From positions 930,001-994,000 of the forward strand of contig JAEVLN010000021.1 in the NCBI GenBank assembly GCA_018350325.1: a stretch of 64,000 bases of DNA, written 5' to 3'. Below, one piece after another: positions 1 through 64,000 of this stretch. Each line of letters starts with the position of its first letter. Positions within the stretch are counted from its first letter, which is position 1. Below the pieces are notes generated by a model. That model saw only the letters and a program-made list of their open reading frames with translations. It made no database searches and had not been told where the DNA came from. The stretch comes from Globodera rostochiensis. Lineage: Eukaryota; Nematoda; Chromadorea; Rhabditida; Heteroderidae. Made by a program: the position numbers and the translations under genes.

Positions 1-45
1 GGGCCGGCTGGGGGTCAGCTGGGGGTTCGAATCCCGACTGTGTAA
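1..45 (+). repeat. tRNA-like fragment with B box (SINE 3' part)
   Basis: GGTTCGAATCCC at 24-35 is a good match to the RNA polymerase III B box (T-arm). The A-box half would lie before the window, so a real tRNA 3' end and a tRNA-derived SINE cannot be told apart. It is followed directly by a T-run. Confidence 0.45.
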
Positions 46-685
46 AGGATTTTTTTTGCCTTTCTATGAACATGAATAATTCTGAAAAAAATTTTAAAAA
101 ATTCTAAAAAATATTTCCGAATTTTTAAAAATATTTTTGTTGCCTTTTTTGAGCTTTTTCAAAAATCCTCTTTTTTGACTCGGGGAATTCGTTGTTTGAT
201 TAGAAAATTCATAACTTTTTTTAAAGAAAAGCAATCACAACAAACTTGGTGTCATAAAATGTAGAAAATTCAGCAGAATTTTTATGGCAATGAAATATTT
301 TAAAAATTTGAAAAGCACAAAAGTTATTGCTAATTTTAGGTAAAAAATGTATTTTACACTAAACAATTCATAACAATTTTTTGAATTGAGATTTTTGAAA
401 ATACTTAAGTTAGAAAAATAGCTAATTTTTTTCTCTACAGATAATTATTTTAGTTCATAATTTTATTTTCAACTCCAACTGAGTTATGGTCGAAAATGTG
501 GTTCGCTAATTTCGGACCAAAGGGGGACCCCTTTTGGAATTGCATCATGCAAACTTTTTGTAATATCTGAAGAGATGGCTTTACAGAACATTCCCAATAA
601 TGAATCTAACATCAAATCTGTAGATTATTCACACTTAGCTTCCGTTTAAACAGAGATAGCGTGAATGTTTTTGCTAATTTTGCAG
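46..685. other. AT-rich non-coding stretch
   Basis: I see no convincing gene. A slightly GC-richer piece near 480-600 has no long open frame. The rest is A/T runs. Confidence 0.6.
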
Positions 686-1013
686 TCTAAAAAGTTCTCG
701 AGGGCCGAGAGGGGAAGAAAAGCGGGGAAAAAGCGAGAAGGGAGGGGCGCGGGGAAGAGGCGAGTGGGGAGGGGCGAGGGGGAAAGAGAAGCGGGTAAGG
801 AGCGCGAAGGGAGGGCCGAGAGGGGAAGAGAAGCGGGGAAAGAGCGAGAAGGGAGGGGCGCGGGGGAGAGGCGAGTGGGGAGGCGCGAGGGGGAAAGAGA
901 AGCGGGTAAGGAGGAGAAGGGAGGGGCGCAAGGGGAAGAGGCGCGGGGAAGGAGCGAGAAGGGAGGGGCGCGCGGGAAGGGGCGCGGGGAGAGAGGAGGG
1001 AGAAAGGTAAAAA
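686..1013. repeat. Polypurine GC-rich minisatellite, block 1
   Basis: Almost pure A/G on the plus strand, built from GAGAAGGGAGGGGCGCGGGG-like pieces. A unit of about 111 bp can be followed: CCGAGAGGGGAAG recurs at 705 and 816 with the following sequence nearly conserved. Open frames of 100-136 codons on both strands come only from this low-complexity composition (S/P/L-rich or R/G/E-rich) and are not genes. Such purine tracts can form triplex structures; that is inference. Confidence 0.8.
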
Positions 1014-1117
1014 GTACAAACATCTGAAAGTAAGGTAGGATGCACTTTCTATGCAAAAATCGGACCTTTTTTTGGAGAAAAGTATGTCATTAATTGCCCT
1101 TTAATCTGAGAAATGTC

Positions 1118-1222
1118 TGACGAGGGGCGCGGGGGAGGGGCGCGAGTGGAAAAGGAGCGGGGAAGGAGCGAGAAGGGAGGGGCGCGGGGGAAGGGGCGCG
1201 GGGAGAGAGGAGGGGGAAAGGT
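1118..1222. repeat. Polypurine minisatellite, block 2
   Basis: Same GGGGCGCGGG/GAGCGAGAAGGGAGG vocabulary as the block at 686-1013, separated from it by about 100 bp of unrelated AT-rich sequence. Probably one array interrupted by an insertion or by decay. Confidence 0.75.
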
Positions 1223-1360
1223 CTGAAAAGAGTGAAATAAAGCAGCAATGTTAAAGTTGCACATAAAGTGGTATAGAAAGTTGTAAATAGGAGAGGAAAG
1301 TTGCAAGCCAATATGTGGCCAACAAAAACCCCCGAAGAAAACTGCTGGCACCGGTGTTCA

Positions 1361-1400
1361 AAACGGCTATGCCGTTTAACGCAGACCCCGTAGGGGTCTG
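1361..1400. other. Pair of perfect short hairpins
   Basis: AAACGGC-TAT-GCCGTTT (1361-1377) is followed four bases later by CAGACCCC-GTA-GGGGTCTG (1382-1400). Both stems are perfect with 3-nt loops. Helitron 3' ends carry a short GC hairpin, so these may be relics of a mobile-element terminus, but no CTRR end is evident next to them. Confidence 0.5.
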
Positions 1401-1824
1401 GTTCTCTATATATGTAATTTCTACCCCCTTTTCACACATTTCCTCGAATAACTCTTAAACTAAGGGTCGGATCAAAAAATTGTTTTCACAAGACCCCCCA
1501 TAGTTTGGGGTTGCCGATATGGGGAACATTTAGAATCCAAGTTTGGGTTAGGCATTTTCGAGAAAATCCCGAAAAAGAGTCTAAAAATGGCCCAAATTTT
1601 TTGACCACCCCCCATTGTTTGGCTCCCAACTCGGCGGGGAGTACCCTAACTGTTGATGGAATGTTTTGGAGGGCACATCTACAGACCATGGGCTTTCCAA
1701 TGAGCTATAGATGGGCCGGATCAGACAAGTTTAAAGGGTAGATGTGCTGCGCACAAACTCTAAAAAATGTTCGAAAATGGGAAAAGGGTAGGGGTTGGTG
1801 AGGGAGGAATAAGGAGACTTTGTG
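1401..1824. other. Unrecognised moderately GC-rich sequence, probably repeat
   Basis: From about 1490 to 1740 base composition rises and both strands are open for 67-78 codons. Having both strands open, no flanking splice signals and no recognisable domain argues for decayed repeat DNA rather than a gene. Confidence 0.35.
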
Positions 1825-1897
1825 TTGACATGGTTGGTGTAGTGGTTAAGCACTTTGCGTGCAGTGGTGATTGTGTGGGATCAATTCCCGAGTGCCA
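1825..1897 (+). repeat. tRNA-derived SINE head (A and B boxes)
   Basis: An A-box-like TTGGTGTAGTGG starts at 1835. A B-box-like GGGATCAATTCCC lies at 1877-1889, about 30 bp further, and the unit is followed by an A/T-rich tail. An anticodon-like stem GCA/TGC encloses a 7-nt loop. The acceptor stem does not pair well, so this is a tRNA-derived repeat or pseudo-tRNA rather than a working tRNA gene. Confidence 0.5.
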
Positions 1898-2158
1898 AAA
1901 TTATTTTTTTAATTAATAATATTGAATTAAAATATTTGAAAGTCAAGTTTTTTATTTAAAATTTTTTAATAAAAGAATCAAAATGTTTTTAGGTAGAATT
2001 TTTTATTAACAAAACTTTTAACAAAGAACATGGAAGGGGAGGTGGAAGGAAGAGATGAACGGAATGGGGAGGGTGGAGGAGGGAAGGGCGGAAACGTTGC
2101 AAATAAATTTTTTTGTTGTAATATTTGAAATTTACCCCTTGCTGTGAACAGGTGGTTC
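1898..2158. other. AT-rich spacer before Helitron
   Basis: No gene seen. A purine-rich piece (2030-2095) gives a spurious small minus-strand frame. Confidence 0.5.
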
Positions 2159-2294
2159 ATTAAATCCCAAATAAGTAGGGGAAAAAAGTAACAGAGTTAA
2201 TGCAGAGTTTTGGAGAAACAAGGGTGGAGAAAAGCACAGAGCTTTAGGGTAATAGGGAGAGATTTTAGTAGAGATCCATTCAGAGATTTAATGT
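2159..2294 (+). repeat. Left inverted repeat of Helitron
   Basis: It aligns with the reverse complement of 9447-9573 over its whole length, with small gaps near the outer end. The best-conserved part is the inner 60 bp, including TTTAGGGTAATAGGGAGAG. Confidence 0.8.
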
Positions 2295-2349
2295 TAGGTT
2301 CTGAGTTTTCGAGAAACGATCGAAAAAGTATCGAACTCTGAGAGCGAGC

Positions 2350-2367
2350 GGGGGGGGGGGGGGGGGG
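2350..2367 (+). repeat. G18 homopolymer
   Basis: Eighteen consecutive G inside the transposon, between the left inverted repeat and the gene. Its length is likely to be unreliable in any assembly. Confidence 0.9.
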
Positions 2368-2789
2368 TGGGAAGAAATTCTACGGAAAACATGCGAAAAA
2401 ATGAGAGAGAGCGTGAGGGAGAAGAGAAAACAAAGGAAAAATAGATAGTACACAGATTGTTACATTCTCTTCCCTGTTTTGCACCATTGCAATCATTTGT
2501 TTATTAAATGTGATAAAGGATGGTTTAACATTGTTTTTTGTACTTTGTGCTGTGTATTTGTTATTCTTCAGCACAATCAATCAATTCTTATCTTATGCAA
2601 AAATTTGCTTTAACGTTTATTTTTTCCCAATTGTGTTGTTTCAATTTATTCAACAACAAATATAATTCAGCTGATTTAACCTTTTTTCTCTTTTTCGTCT
2701 TTGTGTACCCTTTTCCATTGGTTCGCCAAATTTTTTTACTAATACCGAACTGATTAAACGTTTATAATTCAGCAAGAATTTTCTTCAAA

Positions 2790-5700
2790 ATGCCTTCAGC
2801 AACACGCAAACGAAATATTTCTCATCGTCTGCGTATGCAACAAAACCGAAGTTGTGTAGAAGACTTAGCCGAAGCAGGGGCGTCGACTTCAGAAGCCGCG
2901 AATACTTCCAAAAAGTCATTCGATCAGGAGCTAGCTGAAAGTGAGCAGGGGTCGGAAAAAGTGTTTTTTCCCGATAAAAAAAAGCAACATCGAACAACAC
3001 CATTGTTTGCCGACAACGCTGGCAGGGGCGGATGTAACCCACGAAAAATTAAAGTTTATAACCTTTAATGCCTATTAATATTTTTTTACACATTTACAGT
3101 TGCGTGCTAAGCACATTCAAGAAATTGAGGCTCATCTTAACAAATTGCTGTCTGACTACTCTGCCCGTTCTTGGCCTCACAAAGGATCCGGTGGTATTGT
3201 GATTGTTTAAATTTTTTAATATTGATTATTGTTTTAGCTAAGAGATCGTGGACACGTTGCTGCAGGGGCAATTGTGATTGTTCTTCTTTTGCGCAATGTC
3301 AGCAAAATGCACAAGCTTTTATTTCTGCAAAGAAATATGCTCAAGAATTTCCTGCAGTGCACATGAAGCCAAGGAAATTGACCAAACTTACCGCTCAGTG
3401 CCATCGCAAACACAATTGTGCATCGGGAGAGACCTTTCATCGGGCAAGTTTTGAACATTTTTATTTCAAGGACATTGATTAAGGTTGACTATTACGACAG
3501 CGGACAGTTTGGCGATGCTACTTGTGAACATTGTGACGCACTTTTACTCCATGCGGAACGTGACGCAATAAAAAAGCAGGGGCGTGTCTCTCCATGTTGT
3601 TCAAATGGCGAATGTCATACCGAAGAAATGGCTGCCGCTTATACAGAACTTCAAAGCCCACCAACGATTCTTACGGAGCTGGCAGGGGCGTCCGATTTGC
3701 GAGCACGAGAACAATTCTTGGACAACACATTGCCATTAAACAACACGTTCGCGTTTGCTTCCGTGCACAGTGAAAAAGCTCCAGAGGATCAAATTGCTGG
3801 CCGAAAGGACACCGTCAAATATAATGGTCCGTTCTGTTCATATTGTTTTTTTACATTCATTCTTTTAGGACAATTTTCATTCCAGTTCAGCGACTTGGTC
3901 GCGCCGCAGGGGCGTCGTCCAACATTTGCTCAAGTCTATACCCTGATGCCTGAGGATGCACTCCGCCTACGTTCCGAAAATATCGCCGATGTGCTTGCAT
4001 TACCAATTAGACAAGCAATAATGGAAAAACTCGAGCAATTAATGCGCGAGAACCCGTACGGGCGTACTTTTATGACGGCAGGGGCAAAAATATCGGAAGC
4101 AATGGAGCGGAATGAGGGAGAAATTCCCCGATTTCAAGTGTGTTTTTTTTGTTGCACTTTTTATTTTTTATTTTTTACAGATTGTTTTGCTGACCGACCG
4201 CGCTCTTAATACTGAGGCAATCCGAAGCAGGGGCGAGTGCACAGTTATTGAAAAGACGGAAGCCCCGTCTGCTCAACAAATAGCGGTTATTTGGGTACAA
4301 GAAGACGGGTTGGCCCCAGGAGTGCATGGTCAATATAATTATTTCATCCAATACATCTTTTATTGCTACAGGTTTTTGGGTTTGCGACAAAGCTGGAAAG
4401 ATGAGGCTATTGAAAAGCGGTATGCCACAACTAGACCCATGTTGCTTCCCTCTACTACATCCAAGAGGAACCGCCGGCTGGCAATGGTTTTTGAAGAAGA
4501 AATGCAAGCAGGGGCGCGATGTACGAAGCTTGACATGTCTAGACGAAAATGCTAACGATGACTGCTATACCTTCGGTCCGACAACATCAACGCATCGCGA
4601 TACAGAGCCGCCTGTTCGTAACGAAGACTTTCCTGAAATAGAAGCCGCCTTTGTTGAAGCTGTTCCTGATGCTAATGAGCAGGGGCAAGAGGCGCTGGAT
4701 GATAATGTAGGCTTATTCTTTTATTTCTTTACAGTTTTTATGCCCTTTAGCATGTAATGCCAAGCATTGACTCGGTTGTTTCTGAAGAGTTCTGGCAACG
4801 GCCCACTCATGCGTTGGGCATAAAGAAACCTGGCCCTGAAGTGAACATTTCGGAACGGCAATTCTACCGCTATCGTTTGGCAATGCGCGAGCCCTGCAGG
4901 GGCGCATTCCACTGGCTGTGGTACGCTCGTCGCCTCGCCGAATATTTTGTCATTGCGCTTCTGAATCGTATTGAGCGAAACGAAATGGAACACGTTAAGG
5001 CGCAACAGTCAAAGAAGGATTACCGGCAAATACTTGCACGTGATTATGTGCAGGCGCTTGAGCAGGGGCTACAACGTCAGGAGCCCAATGCCCGACTTGG
5101 CAGCATTTTTTTAATGCCGCAGACTTTTGCTGGCTCGAGGCAATACTATCAGCAAAAGTATGCTGACCTTATGACTATGGTTCGGCGCCTCGGAAATCCA
5201 ACTTGGTCTATTAATTACTTTAGGTTAATATCATTTAGTCATTTTCAGGTTTGTAACCTTCTCCGGAAATCCTTCATGGCCAGAACTCAAAGAAGCACTG
5301 CAGGGGCGCCAACAGTATACCCATCGAGCTGACATCGTTTGCCGAATTTTTATGGACAAAGCGACTGAATTTATAAAGGACCTAACAGAGCGGAACGTTT
5401 TGGGAAAAGTGGCTGGGTGGTGCTATAGTGTTGAGCATCAGAAACGAGGTGCCCTACTCATCATAATACAGATTATAATATTCACAAAATGTTAAGGCAT
5501 GCCACACATACACATCCTTCTTATTCTGGACAAGCAGGGGCGCATTACCTCGCCTAACGTTGTTGACGATTTTGTAAGCGCCAGAATTCCTCCTTTACCA
5601 CAAATGGATGATTTGACACCTGAGGCGAATCAACAGCGGCGGCTCTGGCACTATGTCACTACAATGATGTTGCACGATTGTAATTCAGCATGCACGGACT

Positions 5701-8700
5701 TCGACGAGCAAGGGCGCCCGCAATGCAAAAAACATTTTCCCAAACCGTATTCTGATCATACTGAACTTTCTGGTGATTTTCCCCTATTTTTTCTAACATA
5801 CTATATTTTTGCAATTTAAGAAGTACGCTATACAAATTATGTTCGTTTGCCTGCTGACACTTTTGATGCTGAGCTCCGTGCAGGGGCGCACGTGGAAAAC
5901 CAACAGTTAGGGCCTGGAGATCATGTACTCCCTGAAAACGACCCAGAAAGAGATTGGAACGAAGTCCGTTACCAACGTAAACGTTGCGCAATACCACCAT
6001 GTGTTACTTCACAAAAAACCTATGTGCATAACTCTTTTATTTTAATAAATAGTTTTTTTTTCAGGAGCACTGTGGCCTTTCATATATGAAGAAAAGCAGG
6101 GGCGGCCAAGCCGCTGCGTTGTTGGATGACAGCCGTGTGATCCCATACAATGCCTTCCTTCTTCTCAAATATGGCTGCCATATCAACATTGAGTACGTCT
6201 TCGGGCAAAAGGCCTGCAAATATATCTTCAAATATTTGCTTAAAGGTTTGCAAAATATTTTTAAACGCGCTTATCTTTTTGCTTTTAGGTTTCGAGAAGG
6301 CGTATGTCCGTGTTCTGCAGCCGCGCAGGGGCGAGAGGAGTCAGCCCGAAACTGTCTGCGATTACGACGAAATTGCAGCGACCTTCAAAGTTCGATATAT
6401 GACGTCTATGGAAGCGTACCTTCGTCTGCATTCCTATCGAATTGTGCGCTTATCACACCAAATCTACCCTTTGTCACTCCATGACGAACTTGGTCAAATG
6501 CTTGTCATTGAAGAGGGCCATGCTGAGCAGGGGCGCCGCAACCTGCAGCTTCATACGAGATTGACCGCATTTTTTGACTTATGCTCCAATGACCCAGATG
6601 TATCCGAACTGACTTATGATCGCGTGCCGTATCGCTATTAGTGAGTCCATTTTTCACTTTTTTATTCAATTGTCCTTTAAGCTGGAATCAAAAACACCGC
6701 AAATGGATTAAGCGCAAAAGACCTTTAGTAGAAGAAGTAGCAGGGGCGCGCATGTTCGTCCGAGTTTACACTGTTTCCCCTAAACACTGCGAACTATTTG
6801 CCATACGGTATGGAATCCTATAATTTATTACGTCAAACATTTTTTTAAGCGCTCTTCTTTTGCATCGACCGGGCCCTAAAAGCTTCAAAGACCTTCGCAC
6901 TATTGATGGTCAATGCTATGCAAACTTTACCGAAGCAGCAATACAATTGAACCTCCTTGAGAATGATATTATTTTCGCAGGGGCCATGAGAGATGCCTGC
7001 ATCGACAATATGAATCTCAACAAACTCCAACACTTTTTTGCTATGTTGATCGCTCACGGCAGACCATCGGACCCACAAAAACTATTCAACACTTTTCTTG
7101 ACCAAATGCGTCCTCACAGAGCTGGCGTTGATCCAGACATTCCCTCTCAGTCGTTAGAACGCCGCAGGGGCGAAGTCATGCGCAATCTTGAGTACTACTT
7201 AACATGCATGTCAACCTCATGCGGGTTAGTAATATATTGTTTGTACTTAGTAAAAAACTACTTTTAGTGAGGTTGGACTCTGTGGATTGCCATCAGACTA
7301 CAGCTTTGGCTACCAAGGCGCTATCCTGGAAGAGACGCGTCTAGAAAACGATTTCTATGGCGATCATGCCCAACGATTGACCCCTCAGAAATTGGTTGAG
7401 AAGCATGTGAAGAAATTAAATGTTGATCAACGTAAAGCGTTCGCTTGCATCACAGAAGCCGTCAACGGCAGGGGCAATAAGCGTTGTTTTTTTGTTGAAG
7501 GCTCGGGCGGATGTGGTATTTTCGACTTTTTGCACCCCCCCCCCCATGTTTTAATGTTAAGGTAAAACGTTTTTGTACAACACGCTGATCCGGTGGTGTC
7601 TCGCGGGGAAACCTCAGATCAACTCCGAGCCTGAGTTGCCGAGACAAGCGGTAATAAATAGCAGCTTTTTTTTACAATTTTTGACTCCATGAAACCTAAT
7701 TTTAAGATTACTAGCATTATTTTCTTACCATTTTTAGCCGACGCAATTGAATACTGGCTCTGTGCTAGCATCTGCAAGCACTGGCATTGCCGCCCTTTTG
7801 CTAATCGGCGGCGCAACTGCCCATCGTCTTTTTTCTGTGCCTAATGATGTCTGCGATGATACACCTCCACGCTTAGCTTTCGAGTCTGCAGGGGCAAAAA
7901 AATTGCGTTCTGCCGAACTTTTCATCATTGATGTAGGCAATGTTTACCTTATATGTCACCACTTCTTTTTTAGGAGATTAGCATGTTGAGCAATAAAGTT
8001 TTACGCTACATTGATCGCCTACTTCGAGATGTTTGTGCTACCAATAAACCTTTTGGCGGCAAACCTATCGTACTGGGTGGTGACTGGAAACAACTGGCAC
8101 CAGTTGTGGAGCAGGGGACGCGTGATGACCAGCTTCAGGAGAGCATTAAAATGGACAAATTATTCAAGGACAATTTTGAACAACTTCAGTGCGTTTTGAA
8201 AATCTATTTGTGTCGCAAGTTTTATTTTTAGTTTGTCCATAAACATGCGAACTGCGCTGGACCAGCGTGCTCTTTGCGAGTGGCTTCACATTATCGGCAA
8301 TGGCCTCCATCAAGCAGGGGCAAATCGTCAGCAGGGCCGGCATCCTCTAAAGTTGCATATACCATCTGAATTGCTCGTCGACACTCTTGAAGAAATAATC
8401 GACTTCTGTTTTCCAGCAGCTTTATTCAATGATCCCATTCGGCACGCTGAACTTATCAAAGACAGCGTCATATTATCACCAACTAATGCCGATTTACAAG
8501 CTATCAATGAAAAAGCCATGGAGCGCATTGCAGGGGCTCCAATGATTTACCTGTCAATTGATTCTCCATTGGATGGACAGGAAGAACTTGGGACTTTTCG
8601 CGCAGACTTCAATATCGAGGCTATTCACAATGAAATGCCGTCGGGGATGCCGCCTCACAAGCTCATTTTGAAGGTGTTTGAATTGTTTTACATACATTAA

Positions 8701-9269
8701 TTCTTATGCAATAGACCGGAGCCTCTGTGATGCTCATTCGCAATCTTGATGTTTCCTGTGGACTATGCAATGGCACGCGGATGCAGCTCAGGCGCATGAC
8801 AGAGGAAAATCTGTTCTGCAAACTCTTGACCGGCCCTCGGGAAGGACAGGAGTACATCATACCACGCGTGAAATTTGAATACGGGCAGGGGCGTCATCAC
8901 CGTGGCATTCGTTTCCGTCGCATTCAGTTTCCTGTCCGTCCATGCTTTGCTATGACAGTTAATAAGATATGTTTGAACTTTGTTCATTCATCTATATATT
9001 TTAATCTATTTTAGGCGCAAGGGCAAACTCTGCAAAGAATGGGCCTTGTACTCAATGGAAAGCAATGCTTTTCGCATGGACAAGTGTATGTTGCTATGTC
9101 CAGGGTGACAACAATGGCTGGCATTCGTGTTTTTTCACCACACACCTGCGTGGGCGATACTACCACTATTAACAACGTGATCATCCCTGAGTTACTTGAT
9201 CAATCTGCCGCTCTGCCAGAAGACCCTATTGCAGGGGCGCTTAACAGCCAAGATATTAACCAATCATAG
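2790..9269 (+). CDS. Helitron RepHel protein, 22 exons, 1,839 aa
   Basis: Rolling-circle replication initiator fused to a PIF1-type helicase, which mobilises the element. Hand-spliced exons: 2790-3053, 3100-3190, 3238-3443, 3484-3826, 3869-4137, 4181-4328, 4372-4706, 4751-5205, 5249-5448, 5497-5772, 5821-6023, 6065-6245, 6289-6640, 6682-6807, 6850-7224, 7268-7515, 7562-7650, 7738-7932, 7974-8188, 8232-8673, 8715-8966, 9015-9269. They total 5,520 nt with no internal stop. Seen: cysteine cluster (C201, C204, C225, C226, C231); HUH motif PHIHI near 773-777; Rep tyrosine motif YIFKYLLKG near 983-991; Walker A GSGGCGKT 1353-1360; Walker B IIDE 1450-1453; GGDWKQ 1487-1492; helicase motif VI VYVAMSRVT near 1779-1787. 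Introns are 40-48 nt, except one of 87 nt. Intron 3 is GC-AG (gcaagt donor) and intron 21 can only be read as AT-AG. The ATG at 2790 follows CAAA. No OTU or endonuclease domain is visible. The intact frame suggests a young or recently active copy. Confidence 0.88.
2874..9238 (+). repeat. Dispersed exon-only GCAGGGGC motif array
   Basis: Exact GCAGGGGC starts at 2874, 3022, 3262, 3576, 3682, 3906, 4078, 4227, 4508, 4679, 4896, 5062, 5300, 5534, 5880, 6096, 6325, 6527, 6740, 6977, 7164, 7468, 7888, 8314, 8530, 8885 and 9231. Near copies lie at 2945 (ends T), 8111 (ends A), 5708 and 9017 (GCAAGGGC). All are on the coding strand and all are in exons of the RepHel gene. I noticed none elsewhere in the window and none in reverse complement. 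The codon frame varies: 10 read GCA-GGG (AGA), 9 CAG-GGG (QG) and 8 AGG-GGC (RG), so the constraint is on the nucleic acid rather than the protein. Eighteen copies extend to GCAGGGGCG. Confidence 0.9.
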
Positions 9270-9446
9270 TGCTTGTGCATTTTCTTTTCCGCGATAATAT
9301 TCGAATAATTTAATTTTTAAAGCTTGGTGTCTTTAAAGCAAGAAAGGCACATGCCAAACGTGTTGATGTGCACTCGAAAATATTTCAAACAATTTACTAA
9401 TTATATACCGTTTATCGGTTTTTTCTCGTCAACTGCCTGACACAAC

Positions 9447-9573
9447 ACATTAAATCTCTAAGTGGATCTCTACTAAAATCTCTCTCTATTACCCTAAACC
9501 TCTGTGCTATTCTTTCCCTAATTTCTCCCAAATCTCTGTATTCCTCTTTGTTAGATTTTTTCCCCCATTTAAT
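9447..9573 (-). repeat. Right inverted repeat of Helitron
   Basis: Reverse-complement partner of 2159-2294. TATTACCCTAAA and TGGATCTCTACTAAAA mirror the left copy. Confidence 0.8.
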
Positions 9574-9666
9574 TAGTCACTTAAAACCCTATAAGAGAAA
9601 TGTGAAAAGAGAAAAATGCCAAAAAGGAAGGCGTAAATGTCAAAAAGCCGACAAAGGGAAAATAAC

Positions 9667-9761
9667 CGCGCGAAGCGCGTCTAGGCTCAGTGTTGAAATC
9701 GCCTTGGCGATTTCAGTACAAAAAAAAATTTAAAAATACAGTGCCCGCCCACCGGGCACTG
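9667..9761. other. Three consecutive perfect hairpins
   Basis: CGCGC-GAA-GCGCG at 9667-9679 is followed at once by TCTAG. TGAAATCGCC-TT-GGCGATTTCA lies at 9694-9715 (10-bp stem), and CAGTGCCCG-CCCAC-CGGGCACTG at 9739-9761 (9-bp stem). A GC hairpin followed by CTAG resembles a Helitron 3' terminus (CTRR). The other two stems could be ends of related elements or transcription stop structures. Which, if any, belongs to the upstream transposon is not settled. Confidence 0.55.
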
Positions 9762-9769
9762 GTTTCAGT

Positions 9770-11889
9770 ATACTAAAAATACATTGCTAAATCTGCCCAA
9801 CTATTTGAAGTTTCTTTTTGTGTAGTTGTTATTAAATAGCGTGAATTTTTTGCTGTAGTTTTTGTAAATTATGTTATTGTATTTTGATTTTTATTATGAT
9901 AAAACATCTAACCCGTGCATGGTGGAATGTCTGAAATAGTCGTCCATCGGATCAAACTGGATTTATACCGAGTAGATGAATGCTAATATTGCGAATAAAT
10001 ATTTGATCCATTCCTTTTGCGACTCTGTAATCTGTACAATGATTTTGATAATAAAATTATTTCATTCTTCCTGGACAATACGGCGGACGGTGTGGAAATC
10101 ACCAATTATACATGGCGCTAATTTACACAGTCTTAGAATTTATAATATATATAATCCAAACATATCTTCTATAGAACGACCTCAAAGGTCTACAAGCTTA
10201 GAAAAACATATTAACTATCCCTTCACACAAAAAATGTTTTAATTATTTCTGAGTAGAATAAGTATTTAATTGCAATTACGAAATAGCATTGAGATTTATT
10301 ATTTATGACAAATAAATTAAATTTTATTTGGTAATACGTTGTTTATTAAATCAAGTTGCCTGATACAATATTTACATTGTTATATATTTAACCAAACTAT
10401 TATTAAGATAAACATATGAGGCCCAAGGTCCAACGACCAGCCTGCTTGTGCAGACTGACGATCCGATAGATGCAAATGATACAAGTTAAAGTAAAAAATT
10501 TAACACAGTAAATAATATAAAATAAACAATTAAATTTTCGTAATTAAAAAAATAAAAAACAGTTAATGCGTAAGATTGTATAATTAAAAACATATGGCAA
10601 TAACTTGCCACATAATAATTTAAAAATAAATGAGCAAAGAAAAGAAACTAATTAAAAAGTCAAATTAATAAAATGTATTTTAAAACTTATTTGTAACACA
10701 ATAAAAGCATATTAAAACAAAGATCTGAAAAATTAGATATCTTTGTATTATTCCAATAAGACAATAAATTAAATTATTTATAAACTTAAGAAATGTTACG
10801 TAAAAAATAATCACAGAGTAAAAATTTGTGAGTGTAAAAAAATTTAATAAATTTAATTTAATGGGGAAGGGGTTAAATAAAAAACTCGTAAAATCGTGTT
10901 GGAGAACCAGCAGATCATCCTGCGTGCCCTCGAGCCCCACGTACGCCGAATTGAATTAAATTAAATATATAAGAAATCAATAGACAAAGTCTTGATAATT
11001 TAAAATAAATAATATTATGAGACCGCGCATCTTGGTAACATAATTATTACATCATGCAATAATGACGACAATTATATAAAAATATAAGGAAATGCAGAAT
11101 TACGCTAAAAGTAAACATAAATTAAAATAAATTTCAAACAATTAATGATGCTATATAAAACAAGGCTTTCAACACTATTTATTATATACTTAATAATCGG
11201 TGTCTAAAATTTCCAGACATCAGCTAATTAATACGAAAATATTCTATTTTCTGCATAAGATTAGATTGAAAATAAAACCGTAACAACATGTTATATTAAA
11301 CAGATGATCCATTAAAATAAATATTTAAATAATTAATTATACAACCGAATAAAAGTACTAAAATTATATTTTGGAAATTTTTTTTATTACTATCATTTAA
11401 TATCTATCATATACCATCTCGCTACTCCAAGATCATCATTAATGAAATCAACGGCCTTTGCACTATGTGTGTTTTTTTGGTTGTGGTTCTGGAGGACTTT
11501 TATTGCTTGTATTTGTTTATTAGTAATATAATTATGTAACGATTGCTAATTTAACTAATTTGAAAATTAATGCTTTATAAAAAATTAAACAAAAAATATT
11601 CATTAAAAAATATTCGATTTTTATAAGCGACTTAAATTTTTAAAATTTAATATGAATAAATTTTAATAAATACATGAAATTTAGTTTAAACGGTTTTCTT
11701 GAATAATATATTCATTAATATTTTTAAACCAATTAAATAACCAAGTTAAATGAAGGATTGTATTATTAGGTGTAAAATTAAAGCTTGTATGGATAGTTAA
11801 GATCGCGAACCAACAATATAAAGTTTAAAAAAATTATAATTTTTAATACCTTTTAAAAGAATAGGAATAAAGTAATCAAAACTTTGCAG
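9770..11889. other. AT desert with GC-richer islands
   Basis: Mostly A/T. Short islands stand out at about 9905-9985, 10070-10130, 10418-10475 and 10885-10950. The last can be read on the plus strand as VLENQQIILRALEPHVRRIE before a stop, so it may be an exon relic. Nothing else supportable. Confidence 0.45.
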
Positions 11890-11996
11890 CCAAACCCAAG
11901 CCGCAGGAGCGGAAAAATAACAGCATAGCAATGGGCTTCAACAAAGGTCCGCAAACTTCGGTTGCGTATAAAATCGCAAGAAAAGAAAGTAATTAT
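11890..11996 (+). CDS. Exon-like island interrupted by hAT insertion (unrecognised)
   Basis: After an acceptor-like TTTGCAG, the plus strand is open from 11890 up to the hAT element. Residues such as KPKPQERKNNS and GFNKGPQTSVAYK are encoded in an otherwise AT-only background. The frame meets a stop only in the first bases of the transposon (TAG at 11997). Removing the element and one target duplication would extend it by a few codons beyond 13342. No domain is recognised and coding status is uncertain. Confidence 0.25.
11989..11996 (+). repeat. Target-site duplication of hAT-1, left copy
   Basis: GTAATTAT, repeated exactly at 13342-13349. Confidence 0.9.
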
Positions 11997-13341
11997 TAGA
12001 GCCCGGACTTGAGCTTCGAGCGAGACTTGAGACGAGATTCTCGAAAAAATCTCGTGTCTCGATAAATCTCGAAAATTCAGTTTTGTTCGAGACGAGATGT
12101 CGAGACGAGATTTCTCGAGAATCTCGTGTCTCGAAAAATTTCGAGTCGGAACAGTCGAGACTCGAGATTTTTCATTAAAATTTTTTTATTTATCGAAAAA
12201 ATAATTGTCAACCAATCGCAAGAAGAAAGCTTTAATTCAGTAATGATAATTGATCATGGGGAGTGCTCTTTTCAAAAAAATCGCCATCTCTGCTTTTCTT
12301 GGTTTAATGCCTACGCTTTGGGGAAGGCGGGCGAAGAAAATCTACTGTTGTTTCTTCTTCAAAGTCAAAAGCTAAAAAGTCTTGAATTTCTATCTTAAAT
12401 TTTACGACTATTCATGTGCATACCTGATAAAAGAATCCTTTGGTCCCGACCATATATCTGTTGTAAAGGAAAGCCATTCGGCTTCGTGCAGCTGCCTGAT
12501 GTTTTTTTGTTTTACTAAATTATAGGCCTTCTCTAGCACAATTTTTCGATAGTAGCTTTCGTCTTTCAATTGGTCTTTAAAAACCATTTTTGCACTTGGA
12601 GAGATGAGTGAGCCGAAAGAAATGAGATTTTCGCATACATAATTTATCACTCTTTTGTCTGATACTGAGAGCCCTCCTGGGTTTAAAAAAAATATTAAAA
12701 AACGAATAATTTCAACCTCCGCTAGTAACATTCATAAATTTATCGAGTTGTCCTTGTTGCCCTTGCATCTGCCTTTCTTTTCCGGATTCCAGTTGCAGAA
12801 ACTGCCTGTATTCTTCGCTGTCTTTGTGCTTTGCCTTCAAGTGATGAATCAGGCCCTTTGTGTTTGAGCCCTTTGTCTTGATTTTGAACTTTTCTTCGCC
12901 GCTGGACTTGCAAAGTTCACATTCTGTTTGTCTTTGCACAATTTAGAAAACAACTTTCTATTAGTTCCGGAAATACAAATTTTTCGAACAATCGATTCGC
13001 CGGCACCGGGCATTTTGATTTAAATCTGTCAAACCAATAAAAAATAAAATAAATAAACAAAAGATAACCAGGCAATTAGGCCGGGGAGGGAATTTTTTAC
13101 AAAAATTGGCAATCTTTGTTAAGAAAAGCACTGTTTTCATGAAACATTTTGGAGTCGAGATCGAGAATCTCGAGCTTCTTTCGAGCGAGACTCGAGACGA
13201 GATTCTCGAAAAAATCTCGTGTCTCGAAAAATCTCGAAAATTCAGTTTTGTTCGAGACGAGATGTCGAGACGAGATTTCTCGAGAATCTCGTCGAGATTT
13301 TTCGAGATTTCGAGACGAGATCTCGTCTCGACCGGGCTCTA
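11997..13341 (-). mobile_element. hAT-1: internally deleted hAT transposon
   Basis: It starts TAGAGCCCGG and ends CCGGGCTCTA (10-bp terminal inverted repeats) between perfect 8-bp duplications GTAATTAT (11989-11996, 13342-13349). Both are hallmarks of the hAT superfamily. About 110 bp near each end (12016-12127 and 13181-13290) are almost identical and in the same orientation. They are built from the palindromic vocabulary CTCGAGACGAGATTCTCG, possibly transposase-binding sites. Inside, on the minus strand, are the first exons of a transposase; the catalytic core and the C-terminal dimerisation region are missing. The perfect duplication suggests recent insertion, mobilised in trans. Confidence 0.92.
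12424..12939 (-). pseudogene. hAT transposase N-terminal part (BED finger + early core)
   Basis: Two exons, 12939-12717 and 12676-12424, join in frame over a 40-nt GT-AG intron. The first carries a BED-type zinc finger: C-E-L-C, then H-H-L-K-A-K-H. The second runs through LSVSDKRVINYVCENLI to SFTTDIWSG, the conserved block that precedes the RNase-H-like core of hAT transposases. It ends at a GT donor, beyond which no further exon remains before the terminal repeats. An ATG at about 13013 (MPGAGESI) may be the original start, but the link to the BED exon is unclear. Truncated and not able to code for an active enzyme. Confidence 0.8.
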
Positions 13342-13349
13342 GTAATTAT
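13342..13349 (+). repeat. Target-site duplication of hAT-1, right copy
   Basis: GTAATTAT, identical to 11989-11996. Confidence 0.9.
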
Positions 13350-16300
13350 AAAAAAATGCATTTTCTCCTTAAGTGAAAACTTTAACCATTCAAATGTAAT
13401 ATTAATAAATGATCTTCTAATGATTTTTTAGCAGGACATTTTATCTATAAAATGATTTCAATAGCACCAGATTGTAGCATCATCAAAAATTGAAAATCCA
13501 CCTGGCAACTTAAATCCATTTTTATATTAGTTAAAGCATTAAATGGCCCATGTAGATAAATAATTAATGAGTTTTGTTCATGTCGCTTTTTAAATTTTAA
13601 TCGTCGACTGGTCGTACGCGCGATTAGATTCCACGTTACGTTTATGAGTTTTCCAATTTTTGTTAATATTATTAATAAGGATAATATCCCTAATAAAGTT
13701 CGTTTTTAAATTAACTATTTTTTAAATTGGCATTGTAATAACTCAGCATTGCATGAAGAAGTTATTCCAGATGGATGGAGCAAAGACAATTTAACTTAAC
13801 AAAAGAGCTAAAGAAACTCTAATTTTAATAAATTAAACCAGTAGATTGATGTTGTCATATAAATTAAGGTTCTTATTTGGGAAATAGTATTTTTAAATAG
13901 CTATTTTCCATTATAAAAACAACTAAAAAATCACGTAAAATTCAATTACTAAAAAACCAACACAATAATGCGTTTTTATATGTTTATATATTTGCTCCTT
14001 TTACTTATATTCCAACGAACGATGATGGAAGGGAACATTTTCAATTAAAAGCTTAAAATAGCTAACAACATTTGGAAAATAGAATTAACAAACTACTAAT
14101 CCTGTTTTTAAAAACAAATGAACTATGGTGCAAATTTGTATTTAACATTGAAACAATGCGAAAATTCGCCAATTTAAAGGGAAAATTAGATATTGCATAA
14201 AGACTTGTATTGTGCAAATGAGATATTAACACAAAAATCGATTATCTTCTTTAAATGTATCTAATTCAATAGCTTTAATAAAAAAATAAAAAGTCATTTA
14301 TGCACCACTTTAAAAAATCGTATTTTTAAATTTGGAAATGTTATATTTATATATATATATTGGATAAGCGACCCTGCAAAACTTCTGAATTGTTAAGCAA
14401 TCATTTACTTTGAAACAATTAATTAAAACATTAAAATTTTCATTAGTGTTTCCACGAGCCTAAGGAAATCGGATTAAAAGATAAGTTTAATTGCTAAAGT
14501 ATTTTCTTTACAATTTGAAAACGCCAGAATAATACCATGCAAGTAATGAATAAAGAAATAAATATGTTTAATACATTCAAGTTGTCAAAAAAAAATTATG
14601 ACCTATTTACAGCGGTAATAGTTAAGATCTAAAATATTATTCAATTTGAAAATGAGTTGAAAATAAAATTCTGGTTGTTAGTTAAATAATAATTTACCAT
14701 GAAGTTTTTTTGCCGTTTTGGCATTACGTCCTTCTCGTTCGCTTTTTGCTGTTCGGTCAACTGTTCTGTCGGTTGCACAATTTCTTACGTCATTTTTTTC
14801 TTTTTGGTAATACGATCTAAATTCCGATACTAATAGCTTTTGGTGTGCAAATATTTTTATTAAATTTCCAAAAATGTGCAAGATTTTACATTTACAAATT
14901 AGCGAAACAGATATGAACTCTAGTTTGTACGCAAACATTTTTCTTTGCTGCCCTAGATGAATAAAGTATTTATATTAATTTTAGCTTATAGCTCCATTCA
15001 TCAAAATGCTACAATTTATTAAAGAAACAAATGTATTTAATCCGAGACATAAAAAAATTTTTGAATTATAAAAATATTTTACCTAAATTAAAATGTTAAT
15101 AAAATAATACAACAAAAAATTTAATTAGGTATTATATTAATTAATTGAAAAACATTCATATTTGAAAAGAATGTTAATAATCCCGGATTTAACAAAGTAT
15201 TATTTTTTGCAAATAAAGTTTCTTATTATGATATGTTTTGCTTAATAAATGTTTTGCTCGCAACAAAGTACATCTTTGTGCTGCAGTCTATTTTCTGCCT
15301 CCATTATAGTAGTTGCTTTTTCAAATATTGGTTGAACCGTAATCGTAATTTAAAAATTGAAATGTAAATATTAAAATACAAATAAAAAAATTGCTTGAAA
15401 TTTGTAATAAGGTTTTTTTTAAAAATTACGATTAGTTTTTAGCATAGTTTTTTTTAAACTTTTTTATTTTTTAATTTATTTGCTTAGTCACAATAATGTT
15501 TACTGATTTTGCATTTTAATCTTTCTCATCCATTTCTTCTATTATTAATTTATAATTCAAGTGGATGTAATTTTATAGTCTAATTTCTAACTAATAGTAA
15601 TACAATTATTTCAAATATTGTAAACATTTATTTTTATCTTATTTTTATTTATTTTACTATTTTTTAATTTATTATTCAGAATTTAATAATAATTCGGGAA
15701 TTTTAAATTTTTACTATACACCACACACTTATTTATGTTGTAGCTATTAAAGGTAATTATTATATGATTACAAACAGATGACTTGAATTAGCACTTTTGA
15801 GTGAAATAGTGGCATCTTTTTCTAATTCAGGTGTGCTTAGTAGTCGTCAGCGGCACTGCCAATCTTTTTCTATATAATTAATTTAAGGAATCGTCAGCAT
15901 TCATCAAATTTTAAATAATGGTCGTGTTGGCTTAATTTTTTAGCAATTTAATAAATTTTTAAATGTCTAAGCAGATTTATTGCAATTGAAAATAAAAAAT
16001 ACAAATTTTAACTGCTTTGTAGTTATAGGGTTGAACCTTTTTTATTTGCTCATCATATTTATAATATTTTAATGTTATTGTTTTATTTTTTAATTGAACA
16101 ATATAACAGTTTAATTTTTTTTTGGGTTTTTTAAAATTTTTTCAAAAAATTCTTTCTATTTAAAATCCATTTTTGAAATATATGTTTAAATTAATTATTG
16201 AGTTTAAATTAATTTTTCTTAAAAACCTAACTATTTATTGATATTATAATTTTTAACTTTAATTTTCCAGAGAACGTTTTAAACAATGGCCCGTTAATGA

Positions 16301-17973
16301 GAACATGTGTCGTTTCATAGCAACACATTTTTCCTGATTTTTGAATTTTCTGGGTGCGATAGTTTTGGAAGTTATAAGCTTAATTTGAAAATTCATCCGG
16401 TGTTATAATCGTTTGGATTTTTGTAATCTCCGCTGTGCTATTTTGTTTATTTTTTTAATTAGTGTTTATTTGTATTGATTTGTTTTAATGCACATTTCCA
16501 TTCTAGAGGGCAGCGGAGGCTCCGATTAAGCCAGTATTTATAATAAACGCTGTTTTTTAAAAAGGCAATTTCTTTTTATTTAACGATGTAAATTAAAGTA
16601 TTTTGCGCACTACGTGACGGCTTATATAAAACAAAAAGGGCTTTTTTTTTGATATCATCTATGATTTCCTCTTCATTAGTAATTTTTAAATTCAATATTT
16701 CAACATTGGATAATTTTGTTTTATCGTACTTGTATTAATTTAAAGTTTAATTATCAAAACTTTTTAGTTCTTTTGGAATCTCAAATAAATCTTTATTTCT
16801 TAATTACAATTAATGAATGTATTTATTGTATTTTTAAAAACCAGCAGTCAATTATTTTTATTTTTGTCGTTTTTATGTAGTTTGGCCGAATTCGCCAGAA
16901 GGCGCTATCAGCTCTTGCGTAGACAGGCTTAATAGATGTTCGTGCCCCCGTATTCTGCGAATTCATGTTTAAGCAAAGTCCTTTTGGCCAATTTTTACCA
17001 TATGTTTTATTAAAATATTTTTAAACTATTTATATAACTAGAATAGAATTAAATCTTAGAGTTAAAATTTGGTTTTTATTTTGTATTTTAAAGGAATTTA
17101 ACGGAAAAGGAATTCCTCCATCGTTGGTAACCTTATAATACTGTTTTTTAATTAAGAAGTTTATTGTTTTTCTGAACATTCCAATTAATTTTTTACCTTT
17201 TTGTTTACAATTATATATAATTATTGTTAAGTTTGGTGAGTTTACTACTTTTTAATTATTTTTTTTTTACATATGACTATTTTTATATTATTTTATTTTG
17301 TTTATTTTAAATAAAATTCTTTATAATTAGATGTGTTTGACTTTTTAATGTATAGGCAATTAGGAATTTAATTAATAAACAAATAATACTTAGGCTATAA
17401 ATAAAATAATAAAGGCTATAAATCGTGCATCAGTCCTTGGCCATCTTGAAATACCAAAAATCAATTGGCGACTTATGTCTATATTCCTTGATTCATTTGA
17501 GCGCTTCTGTGATGTTTATTATAAAACCTCTGGCTTTTCTGACTGTCAGTATAGTTTGGCTTTTGATCGTACTTCAAGGGATCAATCATATGTATCATTA
17601 ATTTTCCCTTTTGTTATTTTGTTTTTTGAATATTTAGTATGGGGCCGGTTTATGTGTAGAAATTCAATGTTTGGTTAAAAATTAAAATGAATATATACGA
17701 GTTCTACGAGCAAGGTCAGAATAATATAGATTTTATACAAGATGTTTATATTTACGTGAATATTAATTATTTGTTTCGTTAATTATGAATATTAAAAAAA
17801 TTTAACCATTTAGTATTAACACCAAACTATTTTATTTGTCATAAAATCAACTCTCCAAATTGTGTAAAAAATGCATCATAATTAACAATTTATTTAATAT
17901 AAAGGTGGCACTTCACCTTGTTAGTTCATTCATTATTTGTACTTTTTAGTTGTTCAGCTGTTTTTCCTTTAGA
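13350..17973. other. AT desert
   Basis: Very AT-rich. Small GC-richer islands occur near 13600-13645, 14690-14810 (open on minus, charged: EKNDVRNCATDRTVDRT), 15825-15865, 16270-16330 (plus, after TTTTCCAG, encodes ERFKQWPVNENMCRF before a stop), 16505-16535, 16880-16965 and 17410-17600 (plus frame containing FLDSFERFCDVYYKTSG). None is long enough to call a gene. Confidence 0.4.
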
Positions 17974-18057
17974 TTAACAAATATTTGAAAGTATCTCGCT
18001 CTTAACAAATATTTGAAAGTATCTCGCTCTTAACAAATATTTGAAAGTATCTCGCTC
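17974..18057 (+). repeat. Perfect 28-bp tandem triplicate
   Basis: Three identical 28-bp units beginning TTAACAAATATTTGAAAGTA at 17974, 18002 and 18030. Perfect identity suggests recent slippage or unequal exchange. Confidence 0.95.
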
Positions 18058-20610
18058 TTCTCTCGATAATCGAATAAATTATAAAAATGTTTTGAAAATA
18101 AAATTTTTTATGCTGACTCAAACGAAAAGTTTATATTGAAGAATTATTACAAACTTTAAATAAACAAAAATTGAGTTGTATAATTTGAGTTTTTTCAGAC
18201 CGGTTGCATTTCGAGATGACTATAACTTGGTCATTATTTTGGTTGTATTCAGAGAATTAAAGAAAAATCAAATTTTTTTACAGTAGTATGCAGCTAATAA
18301 ATTTTGTTCGTTATATTTGGCCGCTGTGAGGTGCTTCCTTTTCCTAGTCGTGTACATTAATTGATTTTTTATTATTAAAAAATACAAAAAGTATAATAAA
18401 ATTAGATTGTATAAATCATATTTAAAGTTTCAATTCAATATTTTTTAGTAATGAATTTTTTTTCTTTATTCAGATGTATATAACTAATTAAATGTGTATA
18501 GATGTAAAATAATTTGTCGCAACTATTCAAAATTTATTATAAATTTAAGATAATTATCTTTTAAATATGCATTTAAATTTTAAACATACAATTGCTTTAT
18601 TATTAATAAAAATGACTGTTTAATTTTTTCTTAAAAATAATGAAATTGACAAAGTTCAAAAAGGTAGCAAACTAGTGGCAAGTGTGAAAATGTGGCTAAT
18701 TTTTAGCCACTAAAAGAGGGAATTTATACGAAAATGGTAGTAAACAATAAAAGTTCAAATTAGATAATAAATATAGTTTATATTTGAAGCATATGTATTC
18801 TTATTTAGAAAGAATAGGACTAAATATTGGGAGCCTAACAAAGCTATTCATAACAAACTTCGTGTGGAAGCATCGAGACTTTCCAACCATTATGATCGAT
18901 TCTTGTAGACAAAACAAATCAATAAATTGGAAAATAACGTTGAAACTAATGATTTTGGTTTACTTTTTGACTTATCGACAGTCCAGGAATTAATAAAAAT
19001 AAAATAACCACTTATTTTATCTTTTAAAAATAACAATATACCATAATGCATTTAAACTGAATTTCATAAAATCTTTTTTTAATTGTATAAAAAATAAAAA
19101 AATAAATAAAGCTTATGATAAGAACAAGCTTTTGATCAATTTTAATTTTTTTGACTGCTCTAATGGAAACAGTCTAAGGTGAACTATAGAACTAAAATAA
19201 AGTTATTATTAAATCCAGATAAAAAATATTTGAATAAAATACGAGAAATACAGCTAACCTGAAATACAATTGAAAAAATACTAAGTTCTTATTTGAAAAC
19301 AAAACATTTTGAAACAAACGAATTTGGAGGCAGACGTTATACGTTCAAGCACGCTCAGATGACGAATAAATAACTACTAAATATTAATTAAGCCTGTTAA
19401 ATAAATTGAGGTAGAGTAAAAATACAATCTTTAATAGTTCAACTGAATATTAAAAAATACATTTGTTTAAAAGTTGGCAAAATATTTTCATCATTGAAAT
19501 TTTTAATTTCGATTGATGTACAAATTGTTCTTGCTTGAAAATAAATGTTTTCAAATGAATAATTATAATGTCAAATTCTAAGGTTTACAGATTGAATTTA
19601 ACGCCACAGCCTGATGGACTAGCGAAAATACCGTTGCCGTTTGCCGAAAGGAATTCGAAACTTTGGGCGCACTGCGGCAGCATTGGACCAAAACACCCGG
19701 TTATTATTATTATTATTATTATTATTAATAAATATTAAATATGCATCTTATTTATTATTATAAAATCATATTAAATGCAAAAGAAGACAACTGGGATTCA
19801 AACAATTATTTAAAATTTATTATAACGCCCAAGCTAAGCGTTAATTAAATCAAAAAACTTTAATCAATCAACTTTACATTAAGAGATTTATCATTGTTAG
19901 AATTAAAAAGAAATATAAAAAATCCCCAGAATAACATTTATAATGTTTTTGTGGCTTATACAATGCATTCTAAAACAAAAAATATTGTATACAGATTGCA
20001 ACGCAAAGTACTAAATTGCCAACATGCAAAGATATAAAGGTTTAAACACAAAATTTGAAATAATGACAATTTTATTAGACCAAGAGATTTTCTTACAAGA
20101 TTGAAATAGCAAAAAAAAGTCAAAAATAAATAAATATCATTTTATTTAAATACAGAATTCTTTAAATGTTTACCAAATTTTTGATTTAAATGCGGGCCCA
20201 GTAAAGGCGGTTAAACGGAGTGGTGACAATTTTAATAATGATATCAAATTACGTATTATTTAAAATAACAAAGTAAATAAAATAAAATATTACATTCTAA
20301 TCATAATTTATGCATTATTTACAAAGATAAAAATATAAAAATTTAAATTTAATTTTAATTTAGGAAAACAAATAAATGATACATATGCGTACCCTTGAGC
20401 ATAGCGTCGCCGCCAAGCGAATGTTCTAATCTGTATTTGCAAACAAGTTTACTAAAATGAAAATGTTATTGCTTTAAAAAATAGTTCGAAGTTAAACAAT
20501 TCAACTCACTAATAAACCAACTAAATTTATCATAATTTATTTAAAAATTTTATTTTTTTTAAATTTGACTCTAGAAAGAATATCATGTTCCCTACTGTTG
20601 TATTTTATCA
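18058..20610. other. AT desert with (TTA)n and one larger island
   Basis: A (TTA)n microsatellite lies at 19701-19728. The GC-richer island at about 19590-19695 has no long frame. Islands also occur at 20190-20225 and 20390-20425. An AT-rich frame at 18784-18993 is not convincing. Confidence 0.45.
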
Positions 20611-20838
20611 TAAAAAATTGTAACAGCATACCAATCTGCTATAAAAAACACTATCAATAATTTAAAAACAAACAATCTACACAAATGGAGCGAAGTCTTG
20701 GTCAAAGACATTTCTGACTATGAAATTAACCGCATCGAACTTGAAATCTCGGAATCCCATCGCTCATTTCAAAGCGAGGTTGGTTTTAGCTTTTTTTTGT
20801 TGAAGATCTTCACCGGACATGTGGCTTATACAAAATAA
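20611..20838 (+). CDS. Exon-like open frame, unrecognised
   Basis: An open frame of about 75 codons without ATG, ending at TAA 20836-20838. Its central part (KWSEVLVKDISDYEINRIEL, then EISESHRSFQSE) has balanced protein-like composition in a background where most frames are K/N/I/F runs. A donor-like GAG|GTTGGT follows at about 20779. It may be an internal exon or an exon relic. I recognise no family. Confidence 0.35.
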
Positions 20839-21967
20839 AATAACTTGTTTAACTCAAAATTCTAAATAAAAAAAAAATATTATTAAAAAGGAGGGAAAAT
20901 AAATGGAATTATTTTTTAGGAATAAAATACTATTGTAATGAAAAAAGGCAAAAAAAAATTTTAAATATATAATGTAACTAACGTTTTTACGGTTAAAAAA
21001 AACTCAAGGTTAAAGTCTCACAAATAGCCGTATTCGTTAAAAATTATTAGAAAAATTTGGTAAACAAAAACATATTTTAATAATCTTATTACTCATACAG
21101 TTTCAGTATGTTACACTGACACTCCCTAAACGGAGTGCAAATTGGAATGGTTATTTCACATCTATTTATGACAATTTAAATATAATTATTTTACCTCCTT
21201 TTTGGAATTATTTTGGCTAGTATAGACGCCAAAAAGATTTTCACATTATAATTAGTCTCTATGTTATCTGGTAATATAAAAAACATTAAAATATATCTCA
21301 ATGGGTTTTCGTTACGGTTGATAGTGTATATAAATATTTTAAAATTTTGTTTATTTAAAAAAATTCTTTATAATTTTTTTAAAATGATTATGTATACACA
21401 TTATTATTTAGTTTTTTTGCTGAATATCTAAATGTGAAAATAAATTTAAAAATTTTTATTATTTAAATAAATGAAATCCGAGGCTTGCTTCTTTGATTTA
21501 ATTCAACAAACGATCGCGTCGTGGTTCATCGTTGACTCTGTTTCTGCGTTCTGAATTCTAAGTCACAATGTTTAACAATTTTGTTTCCAATTTTGGAGTT
21601 AAGCCATTTCGATTTATATTTTTAATTTATACTTTTTGATAATACTATGCGCTCAAATAATTTCTACAGTTTAAATTAATAAATTTGTTTTCAGATTTAT
21701 GCTTCTTTTTGGCGTTTTTCATTTTTTAGTGCGATTGTTTAAAAATATATATTTAATGAAGACTGCTCTTCCCTGTTATGAGAAAGTAACGGTGTTCGTC
21801 GTCATTAAAAATATAAATATTCAATAATTGAAGCTTTTAAGATTAAATTTCATATGAAACCAATTGGTTAAAAAATATTTAATATGATATGGCAATGTTT
21901 TTAAATTCTTTGCTCATAATAAATTATTTACTTGAACTTTTTTTTAATTGCATTTTAAAATATAAAA
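20839..21967. other. AT desert
   Basis: Small islands near 21115-21150 and 21480-21560. No supportable feature. Confidence 0.45.
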
Positions 21968-22135
21968 CCACCAGCGCTAGTCTTGGAAATGCCTGGACAG
22001 ATCCCCGGTAAAAACACAGATCTGGGCCAGTTGAGACGGTTCCCGAGCTCATCTACTGGTGGAAGCATAAGCCCCTTGAACCATGCCACTTTAAGCTCAT
22101 ATTTCAAGGGAAAAAGAACTCTGCAGCATTTATAA
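21968..22135 (+). CDS. Exon-like open frame in a 150-bp GC-rich island
   Basis: The largest GC-richer island of this part of the desert. One plus-strand frame is open for 55 codons to TAA (22133-22135), with segments such as MPGQIPGKNTDLGQLRRF and SSSTGGSISPLNHATLSSYF. There is no start codon beyond an internal ATG and no recognised domain. It could be a terminal exon, an exon relic or chance. Confidence 0.3.
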   Translation, partial: PPALVLEMPGQIPGKNTDLGQLRRFPSSSTGGSISPLNHATLSSYFKGKRTLQHL

Positions 22136-24465
22136 TAAAAGAATAAAGGATCAAGTAATATGATCTATTTTGTTTGTTGGCGTCACGTATGTTGCTTTAA
22201 AAAATAACATGTTCATAGGTTTAATAGTTTAATAATCGATAAATGTCAGAACATTGAATTTGTTATGATTTAAAGTAGTAAACAATTTATACATTTATAA
22301 ATTTTATTACGGATAAATGTTTATCATTTGTTTAATTAATTTTGGTAATTTCATTTAGGTATTTACATGTTTTATTAATAGTGCTGAACTCTTTGCTTTT
22401 TTGTGTAACATAAGTTTTGCTATAACATCGGTATTAAATTTAATTTTGTGGTGCTTTAGGCCTCCTGTGCTATTGTCTGGCTTGGGTAAAACAGAATTAA
22501 ATGCCGAAGTATAATATTTATTAGTTTAAATTTTGAATTCTTTTATGCTAACGATTAAAAAGTCTTCCGACGCAGATCGCTGCCATTATACCAATCTTCA
22601 ACAAATTTAAAAACTTGGCCTCATTGAATACTCGAATTATATGTTTTTAAAGTTTTAATTATATTTTATAAGTAATAATATTTATAACAATAACACACTC
22701 GGTCATTTTCGACGCGAAGATAGCCCGATTTTTTATTAATTATTAATTACAGTAACGATCAAGAACGTTCTTATGCGTGCCGTTGGTTTCAATTTATACA
22801 GTTTTTTTGATTTAACATGAATTATAAAATTGAATTACTCTATTGGCCGTGGCCTTTCATTTCACAAAGTCGGAGTGGTGGCTGAGAGACACTCCCAACA
22901 AGAGCTCTTCCGCGGCATACAATTTTAAAAAATGGGCAGTGAATGTATGATATTAATTTTTTTTTAAAATTAGAATAATAGATTGATCTTTTTTTATCAT
23001 AAATTATATTTATTCTATGAATTAATTTAAAAGATGATTAATTATGCCCAATTAATATTAATAGTTTATTAAAAAAATAAGTGATATTTGTTCATCTTTT
23101 CGACAAATATTAAACTTAGTTCATTATATTTGCAATTGAAGTTTTGGGGTTTTGTAGAATGATTTTATAAGTAGCTTTAATCAATTTAGACGATAGCATA
23201 TTTTCGAAATCAGTTTTTTTATATACTTGCTTCTCAGTACAATTGTCGAAAATCGTACTATAAAGTGGAAATTAGCAATATTTGAGTCAAAGATATTTAA
23301 TTGTTATTTACTATGAATAGTAACTTCATTGACTTTTCCAAGGAGTGCATAAGCCTTTGAGTAAACTTGCGTTTCTTTATCAATAGGGCGCTTGCAGTTA
23401 GTGCTTTTAAAAATGAGTTATTTTTTTAACGTTTTATTGTACGAAAATAATGGGTTTTTATTGATTGTTTTTTTTTAAATTAAGTATTTCCAGAATTCAG
23501 GTTTGAAGATCTAATTGATATAATTTTTATTTATTCTAATTATAAAATAACAATTGATTGCTCGTTGTGCAAGAGAATGGAGTGGTCATAGTTTTAATAT
23601 TAAAAAGTAGATTTTTACTAACATTTTTTGCTGCTACAAAATTTTTTTTGTTACTTGGGTATTTAATGTTTAAAATTTTTTTAAAAATATGCTTTGGATA
23701 ATTTGCTTGAAAAAATTTAAATGACGATTTGGTGAAAAAAAATCATGAAATTGCCGCTGTCAGTCACATTGCAACTCAGTTTTTTGTACTATTATTTTTA
23801 TTAAACAATATTCAAATTGTTTTATTTAAGAAGACCATATATGAAGTAGTCTGGCGGCTCGGTCGACAATTTAATGCTCATTGATACATAATGCATATTT
23901 CGCATATAAGAAATGCATGTTTGCATTAACACTTTCATATCAACGATTTTTAAATATTAAGCATTTTATATTTAAATTTTAAAAATTATTTTTATGTTGA
24001 GATCATTGAATTGTTCAATTATTCTTATATTTTATATAATTTACTTGTAAACATTATTAAGGTATTTCATTATTAGAAATCACTATTTTTTATTTCATTA
24101 AATTTATCAAGTCAATTAAAGACTAATCCTTTCTCCGCTTTTAACATTCTCTAAAACAAATCTTTATATAAGAACCAAACTGCTTTTTAATTTGTATCCG
24201 CTCCGAATTATAGTGTAGCTTAAAAACAATTCATGGTCATGGAAGTAATATGTTTTATCAATATACATTTTTTTCAATTATATTATTGCAGTTCATCTTT
24301 TATTTGAGTTCTAGCGGCAAAAAAGTTAACATTGAATTGGACCGCATCCGATTACTGTTGCTGACATATAAAATAGCTTTTTTAATTAGTGTTCAAGTAT
24401 GATGATTTGGCAGAAGATTTTAGTTCTCATCACAAAAAATCATTGATTTTTTCGGGGGGTGGGGG
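22136..24465. other. AT desert
   Basis: Islands near 22450-22490, 22560-22640, 22695-22790 and 22845-22920 lack a long frame. No repeats or RNA genes recognised. Confidence 0.45.
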
Positions 24466-24570
24466 AGGTTTACAGCACAAAGCATCTTCAGTTCAATGGC
24501 CATTGCCTCCTGCAAAGAAACACAATCAATTTTTGAATAATTGCGTCTCATTTTTTCATTTTATTCAGTA
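24466..24570. repeat. Dispersed repeat copy A
   Basis: Homologous to 47085-47165. Both contain AGCATCTTCAGT, ATGGC..TTGCCT, CACAATCAATTTTTGA and a T-rich tail. Here it follows a G-rich run (24452-24469). Confidence 0.65.
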
Positions 24571-26169
24571 AAGCAAAAAATAAACCCAGAAATGAATAAA
24601 GTCTAAAATATGAGATTAATTACATCTTAGAATGGTTATAATATATAATTTTTTTTAATGTATAATTGGAAGCTCAAAAGAGCCTTTTGCGCGAAAAAAA
24701 ACATTACGTTCTGATTTGGAGCGTTTTTGAGAATCAATACCAGTTTTATTTACATTTTGTGGGTCAGTCTAAATAAATTCTCACCTGATTTTAATATTAA
24801 TACCTAATTATTTTGTTTTATTTTTTTATCCGTATTATTTTATTTTAACCAAAATAAACGCTCACAATTAAATGTATTAAGATTTGGAAATAAATTACTT
24901 CAAATAATTAAAAACCAATAAGAAAGAATAGTTTTCATTGCAATAAAAAAGAATGGAGCTTGCCACCTTCAATGATGATTCAAATTTATTAAAAGTTATT
25001 ATTTAATAACCATAAATCTAAATATTTTCACAAAAAAAAATCAACTCGCTGATGGTCGGACAATGTAAACAAAGAGTTAGCAAAACGTGGAAATACACCT
25101 TGAGCTGAATAATCATAGTTAAACAAATCCAATGACAAAAATGTTTCTTTTATCATGTACAACGTCATTTTACTATTTCAAAAAGCCAGTCCGACAAAAT
25201 CAAATATTAGTAAAAATTTAAATTTGTTTTAATTTTGAAAGTTTAAGAAAAAGAATACGAAATATGGACAAATTTTATAATATTTCTAAATGTTTTTGAG
25301 TACTCAATACAAATGACGCCGTGTCTAGGCGGGAATAAATTAAAAAACGATTAAGTCAAAAGCTATTTTAGTAAATAAAATACATCAAAAGATTTTGTCT
25401 GATAAAATTTCAACATCATTACGAATATTAAGATAAAAGTTAAAGTTAAAATGTCGGGCCAACCAATCCTATTTGGGACAAAAGGCAAAAAATACTAAAA
25501 TTGCTTTCTTTTTCGCCTGATCAATGAATGATAAAACCTAGAGGAGAAAACAATTTTATAAAAAGTTTTATTACTAATTAGTGTTTATAATTTACATTAC
25601 ATTACTATGAGACTAAATAATACGTAAAACAAAACAAATAAAGCTTAGCGGAATAATTTAAAGCTGTAAATAACTAAAATCCAAATAAAATAGACTACTC
25701 TGTCACGTCTCTCCTTTCTCTGTAATGGCATCCTATAATAGAAAGATAATAATTGTATAAAAATGAAATTAAATGTTAGAGGACACTTGCATCAATTCAA
25801 ATACTCCAGCCAGCAATTCAATTGCTTTGTCGTTCCGCGGAACATTAATTAAAAGTTTAAATTTATGGTCCTAATAAAATATTTTACCTATTGCTAAAAC
25901 GCTTTACGTATTTATGAAATGAAATCTATGACCAATCTGATTAAAAAAAAAGTCAAAAATATTAGTTTAAAAAATGTTAAAACAACATGTAAAACCAAAT
26001 GAAAATAAAAATTATAATATAAAATTTACTCTCAAAAATTTTTGTTTTTGTTTGTTTGGTCAAATTGGGGCTCAACCCAAAATCCAAAACCCAAAAAAAA
26101 GCCAAAAAATATTGTTCAAATATTTGTTTGGTCCAACTTATTTTTTGTACAAATTTTTTGGGTGTTGAG
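24571..26169. other. AT desert
   Basis: No gene or RNA recognised. A small AT-rich frame at 25974-26168 is low complexity. Confidence 0.45.
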
Positions 26170-26300
26170 TAGGGTTGTCGGTTCCGAACCGAACCGAACT
26201 GATGGCTTAGTGTTTGTCTTTTCTGTAATTCTTACGTTGTGTGTTGGGTTCGAACCCGCTTTGTGCGAGCACTTATTTATCATTTTTCCTCTTCTCATAT
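26170..26300 (+). repeat. hAT-like terminus joined to tRNA-derived SINE
   Basis: TAGGGTTGTCGGTTCCGAAC begins at 26170 and resembles the hAT-type end at 46553 read in reverse (TAGGTGTCGGTTCCGG). It runs into an A-box-like GATGGCTTAGTG (26201) and a B box GGTTCGAACCC (26247-26257). The downstream GCACTTATTTA...CCTCTTCTC matches the sequence following the B box at 46565. A SINE relic adjoining a hAT-like end is the best reading. Confidence 0.5.
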
Positions 26301-26700
26301 ACGCTTCCCTCTCCCTTAATAAATTTTAAAATAAATGTTCGAATATTTTTTTAAAAAGTACCGTAATTTTAAAATTTTGTTGCAAATCCCTTAACAAATT
26401 CACATCAAAAATTCAAAATTTTCTCGGCGGCGCCTATCGGCACCGCCGACCCACCCGCGCCCCCAAAAGAAGTAGAATTTGCAAAAAAAATTGGGATTTT
26501 TGAATAATTTGAAAATTGACAAAATTTTTAGAAATTTCAACAAAAATGTTAAAAATTCTAAAAAAAATTTACTGAAGATTGAACTTTTTTTGGAAAATTT
26601 TCTAAGAAAAATGCACCCCTAAGAATCGACTTTTTTGGCTTGCCCCACCCCGAAGAATTTTTCTGGTTACGGCCCTAGATGGAAAGTTAAACTTTTTCTT
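26301..26700. repeat. Decayed repeat with GC-rich palindromic core
   Basis: GGCGGCGCCTATCGGCACC (about 26426-26446) recurs in reverse complement inside hAT-3 (about 53062-53080), together with flanking AATCC.TTAACAAATT-type sequence. A dispersed repeat family. Confidence 0.55.
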
Positions 26701-28750
26701 CATCATAATTTGCCCATTTGCGATTTTTCTTATTGAACTTGAGGGTTACATTGAATAAATTATCATTTCCCGAAAATCTTCTAAAAAACACCAAAATTTC
26801 AGTTTTTCCACTAAAAAATTTTTCATCCGAAATCCGTTATCTGAAAGCCCCAATTGTTGAGAAAAATTGTTGGTGTTGAGAAATATGGTTAAGAAACTCA
26901 CATTTCATGCAAAAAATAAAAATTTACTGCTTTGATCATTTTGTTAAGTGTTTATAAAAATACTGTAAAATAAGAACATTTGAATTTAATAATGTTGCTG
27001 TGTAAAAATAAGTAAAACAAAATTATTGATTAAATTTTATAAAAAAAATTATTGTAAAGTGTTTATTAAACGACATATATTTGTGATGACTCTAACGATA
27101 TGTACCGCTGAGTTTGCAGTAGAAACGATGCGGGAAAACAATAGCTCGATGTTGGAGTAGCATAGTAAAAAAAAAACCTTTTTTGTAATCATATATAAAA
27201 ATAAAATATTCAAACAAATATTCACATTCTGGCCGATAATAATATTAATAAAAATTTAATTTGCTGTAAAAATAAAATAATCCCATATTGTGTGATTGCT
27301 CTTCAATAAGTCAATCGCTTCACTAATTTAGTATATGTTTTAGGTTCGTTCTTTGTTCTGAATGGAAATATCTGCAATATTATTAAGAAATAATTTAAAA
27401 TAAAATAAAAATCACTAAAGCCTTAAATAATCATCGCAGGCACATGACCGCGCACGGCGCCTTCTAATGGGCAATGAAAAGAAGCTGCGGCTGGTTAGCT
27501 TAATTTGAGAGTGTGCAAAATAACATCTGTTCACTAAATAACCTAATATTAAAAATATTGGTTATAAAAATGAAAAGAAAAAATTAAAGTTTATAGCTTA
27601 ACTCAATAAGAATGTTGCATAAAACAGCATAGTTATAAATAAAAAAGTGTTAATATAAAGGTACTAATTATTCAATAAATATCTCATAAAAAATATTTAA
27701 AAATCATTGCATTCATTGTTTTTTTTAATTTAGGATGGATATAAATGAACTTATAGCGTAGACATTTTAATTATTTGACCGCACTGTAAAAAGCATCGAT
27801 TGATTACACACATCTTTTAGGCGACTACCGTTTTAACTAGGAAATTTAAAGTTCAATGATATTTCTAAATTGATTTAATTTTTTAAAAAATTATTTAGAC
27901 TTTATCTATTTTTAACGCTAAGAATAAATAGTTAATAGTAATATTTTAAAAAATTCATTTCATACACTTCCTAACTAAGAATCGTCATAATTTGCAAAAG
28001 ATCAACGGCGCTGTACGCCATAAAAAAGATCCTAATATTACGGGAATTTTACACTTACAGTACTAAATAACATTAGCGGAGAAATTAGAAAGAAGTTAAC
28101 AAACCGATTAAAAGCGGGTGTAAAAATTTATTTATCGATTGTGAATACAACAGTCGAATTCCTTTAGTTTATAAAGTTTGTATTATCATTATTAAAAATA
28201 AATTAAAGTTTATTTTAAAATATAAAATGTCTCTAAGAAAATTTCATGTCATTTAAAGAGAAAAAAATTCGCAGACTTTTAATAAAATTATTACACCTAA
28301 TATTATTTTTTAAACTGATATAATAATATGTCGAGAGCAACCCTTTTAATTGCATCTGAATTTATGCCAAGCATGTGAATGACAAAAGAATTGGGCAACT
28401 TATTTAATATGAATATTTTCCTTTAGTTTATTAATTTTTTGGTTTATTGTTCTAAACTCAAGATTCAAAAATAAAATAATTGTTTGGCTATTTATTTAAT
28501 CATTCACTACAACTTTTTTTAAATTTTAATACATATAAAATTTTTTTCATATATATTTTAATTTTTAATTTAATCCGCCGGCCTCAGATGGACTAAAGCC
28601 ATATGAGTCCAGAAATTTGTTTCTTTAAAGCTGGTATAATTAAACAAAGTTTATTTTCTTTTATCGAAATTTAATAAATTTATAACAATTATTAAAGTTA
28701 TTTAATCAAATTGTATTCATTTATTATAGTGAAAATGTATGTTATTAAAA
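26701..28750. other. AT desert
   Basis: One island near 27435-27505 can be read on the plus strand as SQAHDRARRLLMGNEKKLRL before a stop. Others near 27985-28020 and 28575-28610 hold nothing supportable. Confidence 0.45.
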
Positions 28751-28758
28751 CTCTCAAA
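28751..28758 (+). repeat. Target-site duplication of hAT-2, left copy
   Basis: CTCTCAAA, repeated exactly at 31127-31134. Confidence 0.9.
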
Positions 28759-31126
28759 TAGAGACCGGCCAGAAGGGTCGGTCGGTACTTTTCGGTAAAG
28801 TACCGAAAAAGTACCGGTACCGAAAAGTACCGAAAAAGTACAAAAAGGTTCGGTCGGTACTTTTCGGGAAAGTACCGAAAAAGTACCAGTACCGAAAAGT
28901 ACCGAAAAAAATTGTCGGTACTTTTTCGGTTTTCGGTACCAACATTTTTTAAATTAACTTTTCAAGAAAATTCTTCGTTTATTTCGGAAATTTGATGTGA
29001 TCAATACTTATAATTAAGTTTGGGAAGATTGCGGTTCAAAAAAATCAGCATTTCGGCTTTTCTTGGCCGTAACTGCCGGCGTCGATAGTCGTATCAAGCG
29101 GCTAATTGAATAAAACAATGAGAATTTTATTAATATTATGGTGTTTACCGCAAAAGGTCCGGAAAGTCTGCCATTTTTTCTTTAAATCGCGGGTCTAGGA
29201 ACATTGCAATTTGATGATTTCTAAAAAACAAAGGCACTGAAACAATATTATTTTCTTTCAAACCTGTCGTTGCTGTAACCAAAAAATTTCATTCTTAATC
29301 CGCCAATAATTTGATCACGAATTTCAATAACATCGGCATTTTCAAATTGCATTTGGCTCAAATTTTGGACCGTTAATTTTGCGAATGGGTATTTGACGGA
29401 AATTGGCGAAGTTTGGCAACAGAAAAGCCGACTCAATTGTTCCATTGGTTCCAATAAATTCGTCAGTTCATGAAGCAAAGTGCTTTCATTAACGTCAAAA
29501 GTGAAATCAAATTTTCGATTCAATATTGCATAGTGGGCCAGCGCCTCTTGTTGCTCCGCGATTCGGCGCAACATATTGTATGCCGCGTTCCAGCGAGTCG
29601 GAATGTCCTCAATTTGCCAACGGGTTAGAAGAAAAAATGACTCTAACTTGTAAAAGTTGATGGATCGGAACGCCCAAATCTTTTTGGATTTTTTTTCAAA
29701 ATACTGGAAGCCAACGGAGAGTGCTTATAGTGACCAACTATACGCCGACACTTGGTGAGAAGGTTTTTAACGTTTTCATTCCTGTCCAATGATCCACGCA
29801 CAACAATATTTTCCATATGTGCCGCAAATTTGTATCCAGAAAATTTTCTGCATTCAAAACAGGGTCGGAAAATGCCTATTATAAAAATGTAAAATAAGAT
29901 TATAAAGAAAATTTAACACCTTCTTAAAATTGCTCCCTTCATCTCGAACAAAATAAAACATTTGTGAAGCCGGAATTTTCCAAATTTTGAGTAATTCACG
30001 CAATTTCTCGGCAATTCTTTCGCCGGTGTGGCTTCCATCAAATTCAGAAACTGATAAGATAAAAGATTTGCGTTCAAATTTTTTGCCAATTCCATGAGCC
30101 GTGAGACTGGAATTTTTATTGGTATACAAAGCACTAACTGAAGACATTATTAAAGAAAAACAAACCTTATAAAGGCATTTGACGAGTCCGACCAGATGTC
30201 TGACGTAAATGCAATTTTTGGGCATTCATCGAGCTCATTTTGGACCCTCGATTTGACCATTTCATACACAATTGGAAGAATTTTTGTGCGGTACACTGAT
30301 TCATCATGCAATTTATGTAAAGGGTTATTGTCCATAAAAAGTGCATTGGTAGCCGGATTGTTGATGTCGGAGAAGGATGCCTGAGTGCATGCAATCCAAT
30401 GAATAACCTTTTTATCGAACGAAGAGAGACCACCTGCGTGACAAAAATTATGTAATCACGCTAACCTTAAATTTTTTTACCACTTCCTATGACAATGTGT
30501 TTATCCATTGATCCTTTCTCACCTCCTCTTTGCTTCTCAACTTCTGCAAATTTCAACTCGTATTCGCTGTTTTTGTGGACGTTTTTAAGATGCTTAAGAA
30601 CACCGGATGTGCTTCCACTTCCTAATTTAATTGTTTTTTTGCATTCATTACATTCAGCTTCGGTGATGCTGATTTTACGGAATAATCCGCACTGCCAAAT
30701 CGAGCTTTCAACGGGCATTTTAATGCTAAATACATAGGAATAACATGCAAATTTTATACTAACTGAAAACCAACAATGCTTAAGCAAAATTATGAGGAAA
30801 ACATAAGAAAACAAGAAATTGAGAATGCTAAATTATATTTAATTTTTGGGGCTGATTTGAGTGAATTTGGCATTTCGTTGGTCAATATTTATGAAATTTG
30901 TCGTTCGGTACTTTTTTCGGTACTCAAATTTTGTTCGGTCGGTACCTTCGGTACTCAGATTTTTTCGGTCGGTACTTTTCGGTAAAGTACCGAAAAAGTA
31001 CCGGTACCGAAAACCATCGGTACTTTCCAAAAAGGTTCGGTCGGTACTTTTCGGGAAAGTACCGATGACTGAGTACCGAAAAGTACCGAAAAAGCGTCGG
31101 TACTTTCCCGTACCGTCCGATCTCTA
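28759..31126 (-). mobile_element. hAT-2: hAT transposon with decayed transposase
   Basis: Ends are TAGAGACCGG on the left and, on the right, CGATCTCTA (inverse TAGAGATCGG), flanked by perfect 8-bp duplications CTCTCAAA. Both ends carry arrays of the self-complementary unit CGGTACTTTTCGG/CCGAAAAAGTACCG (28795-28945, 30905-31110). The transposase is on the minus strand and is broken. Insertion looks recent by its duplication, so the element probably moved with enzyme supplied by another copy. Confidence 0.93.
29149..30718 (-). pseudogene. hAT transposase, frameshifted and C-terminally truncated
   Basis: Recognisable exons: 30718-30481 starts MPVESSIW and carries a BED finger (CNECKK...HLKNVHK). 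30433-30166 holds LSSFDKKVIHWI and IAFTSDIWSDSS. 30133-29920 includes LSVSEFDGSHTGERI and FYFVRDEGSNFKK, corresponding to the early RNase-H-like core. These join in frame through GT-AG introns of 32-47 nt. Between about 29875 and 29576 homology continues in more than one frame (DIPTRWNAAYNMLRRI), so there are frameshifts. 29574-29248 and 29220-29149 (IAMFLDPRFKEKMADF) continue the core. The C-terminal dimerisation domain is not found. Confidence 0.82.
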
Positions 31127-31134
31127 CTCTCAAA
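31127..31134 (+). repeat. Target-site duplication of hAT-2, right copy
   Basis: CTCTCAAA, identical to 28751-28758. Confidence 0.9.
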
Positions 31135-34100
31135 TGAGCAAAAAATTACTTTTTGGTATTTGTGTTTGTTAATAAAAAAGTTAATAATAAATTAAGTCAA
31201 ATTTTATTATCGTTTATTTTTAAACGCAAATCTGGATCCAAAAAAACTATGGCGAAACGATTCTGTATTTGCAATGAATTGGTCGAGTTTATTTGATTCT
31301 ACGACTCCATGCTAACCTGAAACTTTAATTAAAATGATATTAAGCTAAAATTTATTTTCAACATCAGACGAGTTTAAAGCAAATATAAAAATAAACAATA
31401 TAATCAGGTGTTAGCTAAAATAATAAATTGTTCAAGAAAATCAAAAATAATTTAGCAATATTAAATTAAATTATGGTTAAAAATATTGACGTAAATATGA
31501 ATTATTGAAGCTCTTCTTCATTCCATTTAATAATAAACACGTTTAACTTACAGTTCGTTAATAAGGATTTTGGAGAAGCTATAACGATTGACTTCATTTA
31601 TTAATAGTGATTTGGACAAATGCCAAAAAGCATAAAGTAGTTTGAAATATCAAAGTGGAATTAAATTTTACACTGAAAAAAACCAAAATTAAAAGAATAT
31701 AATTTATTATTGTCAAATAAAAAATAAAAGGATATTGATTAAAAGAACAAGAAAGGAACGTTTTAAATGTAAGATTTCTAAGCGTTGATAAACAATTAAT
31801 TTAAAACTAAAATTATACAGTCACTTTAATTTGCATAAAAGAACAACGCACATAAAATAAATCATTAAAACTTTAAATCTAAAATTAAATATTTTTAAGA
31901 TCGCGCTTGCAGATTCGCAAAAAGTTACGTTAATATAAAAGAAAAATCACACTTTATTGCTCTTTTTAGATAAAAATACTTTTAAACTTTTTTATACTTA
32001 AACCGAATAAATTGAAGTTGCCCTCGGTTATCTACCAGAGACTTTTCGTGCTGATTATTATGAGTGCCTGAAGACAAAACAAGGGGTTCAAAATTGATAA
32101 ACGGAGGCTTTTTAGTGCACCGTGGTGCCAACTGCAGAGTCCGCCGAGGCGACTTACTAAATAAATAAAATTAAGAAATTATAATTTTTAAATTGATCTT
32201 TAATAATTAAAACTTGAAATGGAGTATAATTTTATTGATGGGTTGAAATTAGTTATATAAAATAACAAAAGAAAGGCCAATCTCAATCAAATCCACACTG
32301 TGCAAAATTATGGAACGCAATGGTTGTTTCCAAATCTTCAATTACCTAAATTCTAACAATATTGAATAATAAATGGGTAAAACTATAATGATCTAAGCCA
32401 AATTTAATTTCAAAAATTAATAAACAAAATATTAAAAATAACAAAAATGGAAATAAATATGAAAAAAAAATTGAACCAAACATTTTCAACAATCATTTCA
32501 AAAATATAGTAAAGATTTAATTAGGGTTCAACAAATGAATACAATTGAAATACAAAAAAAAAAAATAATGACTTTCTCTGGATCAAGTGTCGAAGCAAAG
32601 CGAGATCACGTTCTTCTCGGGACATCGCGAAAACAGAAAAGAATTAAAAATGAAAAATTGAAAAGAGAATAAAATTAAAATAATGAATGAAAAAGGCGGC
32701 ATCAAAACAATAAATAAGCCTCTGATATTAATAAATTTATAAAATATTAAAACGAATGAAATGAGTTAAATAAAAAAATGGAATATACTAAAATAAAGTA
32801 ATTAAAATCAAGTCATTGCCGTACGAAAATAAATGAAGGGAGTGTGGAAAAAAAGTATTTTCGGAGAAAAGTACAATTTAGCTTATGCTCTGTCCACCGT
32901 TATTAAAGGAAAGATTTATTTGCGGTTTGTCAACGAGTTTGTATTTATTTTAAAAATTAAACAAAACATAAAAACAATTGCTTTGTAAAATATAATTAAT
33001 TAAATAAAAATAAAACGGTTCAGCGTCAAGTTAAGAAAAAAAATAAATTTCAAAACAAACGCAATTAAATTAAAATACAAAACAAATAATTTATGTCCAT
33101 TAAACTTTATTATATTCACAAAATCTGTTGAAAGTCTGCGCCTAAAAAAAAATGTGTTTTCTACAGTATCTTTTATGATGATGAACATTTGTTTATTTGT
33201 TTCTTAAACTTAAATTTGGTAATAAAATTCTCATTCTAATGCCATCTTTTTAAAAAAAAAAAGTCGATTAGAATTAAAAGTTTTAAAATACATTTAAAAG
33301 GCGGTTTGTCTTAAAATTAATTTTTAATTAGTGTATATTATTTTTAATGTTTTTGTCATTTTGTTTAGACTTTTTGAAATTAATAGCTCGTGATTTTTGT
33401 TGTACCATTTTATTTTTATTAATGTTAACTTATTACTTTATATAGTAGAGTAAAAAACTAATTATAATTTTGATTTTTGACCATTTAATTTAAATATTTA
33501 TATTTTGTTCATCATGAAAAATTTTAACTGTTTATTTATAAAAATTTTCTTATATATTTGATTTAATATAATTACTCAAAATGACCTTTTTTATATTTTT
33601 TATTTTCTTCTACAATTGGGTGGATTGTAAAATTTTTTATATATAAGTTTTTGAATATTTTTTATAATTGTGCCCTGATTTGGCTAACAAAAACAAAGTT
33701 TTTAGACAACTGTATTGCTTTCGTCTTATTTTTATCGATTAATATTCCCCATTAAGTTTAAAACTGTTGGCCTTTTTGTTTTCGTATTTTTATTATTTTG
33801 CATTATAATGGATTTAAATCTTACAAAACTGTTAATGTGTTAGTTAATCTAAATAAATATTAATAATTCTAAAAATAATTACATATCAATAGTACTTAAA
33901 AACAAGCTTGGATTTTGCCGAATGGATGAAAATTCGAATCGGTTCACTATTCAATAAATTCAAAAACCTTGAATGATTATTAAATTACCAAAATGGGTTC
34001 AATTTAAAATAATTTTAAAAAATTATAAACTAATTACCATTTAATTGCCAATCAATTTAATATGTTTAATATCCTGAATAACAAAATTTAAAATTACAAC

Positions 34101-34158
34101 ACATAAAAAATTAAATTTGTTTAAAACACATAAGCAATTAAAAATACATAAATTAATT
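31135..34158. other. AT desert
   Basis: An island at about 32015-32155 encodes on the plus strand a short frame with GYLPETFRADYYECLKTKQG before a stop. No other supportable feature. Confidence 0.45.
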
Positions 34159-34256
34159 ATCCCTGGAAACAACTCGCGTGCATTGGAAATTGCTGGATCG
34201 GCCGTTTTGATAGCATTCGACGACTCATATGCCCATAAATTTATAAAATGCATTTC
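34159..34256 (-). CDS. Exon-like open frame, unrecognised
   Basis: On the minus strand this island encodes a segment containing INLWAYESSNAIKTADPAIS and NARELFPG in otherwise AT-only DNA. The larger frame at 34253-34041 continues only into low-complexity sequence. No clear splice sites or family. Confidence 0.25.
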
Positions 34257-37019
34257 GAAACTTAGAAACAGAATATATTAACATTTGCTAATTATATTCA
34301 CTTAAAAAACTAAAATAGTATTAATGGGGGGCGGGAGTGCCCTTCCTCAAAATATTCCTAAAAGATTATTGATAAAATTTTACAAATCATAGTGGGAATT
34401 GACAAGTAAAAAATAAATTTGTTCTTTTTAAATGTAGAAAATTTTTATAGTTTATGCAAATATTGGATAAAATAAAATCAAAAATAATTATAAATTGAAT
34501 ATATAAAAAAGATTAATAAATGAATAAAAAAACTCTTATATTAAATTTCACAAAAATATAAACATATTGAATTTAACTTTGGTTAAATTATTGTTGGATT
34601 TAATTTTAGATTTATGGTTTATCATTTAAATTTTCAACTTCTTTTACAATAAAAAAATTTTTTAATTGATTTAACAAGACGTTAATAAAATAATTTCATT
34701 TTTATCATTGGATTCGTTGTTTAAAAAGGTTAATAAATCTGTTATGGGTATTTTTTAAATTATGTTTATCATTTTAACTTTTTTTGCTTTTGTATTTAAT
34801 TTAAAAACCATAAAATTTAAATACACCAAGCATTAATTGTAACAACTTTACAGTAAAGCGTATCATAATATTGCTTTCTTAGGGATTGAGTTTAATAACC
34901 AAATGTTTTAAATTTTTCAAAAATTGATTATTTGGTGTTTTTTGGTCTGATATTTATTGAATATTTGTAATTTAAGGGTATATAATTTAGGATTTTGATT
35001 TAATACGATGTGTTCCAGTTTGTGCGTCTTGCAAGGTTCAGTTCCATTGGTGGAGTGCTCCGCTTGCGTTGGCGCCCACTATATTGCTTTGTACGTTTGT
35101 AGGTTTATAAAATTTGCATTCAATTTTGAACATTTCCACTGACACTTATTTGTATGATAAAACTTGTGTCTTTGTTTCTATATTGTAAATATTTCAAAGA
35201 CATTTTTATTTTAAGTTTTTGTTGATTTCCAGTGAGATTTAATAATAGTAATAATATATCTTTATTGTTTAAGAGAATTTTAAAAAAAAAAAAAAGATTT
35301 TTTTCATTAATTTTTCATATTAAGATAATTAAAGTTTTATTGTTTAATTTCAAGTTTTATCATATTTTAGCCTTTAAGCTTTAAATTTAATATACTGGTA
35401 AAATAACTTTAAATTAATAAACTTACTATCCAATTTGGGCTTAATATATTAGCATACGGCAAACATTATATTTTTATTTGTTTGTCTCTACTTTAATGCC
35501 GTTAGGTTGCTTTTTTTATTAACATACTTATTCTAATACAAAGGCCTTGTAGTCTTAAAATTTTGGTTTGTTTTATATCTTAAAAATTCAAATAAAATGA
35601 TTCAAAAAATCGCAATCTGGTCTATATGTAAAGCTTTACTATTTTAATATAGGTATTATGCTCATATTAGCTATTTATTTATTTTGCATAAATATATTTT
35701 TTTTATTTCAATATATTTCCAATTTTATATTTTTGGATTTGGGGGTAGAGACGAAAACATAGTAATGGCAATATTCAGTTGTTTGAGAAAAAATTTATAC
35801 TAAATAATAAATTAGCTACTAAGCAGATTTGAAAAAATTAAGTGACGATTTCTATTTTAAATAATCAATTTACGTTGGATACAGTGGGTAAATTTTTAAA
35901 CACGCCAATTGAATTTTAAAAAGAATATTTCAGTACAAACAGCTATGATTTAACTGCATAAAATATAATAAGAAGGCAATTATCAATCCCCAGGAGAAGG
36001 GGTGAATCGGTGTAACCCGTTTAAATAAAAATATTAGGCGATTAAATCATTAAAATATTTGCCGACATATCAATAGTAAAAACGAACCTTAGGTTTAATT
36101 ACTCAACACCTAGTTGTTTCTATTTATTTGATAAGTAATATGTAAAATCGATTAAAATTTTATTGATTATTATTTATACATAAAGTTTCAATTTTATCTT
36201 ATGCTAATTTTTTTAAACCTAAAAATTTAAGAACCACATTGGTCTAAAAGATTGACGAATATTTGACACCAGTTATTTTTGTCCATTGTTGCATCAAAAT
36301 TAATATGCTCTTTGGACAAGCACATTCCACATTTTATCGGTCAAAAATAATACCAATAATTTTTAAATAAAAAATAACTAGGAAACTAAAATATTAGTAA
36401 ATAAAGTTATAAAATTTTAAAAAATCACAAAAAAAGTATCAAAGCCAATACCAAAGAATTAAAAGCATAAAAGAGGCAAAAAAAGAGGAACAATTACAAT
36501 TATTGAAAAGTTTTGAGGTATAATGAAAAAAAGATTTGGCTTAATCAGTTACATAAAAATGTATTAAGATATTCGCCAAAACGTTAATCAACCATTGATT
36601 TTTTTGATTTTGCTGTTGAAGGTTGTATATTTTAGTTACAAGTTTTATTTATTATTATTTTAAAATAATTACTTTTTATTACTGAGTTGTTTGAAAATGG
36701 ATTTTTTTTAAAGTTTATCTTTTCTTAATCAGATAATTTCCATTGCGCCATGTGAAAAATTTAAGAGAAATGGTTTTAAAATTTTGTTACTTTTTAAAAA
36801 CTTTGGAATAAATAAACATTATAATTGTTTTAAGCTGGCCGCACGTGTACGTACGGGGCTCATTGTAGCATGTCCACCCGTTTGCAGTCCCGTCGTCTAT
36901 TAGGGAGCAAATTCGGTTTTCCATAATGATTTTTTTTGATTAATTTATTTATAATTTGTGCAAGACGCTTTTATTTATAGCAATTTTTTTATTTATATAC
37001 TAGTTTTATTTGATCCTTT
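34257..37019. other. AT desert
   Basis: Islands near 35010-35090 and 36835-36915 have no convincing frame. Nothing else seen. Confidence 0.45.
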
Positions 37020-37080
37020 TGACGATGAATGATCGAAGACAGAGCAGTAACCAGTGAGCCATGCCGGCACGAGTGGGGGG
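37020..37080 (-). repeat. tRNA-like A-box relic
   Basis: The minus strand reads CATGGCTCACTGGTTACTGC, close to a tRNA A box (TRGCNNAGYNGG). A TTCGATCAT follows too early for a normal B box. Probably a decayed tRNA-derived SINE. Confidence 0.3.
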
Positions 37081-38208
37081 ATTATATTCTTTGTTCCTGT
37101 GATAACATTTCCATATTATGTTTTATTTCATTTCCAGTCAATGATTCCAATGTGCAGTTTCTTGACTTTTTTATATTTTCTTTAGGTTAATTCTAACTTT
37201 TTTCAAAATAAATTTGTTGGTTTTTTTTCGCTTTTTTATACATTTTTGTAAATCGACCCAATTATATTTTTCAAAAATGATTTTTTTAGTATATGTATTT
37301 GAAGTATTCAATGAAAAAAAATATAAAATTTTGTTATATTGCATTGGCTTAAATATGTAGGATTCTTAATTTCTCGTGGTATATACCTAATCCACAACAT
37401 TTAAGTAAAGTTTTATCGATCCAAATAATTTAAGATTCTTTATAAAGATAGTATAATTTTTTGTAGTTTGGTTTTTGAAACTTTGATGTATTTCTATTTT
37501 TATAATTAATTTTGTTGAGTTTGATTGCACTAAACCGCAATAAAATTTAAAATCTTATGCTAAAAAAAATTTGGTTTCATAATGAATTCTTTTTTGATTA
37601 ATTTATTTATAATTTATGCAAGACGCTTTTATTTAAAACAATTTTTTTTATATTTATAGCAAGGCTATTTATTTATTTGCTATTATTTTCAAGTATTTAT
37701 CTCATTATCTGAGCCAGACTTATCTGTAATTTTTTTTAGAATGGATATGATAATTGAATATTTGAATTTTTCTAATTATTGCAATTTAATCACATATCGA
37801 AATTTTTGGTTAATTCTGATTCACTTGTTTGCCCGACTTTTTTTTTAAGTTTCGGCTTGGTGTAGTTATTAAAAGTGAAATTGGCTTCGTTACAATGCGA
37901 TTACTAAAGAAAACATATAACGATAAAAGACACAAAATTATTATAATTCGATTTTGTAAATAAACTCAAGAAACTATTTAGACTCAACAAAAACTACTGT
38001 ACAAAGGCAATAAAAAATTTATAATAATAAAGTTATAACAGTATATTAAAATAATGATGTTTGAAATTCTTTAATAAAATTTAAATAAAAAATATTAGAC
38101 ATACATATTGATAAAAATTAAAATAATTCAAAACTCTTTATTTAAAAAAACAGTATAATAAAAAATAAAATACAATATTTTTCTGGAAATATTGCGGCTT
38201 ATATTGAT
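37081..38208. other. AT desert
   Basis: No supportable feature. Confidence 0.5.
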
Positions 38209-38283
38209 ATGCCTACTCGCTTACCCAACGAATTATTAGCCGAAATTGCCCTCGTTCTCCCTCTTAATTTAAATTTAAATTAA
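38209..38283 (+). CDS. Short F-box-like open frame
   Basis: ATG at 38209 starts a 24-codon frame MPTRLPNELLAEIALVLP... ending TAA 38281-38283. LPNELLAEI fits the first helix of an F-box (substrate adaptor for SCF ubiquitin ligases). The rest of the domain is absent, and the frame dissolves into L/N codons. Either an exon with a missed donor or a relic. Confidence 0.3.
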   Translation: MPTRLPNELLAEIALVLPLNLNLN

Positions 38284-41200
38284 AAAAACAAAATCTAAAA
38301 TGTTGTTAACATAAAAATAATTTTGTTTTTTGTCTTTTAGCTGATCTCTTTTTGCTGTTCTGATCGGAGTTGGATGAATCAATTTTGCATTTTTTTTTTG
38401 GTATGCGGAGTTGGAAATGAAAACGTTTCCGACTACTAACTCTACTTAGAACAAAAAAATACATTTATCTCTGTCTCTAACTAAAGCTGAATTTTTTTGT
38501 ATTAAATGTAAAGTACATTAAAGAAAAAATTAAAAATATATGCCAATTTAATTATAAAATGATAAATAATATGCATTGTATGAAAATAATAAATATTTAA
38601 TCGCAATCTCACCCAATTGGTTGTATGTTTGAAACAAAAAAAAGAAATAATTAAAAGTTGGACAGTTTTGCAAACCGAAGTAAACAAAAATGCATCAAAA
38701 GCAAAAATAAAAACTAATTAAAGTCTCTGATGTTTGACAATTATGTTGAGAAAATGACGCAATGAAAGATTTATTTTGTATTAAAATAAATTAAATGTAC
38801 CTTGTCAAAATTCTCAATGTATTAAAAATTTTATTTAAAAAATGATTTCCAAAAATCAGTAACAAATGATTATCTTAGAAATTTAACAAGCACATTAAGC
38901 AGCATAAAAGAAGAATATAGCTTAAGCAAATACAAGTAAGTACTCACTCAGTGTGATTGCGCCTTCTTTTAACAAGTCGCATTAAAAGCTAACAATAAAG
39001 ATGTTGAATTTTATATAAAAGATTTAAATTAATTAAATAAACATATTGATACTATAATCAATTTATATTTATCAAACGAGAAGGCGACGACATCATCATT
39101 AACTTCAATCTTTGGATACATTTTATTTTTAGGGATATTCAACTTTAAAACCTTCTTTTAATAAACTTTTTGTCTAGTGTTTTTAGATCATAACTAATGT
39201 ATTGAATAAAAAAAATGGGACGACAAGACCAATTGGCCACAAAATTGTGAAGAGTGAATGCTCTGCGCCCCGCAAGAAAAAATCAATCAGTCGATTTTTC
39301 CGGGGGGGGGGGGTGGCGCCAGCTCCACCTTCTTTATTTATTTTAAACATTCATTCAACAAATCAATGTTCGCATCAAATTGTAAATTAATTACAGATTA
39401 GGCAAATACTGGGCTAAGAATAGCTAATCTTTCATTTATTTACTTATTTAATTACCCACCTCATTTAAGTTTATTTTGTTAATTCAGTTTTTAAATTATT
39501 TTTTTTTGAAAGTTTTTATTTATTAACGTTTGTTTATGACAAAAAAATTATATACTCTAGGTAAATGTTCCAATAATATATACAAATAACTTTTTCATAA
39601 TTCTTTGATCGTCCTTCATAAATAAGACAATACCTATTTACCAATCTGAAAAAATAAAAATAAAAACTACTTTTTTTTGGTGTATGAAATACGAAAAAAG
39701 TTTTTTAATGCATAAATAAAAGAGGACATAGCATTAAAAGGAGAGGAAAGCGAAACAATTGGTTTGACTTGCATTTAAAATATTGTTGCTAAGCACTAAA
39801 ATTATAAAAAATTCACTGTTATTAGATTAATTTCCGTTTGTTTATTGGTATAAAATGAAAAATAATTTTACAATTAACAAAATACCAATTAATTCTATAA
39901 ACATAATATGATATAAAATAATCTTTAATATAACTATTGACAAACACAAATATTACACAATTTAAAGGATGTAAATTTTTAATGAAGTTTTACAAAAGAC
40001 CCAAAATTAATTGTGCCTAAATTTGGAGTCTGCTGTCATCCGTAGTGAAAGAACGAGACGAATCAACATTTGAGGAATTAAACACATCCCAAATAAGGTT
40101 TTAAAATGTCAACAAATACAATATGACAAATTAAAACAAAATTTATTTTTTTCGCATAAAATTAAATTCTAAAGGTGTATAATTCATTAGACTTTAAAAA
40201 AGATTGATAAATGTAGATAAAAAATTATTACGCACATTTAATTCTCAGAAACATAAATGTCGCGCCAAAATTTTTGTCAAATAATTATAGAAAACATTTC
40301 TTCACAAAAAACATCGATATAAATAAAAAGGCAATTAATAAAAATTTAATCAAATTAAGTTCTCAAAAAATTCTTCGCTCTATTGTTTAAATAAAGTTTA
40401 AACATTTTGAACAAAATCCCTCAAATTAAAAGTATTATTTAATTACAGTTAAGGCAAAATGATTTACATTTGTGCCTTCATGATATCACAATTACGAGCA
40501 GTTGTTAAAATTTAATTTTTTTTTAGTGAAAAATTTTTATCTCCGTCAATAATATGTTTTATTCATAAAACTTTCAATTTAAGTCCCCTGGGTCCTAGGA
40601 ATCGCGTTCACTCTTCTGTCAGGCACGTCAGGCGTTGGTCGTTATCTCCCACTCCAAACAATTGCGAATCTGAACGTTGAGCAGGACATTAACCTGACTT
40701 CAAAGTTTTAAAATTCAAGAGAGTAAGAAGAAATTTAATCACCAAAAATTCAACCTAAAGCCCAAAATCATGAAGTAATATATTTATTTTCAAAAATAAA
40801 CTAATTTTAAAGAAAACAATATGGACATTTTTATAAAAATACTAAGTTGTATATAAAAAAGGTGATTGTTATGATATAACTTATTATTGTTTTCTTTCAG
40901 TTTAACTAATAGAGTATTCATTTTTAATAAGAATATAATAAATTGAAGTTTCAAAATTTGAATTACTTGATAAAACAAAAATTATCTTAAATTTCAAACA
41001 AATGTACCATAATTTTCTGTTGTTAGCTCAAGAGCGAAAGATTTCAATCAAATCTTTTATTACTAAAAAACAAAGATGAAAATCTTAAAAAACTGTAGTT
41101 TTTTGAAAAAATAACAATAATAAACTAAAATTATTATATACATTTTGCCCTTGATTAAAGTTGAACTCAAATATTAATAAACCATGGGCTCATGTCCAAC

Positions 41201-42927
41201 GAATGTGGCAATAATTAAAAAACTAACCATAAATTTGCTTAGGGATAATGAGATTAGCGGTGGACACACGCCTTTATTATTTTCTACTGTTGTCTTCAAA
41301 GCGGCATGAGTATAAATTAACCAAAATTCAACTCCAACAACAAATTATAAAAAAATCAAGGTCTGAATCGTTAAATCTTTTTGTAATAAAACCCAAACAT
41401 ATATTTGATATAAAATCGTAATTCGGAGTTTAATATAAAATCAATTTTAACGTGAGTCTGCAATAAAAACTAAAATTTAGAAAACAAATAAAATATGCAT
41501 AAACAATTAAATTAAAAAGCATCCTAATGTTCATAGCTACTTGGAACCTTTAAATATAAAAAGTAATATAATTATATTTAACATTTGAACTTCTTAAAAT
41601 TATTGCAAACTTACGAATGTTGGTATAATATTGATACAAGAGATAAAAATTTATTTATTAGTCTCATTGTTAGAAAATAAATAAATATAACAAGCGATCA
41701 GAAGAATATTAAAAAAATATCGTTTATAAAATTTTCTGTTGGGCGGGCCTGGCTCAGTACGACGACGCCGCCTTTATCGAATAAATGCAGTTAGCAAAAA
41801 TGTGAATTAGCATATACCTTTTTCAACAATTTTGATAATTAAATATTTAAAATTCGTTAAATACCACCAGTTATCTTTTTAATGTTTATTTTATTTATTA
41901 AGTCTTGAATATTGTTATATTATTATTCATTTTGAAATTGTAAATTGAACGAATTTAATTTCGTTGATTTCTTTTTTGCTTTAAAATAAAAAACAATTAA
42001 TACCAGTCGGGCCTGTCTTAATTTTTGGTTTACAAATTTAACATTTAAAGTTTGATTCTTAAAATTGCGGACATCTGTTTTAACTATTTAAAATTTTTCA
42101 ATAATTTTTATTAATTATTGTGTATTCTTCAAACCATTGATAGTTGAATTTAAATGTGGTTTTGGCAAATTAAGTAGATGGCGACAATGATTTTTTTGTG
42201 ATAAAATTTTACTTTCCAAATTGCAATTAAAGGTGTTTTTAACAAAAAATAAAAATACTTGAATTTTTTAAAAATAATTGTATTGCCGCAAACAATTGAT
42301 TAAACATTCTTTTTATTTTTTATGTAGATTTTTTCAAAATTTTGGAACTTGAATGCTTTTTATTGAAATTTAAATAAAAGAGTAAATTTAATTACCGCGT
42401 TTTATTTAATATTTTAATTTTAATTTATAATTGCATATTTCATAAATTTTTATTAAATTAAACAAACAATAAATATTCGGAATGCTTAGGAGACGAGGTG
42501 GAGCTACAAGTAGAAAGAATCACCGTTTTTTTTAAAACAATAAAAATAAATTAAAAAACATGCTGTATTTTGAATGGTTAAATGAAAACATAACAAAAAT
42601 CTATTAAATTATTGAAAATCTATCAAAACACATATAACAATAAAAGGCAGTGTTTTTTAGTTTTGCTTTCAAAAAATTTCAATAGAACACTAAAAAAAGT
42701 AGATTCATAATAAAAATAATAACAATTAAGCAAAACCAATAAATTCAATAATACGATATTTTAAATATATAAATTTCTTTAAAAAATCAAGTAAATGTAA
42801 AATATCAAGAAATCAAAAATAAATAAAATAATCTTTATGCAAAATTTTATTGAAAGATAAATATTCTAAACGGTTTAATCAGAAATTTAACACATACTGG
42901 TGAAATTGATTCCAAAACATAAATAAA
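38284..42927. other. AT desert
   Basis: G13 run and GC-rich patch at about 39300-39335. Islands near 40590-40690 (GTCAGGCACGTCAGGCG direct repeat), 41205-41275, 41735-41785 and 42480-42520. No gene supportable. Confidence 0.45.
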
Positions 42928-43044
42928 TCAAAACCACAGTTGTGGGATTTCCGAACGTTCCAGGAAGTGGTAATGCGTAACCATATCGGGCACGTCGACA
43001 ATGCGTTAAACTCCATGCGTGAGCAGCCTGACGGCATCGTCAAC
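42928..43044 (-). pseudogene. Exon relic with one in-frame stop
   Basis: After an acceptor-like CCTATGTTGCAG, the minus strand reads VDDAVRLLTHGV, a TAA, then RIVDVPDMVTHYHFLERSEI and PQLWF before a stop. Having protein-like composition on both sides of one stop suggests a mutated exon. The plus strand is also open here (QLWDFRTFQEVVMRNHIG...), so strand is not certain. No family recognised. Confidence 0.3.
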
Positions 43045-44825
43045 CTGCAACATAGGAATTAAATTGTTACTCGGATATATAAAAATATATTAATTTATCT
43101 CATGACCAGGTGAGCAAACGTTATATAATAAATTCTCAGTTATATAATTTTTAAAAAGGAATAAATGATAAATAATTGATGCATAAAATGAAAAATCAAA
43201 ACGTGTTTAAATAATTTGAACAAAAAAGTTTCGATCATTAAAATTTTCTTTTAATATACAAAATCTTGGTATTTTCTATCACAACTGATATCGTTAAATA
43301 AATTTTATTTATGCTCTGATTTCAATCTCTTTAGTTTGAATATAAAATATTTCATATAGAAGTTTTTTATCTCTAATTTATATTTTTTAATTATAAAAGA
43401 AACTCCATTTCATGCATATGCTTAAATAAAAACAATAATAACCATTATAAATTCGATAATTTCAACACAGCTTAAATTATTAATGAGTTGGCGCAGTAGA
43501 ATAAAACGCTTATAGAAAAAATTATAATAAACGAAAAATAAAATCTGTCTTTGACAGTGATTAAAATTAACAAAAGTAATTAAGAATAATTTTGCCGGGC
43601 TAACTTTTTCACCGCAGCACCGGCTGCGGCCCTCAGACATCAGCAGCCGTATAATCCCAACTAAAACATTAAAACCAATTAATAAAATAAATAAAGCGCG
43701 TACTGGCTTGTTAAATTGTTAATTATGCTAATTTGATATTAAAAAAATATATATTTACATTTATGAAAATAAACAAATTTTCAACGCAAAAGAACTTCCT
43801 GGATTATAAGTTATTAGTAGCAAAATATTATCATTAAATAATAAGATGGACACCGAACCATAATGCAAAACTGCGGAGTTCGCACCGTGTTTAAAAGATT
43901 TAAAGTGCAACATCTTAACCACAAGCTATTTTCATATTAAAATAATAATTTACAACTTAAAAATTTTATTTTAAAATTTTAATTCTTTTTGCAACTATTA
44001 TCAACCCAAAGAATGAATAAGTAGCAAAATTAGTTCAAGGTCATTCGCACATGGGAAACTGCTCCGTAGAAAAGAAAAGACGTTGCGGTAATTAATCTTT
44101 TCTTAAAATTAAATAATAATTTGCTAAAATTTTTCAATCGAATAAATATGAAGTAAAAAATGATAATCATCATTTTTATAAATTGGAAGGAAAAAATCAA
44201 CTAAAATATGGACTTTAATAATTTATTTAAGAATCATAAAACTAGATATCATAAAGCCAAAAATCTAAGGAATTTGAGAACTATGTTAAACCGATAATTT
44301 TTGTTAATATTCAAAGCCTGTCAAAATACATAAAAGCAAGACACTTTTAAAATGATAACAAAATTTTAAGTTATTTTTTTAAATCTTTTTGCAAATACTA
44401 ACTAACATTTAAAGGTTTAAGCGTGAGCACATCGCCAATCTTGAGGAAGTTTGTACTTTTTGATTAGAAGCAACGCACTGCCATTTAGTTTGGGCAATAC
44501 ATTTTATTAATTCAATTAAATTACTACAATATAAGTAAATTGCCATTGCTACTCTTATCGATGATAAAATTTTTTGCATTAAATCAAATGCGTATAAGCA
44601 TAAATTATCAAAAACTTAATAAAAAAACAAAAAATCAAAAGACTAACCCAATTGCCGTACTGCCCCGAAAGTAAAAATAAACAAGAAACATTTATGTGTA
44701 AATAAATTAAACAAAAAAATAAGTCTTTACATTATTGAATTAATTACAAAATCTTTGTAATATTTTAATATGAGCTTTTAAATGTAACAATTATGCAGTT
44801 ATTAAAACCATCAAACTAACTAAGA
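43045..44825. other. AT desert
   Basis: Islands near 43595-43655 (minus frame with MSEGRSRCCGEKVSPAKL), 43850-43920, 44045-44090 and 44415-44450. None is a clear gene. Confidence 0.4.
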
Positions 44826-45032
44826 TTGCCGATGATAATATCCGTTGTTTGGTCGTGTTCAATCCAGCTGAAGTGGTTCGGCGCGTATGTGTATTGCTTA
44901 TACAGGGACCCCTTTCAGGCTTGGTGGGATGAGGATGCGGAAAGCCAATCTTCAATGCCCGCTCCTATCTTCTGTATTCCCTATTGCAAAATGTATTGGA
45001 TAAAAATTATCTGGCATAAAAAACCCTTATAA
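44826..45032 (+). CDS. Exon-like open frame, unrecognised
   Basis: A 68-codon frame from ATG with WFGAYVYCLYRDPFQAWWDE and SQSSMPAPIFCIPYC. A second plus frame across the same island (CLVVFNPAEVVRRVCVLLIQ) looks equally protein-like, so the reading frame is undecided. Base composition is well above the surroundings. Confidence 0.25.
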   Translation: MPMIISVVWSCSIQLKWFGAYVYCLYRDPFQAWWDEDAESQSSMPAPIFCIPYCKMYWIKIIWHKKPL

Positions 45033-45350
45033 TACTACAATAAACTTATTAGCGCTAATAAAGATTAAATAAATAAATTAAATAAATAAAAATAATAATT
45101 CATAAATAAAAATTTGACATTCCAAGGAAATATGTCTAGACATTAATAAATTTTAATAATATTAAAATATATAAAAATTACAGGTGAGAATAAATTAAGT
45201 TTTAAACCTAAATTAAAATGGGAATTTTTTAACTTAAATATTATGTATTATATTAAATTTAATCATATCCCGCACAGTAAAATTATCAGTTATACTTGAG
45301 ATGTTATTATATTTCATTGGATGCTGGGATTACCGTATTCCAATTTTTAA

Positions 45351-45466
45351 ACAATTCCACATGAGAAGCTTTGCGCTCTACCTAACGAAATAATGGTCCA
45401 GTTGCAGTCGCCATTATTGAATAAAGCTAGTGAAATAAACTGTTTAACCTTTCATGCATTTTTGTC
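45351..45466 (+). CDS. F-box-like exon with donor
   Basis: Open frame containing HEKLCALPNEIMVQLQSPLL then NKASEINCLTFHAFL, ending at a strong donor TTTTTGTC|GTGAGT (45467). LPNEIM is F-box-like and the spacing to later hydrophobics is plausible. No upstream acceptor or downstream exon could be fixed, so this may be an isolated relic. Confidence 0.33.
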
Positions 45467-46494
45467 GTGAGTAAAAATTTAACAAAAATAATAGTTAAAT
45501 TTAAAAATTAAAATAATAGACCAAACAAAGGTGTAAGGTAAAGGGTTCTTTAATCTAATGAAAACATAATAAAGTAATTATTATTTAAATGAAAGTATAT
45601 GGTGAAAATTATTCATTTAAACTTTTGAAGAAAAATCAGAACAGCAATAAATTCAAAACTTGTTTTATAATATTAAAAAAAACAAACCAACCTTATGGAT
45701 TAATAAAACAACAACTTGTATTTTTAACTGCCATCAAGGCAGCTTTTTGGATTCACGATCTAATCTCTCACTTATTATGGAAAAAGAAGTCAACCACGAC
45801 CGCAGCTGAGATGAACAAAATCAATTAGATAAATAAAAGTACCAACCGTAATAAAATTTATTTTAAATATTTTCACATAAACTAAGAACTAATGCAATTA
45901 TGCAAAACAAAGAAAAAAACAACAATAAATTCACAAAATGAGTAAAAACATATGAAATGAATATGGAAATATGAATTTATTTACTTATATTTGTAATACT
46001 TTTAATCATAGTTATAAACAAACAAATTTTTCTTAACTTTAAGCTGAGATTTGCATTTTAAAAACTCACCTCTAAACGCAAAATATTTCATTTTATATAA
46101 ATTAATAAATATATTTGAATATTCAAATTTGGACATTGGCGTAAAGAAGAACAATTAAAGAACATTGGGGAAAGCTCTCATCATATCAAATAAAAATTAT
46201 AAATTAAGATCAAATAAAAAACGAAGAATGTGCATAAAAAAGAAAGTGAAAAAAGTTGAATATAAATCGAAAGTGAAATGGGCAAATTCAGAATCCAAAG
46301 CAAAAAAGCAATGTATTAATAATCAAATTTATTTGAAACAAATAAGATCCATTTATTAAAAAAAAGCTTTTGAATGATATGATTTCAACCCGGATGGCAC
46401 GTGTTGCGTACAAACATTTATTAACCACAAATAAAATCCATTTATCGCGGGTAGCAGCTTTCCAAAAATAAATTTAAAAGCACCCGGTCGGGAC
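45467..46494. other. AT-rich stretch
   Basis: The frame at 45589-45828 becomes more protein-like only from 45715 (FLTAIKAAFWIHDLISHLLW). The K-rich frame at 46165-46359 is low complexity. No gene called. Confidence 0.35.
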
Positions 46495-46553
46495 GGGATT
46501 TTTGAAAAATGAAAAGTCCCGGTTTCGGGTACCCGAACCGGAACCGACACCTA
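46495..46553 (-). repeat. Orphan hAT-like terminus
   Basis: Read in reverse from 46553: TAGGTGTCGGTTCCGGTTCG followed by GGGTACCC and AAACCGGGAC. This is the same style of palindromic subterminal sequence as the three complete hATs, and similar to the end at 26170. No partner terminus found. Confidence 0.45.
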
Positions 46554-46640
46554 GTTGTGTGTTAAGTTCGAATCCGCTTGAGTGCAAGCATTACCTATTT
46601 AGCGTTTATCCTTTACTTACACAATCTTCCCCCAATTACA
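46554..46640 (+). repeat. tRNA-derived SINE relic, 3' part
   Basis: B-box-like AGTTCGAATCC at 46565-46575 within a stretch that aligns with 26237-26300 (GTTGTGTGTT, then the B box, then a pyrimidine-rich tail). The A-box half is replaced by the hAT-like terminus. Confidence 0.5.
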
Positions 46641-46878
46641 AAAATCTTTTAATAGTTATTAAATATTTTTTAATGCGAGCAAAACAAGAATTTTTGAAAT
46701 AATTCATCAATCTTCCTGAATTTTTGCTTCAATTCAATTTTCTTAACAAATATATTTAAATTTCAAAAATTTTCCGGACAACTCCACTGTTACGTAATTT
46801 TTTTTTTGAAACATTTTCTAAATTGAAGCAAAATGCTTTTGGTCGGGGTTTTGCCAGTTGAGGAATTTTGGATTTTTG

Positions 46879-47069
46879 CTTAGTCGACTAAATGTCGTCT
46901 CGACGAAATGTCGTTTTTTTCCTTCGTCGACAAAATCTCGTATTTTTTCTTAGTCGACGATATGTCGCGTCGACGAAATGTCGGTCGGTGAAGTGTCGTA
47001 TTTTGGCTTAGTCAACGAAATGTCGGATTTGGCTTAGTCGACGAAATGTCGCGTCGACGAAATGTCATC
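46879..47069. repeat. Tandem repeat of CTTAGTCGACGAAATGTCG
   Basis: About four to five copies of CTTAGTCGACGAAATGTCG and its companion CGTCGACGAAATGTCG, separated by short T-rich links. The unit contains the palindrome GTCGAC. Confidence 0.85.
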
Positions 47070-47084
47070 CTGCCCAGACAGCAT

Positions 47085-47165
47085 CTTCAGTCAGTCAATG
47101 GCATTGCCTGCAACACACAATCAATTTTTGATATTTTGTGTCTACTTTTTTTCATTCAACCTCAC
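47085..47165. repeat. Dispersed repeat copy B
   Basis: Homologous to 24466-24570 and directly adjoining the GTCGACGAAATGTCG array. Confidence 0.65.
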
Positions 47166-47837
47166 CTTATTATATTGATATCTCTTTTTATTTTAAATTT
47201 CCTAATAATAATAAACGCATAATCTCAAATTAAATCTATTCACAGTAGCAAATAATGTACCTATCAATAAAAAAAATTTGATTTCTATGCTTTATTAATA
47301 ATTAAATTAAAGATTAATTGTCAATTACAGTTGCTAAATATCAGAGACGAAAAAAATTAATTAAATAAAAAACTTTAAGTAAGAATTTGTTTGAGTATAA
47401 TATATGTATATATTACACAGCAAATATATTAATACAAAATATTTCTTATTAAAAGTCATAGGCAGGAAAAGTAAAAAACATATTAGCTAAATATTGTAAA
47501 AAGCAACTGCACAAACACACGTCCTACACAAAAAAGGATAGCACCACCATCACTTATGCTTCAATATATTCTAAGAACAATAATTTTTTATTTAATTCCA
47601 TATCTAAAATATTAATTAAAATAAAACAACTAATAATAAAGATGCGTATGAAAAAAATTGTCAATACAATAACATGCACCATGCCTGCCAACAAGCTTTG
47701 CAGACAAAGCTAAGACCGTAATTTCACAAAGGAAAAATCAACAAAAATCCCGAAAAAAGAAAAACAGCGGCGAAACATTTATATCAAAAACCAGTACACC
47801 GGAAGATCGGTTAGTAAACGCCCCAAAATAACCAAAA
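47166..47837. other. AT-rich 3' flank
   Basis: No feature recognised. It is the downstream flank of the minus-strand gene ending at 47838. Confidence 0.5.
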
Positions 47838-50073
47838 TCATTCGGATATAATCATATCTCCGCCAACATTCGATTCGTTCATTTTTTGGGCATAATATTC
47901 CTTCACATTTTCAAGCATTCTTCCGAACGTTATTGCCAAAGTTTGTGCCTGTCCTGTGAGCTTTAGGAGCGGTATGCTCAAATAATATTCTTCAATTCCC
48001 CTCCAAACTCCCTTAGAGCTTTCCCATATTTCGTTAAATTCAAATTGCAGATCTTTTAATATAATTTCTTCCGAAACGATTTCTTCCATTTCAATTTGCC
48101 CAATTTTGCAAAATTCCTTTGTTTGTTCCCACAATTCATGTCCAAAATATTTAATTTCATTGTTCTGAATTTTTGACGATAATTCAATCAGTTGTTCCTG
48201 AATTTCGATGTTTTTGATTTTGGATTTTAGCATTTCAACTTTTTCGCCATGTTGTTTAATTGTGCAGATTATTGCAAAGGCTTTTTGGTACTTTTCTTCA
48301 GCAATGTTTTTGGGATTTTTTTCCAAAAATTCAATATCTTTTCCCAATTGTTCCGTATTGATCTCTTTTTTTGCCTTCTCCAAATTAGCCTCTTCTTTTG
48401 GAATTGCCACTTCCACCAGTGTTTTTATTTGATCAAACAATGATACCAAATTAAACGGTTGAAAGTGATCTTTCCCTATCAATGCCTCAATTATGCTTAT
48501 TTTTTCGCGATTTGTTTCCTCCGATGTAAAATGACTCAAATTAAAATTCTCTTTTAAATATGACTCTTTGGAAAACTTTGCGTAGTAGACCCAAACAATC
48601 AACAAATGTTCAACTCTTTCATAAACATCTTAAAATTGTTTTAATTTTATGTTTTCGGGCATTGTTTACACGTACCCTTTCGTTGGTTGAACTCGAAATT
48701 TATTGCCAAGTCATAGCGCACATTATTTAAAAATAGAATTTTTGCTTCTTCATTATCACTAAAAATATTAAAATTGAAGAAATTTCAAATTTTACTTAAA
48801 ATCTAAGAGAAACTTGCAATTTTTTGCAGTTTTCCTCCACATCATTTTGAACATATTCTTGAATTTCTTTGTCTTGCGAATTGAAGTGCAATTCCGGGTC
48901 AATCCCTTTATTACTCATCATTTTCATGAGACTTTCCAAAATATTTTGGAAAACCATTGCATATGTACATTTTTTGTTTCTCAGGTAATGGTCATATATT
49001 TTTAAATGTAAGCTTAATACCGAATGTATTTGAAATAACAAATTCCAGAAAATTTGCGGTATTTTTTCTGTCGGCATATATCCTATTGCTCTCAGAAGAT
49101 TTGATGACTCGTATATTGAGAATTTTTGGTCATTTAATTGCTTCAGAATTTGGTAATTCTCTGAAAATTTGATTTTGAATAATTTTTATTTTGTTGAATT
49201 AATTATTTTTATTTAACAAAAATCAAAGTATTTTTACTTCTAGAGAGTTTAAAAGCTTCTCCTTTTCTGTATTCACTTTTGTATTTGTCGTCTTTGTATA
49301 TTGCAACTCCAAAAATGGGGTTTTGACTTTCTTTTGTTTTTGTCTCAATTATTTCAATCCAATAATCAAAAATGCTAAAAACGAACATTAATTAAAATGC
49401 TATTTAAAATAATATAAAATAATTTTTTTTTTATTAAAATTTTGAAATTATCTCAATTCCGATTCTGGAAGAATGAAGCATTTCGGCACGGCAAGAAATG
49501 TTTGAATTAAGTCCTTTGGATTTTCTTGTTTTTCCTTAAGCGTTCCGTCACAATTTTTTCCGTGTACGAGCGCCTCCAGTCTTGCCGCAAGAGAAAATAA
49601 TAAATTGAATAATTGTTCCTCCGAAAATTCAGAAAGTCCTTTTACCAAATCTTCCATCTTTTTAAACGATTGTTCGTCCAAAACCGTTTTGATAGGTTTT
49701 TGCACAATAATTGCTTTTAGCAAATTTCGCACATCTTTATCCGATTTTTCGCCCAAAATCGTTTTGATCGCAAGTTTAAAATCAGGTTTTTTGAAGTTTT
49801 TACATTCAAATTCACCATTTTCATTTTTTGTGACTATTTCACGGGTTGCAAATGTGTGCAATTCATCCAAAAATGAGTTGGCTCCATTCAAGTCGAGTTC
49901 CAGCACTTTTTCAGCGTCATTGAATTCTCCGCCAAAATGTTCACCAATCGCTGTCATCAAATCGTAGAATTTGTCGTTTTGCTTAATTAAAATAAAAGTG
50001 ATTTAATGTTTTCCATAATTACCTTTGCTTCCAAGGTGGCTGATGAAAGCATCAGAATGAAGACAACAGCCAT
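47838..50073 (-). CDS. Putative secreted protein, 6 exons, 649 aa, unrecognised
   Basis: Exons (minus strand): 50073-50023, 49981-49452, 49374-49238, 49160-48803, 48758-48676, 48628-47838; 1,950 nt, no internal stop. Exon 1 encodes MAVVFILMLSSATLEAK, a classical signal peptide, so the product is probably secreted. The rest is hydrophilic and helical, with E/K-rich coiled-coil-like parts in the last exon (EEANLEKAKKEINTEQL), few cysteines, no membrane segment and no domain I can name. The ATG at 50073 follows CAAA. Introns 1, 3 and 5 are GT-AG. Introns 2 (49451-49375) and 4 (48802-48759) keep the frame only if they start AT after AG: TTGAG|ATAATT and CTTAG|ATTTTA. Alternatives are two disabled donors in a pseudogene or assembly errors, but the otherwise clean frame argues for a working gene. 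It is divergent from the gene at 50842. A role as a parasite effector would be speculation. Confidence 0.7.
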
Positions 50074-50313
50074 TTTGGCCGAATAAAAAAAGCACAAATC
50101 GATCATTAAAAGCAAATCTAAAGATTAAATGAGCAAAAATATGGGTTTTTAAATCAAATGCTCACAAATCAGAATGATTATCGCATTATTTTATTTCTAG
50201 TATAATTAATTCCACATTTTTTTTAGACTCAAATGATTAAACATAATATGACGAATTTTAATTATTGTTTCGTCCACCATAGATGCTCGCCTAAAGTATT
50301 CAAAAATAATTTT
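50074..50313. promoter_or_regulatory. Intergenic region between divergent genes, part 1
   Basis: AT-rich and immediately upstream of the minus-strand gene starting at 50073. It presumably contains its promoter, but no defined motif stands out. Confidence 0.3.
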
Positions 50314-50444
50314 TAGGGGTTATTTTTTAAACCGAAAAACCGGTACCCCCGGTTTTGGTTAGGCCAGTTTATGACCCACGATTTTCGGGTTTTGGGCCAA
50401 AAAAGCCGGTTTTCGGTTCGGCTAACCGACCGTGACCAAACCTA
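50314..50444. repeat. Short hAT-like inverted element
   Basis: It begins TAGGGGTT and ends AACCTA, with palindrome-rich interior AACCGGTACC...CCGGTTTTCGGTTCGGC. This resembles a miniature hAT, but no 8-bp duplication is found (ATAATTTT against CCAAAAAT). It lies between two divergent genes. Confidence 0.4.
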
Positions 50445-50841
50445 TCCAAAAATTCAAAATTTTCCCGACCGACCGCGCCGGTGGCGTCGTCGGACTCAGC
50501 CCTGGAATAAATTATTGCAGGTACCGCGGTGACCTACCATTCCAAATTGATTGAATCGATTTTATTCGTTTATTTTATTTGTTTGATTTACTTTTTGGCA
50601 TAAATCGCGTGAAATTATTTAAAGATTAAAATTATATTATGAAAAAATCTTTAATTTTAGCCCTTAAATTGGATAATTTATGCCCTTAAATCATACGTCT
50701 CTGTTTCCAGCACACTGACGAAAAGAAAAATTCTTTCCCATTGTTTTACTTTACGTTTATTGATTATATTGCGAAATTTGGCATTTCCGCCATTCCATCC
50801 ATTTTATTTATTCGCTTATATTTATAAAATATTACAAAATT
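50445..50841. promoter_or_regulatory. Intergenic region between divergent genes, part 2
   Basis: A GC-rich remnant (50465-50510) is followed by AT-rich DNA. TATATTTATAAA at about 50817-50828 sits just before the ATG at 50842 and could be a TATA-like or initiator-near element. Confidence 0.3.
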
Positions 50842-51249
50842 ATGCAATGGAAATATTTCTCCATTTTACTTTTATTGATTGAATTTCTATTCAAAATTGC
50901 AATTATTTTACCTACAAAACACGGGGACAGCAAATGCCACGAAAATCAAATTGCCATTGGTGTGCGGGTTGGGAAGTCGCACAGGGCATTTCGGTCCGCC
51001 GAAGTGCAGTTCAAAGTTGAGGCTGGTGACTCGGGAAGGGGAAAAGGGTTGGTTAAGGGGCAGGTCTCCTTTTGAAGGCCGGGGAAACGGTTTCTTTGAC
51101 AATCTGGGAAATAGTCCCCTTTAAATGAAACGGATTTCGTTCGATGCTTTATTCAAACCACCGCTTTCAAACCGATGAAATGTGAAGGGCAAACAAAAGA
51201 GTATAAGCTTTCCGGTGGCTGTGACGTTGTAAAAACCAAAATTAATTGA
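50842..51249 (+). CDS. Putative small secreted cysteine protein, 118 aa
   Basis: Two exons, 50842-51063 and 51115-51249, separated by a 51-nt GT-AG intron, give 118 aa with stop TGA. The N-terminus MQWKYFSILLLLIEFLFKIA is a strong signal peptide. The remainder is short and has four cysteines (in SKCHE, VRCFI, MKCEG, GGCDV), enough for two disulphides. I do not recognise the family. Without the intron, stops appear and homologous-looking sequence continues in other frames, so a frameshifted pseudogene is the alternative. The intron is less AT-rich than the others in the window, which lowers confidence in the splice. Divergently arranged with the putative secreted gene at 47838-50073. Confidence 0.55.
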
Positions 51250-52466
51250 AATCTGTTCAATAATAAAAATAAAAAACAGCGAGGCTGCTCGCAGAGACTA
51301 CGGTTGCCCACCGTGTGCACCTGACTTTAAAGTTTGGAGAATCTATTTGGTAAAGTCGGCAGGTTCCAACGAATAAATAAAATATAAATAGTTAATTTAT
51401 TAATAATATTTTTACAGCATTCTGATTTAAAAAACAAAACACCTTAAGCCAATATTTATTGGATAAAAAAAAATCAATTAATCAAAAAAAATTTTTGTGT
51501 TTTTTTATTTTTTTCAACAGAAAAGATATTATCAAAATAAATAAAAACGATTAAATGCACACGGCAAGGCCAATAAGAGCGAGAGTTATTTAGTAACTTT
51601 CCAATATAAATTATTAAAAATAATTTGAAATATTCTCTTCTTTTTTCTTTATGTCTAAAATATCATATCAAAACACTAATATCTTAAATAATAAAAAAGG
51701 TTTCTTCCAAAATTTCAAAAAAAAAACGATATTACGATTTGTGCAATACACATACTTATTGCTGTGAAAGCGACCCAGATTTAATTTTACATAATAACCT
51801 AAAACAAATTAATTGTAGGAAAAAACCAAACCAAATAGAGACCATGAGACAAATTATATTTTACAAAATATACTGTATTTATTTAAAAAATATTTATATA
51901 AATTAAATTAATCTTGAAATAATATTTCATAAAAAATTTGGCTATTTTAAAATTAATATTTAATTTGAAACAATTAACTGTTTCGTATTTCGTGCCAATA
52001 GAGATGAACTACAATTTCATTTAAATTAACCGCGTCTACGCTTTGTTCTACGGCGCAAAAACAGCTTTTTCTAAAGCAAAAATTAATCTTTTAATTTCAC
52101 TCGATTAAATCAATAAAAATATTGGTGAAATATCAATGGTAAAACCAACCTTAGGGCACAAAGTTCAAAAATTATGTCGTTATCAAGAGATTGAAAGAGG
52201 TAGATTCGATAAATAAATTAATTTCTACACGCAAATGCCTACACATCTGTCCCGCCATTGTGGTTTTATCAGAAGAAAACGATAGTATTGCTTAAAATTA
52301 CATGAATTAATTCAAACAAATATACTCCTCAATATATAAAAGCCTAAAAAAAAATTTGTTAGAAAAGAAAATATTTATTTTGCCAAATATATAAAATCAA
52401 CTGCGAATTAGCACCTTACATCAAATCAGAAATAATAGATTTGAATATGAATTGTGATGAATGTCC
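51250..52466. other. AT-rich stretch with one island
   Basis: An island at 51280-51372 is open on the plus strand (NSEAARRDYGCPPCAPDFKV and on, to TAA about 51375). This could be an exon relic. Nothing else seen. Confidence 0.35.
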
Positions 52467-52474
52467 ATAGCCAG
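52467..52474 (+). repeat. Target-site duplication of hAT-3, left copy
   Basis: ATAGCCAG, repeated exactly at 53635-53642. Confidence 0.9.
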
Positions 52475-53634
52475 TAGAGCTGTTCGAGACTTGAAATTTA
52501 CCGAGAATCGAGAACCGAGACCGAGAAATGACACCGAGAACCGAGACCGAGAAATGACCCCGAGAATCGAGACCGAGAACGTGGCCCAAAAAAACCGAGA
52601 AATTTCTCGACTCGGGAACCGAGAATCGAGAAATTTCAATTTTTTTTTTGAAATTCACTAAAAAAATATTGATTTTAAGCTCCACAAATTTTCAATAAAT
52701 AATTTTACACTCAGGGGTGCCAACTGTCCTTGGTACTGATTTTCAGGAATTTTTAGACCAATTTTCTTTAGCCGCATTCATAAAATTTTGGTTGCAAATC
52801 TGTTAACAAATTGAGCAGAAAATTCAAAATTTCCAGCAAATCTTACCAATCAATTTGACACAAATTTTGAATTCCATTTTTACTTCTGGTACGCTTTTTG
52901 CCCAACATCCAGTCCATCGGAACCGCCGGAAAAAAGAATTTTTAAAAAAAGTTAAATTTATGAGAGTATTTTCGGGGTTTTTAATGCATTTTTATGAAAT
53001 TCAAAAAATGCAAATTTTTTGCGAATTCTGCTTTATTTAGGGGAGGGGGGGGGGGGGGGTCGGCGGTGCCGATAGGCGCCGTCGAAAAAATTTTAATTTT
53101 GGACTCAATTTGTTAACAGATTTGCAAAATTTTTAAAATGAACAAATTTTTTTTAAAGCTTTTAAGAATAGTAAGGAGTGCTCGGGTAGAAATTTTGCAT
53201 GCTTTTGAGGATTTCGTAGCATATTTTGGCAAAAAAATTGTTAAAAATGAATGTTTTGGCCATTTTTTTTTTGCCGCATATAAATCCGGTATCTAAATAA
53301 ATTAAAAGAATAAAATGTATTACACTAGGGGTAGAAACTCCGATAAATATAAGTTAGACTCAGAACTTAACCACTGAGCCATACGAGCAGTGGGTAAAGA
53401 TTTTGTGCAAAGATATTAAATTAAGGATTTCTAAATTTGTCATTGTGTATTTTTCAAATCTTTCAAGCCCATAATTCTTTAATGATTTCTCACCAAAAAT
53501 GCCATCTTTACCAGTGCAAAAAAGTTTTGTTTTCCGAGACTAAAAACCCGAGACCGAGAACCGAGACCGAGACCCAAAAAAACCGAGAAATTTCTCGACT
53601 CGAGAACCGAGACCGAGAATCTCGAACAGCTCTA
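52475..53634. mobile_element. hAT-3: non-autonomous hAT transposon
   Basis: Ends TAGAGCTGTTCGAGA and TCTCGAACAGCTCTA form a perfect 15-bp terminal inverted repeat, flanked by 8-bp duplications ATAGCCAG. Subterminal arrays of GAGAACCGAGACCGAGAA-type units occur at both ends (52500-52635, 53535-53625). There is no transposase. The interior holds an inverted pair (GCAAATCTGTTAACAAATT near 52794 and its reverse complement near 53107), a G-run with a GC-rich palindrome shared with 26.4 kb, and a tRNA-like segment on the minus strand. It looks like older repeats captured or nested between hAT ends. Confidence 0.93.
53330..53400 (-). repeat. tRNA-like segment inside hAT-3
   Basis: The minus strand reads CGTATGGCTCAGTGGTTAAG, a near-perfect A box, followed by TTCTGAGTC. 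A clear B box is missing, so a decayed SINE head rather than a tRNA gene. Confidence 0.4.
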
Positions 53635-53642
53635 ATAGCCAG
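53635..53642 (+). repeat. Target-site duplication of hAT-3, right copy
   Basis: ATAGCCAG, identical to 52467-52474. Confidence 0.9.
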
Positions 53643-53817
53643 GGCTAAAATTACGTTTTTAAATGTGCTCTATATAATTTTTGTAAAATAAATATTATAT
53701 TGGTACAATTTTTTGCTTTTGCGGACCTTTTATTCTACAGTTTAATTATTTAATTAAAAAAAGTAAACGATTTTAAAAAGAACAATTAAAGTAGAAAGCT
53801 ATTATTATAAAATAAAA
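53643..53817. other. AT-rich spacer
   Basis: No feature seen. Confidence 0.5.
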
Positions 53818-53884
53818 GGTGCTGATCATTAAATGCGGTTCTCTGACCAGTGCATGAATACAGAGACACGGGTTCGATCGCACC
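53818..53884 (+). repeat. tRNA-like element with B box and closing stem
   Basis: GGTGC at 53818 can pair with GCACC at 53880-53884, and GGGTTCGATCG just before it is B-box-like. CTCTG/CAGAG can form an internal stem. An A-run follows. The anticodon arm is not convincing: tRNA-derived repeat or degenerate tRNA. Confidence 0.4.
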
Positions 53885-55825
53885 AAAAAAAAAAAAATGC
53901 ATTTTTACCAAAATAAACATGAAATTTAAAATTTTTCAATAATATTTAATTAAATATAATAACTGCTTAATTCAATGAAAACATTAAAAATTTATTTTCT
54001 ACATATTTAATGTATTAATATAGAATAAATCTGATAAAATTTTCAAAATTGTGAACTTTACTTAATAAATTTTACTCGATTAAATTTACTGTAATCTGAT
54101 AAGGCATTATAAAACGATCTAACTTTAACAAATCGTAATAAATCTACATAATCTTCCAGACGAACAACAACAAAAGTGCCCATAGGACCACAGCGCGAGA
54201 GTTGTGCGTTCAACCATTTCATTTTCGAATATGTGAAAGGAAATTTTAAAGATTAATAATTTTGTGAAACATAGTAAAAATAATCAATTGTGAAATATAT
54301 ATTTAATCAATTGAAAACTTTTAATACCGCAAACATTTAAAAAGGATGTTCAAATAAAAATCTACAAGCTATATAACGCATCTAAATCGGTATTTGTTTC
54401 CGACATTCCTTAGACCAAAATCGGTTCGGATTTCTTTTAAACTGTTTCATTTAATTTTAAACCTTTAAATAGTAAAAAATTCTTTATATTACTTGGCAAA
54501 AGAACAAATAAAAAAATAAGTCATTCATGAAACAATGGAAAAATTCAAAAGATTTTTAAATTAAAAGTAAAAACATTGCAAGGGCAACTCGCATCACTTT
54601 GAGCTTTGTTGGATTTATTTTGATATTATTTTGACTACGAGCCTTTTAAGTTTTATCCATCCATATACTAAAAATTAACTGAGAAAATTCGCTTATTCAA
54701 ATTAAAAATAATATATTAAAAAAAATTGTTAAAGTCAGACGCAAATTAAAAAAATTGTTGTAACCTTTATTAAAGTGAACGATGAAATTGATCAAATTAT
54801 TAATAACAAAAAATAAAAATTATTGTATGAACAAAATTCTATTCTACTTTTCTTAATTATGAAATAAGAAGACCGATATTCGACAATCTGGAAAACCGAT
54901 ATTCGAGGACCTGGGTCATGTAAAGTTGAGCATCGATTCGCCCGACAAATTCATTTAAAGACTAATAAATATAAAAAAACAATAGTTTAAAACCGAATTA
55001 CAGAGAATGTTTAATGATTACGTCCAATCAATTTCAAACCATTTGAAAATTAAATAAATAAAATCTATTGATGTGGTAAACTATGAGGAAGGCGTTAATT
55101 AATAAATTAATACTTTATATAAATATGCAAAAGCATAATAATTATTAGCACAAAATCACAATAAAGCAAAAATATTCAATAGACACACAAATATTAAAAT
55201 AATAATTTTTGTTTAACGGTAATCTTTGTAGCTTTTTAGGAATTAGAAATATAAAGAGTCAAGCGCCCAGAAATTTTTTGAAGATTAACGATGTTTAGTT
55301 TGATGTACTTTTTTGGACCCTAAATCTTTTTTTATGGCGTTGATGTACTTTTCTGAAAATTCTTTTGTTGGGAGTGATTAATGGCATAAAAATAAACAAA
55401 CCATTCATAAAAATACTTTTTACATAATTTTAATATTAAAAGTCCAAAGGAAAAATTAAATAAAAACAAGAAATCAAGTTTTGCTTATTCGCGGTTTCTT
55501 AAAAGCAAGGCAAGAATACATTCAGTTGGATTGGTACTTCAGAATGGGAGAAATAATTAACTACAATTTTGAACAATAAAATTTTTATTAAAAAATCAAA
55601 TAACCCATAAGGAAATGCAAAATTATACTAAATAAACTTTGTAAAATTAAAAATGTTTTTAATAAAAAATGAACACAGGTGTCAAAACCGATACAATAAC
55701 AATTAACATATTTTATTTTTTCATTATTAAAACAAACATTTTAAAATGTTTATACAAAATAATGTTACACAGACAAATATGAAGACCGTCATGGACGCAA
55801 ACATTGCTTTCGTAGATTTTTAATA
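53885..55825. other. AT desert
   Basis: Island at 54140-54235. Island at 54870-54955 contains a direct repeat ACCGATATTCGA (12 bp apart-type duplication) and a plus frame RQSGKPIFEDLGHVKLSIDS. No gene called. Confidence 0.4.
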
Positions 55826-55990
55826 TAGAATAAGAAAGGCAGCATGGAGAAAGATATGAATACAATTTTTAAATTTAAGCCAAACGATTTGAGATCGACG
55901 GATTTGTGCATGGCTGCCTCTTTTTTCTGATTCTGAGTCTGCACAACGTTTTCTTGATGTTCCAGTTTAGAGTACGAATTGATAAGCAAT
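55826..55990 (-). CDS. Exon-like open frame, unrecognised
   Basis: Minus strand reads SYSKLEHQENVVQTQNQKKE, then AAMHKSVDLKSFGLNLK, a hydrophilic, protein-like stretch. It has no clear family or fixed splice ends, and its continuation below 55850 is low complexity. Confidence 0.35.
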
Positions 55991-56054
55991 AATTACAGCA
56001 TTAAATTAAAACAATAAAATCTATTGCTAGTTTAAATATAGAATAAAAAATGAT

Positions 56055-58345
56055 TTTTGTATATTGGGAATGCAAAAGTCAAGTTTTAAATTGATTTTGC
56101 ATTTTTGAGGATGCAAAAGTCAAGTTTTAAGGTTGTATAGGATTTTAATATGATTTGTATTTTTGAGAATTCAAAGTCAAGTGTTAAGTATTTATTGGAA
56201 TGCAAAATCAAGTCTTAAGGTTGTATTTTTGGATATAATGTCAAGTTTTAATTTGATTTGTTTTTTTGAGAATGCAAATCAAGTTTTAAGGTTGTATTTG
56301 GGAATGAAAAGTCAAGTTTTAATTTGATTTGTATTTTTGAGAATGCAAAGTCAAGTGTTAAGGTTGTATTTTTTGAATGAAAATTTAAGTTTTAAATTGT
56401 TATTTTTGAGAAAGCAAAAGTCAAGTTAAGGTTGTATTTTTGAGAATGCAAAAGTCAAGTTAAGGTTGTATTTTTGAGAATGCAAAAGACAGTGTTAAGA
56501 TTGTATTTTTGGAATAAAAAATCAAGTATTAATTAATTTGTGTTTTTGAATTCAAAAGTCAAGTTTTAGGTTGATTTTGTGTTTTTGAGAATGCAAATAG
56601 TCAAGTTTTAAGGTATATTTGGGAATGAAAGTCAAGTTTTAATTTAATTTGTATTTTTGAGAATGCAAATCAAGTTTTAAGGTTATATTTTTTGAATGAA
56701 AATTTAAGTTTTAAATTGATATATTTGAGAAAGCAAAAGTCAAGTTAAGGTTGTATTTTTGAGAATGCAAAAGACAGTGTTAAGGTTGTATTTTTGGAAT
56801 AAAAAGTCAAGTCTTAATTAATTTGTGTTTTTAGAATTCAAAAGTCAAGTTTTAGGTTGATTTTGTGTTTTTGAAGAATGCAAAAAGTCAAGTTTTAAGG
56901 TGTATTTTGGAATAAAAAGTCAAGTTTTAGGTTGATTTTGTGTTTTTGAGAATGCAAACAAGTTTTAAGGTGTATTTGGGAATAAAAAGTCAAGTTTTAG
57001 GTTGATTTTGTGTTTTTGAAATGCAAACAAGTTTTAAGGTTGTATTTGGGAATGAAAAGTCAAGTTTTTAATTTGATTTGTATTTTTGAGAATGCAAAGT
57101 CAAGTGTTAAGGTTGTAATTTTTGAATGAAAATTTAAGTTTTAAATTGTTATTTTTGAGAAAGCAAAAGTCAAGTTAAGGTTGTATTTTTGAGAATGCAA
57201 AAGTCAGTGTTAAGGTTGTATTTTTTGAATGAAAATTTAAGTTTTAAATTGTTATTTTTGAGAAAGCAAAAGTCAAGTTAAGGTTGTATTTTTGAGAATG
57301 CAAATCAAGTTTTAAGGTTATATTTTTTGAATGAAAATTTAGGTTTAAATTAATATTTTTGAGAAAGCAAAAGTCAAGTTAAGGTTGTATTTTTGAGAAT
57401 GCAAAAGTCAGTGTTAAGGTTGTATTTTTTGAATGAAAATTTAAGTTTTAAATTGATATATTTGAGAAAGCAAAAGTCAAGTTAAGGTTGTATTTTTGAG
57501 AATGCAAAAGACAGTGTTAAGGTTGTATTTTTGGAATAAAAAGTCAAGTCTTAATTAATTTGTGTTTTTAGAATTCAAAAGTCAAGTTTTAGGTTGATTT
57601 TGTGTTTTTGAAGAATGCAAAAAGTCAAGTTTTAAGGTGTATTTTGGAATAAAAAGTCAAGTTTTAGGTTGATTTTGTGTTTTTGAGAATGCAAATCAAG
57701 TTTTAAGGTTGTATTTGGGAATGAAAAGTCAAGTTTTAATTTGATTTGTATTTTTGAGAATGCAAAGTCAAGTGTTAAGGTTGTAATTTTTGAATGAAAA
57801 TTTAAGTTTTAAATTGTTATTTTTGAGAAAGCAAAAGTCAAGTTAAGGTTGTATTTTTGAGAATGCAAATCAAGTTTTAAGGTTATATTTTTTGAATGAA
57901 AATTTAAGTTTTAAATTAATATTTTTGAGAAAGCAAAAGTCAAGTTAAGGTTGTATTTTTGAGAATGCAAAAGTCAGTGTTAAGGTTGTATTTTTTGAAT
58001 GAAAATTTAAGTTTTAAATTGTTATTTTTGAGAAAGCAAAAGTCAAGTTAAGGTTGTATTTTTGAGAATGCAAAAGTCAAGTTTTAGGTTGATTTTGTGT
58101 TTTTGAGCAATGCAAAAAGTCAAGTTTTAAGGTGTATTTGGGAATAAAAAGTCAAGTTTTAATTTGATTTGTATTTTTGAGAAAAGTTTTAAGGTGTATT
58201 TGGGAATAAAAAGTCAAGTTTTAATTTGATTTGTATTTTCAGAATGCAAATCAAGTATTAAGGTGTATTTGGGAATAAAAAGTCAGATTTTATTTAAGGT
58301 TGTATTTTTTTGAAGAAAATTTAAGTTTTAAATTGATTTTTGTAT
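56055..58345. repeat. 2.3-kb minisatellite with higher-order structure
   Basis: Dozens of degenerate units of roughly 35-75 bp built on AATGCAAAAGTCAAGTT, TTAAGGTTGTATTTTTGAG and related blocks. Long multi-unit blocks recur almost identically (for example about 56780-56950 and 57500-57690), showing higher-order amplification. The array has no open frame. It stops just before an acceptor-like site at 58355. Confidence 0.93.
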
Positions 58346-58355
58346 TTTTGTGCAG

Positions 58356-58495
58356 TCCGTTCCTTAAAGAAAGACAGCAAAAATCGCAGCGGAGAAGATC
58401 AAAAAGCAAATCATCTCTATGAGAGGATGATTCAAATGATTGGATTATCCGATCACACATTTTTAACAATCGAAAAAATTTATTATTTTTTTTAA
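58356..58495 (+). CDS. Exon-like open frame after the minisatellite
   Basis: After TTTTTGTGCAG (acceptor-like, ends 58355) the frame reads RSLKKDSKNRSGEDQKANHL, then YERMIQMIGLSDHTFLTIEK and a stop at 58493-58495. Composition is clearly protein-like. The minisatellite would then be intronic. No upstream exon was identified and no family recognised. Confidence 0.45.
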
Positions 58496-58889
58496 ATCAA
58501 TTGAAAAATGGCTTTGATCTAAATCAATAAATTAATCTAAAAAAACACGGCCAAGGAAGTTCTTTTAAGTAATAATTAAAATACTAATAACATTTGACTG
58601 CAATCTGGAAAAATATAAAAATTGCAGACGCCACATTTAAAATCAAACAAAAAGCATTTTCCTTTATTGGACATTGCTGGAAGTGTTAAAAAATAAACAA
58701 AACTTTATTTTTAATTGAATTTCTGTTGAACAATTTTTAGAACCATAAGGTGTCACAGCCTTGATAAAATACAAATCTACATATCTATCAAAGGTAAAAA
58801 ATCAAATTTATCAACAAAAAAAAGTATTTGCTGAATATTAGGATGGACGGACGGTTGGTTGGGTTAATGTGCGTTGATGGAAAATATAC

Positions 58890-58988
58890 CTAGTAAATTG
58901 GCCATTTCCCCTTCTGCTACGCTTGACAAAATTGTAATGTTTTCCCCATTCGGGATTGAATGAATTTTTACTCTTTAGTGAAGACATG
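58890..58988 (-). CDS. Possible first coding exon
   Basis: On the minus strand CTATTTTCCAG|C precedes ATG (58987-58985), then MSSLKSKNSFNPEWGKHYNF and VKRSRRGNGQFT, ending at a donor ACTAG|GTATATT. An acceptor just before an ATG is what a trans-spliced nematode gene start would look like, but could equally be a cis acceptor. Downstream exons not found. Confidence 0.4.
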
Positions 58989-59563
58989 CTGGAAAATAGA
59001 AATGTGATTTAATAAAAAGACCATTTTTTGATAAAAATGACTATTTTCTATTGAAAAAAGTTTTGAATATACACAATGCCATACACGAATATTTCCATTC
59101 AAGCCCATAAACTTTCAACACTCAGGCTGAATGGATATTTTCAAGATTCTTAAAAATAAGTACATTTTTTAGTTATAAGTATGAGCGTCCATTTTCAAGC
59201 ACTGTACTTGCCATTCAAGTACGTATGGAAGCCCTGATTTAGCACCATTTTACATCAATAAAAGAAATCCAAAATATTTTTAAAGTTTTCTTTAACATTT
59301 AAAAATCAATTCATTTTTTAATTGTTGTTTAAATATACAATATACATGAGGTCCGCCGGCGGTCCGAAGGGCGCCGCCAATATAATTTTTTGAGGATTTA
59401 ACGATTTTTAGTTAATGTAGTTTTATGGACCACAATATTATTTTTTGCTGATGATGTTTTTTTAGAAAATTTTTGTCAAAATGATTTAACAATTCACATT
59501 TATGCAAACTAAATGGTAAAAATATTGAAAATTACTCTATAAACATTAAAGCATGATTCAAAC
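58989..59563. other. AT-rich stretch with GC-rich patch
   Basis: GTCCGCCGGCGGTCCGAAGG at about 59351-59370 is palindrome-rich and resembles other dispersed repeat cores. No gene seen. Confidence 0.4.
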
Positions 59564-59674
59564 TTATGCACTCCTGAATTTCCGTTTGGGTCGCTTCTGG
59601 AGTATGCAACAGACTTGGGAAAATCAATATCAAAACTGAGTGCAATGGTTGAAAGAGAAGCTCCAGAGGTTGAG
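59564..59674 (-). CDS. Exon-like open frame with splice sites
   Basis: Minus strand: acceptor-like TTCTATAAG, then STSGASLSTIALSFDIDFPK and SVAYSRSDPNGNSGVH, ending at donor-like CATAA|GTTTGA. Phases are consistent with an internal exon. No family recognised and no partner exons identified. Confidence 0.42.
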
Positions 59675-62600
59675 CTTATAGAATGTATCAAATGGCAATC
59701 AATTAAGTTAAATCAATCGTTATTAAAAGATTGAATAGAAAAATGTCCCACACACATATGAAATTTGCAAACAAAATAAATATTAAGAATACTGAAGCTG
59801 CAAGATGACAACAAAATTCTCCCTTGATAAATTACAAAAAAGATAGTGCAAAGTAGAATTTAAAAATCACAAAAGGGACGTGGGCACGTGCATTTGCCGC
59901 GAAGTTTGAAGCAGTATTCAATAAACCTAAATTTAATTTCAAAAACAAAAAATCTAAAATTTGTAATTTCATTTATTTACATGCTCATTAAGTTTTATAT
60001 ACAATTTAAATTTTATCATTTGAATAAAAATTTATAATAAAGTATTTTGAATAAACATTTTGATTAGCACTAATAGGTAGACATTTACTTTTCAATTAAA
60101 GTTTTATTTTAAAGCTTAAAAATATAACACCCTGCTGAAAACTGGATAAATAAATTGTCTGTCAATCTAAAGAGCATAACAAACGACGACAACAACTCCG
60201 TTCTACAGGACTGGACTTGGGAGTTCGACTAAGATTTAATAAAATTATTAAAATCAAAATAAAACAATACAAATAAACATAAATAAATGAATTATACTCC
60301 GGTGCGTCTTATATAAAGAAAAAGCACCTAAAAAAGTTTCTCAATTATGATTACTATAAAAACATAACGCATTCAAAGTAGTGTTCGAATAAAAGGTCGA
60401 ATAAAACACTCACCGAAATAATTAATTATCTTTGTAAAAAATCAATTACAAACAAAATTCCGGTCAGATCATTTATGCCCTGAATAGCCGACGTTTGGCT
60501 GAGAAAGAAATGAATAAAAATTAAAAGGAAATTTTGTTTTTAAAGGTATTAAAACTAAATTGTAAATTATTTGCATTATTTATTTGGTTTTGCAGAGACT
60601 TCCAAGTTGCTGGTCTATCCTGATTCGAATAGGATTTAATAAAATAATTATTAACGCAAAATAAAACAATACAAATATACTAATTATGAATTCCTAACAA
60701 ACGCCTGCCTACAAAGAAATAGTTAATATTTATTCTGGAAATAATAATGTGATTATTACATAACGAATAAACAGTTTAACTTTAAAAAAATATTTTAATA
60801 AATTATTTCATTTAGAAAATGAAAATGAAAATTTACTTCTTTTAACAAATATTTAATAAAACAATTCAACTAATAAACCAAATTAATTTTATCTTAATTT
60901 ATTTTCAAAATTCTTAAAGTTAATATATAAGATATGGATCACTTTATTATTAATTTGTAAAAAATCAAAAACGTTCCAATGTGGCAATTTTGAACGCCAT
61001 TTTTCTTATCTGAACAAGTTTATTTTAAATTTACCCGAAAATTAATGAAAAAAAAAATTGCGCTATTAATAAAAAAAAAATGTATTGCCATCAATAAAAG
61101 CAGAAGTTCTCGTACTAATGGGACTACCCGATGTCACATTTTTCGAAAAGCGCTCGGGGAGCTCGGCAGCTAATACTTATTGATGCAGAGTTCTTGACAT
61201 GACAATAAGTTAATTGGTAATAAACAGGTGTTATAAATATGCATTTGGTAGCAAAAAGCATTCTAAATACGTTGTAATTCCGATGATAAATTAATATTTA
61301 TTATTTTTTATAAATGTGTAAAATTAAATTAAATAATTATTAAATTGAAAAGCCGATTAGCAAATGTTTAAAATGACGTCATTTTTAAAATTTTTCATAT
61401 AGAAAAATATCTAAAATTGTAATTTAAAAAATTGCTGAAACTAAACTTTATTGCCCTTTATTCAGACTTCAGACTCATTCATCTTATTTGTTAGAGAACA
61501 AGCTTTATATTAGCTATGGGTTGAAAAAGTTGACAGCTCATTGTTAGCATTATCAGATTAGACAAGCAAAGTCTTCTTTCTAATTCAATTTGCGCCCAAT
61601 CCTAAATATAATAGCTAAAAAAATATTAATTATATTTATAAAACTTTTTAAGGTTTAACAACAAATTTTTTTATCATTTATAATGCTTAAAAAAAGTTGA
61701 GTTGTTTTAAAAATTTATATACAATAAATAAGCTTTTTTTAAATAAAATAAACAACGAAAACAAAATATTAAACTGAACTTGAGGTCAATTAATTAAAAG
61801 TTTCAGAACTCGAGAAATAATACTGTTAAATTTAATTGCCCAAATGTTAGAGTACGTAACAAGAAATTTAAATTATTAAAAGTAAAAAATAAACCAATAA
61901 ACAAAACTTAAATTCTAAACTATTATTTATTTATTTGCACAAAATATGCCCATTAATTCAAATTCGCAATGTTCAAGAATCAGAATTAAATTTCCCGATC
62001 TGCCGAAATCATTTAAGATTGCAAACTGAATGAAATAAATTTAAAAAAATAAATGACTGCGCACTATGAAAATATTATTTAACATTTATTTAAATACATA
62101 TATGCATATATGCCTACGCAATCAATTGCAAATAATTAACTAAAATTTTAAAACGGCAAAAATTATAAAATTTAGGCCGGTAGGAGTCCCACATCAAATG
62201 ACACTTTTGTAAAATACTTATTGGTTCTATCGTACAACTCAAAATAAACAATTTAAAACGATAATTCGTAATTAAACAATTAAAAACAATTACGTCAACT
62301 AAAAAAATTTTAAAAAATTAATTAAACACAAAAGCCATCAGAAAGACTTCTCTGTATATTTTTTATGCTTTAACTCTGAAAGTAATTAATTAAAAATTAA
62401 AAAAAAAAAATTGCAAAAATATATTATAACTAATACGTAATAAAGATTACCTTTTAAATGATTTGTTTGGAAATATCTTTCGCTTCAAAACAAAACTTAA
62501 TGCATACAACTAAATCACCAACTAAATTCACAGAATTTTTTTCTACAATTTTTTTATTTTTTATTTGATAAATTACTAAAAAAACAAATGCAGAGGGTCA

Positions 62601-62995
62601 CCATTAAAAAATACCAGCGTTAACCATAATAAATTTATTGTTAAAAAAATTTTTAAAATAATAATAGTAATAAAACCACTTTCAATTTTAGCGGCCACGA
62701 GGTGTCTGGAAACATTCCGGTAAAAGTTTGGTTGGTCCCCACCCATTTTTTCATAAAAAATTAAAAAATGTTTTCTTATTTATTGTAATATATTTTATTA
62801 TTTATAAATTTAATAGTTTTTGATGTTTTTAATCGAAACTAAAAATAAAATCTGCAAATGAGCTAAAGAAAATGCAAGATAACGAATTTATTTAAAGATT
62901 ATTTTACAATAACTTAAAATTCTTTAAAACTAAAATCGAAGATTTCACTTGATTTTTCTTTCATATTCCATAAACTATCATTTCTATATCTTCAA
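59675..62995. other. AT desert
   Basis: Islands near 59870-59930, 60180-60235, 60455-60505, 61100-61180 and 62690-62750 have no convincing frame. No RNA genes or repeats recognised. Confidence 0.4.
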
Positions 62996-63324
62996 ATGGC
63001 TTCCGGATATTATTCCGAACACCCACAGATGCGAAATCATAAAATTCACAAACGGTCAACTTTTGATACTGATAAAAACTGCACTATGTTGATCAGACAC
63101 CTCTTTAAAGCAGATCCGAAGATGCCAAAATACACTGAAAATTGGGGTAAATTTGAGAAAAAAAATCCCGGAGGGTTGGAAAAAGTCTCTGGAAAAAATC
63201 AATTTGAGGGATGAATAGCCCAGAAAATTATTACGAAAACCAAAAGACCGCTAAGCTTGGGGACTATTCTCCGCTGAGATTCGGGAAGATGCAGAACACA
63301 GACCGCCCATTGGGGGTACTGTAG
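62996..63324 (+). CDS. Putative two-exon small protein, 88 aa
   Basis: Exons 62996-63146 and 63209-63324 join in frame over a 62-nt GT-AG interval, stop TAG. The protein begins MASGYYSEHPQMRNHKIHKR and contains one cysteine, a dibasic KR, and near the end DYSPLRFGKMQ. RFG followed by a basic residue is the amidation signature of FMRFamide-like peptides, but there is only one copy, no clear signal peptide and no dibasic site after it, so the neuropeptide reading is weak. Unspliced, exon 1 remains open to 63214, so the splice is optional. Confidence 0.35.
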
Positions 63325-63508
63325 TGGCGGTAATTGTTGAATGTATAATTGATATTGTTCGCTTTAATTGATCCTTTTATTTACTTAAACATTGAAAAAG
63401 GCTGAAAATTAGGTTTTACCTAAATCACGTTAGATGGACAAACGTTAGCCAGCCATGGGCCATGATCTTCATTGTCACACAGCAGCTACCTAAAAAAACA
63501 ATTTAAAA
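63325..63508. other. Spacer
   Basis: No feature seen. Moderate base composition. Confidence 0.4.
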
Positions 63509-63741
63509 TTGAATAAATTTATGCAGATTCAAAAAACTTCGAGAAAAAACTGGAGAACCGATAATTTTGGCGATCGAGATATCGAAAATCTAGACGATCT
63601 AATGCAGGATTTTTTTGTCGTCCGGTTACATCCCTGGATAACAAATCAAAATGAATTATTGTTTTTATGTGGTCCCATGGTGGTATTTTGTTTTTGAGGC
63701 CGGGCAGTAGCAAAGATCGTCGACGACGATGCGATCACGGT
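63509..63741 (+). CDS. Exon-like region with strong donor
   Basis: The plus frame from 63509 reads through WRTDNFGDRDIENLDDLMQD and FFVVRLHPWITNQNELLFLC to 63697. Shortly after, in a second frame, AKIVDDDAIT runs into a strong donor ACG|GTAAGT (63742). An acceptor-like GGGCAG at about 63708 lies between. Exon limits are uncertain and no domain is recognised. Confidence 0.35.
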
Positions 63742-64000
63742 AAGTACGACAAATCATCTGCTCCCTAAATGCTTAATTATATCCGCTTATTCCAAAATAT
63801 TTTGCTATTTTGAGATTGTTAAAAATGTTCCATAATTTATATTAGAACGCCGTAATTTTATAATAGACTTATGCAATGCTTGTTTGACTACGGCCAAGAT
63901 GCAGTTCAAACCATGATCGCTAAGTGCTCGTCCGGTCGTTAATTTAATTTATGCATCAAATGCTCTGATTTAATTTAAAATGCCATGTTTTTGATATTGC
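63742..64000. other. AT-rich window end
   Basis: Starts with the strong donor GTAAGT, then AT-rich sequence, possibly the beginning of an intron. Confidence 0.35.

What the first reader, a model, noticed from the sequence alone, without database searches (positions are those of the whole stretch)
2874..9238. Exon-restricted, strand-specific GCAGGGGC array throughout a Helitron gene
Seen: 27 exact and 4 near copies of one octamer across 6.4 kb, all on the coding strand, none in the 21 introns, and none noticed elsewhere in the window. About 0.1 copy would be expected by chance with equal base frequencies. Codon frame is 10 AGA, 9 QG and 8 RG, so the protein is not the selected object. Conserved helicase blocks around several copies seem to keep normal family spacing, so the copies look like substitutions into coding sequence rather than insertions (inference). 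Possible roles: a Chi-like strand-specific mark read by the element's own helicase or Rep protein, an exonic splicing signal in an intron-dense gene, an RNA tag, or a silencing-related mark.
Basis: partly seen in the sequence, partly recalled or inferred. Interest (0 to 1): 0.93.

Follow-up and report, generated by a model that had tools for sequence, protein, structure and literature searches.

The report
Dialect hairpin tags on transposon mRNA
The messenger RNA of a jumping gene in a cyst nematode is tiled, about every 200 letters, with one short word whose outer letters can pair with each other, and sister jumping-gene families use different versions of the word, which looks like a family-specific self-recognition tag hidden inside protein-coding sequence.

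Summary
In detail: 27 exact GCAGGGGC, one strand, all in exons of a canonical Helitron RepHel gene (Globodera rostochiensis by protein match), 0 elsewhere in the window. Synonymous-codon shuffles: mean 1.3, maximum 6 in 2,000. Three other copies carry 26-28; in the two diverged ones the words barely change while the rest differs by 5.6-9.2%.

The octamer is one dialect of a structured word. A sister family in the same genome lacks it and carries G-N-GGGG-N'-C-G 32-34 times, N and N' complementary at 32-34 of 35 exonic sites (0 of 20,000 shuffles). The unit looks like a 2-base-pair mini-hairpin with a family-specific tetraloop: AGGG, GGGG and, inferred from Heterodera proteins, GGGT.

RNA-level reading is favoured: no words in introns and non-coding ends (14 expected); one word in 3 of 4 sister copies examined is split by an intron; spacing is far more even than random; a second gene of the sister element carries words; three fetched non-autonomous relatives carry none.

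Best reading: an mRNA self-tag read by an element-specific factor. Reader and purpose are unproven; structure prediction did not finish.

The parts
1403..9762 (+). Helitron element of family A, 5' TC (TCTCTATATA) to 3' hairpin + CTGG
   Evidence: ends from comparison with L010-L012 and head-to-tail junctions in L062/L063
2790..9269 (+). RepHel gene, 22 exons, 1,830 aa; HUH (H775-x-H), YxxKYxxKG at 977, Walker A at 1347
   Evidence: gene models; Pfam; motifs; public protein P0001 97% identical
3444..3483 (+). probable GC-AG intron of the RepHel gene
   Evidence: frame and resemblance to family B
2874..2881 (+). mark 1 GCAGGGGC
3022..3029 (+). mark 2
3262..3269 (+). mark 3
3576..3583 (+). mark 4
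3682..3689 (+). mark 5
3906..3913 (+). mark 6 (L015 and L016 have GGGGGGCCG in the same column)
4078..4085 (+). mark 7 (L015 and L016 have GCGGGGGCG in the same column)
4227..4234 (+). mark 8
4508..4515 (+). mark 9
4679..4686 (+). mark 10
4896..4903 (+). mark 11
5062..5069 (+). mark 12
5300..5307 (+). mark 13
5534..5541 (+). mark 14
5880..5887 (+). mark 15
6096..6103 (+). mark 16
6325..6332 (+). mark 17
6527..6534 (+). mark 18
6740..6747 (+). mark 19
6977..6984 (+). mark 20
7164..7171 (+). mark 21
7225..7267 (+). intron at the position where 3 of 4 examined family-B copies split a mark GTGG|GGACG; family A has no mark here
7468..7475 (+). mark 22
7888..7895 (+). mark 23
8314..8321 (+). mark 24 (L015 and L016 have GTGGGGACG in the same column)
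8530..8537 (+). mark 25
8885..8892 (+). mark 26
9231..9238 (+). mark 27
2945..2952 (+). near copy GCAGGGGT; exact mark in copy L012
8111..8118 (+). near copy GCAGGGGA

Best explanation
The array is a set of RNA tags. Each tag is a mini-hairpin word G-N-[tetraloop]-N'-C, usually followed by a stacking G: positions 1/8 and 2/7 pair, and the four loop bases are fixed within a Helitron family (AGGG in family A, GGGG in family B, GGGT inferred for a Heterodera family). Tags are spread evenly (about every 150-210 nt) over the spliced mRNA of the element's genes. Shown: the array, strong conservation, N:N' complementarity in B, exon restriction, the intron-split word, the second marked gene. Two purposes I favour without evidence between them: tethering the new protein to its own transcripts so that autonomous copies are favoured over parasitic non-autonomous ones, or coating the mRNA along its length against host small-RNA silencing.
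For: Covariation in B: exonic G-N-GGGG-N'-C sites complementary 34/35 (L015), 34/35 (L016), 32/35 (L013); shuffles of N' reach at most 22-24, 0/20,000 reach the observed value; T-A, G-C, C-G and (once per copy) A-T are used; the 9th base of the paired sites is G at 33/34, 34/34 and 32/32 in the same order. No clear excess of pairing beyond these two pairs. One double compensatory change at an orthologous site, GCGGGGGCG (L015, L016, L034) and GTGGGGACG (L013). Conservation: window versus L012 0/208 mark bases differ against 304/5428 elsewhere, four-fold sites 0/42 against 84/756. RNA level: 0 marks in 2,874 bp of introns and non-coding ends where 14.1 are expected, P 7e-7; B: 0 intronic in L013, L015, L016, 5.5-6.7 expected in each; word GTGG|intron|GGACG in 3 of the 4 B copies I could read there, while 0/552 cross-pairings of exon ends in L016 make a word. 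Spacing CV 0.30 in the corrected A model against 0.95 random. A second gene in B has 5 paired words and 1 with T-G, all in exons as I read the sequence. Dialects: a scan of 256 loops that uses proteins only puts AGGG first for A and GGGG first for B in both genera, as the DNA shows for Globodera, and GGGT first for the C group. B-versus-C fixed differences are concentrated in mark columns: 19/69 against 41/827, Fisher 1.1e-8.
Against: By nearest-neighbour energies the hairpins are marginal: -0.2 to +2.1 kcal/mol bare, -1.9 to +0.4 with the 3' G, and the commonest B word is +0.2. The split word is a single site, and L015 differs there by one base. Family A shows almost no covariation (one GAAGGGTC in L011), so the hairpin is inferred there from B. 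DNA of Heterodera was not available; dialect C rests on proteins, and I had assigned the C group partly from peptides such as GVR, so its GGGT score is not fully independent. In the protein scan the loop TGGT comes close behind (B Globodera z 6.6 against 6.9), and for B the complementary N:N' cell is the highest of its row only for T-A; for C it is highest in all four rows. Older copies lose words (L013 8/306 mark bases changed). No known RNA-binding domain was found, B/C-specific residues outside marks show no clear cluster that would name a reader, and the structure job did not finish. In Heterodera family A only 12 of 20 and 8 of 16 alignable A sites keep residues compatible with the word. 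No RNA data were available.
Confidence: 0.6

Rival explanations
1. A strand-specific DNA mark (Chi- or KOPS-like) on the strand displaced in rolling-circle transposition, read by Rep or the helicase, with a DNA mini-hairpin explaining the complementarity.
For: One strand only and G-rich; spacing fits DNA coordinates about as well as RNA coordinates; HUH Rep proteins often bind ssDNA hairpins (recalled); purine-loop mini-hairpins are known to be stable in DNA (recalled).
Against: 0 words in introns and both non-coding ends (14.1 expected); word split by an intron; 3 of 3 fetched elements with family-A-like ends carry none, and by the list no GCAGGGGC lies between C1:6,532,635 and C1:6,709,428, around a further A-type 3' end at C1:6,592,295; on DNA the two ends of the element would be the longest gaps. 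Those elements are about 77-88% like family A at their ends, so another RepHel might move them.
Confidence: 0.17
2. Exonic splicing signals in an intron-dense gene, for instance G-run sites for host hnRNP F/H-like proteins (recalled).
For: 19 of 22 exons in my model hold at least one word (my count); all three loops contain GGG.
Against: Families A and B live in one nucleus and share at least the intron at 7225-7267, but not words; the split word forms only after splicing; base complementarity at N:N' is not explained.
Confidence: 0.07
3. A mutational or gene-conversion process that sprays a short word into coding DNA, without function.
For: All three reading frames are used.
Against: Words are far more conserved between copies than the rest of the gene, four-fold sites included; they keep N:N' pairing through a double change; even spacing; the introns between them are free of words.
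Confidence: 0.05
4. Targets of host surveillance (small RNAs) or assembly artefact.
For: Nothing specific.
Against: Family-A copies sit on three contigs; public proteins of G. rostochiensis, G. pallida and Heterodera carry the same signature; a harmful target would be lost and not conserved (inference).
Confidence: 0.05

Closest known systems
Multiple dispersed RNA packaging signals of ssRNA viruses (STNV, MS2; PMC6281560, PMC3593212, PMC4836477: search listing and abstract starts only)
   Same: many small stem-loops with a shared loop motif spread through coding RNA and recognised by a protein the same RNA encodes
   Different: here a DNA transposon mRNA, a strictly conserved 8-9-mer with only two base pairs, even spacing, family dialects; no coat protein known
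Neisseriaceae DNA uptake sequence dialects (PMC3630211: search listing and abstract start only)
   Same: short self-recognition words, with related lineages using variant words
   Different: DUS act in DNA uptake; here exon-restricted, one strand, internally complementary
Chi / KOPS polar octamers of bacteria (recalled)
   Same: strand-specific G-rich octamers, species dialects
   Different: those are DNA marks and would not be expected to avoid introns or be split by one
Phage operator hairpins with cognate proteins such as MS2 operator or boxB/N (recalled)
   Same: loop sequence fixed per family, stem pairs free to covary
   Different: single or few sites per RNA, longer stems
Canonical Helitrons such as Helraiser (PMC4778049: search listing and abstract start only)
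   Same: RepHel with HUH, two tyrosines, PIF1 helicase, 5' TC, 3' hairpin and CTRR (features partly recalled)
   Different: no coding-sequence mark is mentioned in the listings I saw

Membership tests
Helitron (autonomous, canonical) | Rep HUH motif and two-tyrosine motif | tested here: met
   HIH at 775-777; YIFKYLLKG at 977; Pfam Helitron_like_N 3.9e-46
Helitron (autonomous, canonical) | SF1 PIF1-like helicase fused to Rep | tested here: met
   PIF1 4.7e-43, Pif1_2B 1.6e-15
Helitron (autonomous, canonical) | 5' TC and 3' hairpin followed by CTRR, insertion before T | tested here: met
   TCTCTATATA at 1403, hairpin + CTGG ending 9762, next base T; one copy (L012) reads CTGT there
Dispersed RNA packaging signals | many stem-loops with a common loop in coding RNA | tested here: inconclusive
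   27 (A) and 32-34 (B) words with a fixed loop and, in B, complementary N:N'; folding itself not shown, energies marginal
Dispersed RNA packaging signals | recognition by a coat protein that packages the RNA | not testable with these tools
   no coat gene recognised; part of the second B gene's protein (G. pallida form) has no Pfam match over its cut-off
Chi-like DNA mark | acts on DNA, so independent of exon/intron status | tested here: not met
   0 of 14.1 expected in introns and non-coding ends; intron-split word
Exonic splicing enhancer | present in pre-mRNA exons and shared by genes spliced in the same nucleus | tested here: not met
   A and B use disjoint words; one word forms only after splicing
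Known RNA family (Rfam) | covariance-model match | tested here: not met
   0 matches at E <= 1 in 1300-9800

The most novel reading that the evidence does not exclude
DNA transposons write a family-specific structural password (a covarying two-base-pair mini-hairpin with a fixed tetraloop) throughout the spliced mRNA of their genes. The password and an element-encoded reader change together, so that several families coexist in one nucleus without cross-talk. This would be a hidden second code over the protein code, with dialects that switched in parallel at dozens of sites.
Probability: 0.45. Interest if true: 0.96.

Novelty: categorically new. Interest (0 to 1): 0.9.

Why it matters
How a DNA transposon's protein could prefer its own mRNA or its own autonomous copies is an open question (recalled), and no nucleic-acid tag of this kind turned up in my searches. 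If right, this gives a directly testable self/non-self code, shows massive overlapping selection on a coding sequence, and offers ready-made families of short orthogonal RNA tags with their presumed readers. Because dialects differ by single loop bases, it also offers a natural experiment in how a code with dozens of sites switches.

Tried and rejected
Octamer enrichment and a two-base-pair/loop scan in the 30 best of 79 Helitron_like_N matches of the same genome (L018-L047; most about 3.5 kb): only L034 (family B) shows paired words with a G-rich loop; L023, L026, L027, L038 and L044 show unrelated repeated words. A dense GTGGGGACG cluster on C1 is a low-complexity tandem repeat. Longer stems: no clear excess of pairing at seven further positions. 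Spacing in RNA versus DNA coordinates does not separate the two readings (CV 0.31 vs 0.33 in A; 0.48 vs 0.44 in L016). Search for a reader through B/C-specific residues: no clear cluster. Rfam: nothing. Protein triplet test: 209 matched against 72 mismatched V/A/G/E-G-T/A/P/S triplets in 21 cyst-nematode proteins, and 4 against 15 in six other proteins; the proteins are homologous and so not independent, and the other 44 proteins were listed there but not totalled. Literature: eight searches showed no description of this in the listed rows, which were a small part of the hits in several of them; one paper was opened, by passages only (PMC11118728), the others seen only as listings with abstract starts.

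Full report
What is there. The window holds a canonical Helitron from 1403 (5' TCTCTATATA) to 9762 (3' hairpin followed by CTGG), which appears to sit head to tail behind the 3' end of a related element. Its gene (2790-9269, 22 exons, 1,830 aa) encodes RepHel with HUH and two-tyrosine motifs and a PIF1 helicase. A public Globodera rostochiensis protein matches it at 97% identity over 96% of the query, and a G. pallida relative at 90% over 85%. I take the organism to be G. rostochiensis on that basis; the assembly itself is unnamed.

The observation. GCAGGGGC occurs 27 times, all on the coding strand of this gene and nowhere else in 64 kb. The assembly holds 1,214 occurrences in 92.6 Mb. Shuffling synonymous codons 2,000 times gives mean 1.32, maximum 6. 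The words fall in all three reading frames (10, 8 and 9), and 27 of the 31 runs of four or more G in the spliced RNA belong to words. Observation confirmed.

Other copies. Three further copies (L010, L011, L012) have 27, 26 and 28 words. L010 is nearly identical to the window (0.4%). Between the window and L012 0 of 208 mark bases differ against 304 of 5,428 elsewhere, and at four-fold degenerate sites 0 of 42 against 84 of 756; against L011 1 of 216 and 489 of 5,344, four-fold 0 of 43 and 119 of 716 (the early exons of those models are approximate, which may inflate the outside figure). The word, not the protein, is conserved.

A second dialect. The four fetched copies L013-L016 of a sister family in the same assembly (69% identical in the searched stretch) have no GCAGGGGC. 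Instead they carry GTGGGGACG, GCGGGGGCG, GGGGGGCCG and once GAGGGGTCG. These are one word, G-N-GGGG-N'-C-G, with N and N' complementary at 34 of 35 exonic sites in L015 and in L016 and 32 of 35 in L013. Shuffling N' gives at most 22-24, never the observed value in 20,000 tries, and the base after a paired word is G at 33/34, 34/34 and 32/32. GCAGGGGC has the same form, GC-AGGG-GC, and one A copy has a GAAGGGTC. There is no clear excess of pairing outside the two pairs. One orthologous B site reads GCGGGGGCG in three copies (L015, L016, L034) and GTGGGGACG in L013, a double change that keeps the pair. B words too are conserved: against L016, L015 2/306, L013 8/306, L014 3/153 and L034 1/187 mark bases changed, while the aligned gene differs by 5.9%, 10.0%, 9.4% and 6.3%. 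Of 27 A words 5 lie in the same alignment column as a word of L015 and 12 within 9 nt; uniform placement would give about 3 within 9 nt (my arithmetic). At several sites word replaces word without a gap, for example HQAGAN (A) and HQVGTD (B); at others the words are offset or have a one-codon gap beside them.

A third dialect, from proteins. I had no DNA of other cyst nematodes. Scanning all 256 loops for words that the residues could encode, relative to 24 of the 50 non-cyst Helitron proteins found, puts AGGG first for A-type proteins of both Globodera and Heterodera, GGGG first for B-type proteins of both, and GGGT first for a third Heterodera group, with the complementary N:N' combination highest in all four rows for GGGT. 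The first two agree with the Globodera DNA. Cautions: I assigned the groups from peptide patterns, GVR among them, although the C proteins also stand apart by overall identity (62-65% to the B-type P0021, against 71-83% for the other Heterodera B proteins in the alignment); TGGT scores close behind in B; and for B the protein scan shows the complementary cell highest only in the T row. Residues fixed differently between B and C groups are concentrated in mark columns: 19 of 69 against 41 of 827. Of the A words, G. pallida P0002 keeps word-compatible residues at 21 of 21 alignable sites, but Heterodera P0015 and P0020 only at 12 of 20 and 8 of 16.

DNA or RNA. Words avoid the 987 bp of introns and the 1,392 bp and 495 bp of non-coding ends as taken (a few bases more than the final ends): 14.1 expected, 0 found, P 7e-7. 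In L013, L015 and L016 0 words are intronic where 5.5 to 6.7 are expected in each. In three of the four B copies readable there (L013, L014, L016) a word is interrupted by an intron, AGTGG|GTAAG...AAG|GGACG, so it exists only after splicing; L015 differs by one base. The intron lies at the same place in family A, which has no word there. Random joining of exon ends in L016 makes a word in 0 of 552 cases; the L013 figure, 12 of 506, is inflated, I think by a false intron at the end of that model. Three fetched elements with family-A-like ends but no RepHel match (L062, L063, L064) have no words on either strand; they are three of 27 other places that match part of the A 3' end (my count). A second gene downstream of RepHel in L016, coiled-coil-like by eye, carries five paired words and one T-G variant, which I read as lying in exons, and a 94% copy of it lies on contig C7. 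These facts favour the spliced RNA as the thing that is read.

Spacing. In the corrected A model the words lie on average 207 nt apart, CV 0.30, minimum 106, maximum 342; uniform placement gives CV about 0.95 and none of 5,000 placements was as even (earlier model). B copies: means 154-177, CV 0.43-0.48. The first word is 84 nt after the start of the coding sequence and the last 31 nt before its end, so the tiles cover the whole reading frame. RNA and DNA coordinates fit evenness about equally well, so spacing alone does not decide.

Mechanism. The simplest account is a mini-hairpin RNA tag with a family-specific loop, read by a family-specific factor. Nearest-neighbour energies are marginal, between -1.9 and +0.4 kcal/mol with the 3' stacking G, and 1.7 kcal/mol worse without it, which would explain why that G is kept and implies that a protein must stabilise the fold. 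I found no RNA-binding domain by Pfam, no cluster of dialect-specific residues, and the structure job did not return.

Verdict. Real, selected, structured and in dialects; RNA-level reading likely; reader and purpose unknown. My eight literature searches listed nothing like it, within a library that lacks most subscription papers.

Noticed in passing
L048:549-1720 (C14:925048-926219) and C7:75433-76559: A second, coiled-coil-like gene downstream of RepHel in a family-B element, itself carrying B words, with a 94% copy near the B element on C7; the G. pallida protein P0013 has a similar N-terminus.
   Followed up: partly
L062, L063, L064: Non-autonomous elements with family-A-like ends whose interior is long C/T-rich (or G/A-rich) repeat without stop codons in one frame.
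   Followed up: partly
window 700-1520: G-rich minisatellite similar to arrays in L014, and a family-B-type 3' terminus directly abutting the 5' end of the family-A element; elements seem to insert head to tail.
   Followed up: partly
L037-L044 and the C22, C24, C29 matches: Other Helitron families in the same genome with very long uninterrupted reading frames (about 1,700-2,340 aa in many of them) and no words in the loci scanned.
   Followed up: no
L026, L027: Clusters of repeated words (GTTAACCG/ACCGCCCG; TCAAGAGT) beside Helitron_like_N domains, not of the paired-word kind.
   Followed up: no
window 3444-3483: Probable GC-AG intron in the RepHel gene.
   Followed up: no
C1:4423488-4423844 (L061): Dense GTGGGGACG cluster that is a low-complexity tandem repeat, unrelated to the marks.
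   Followed up: yes
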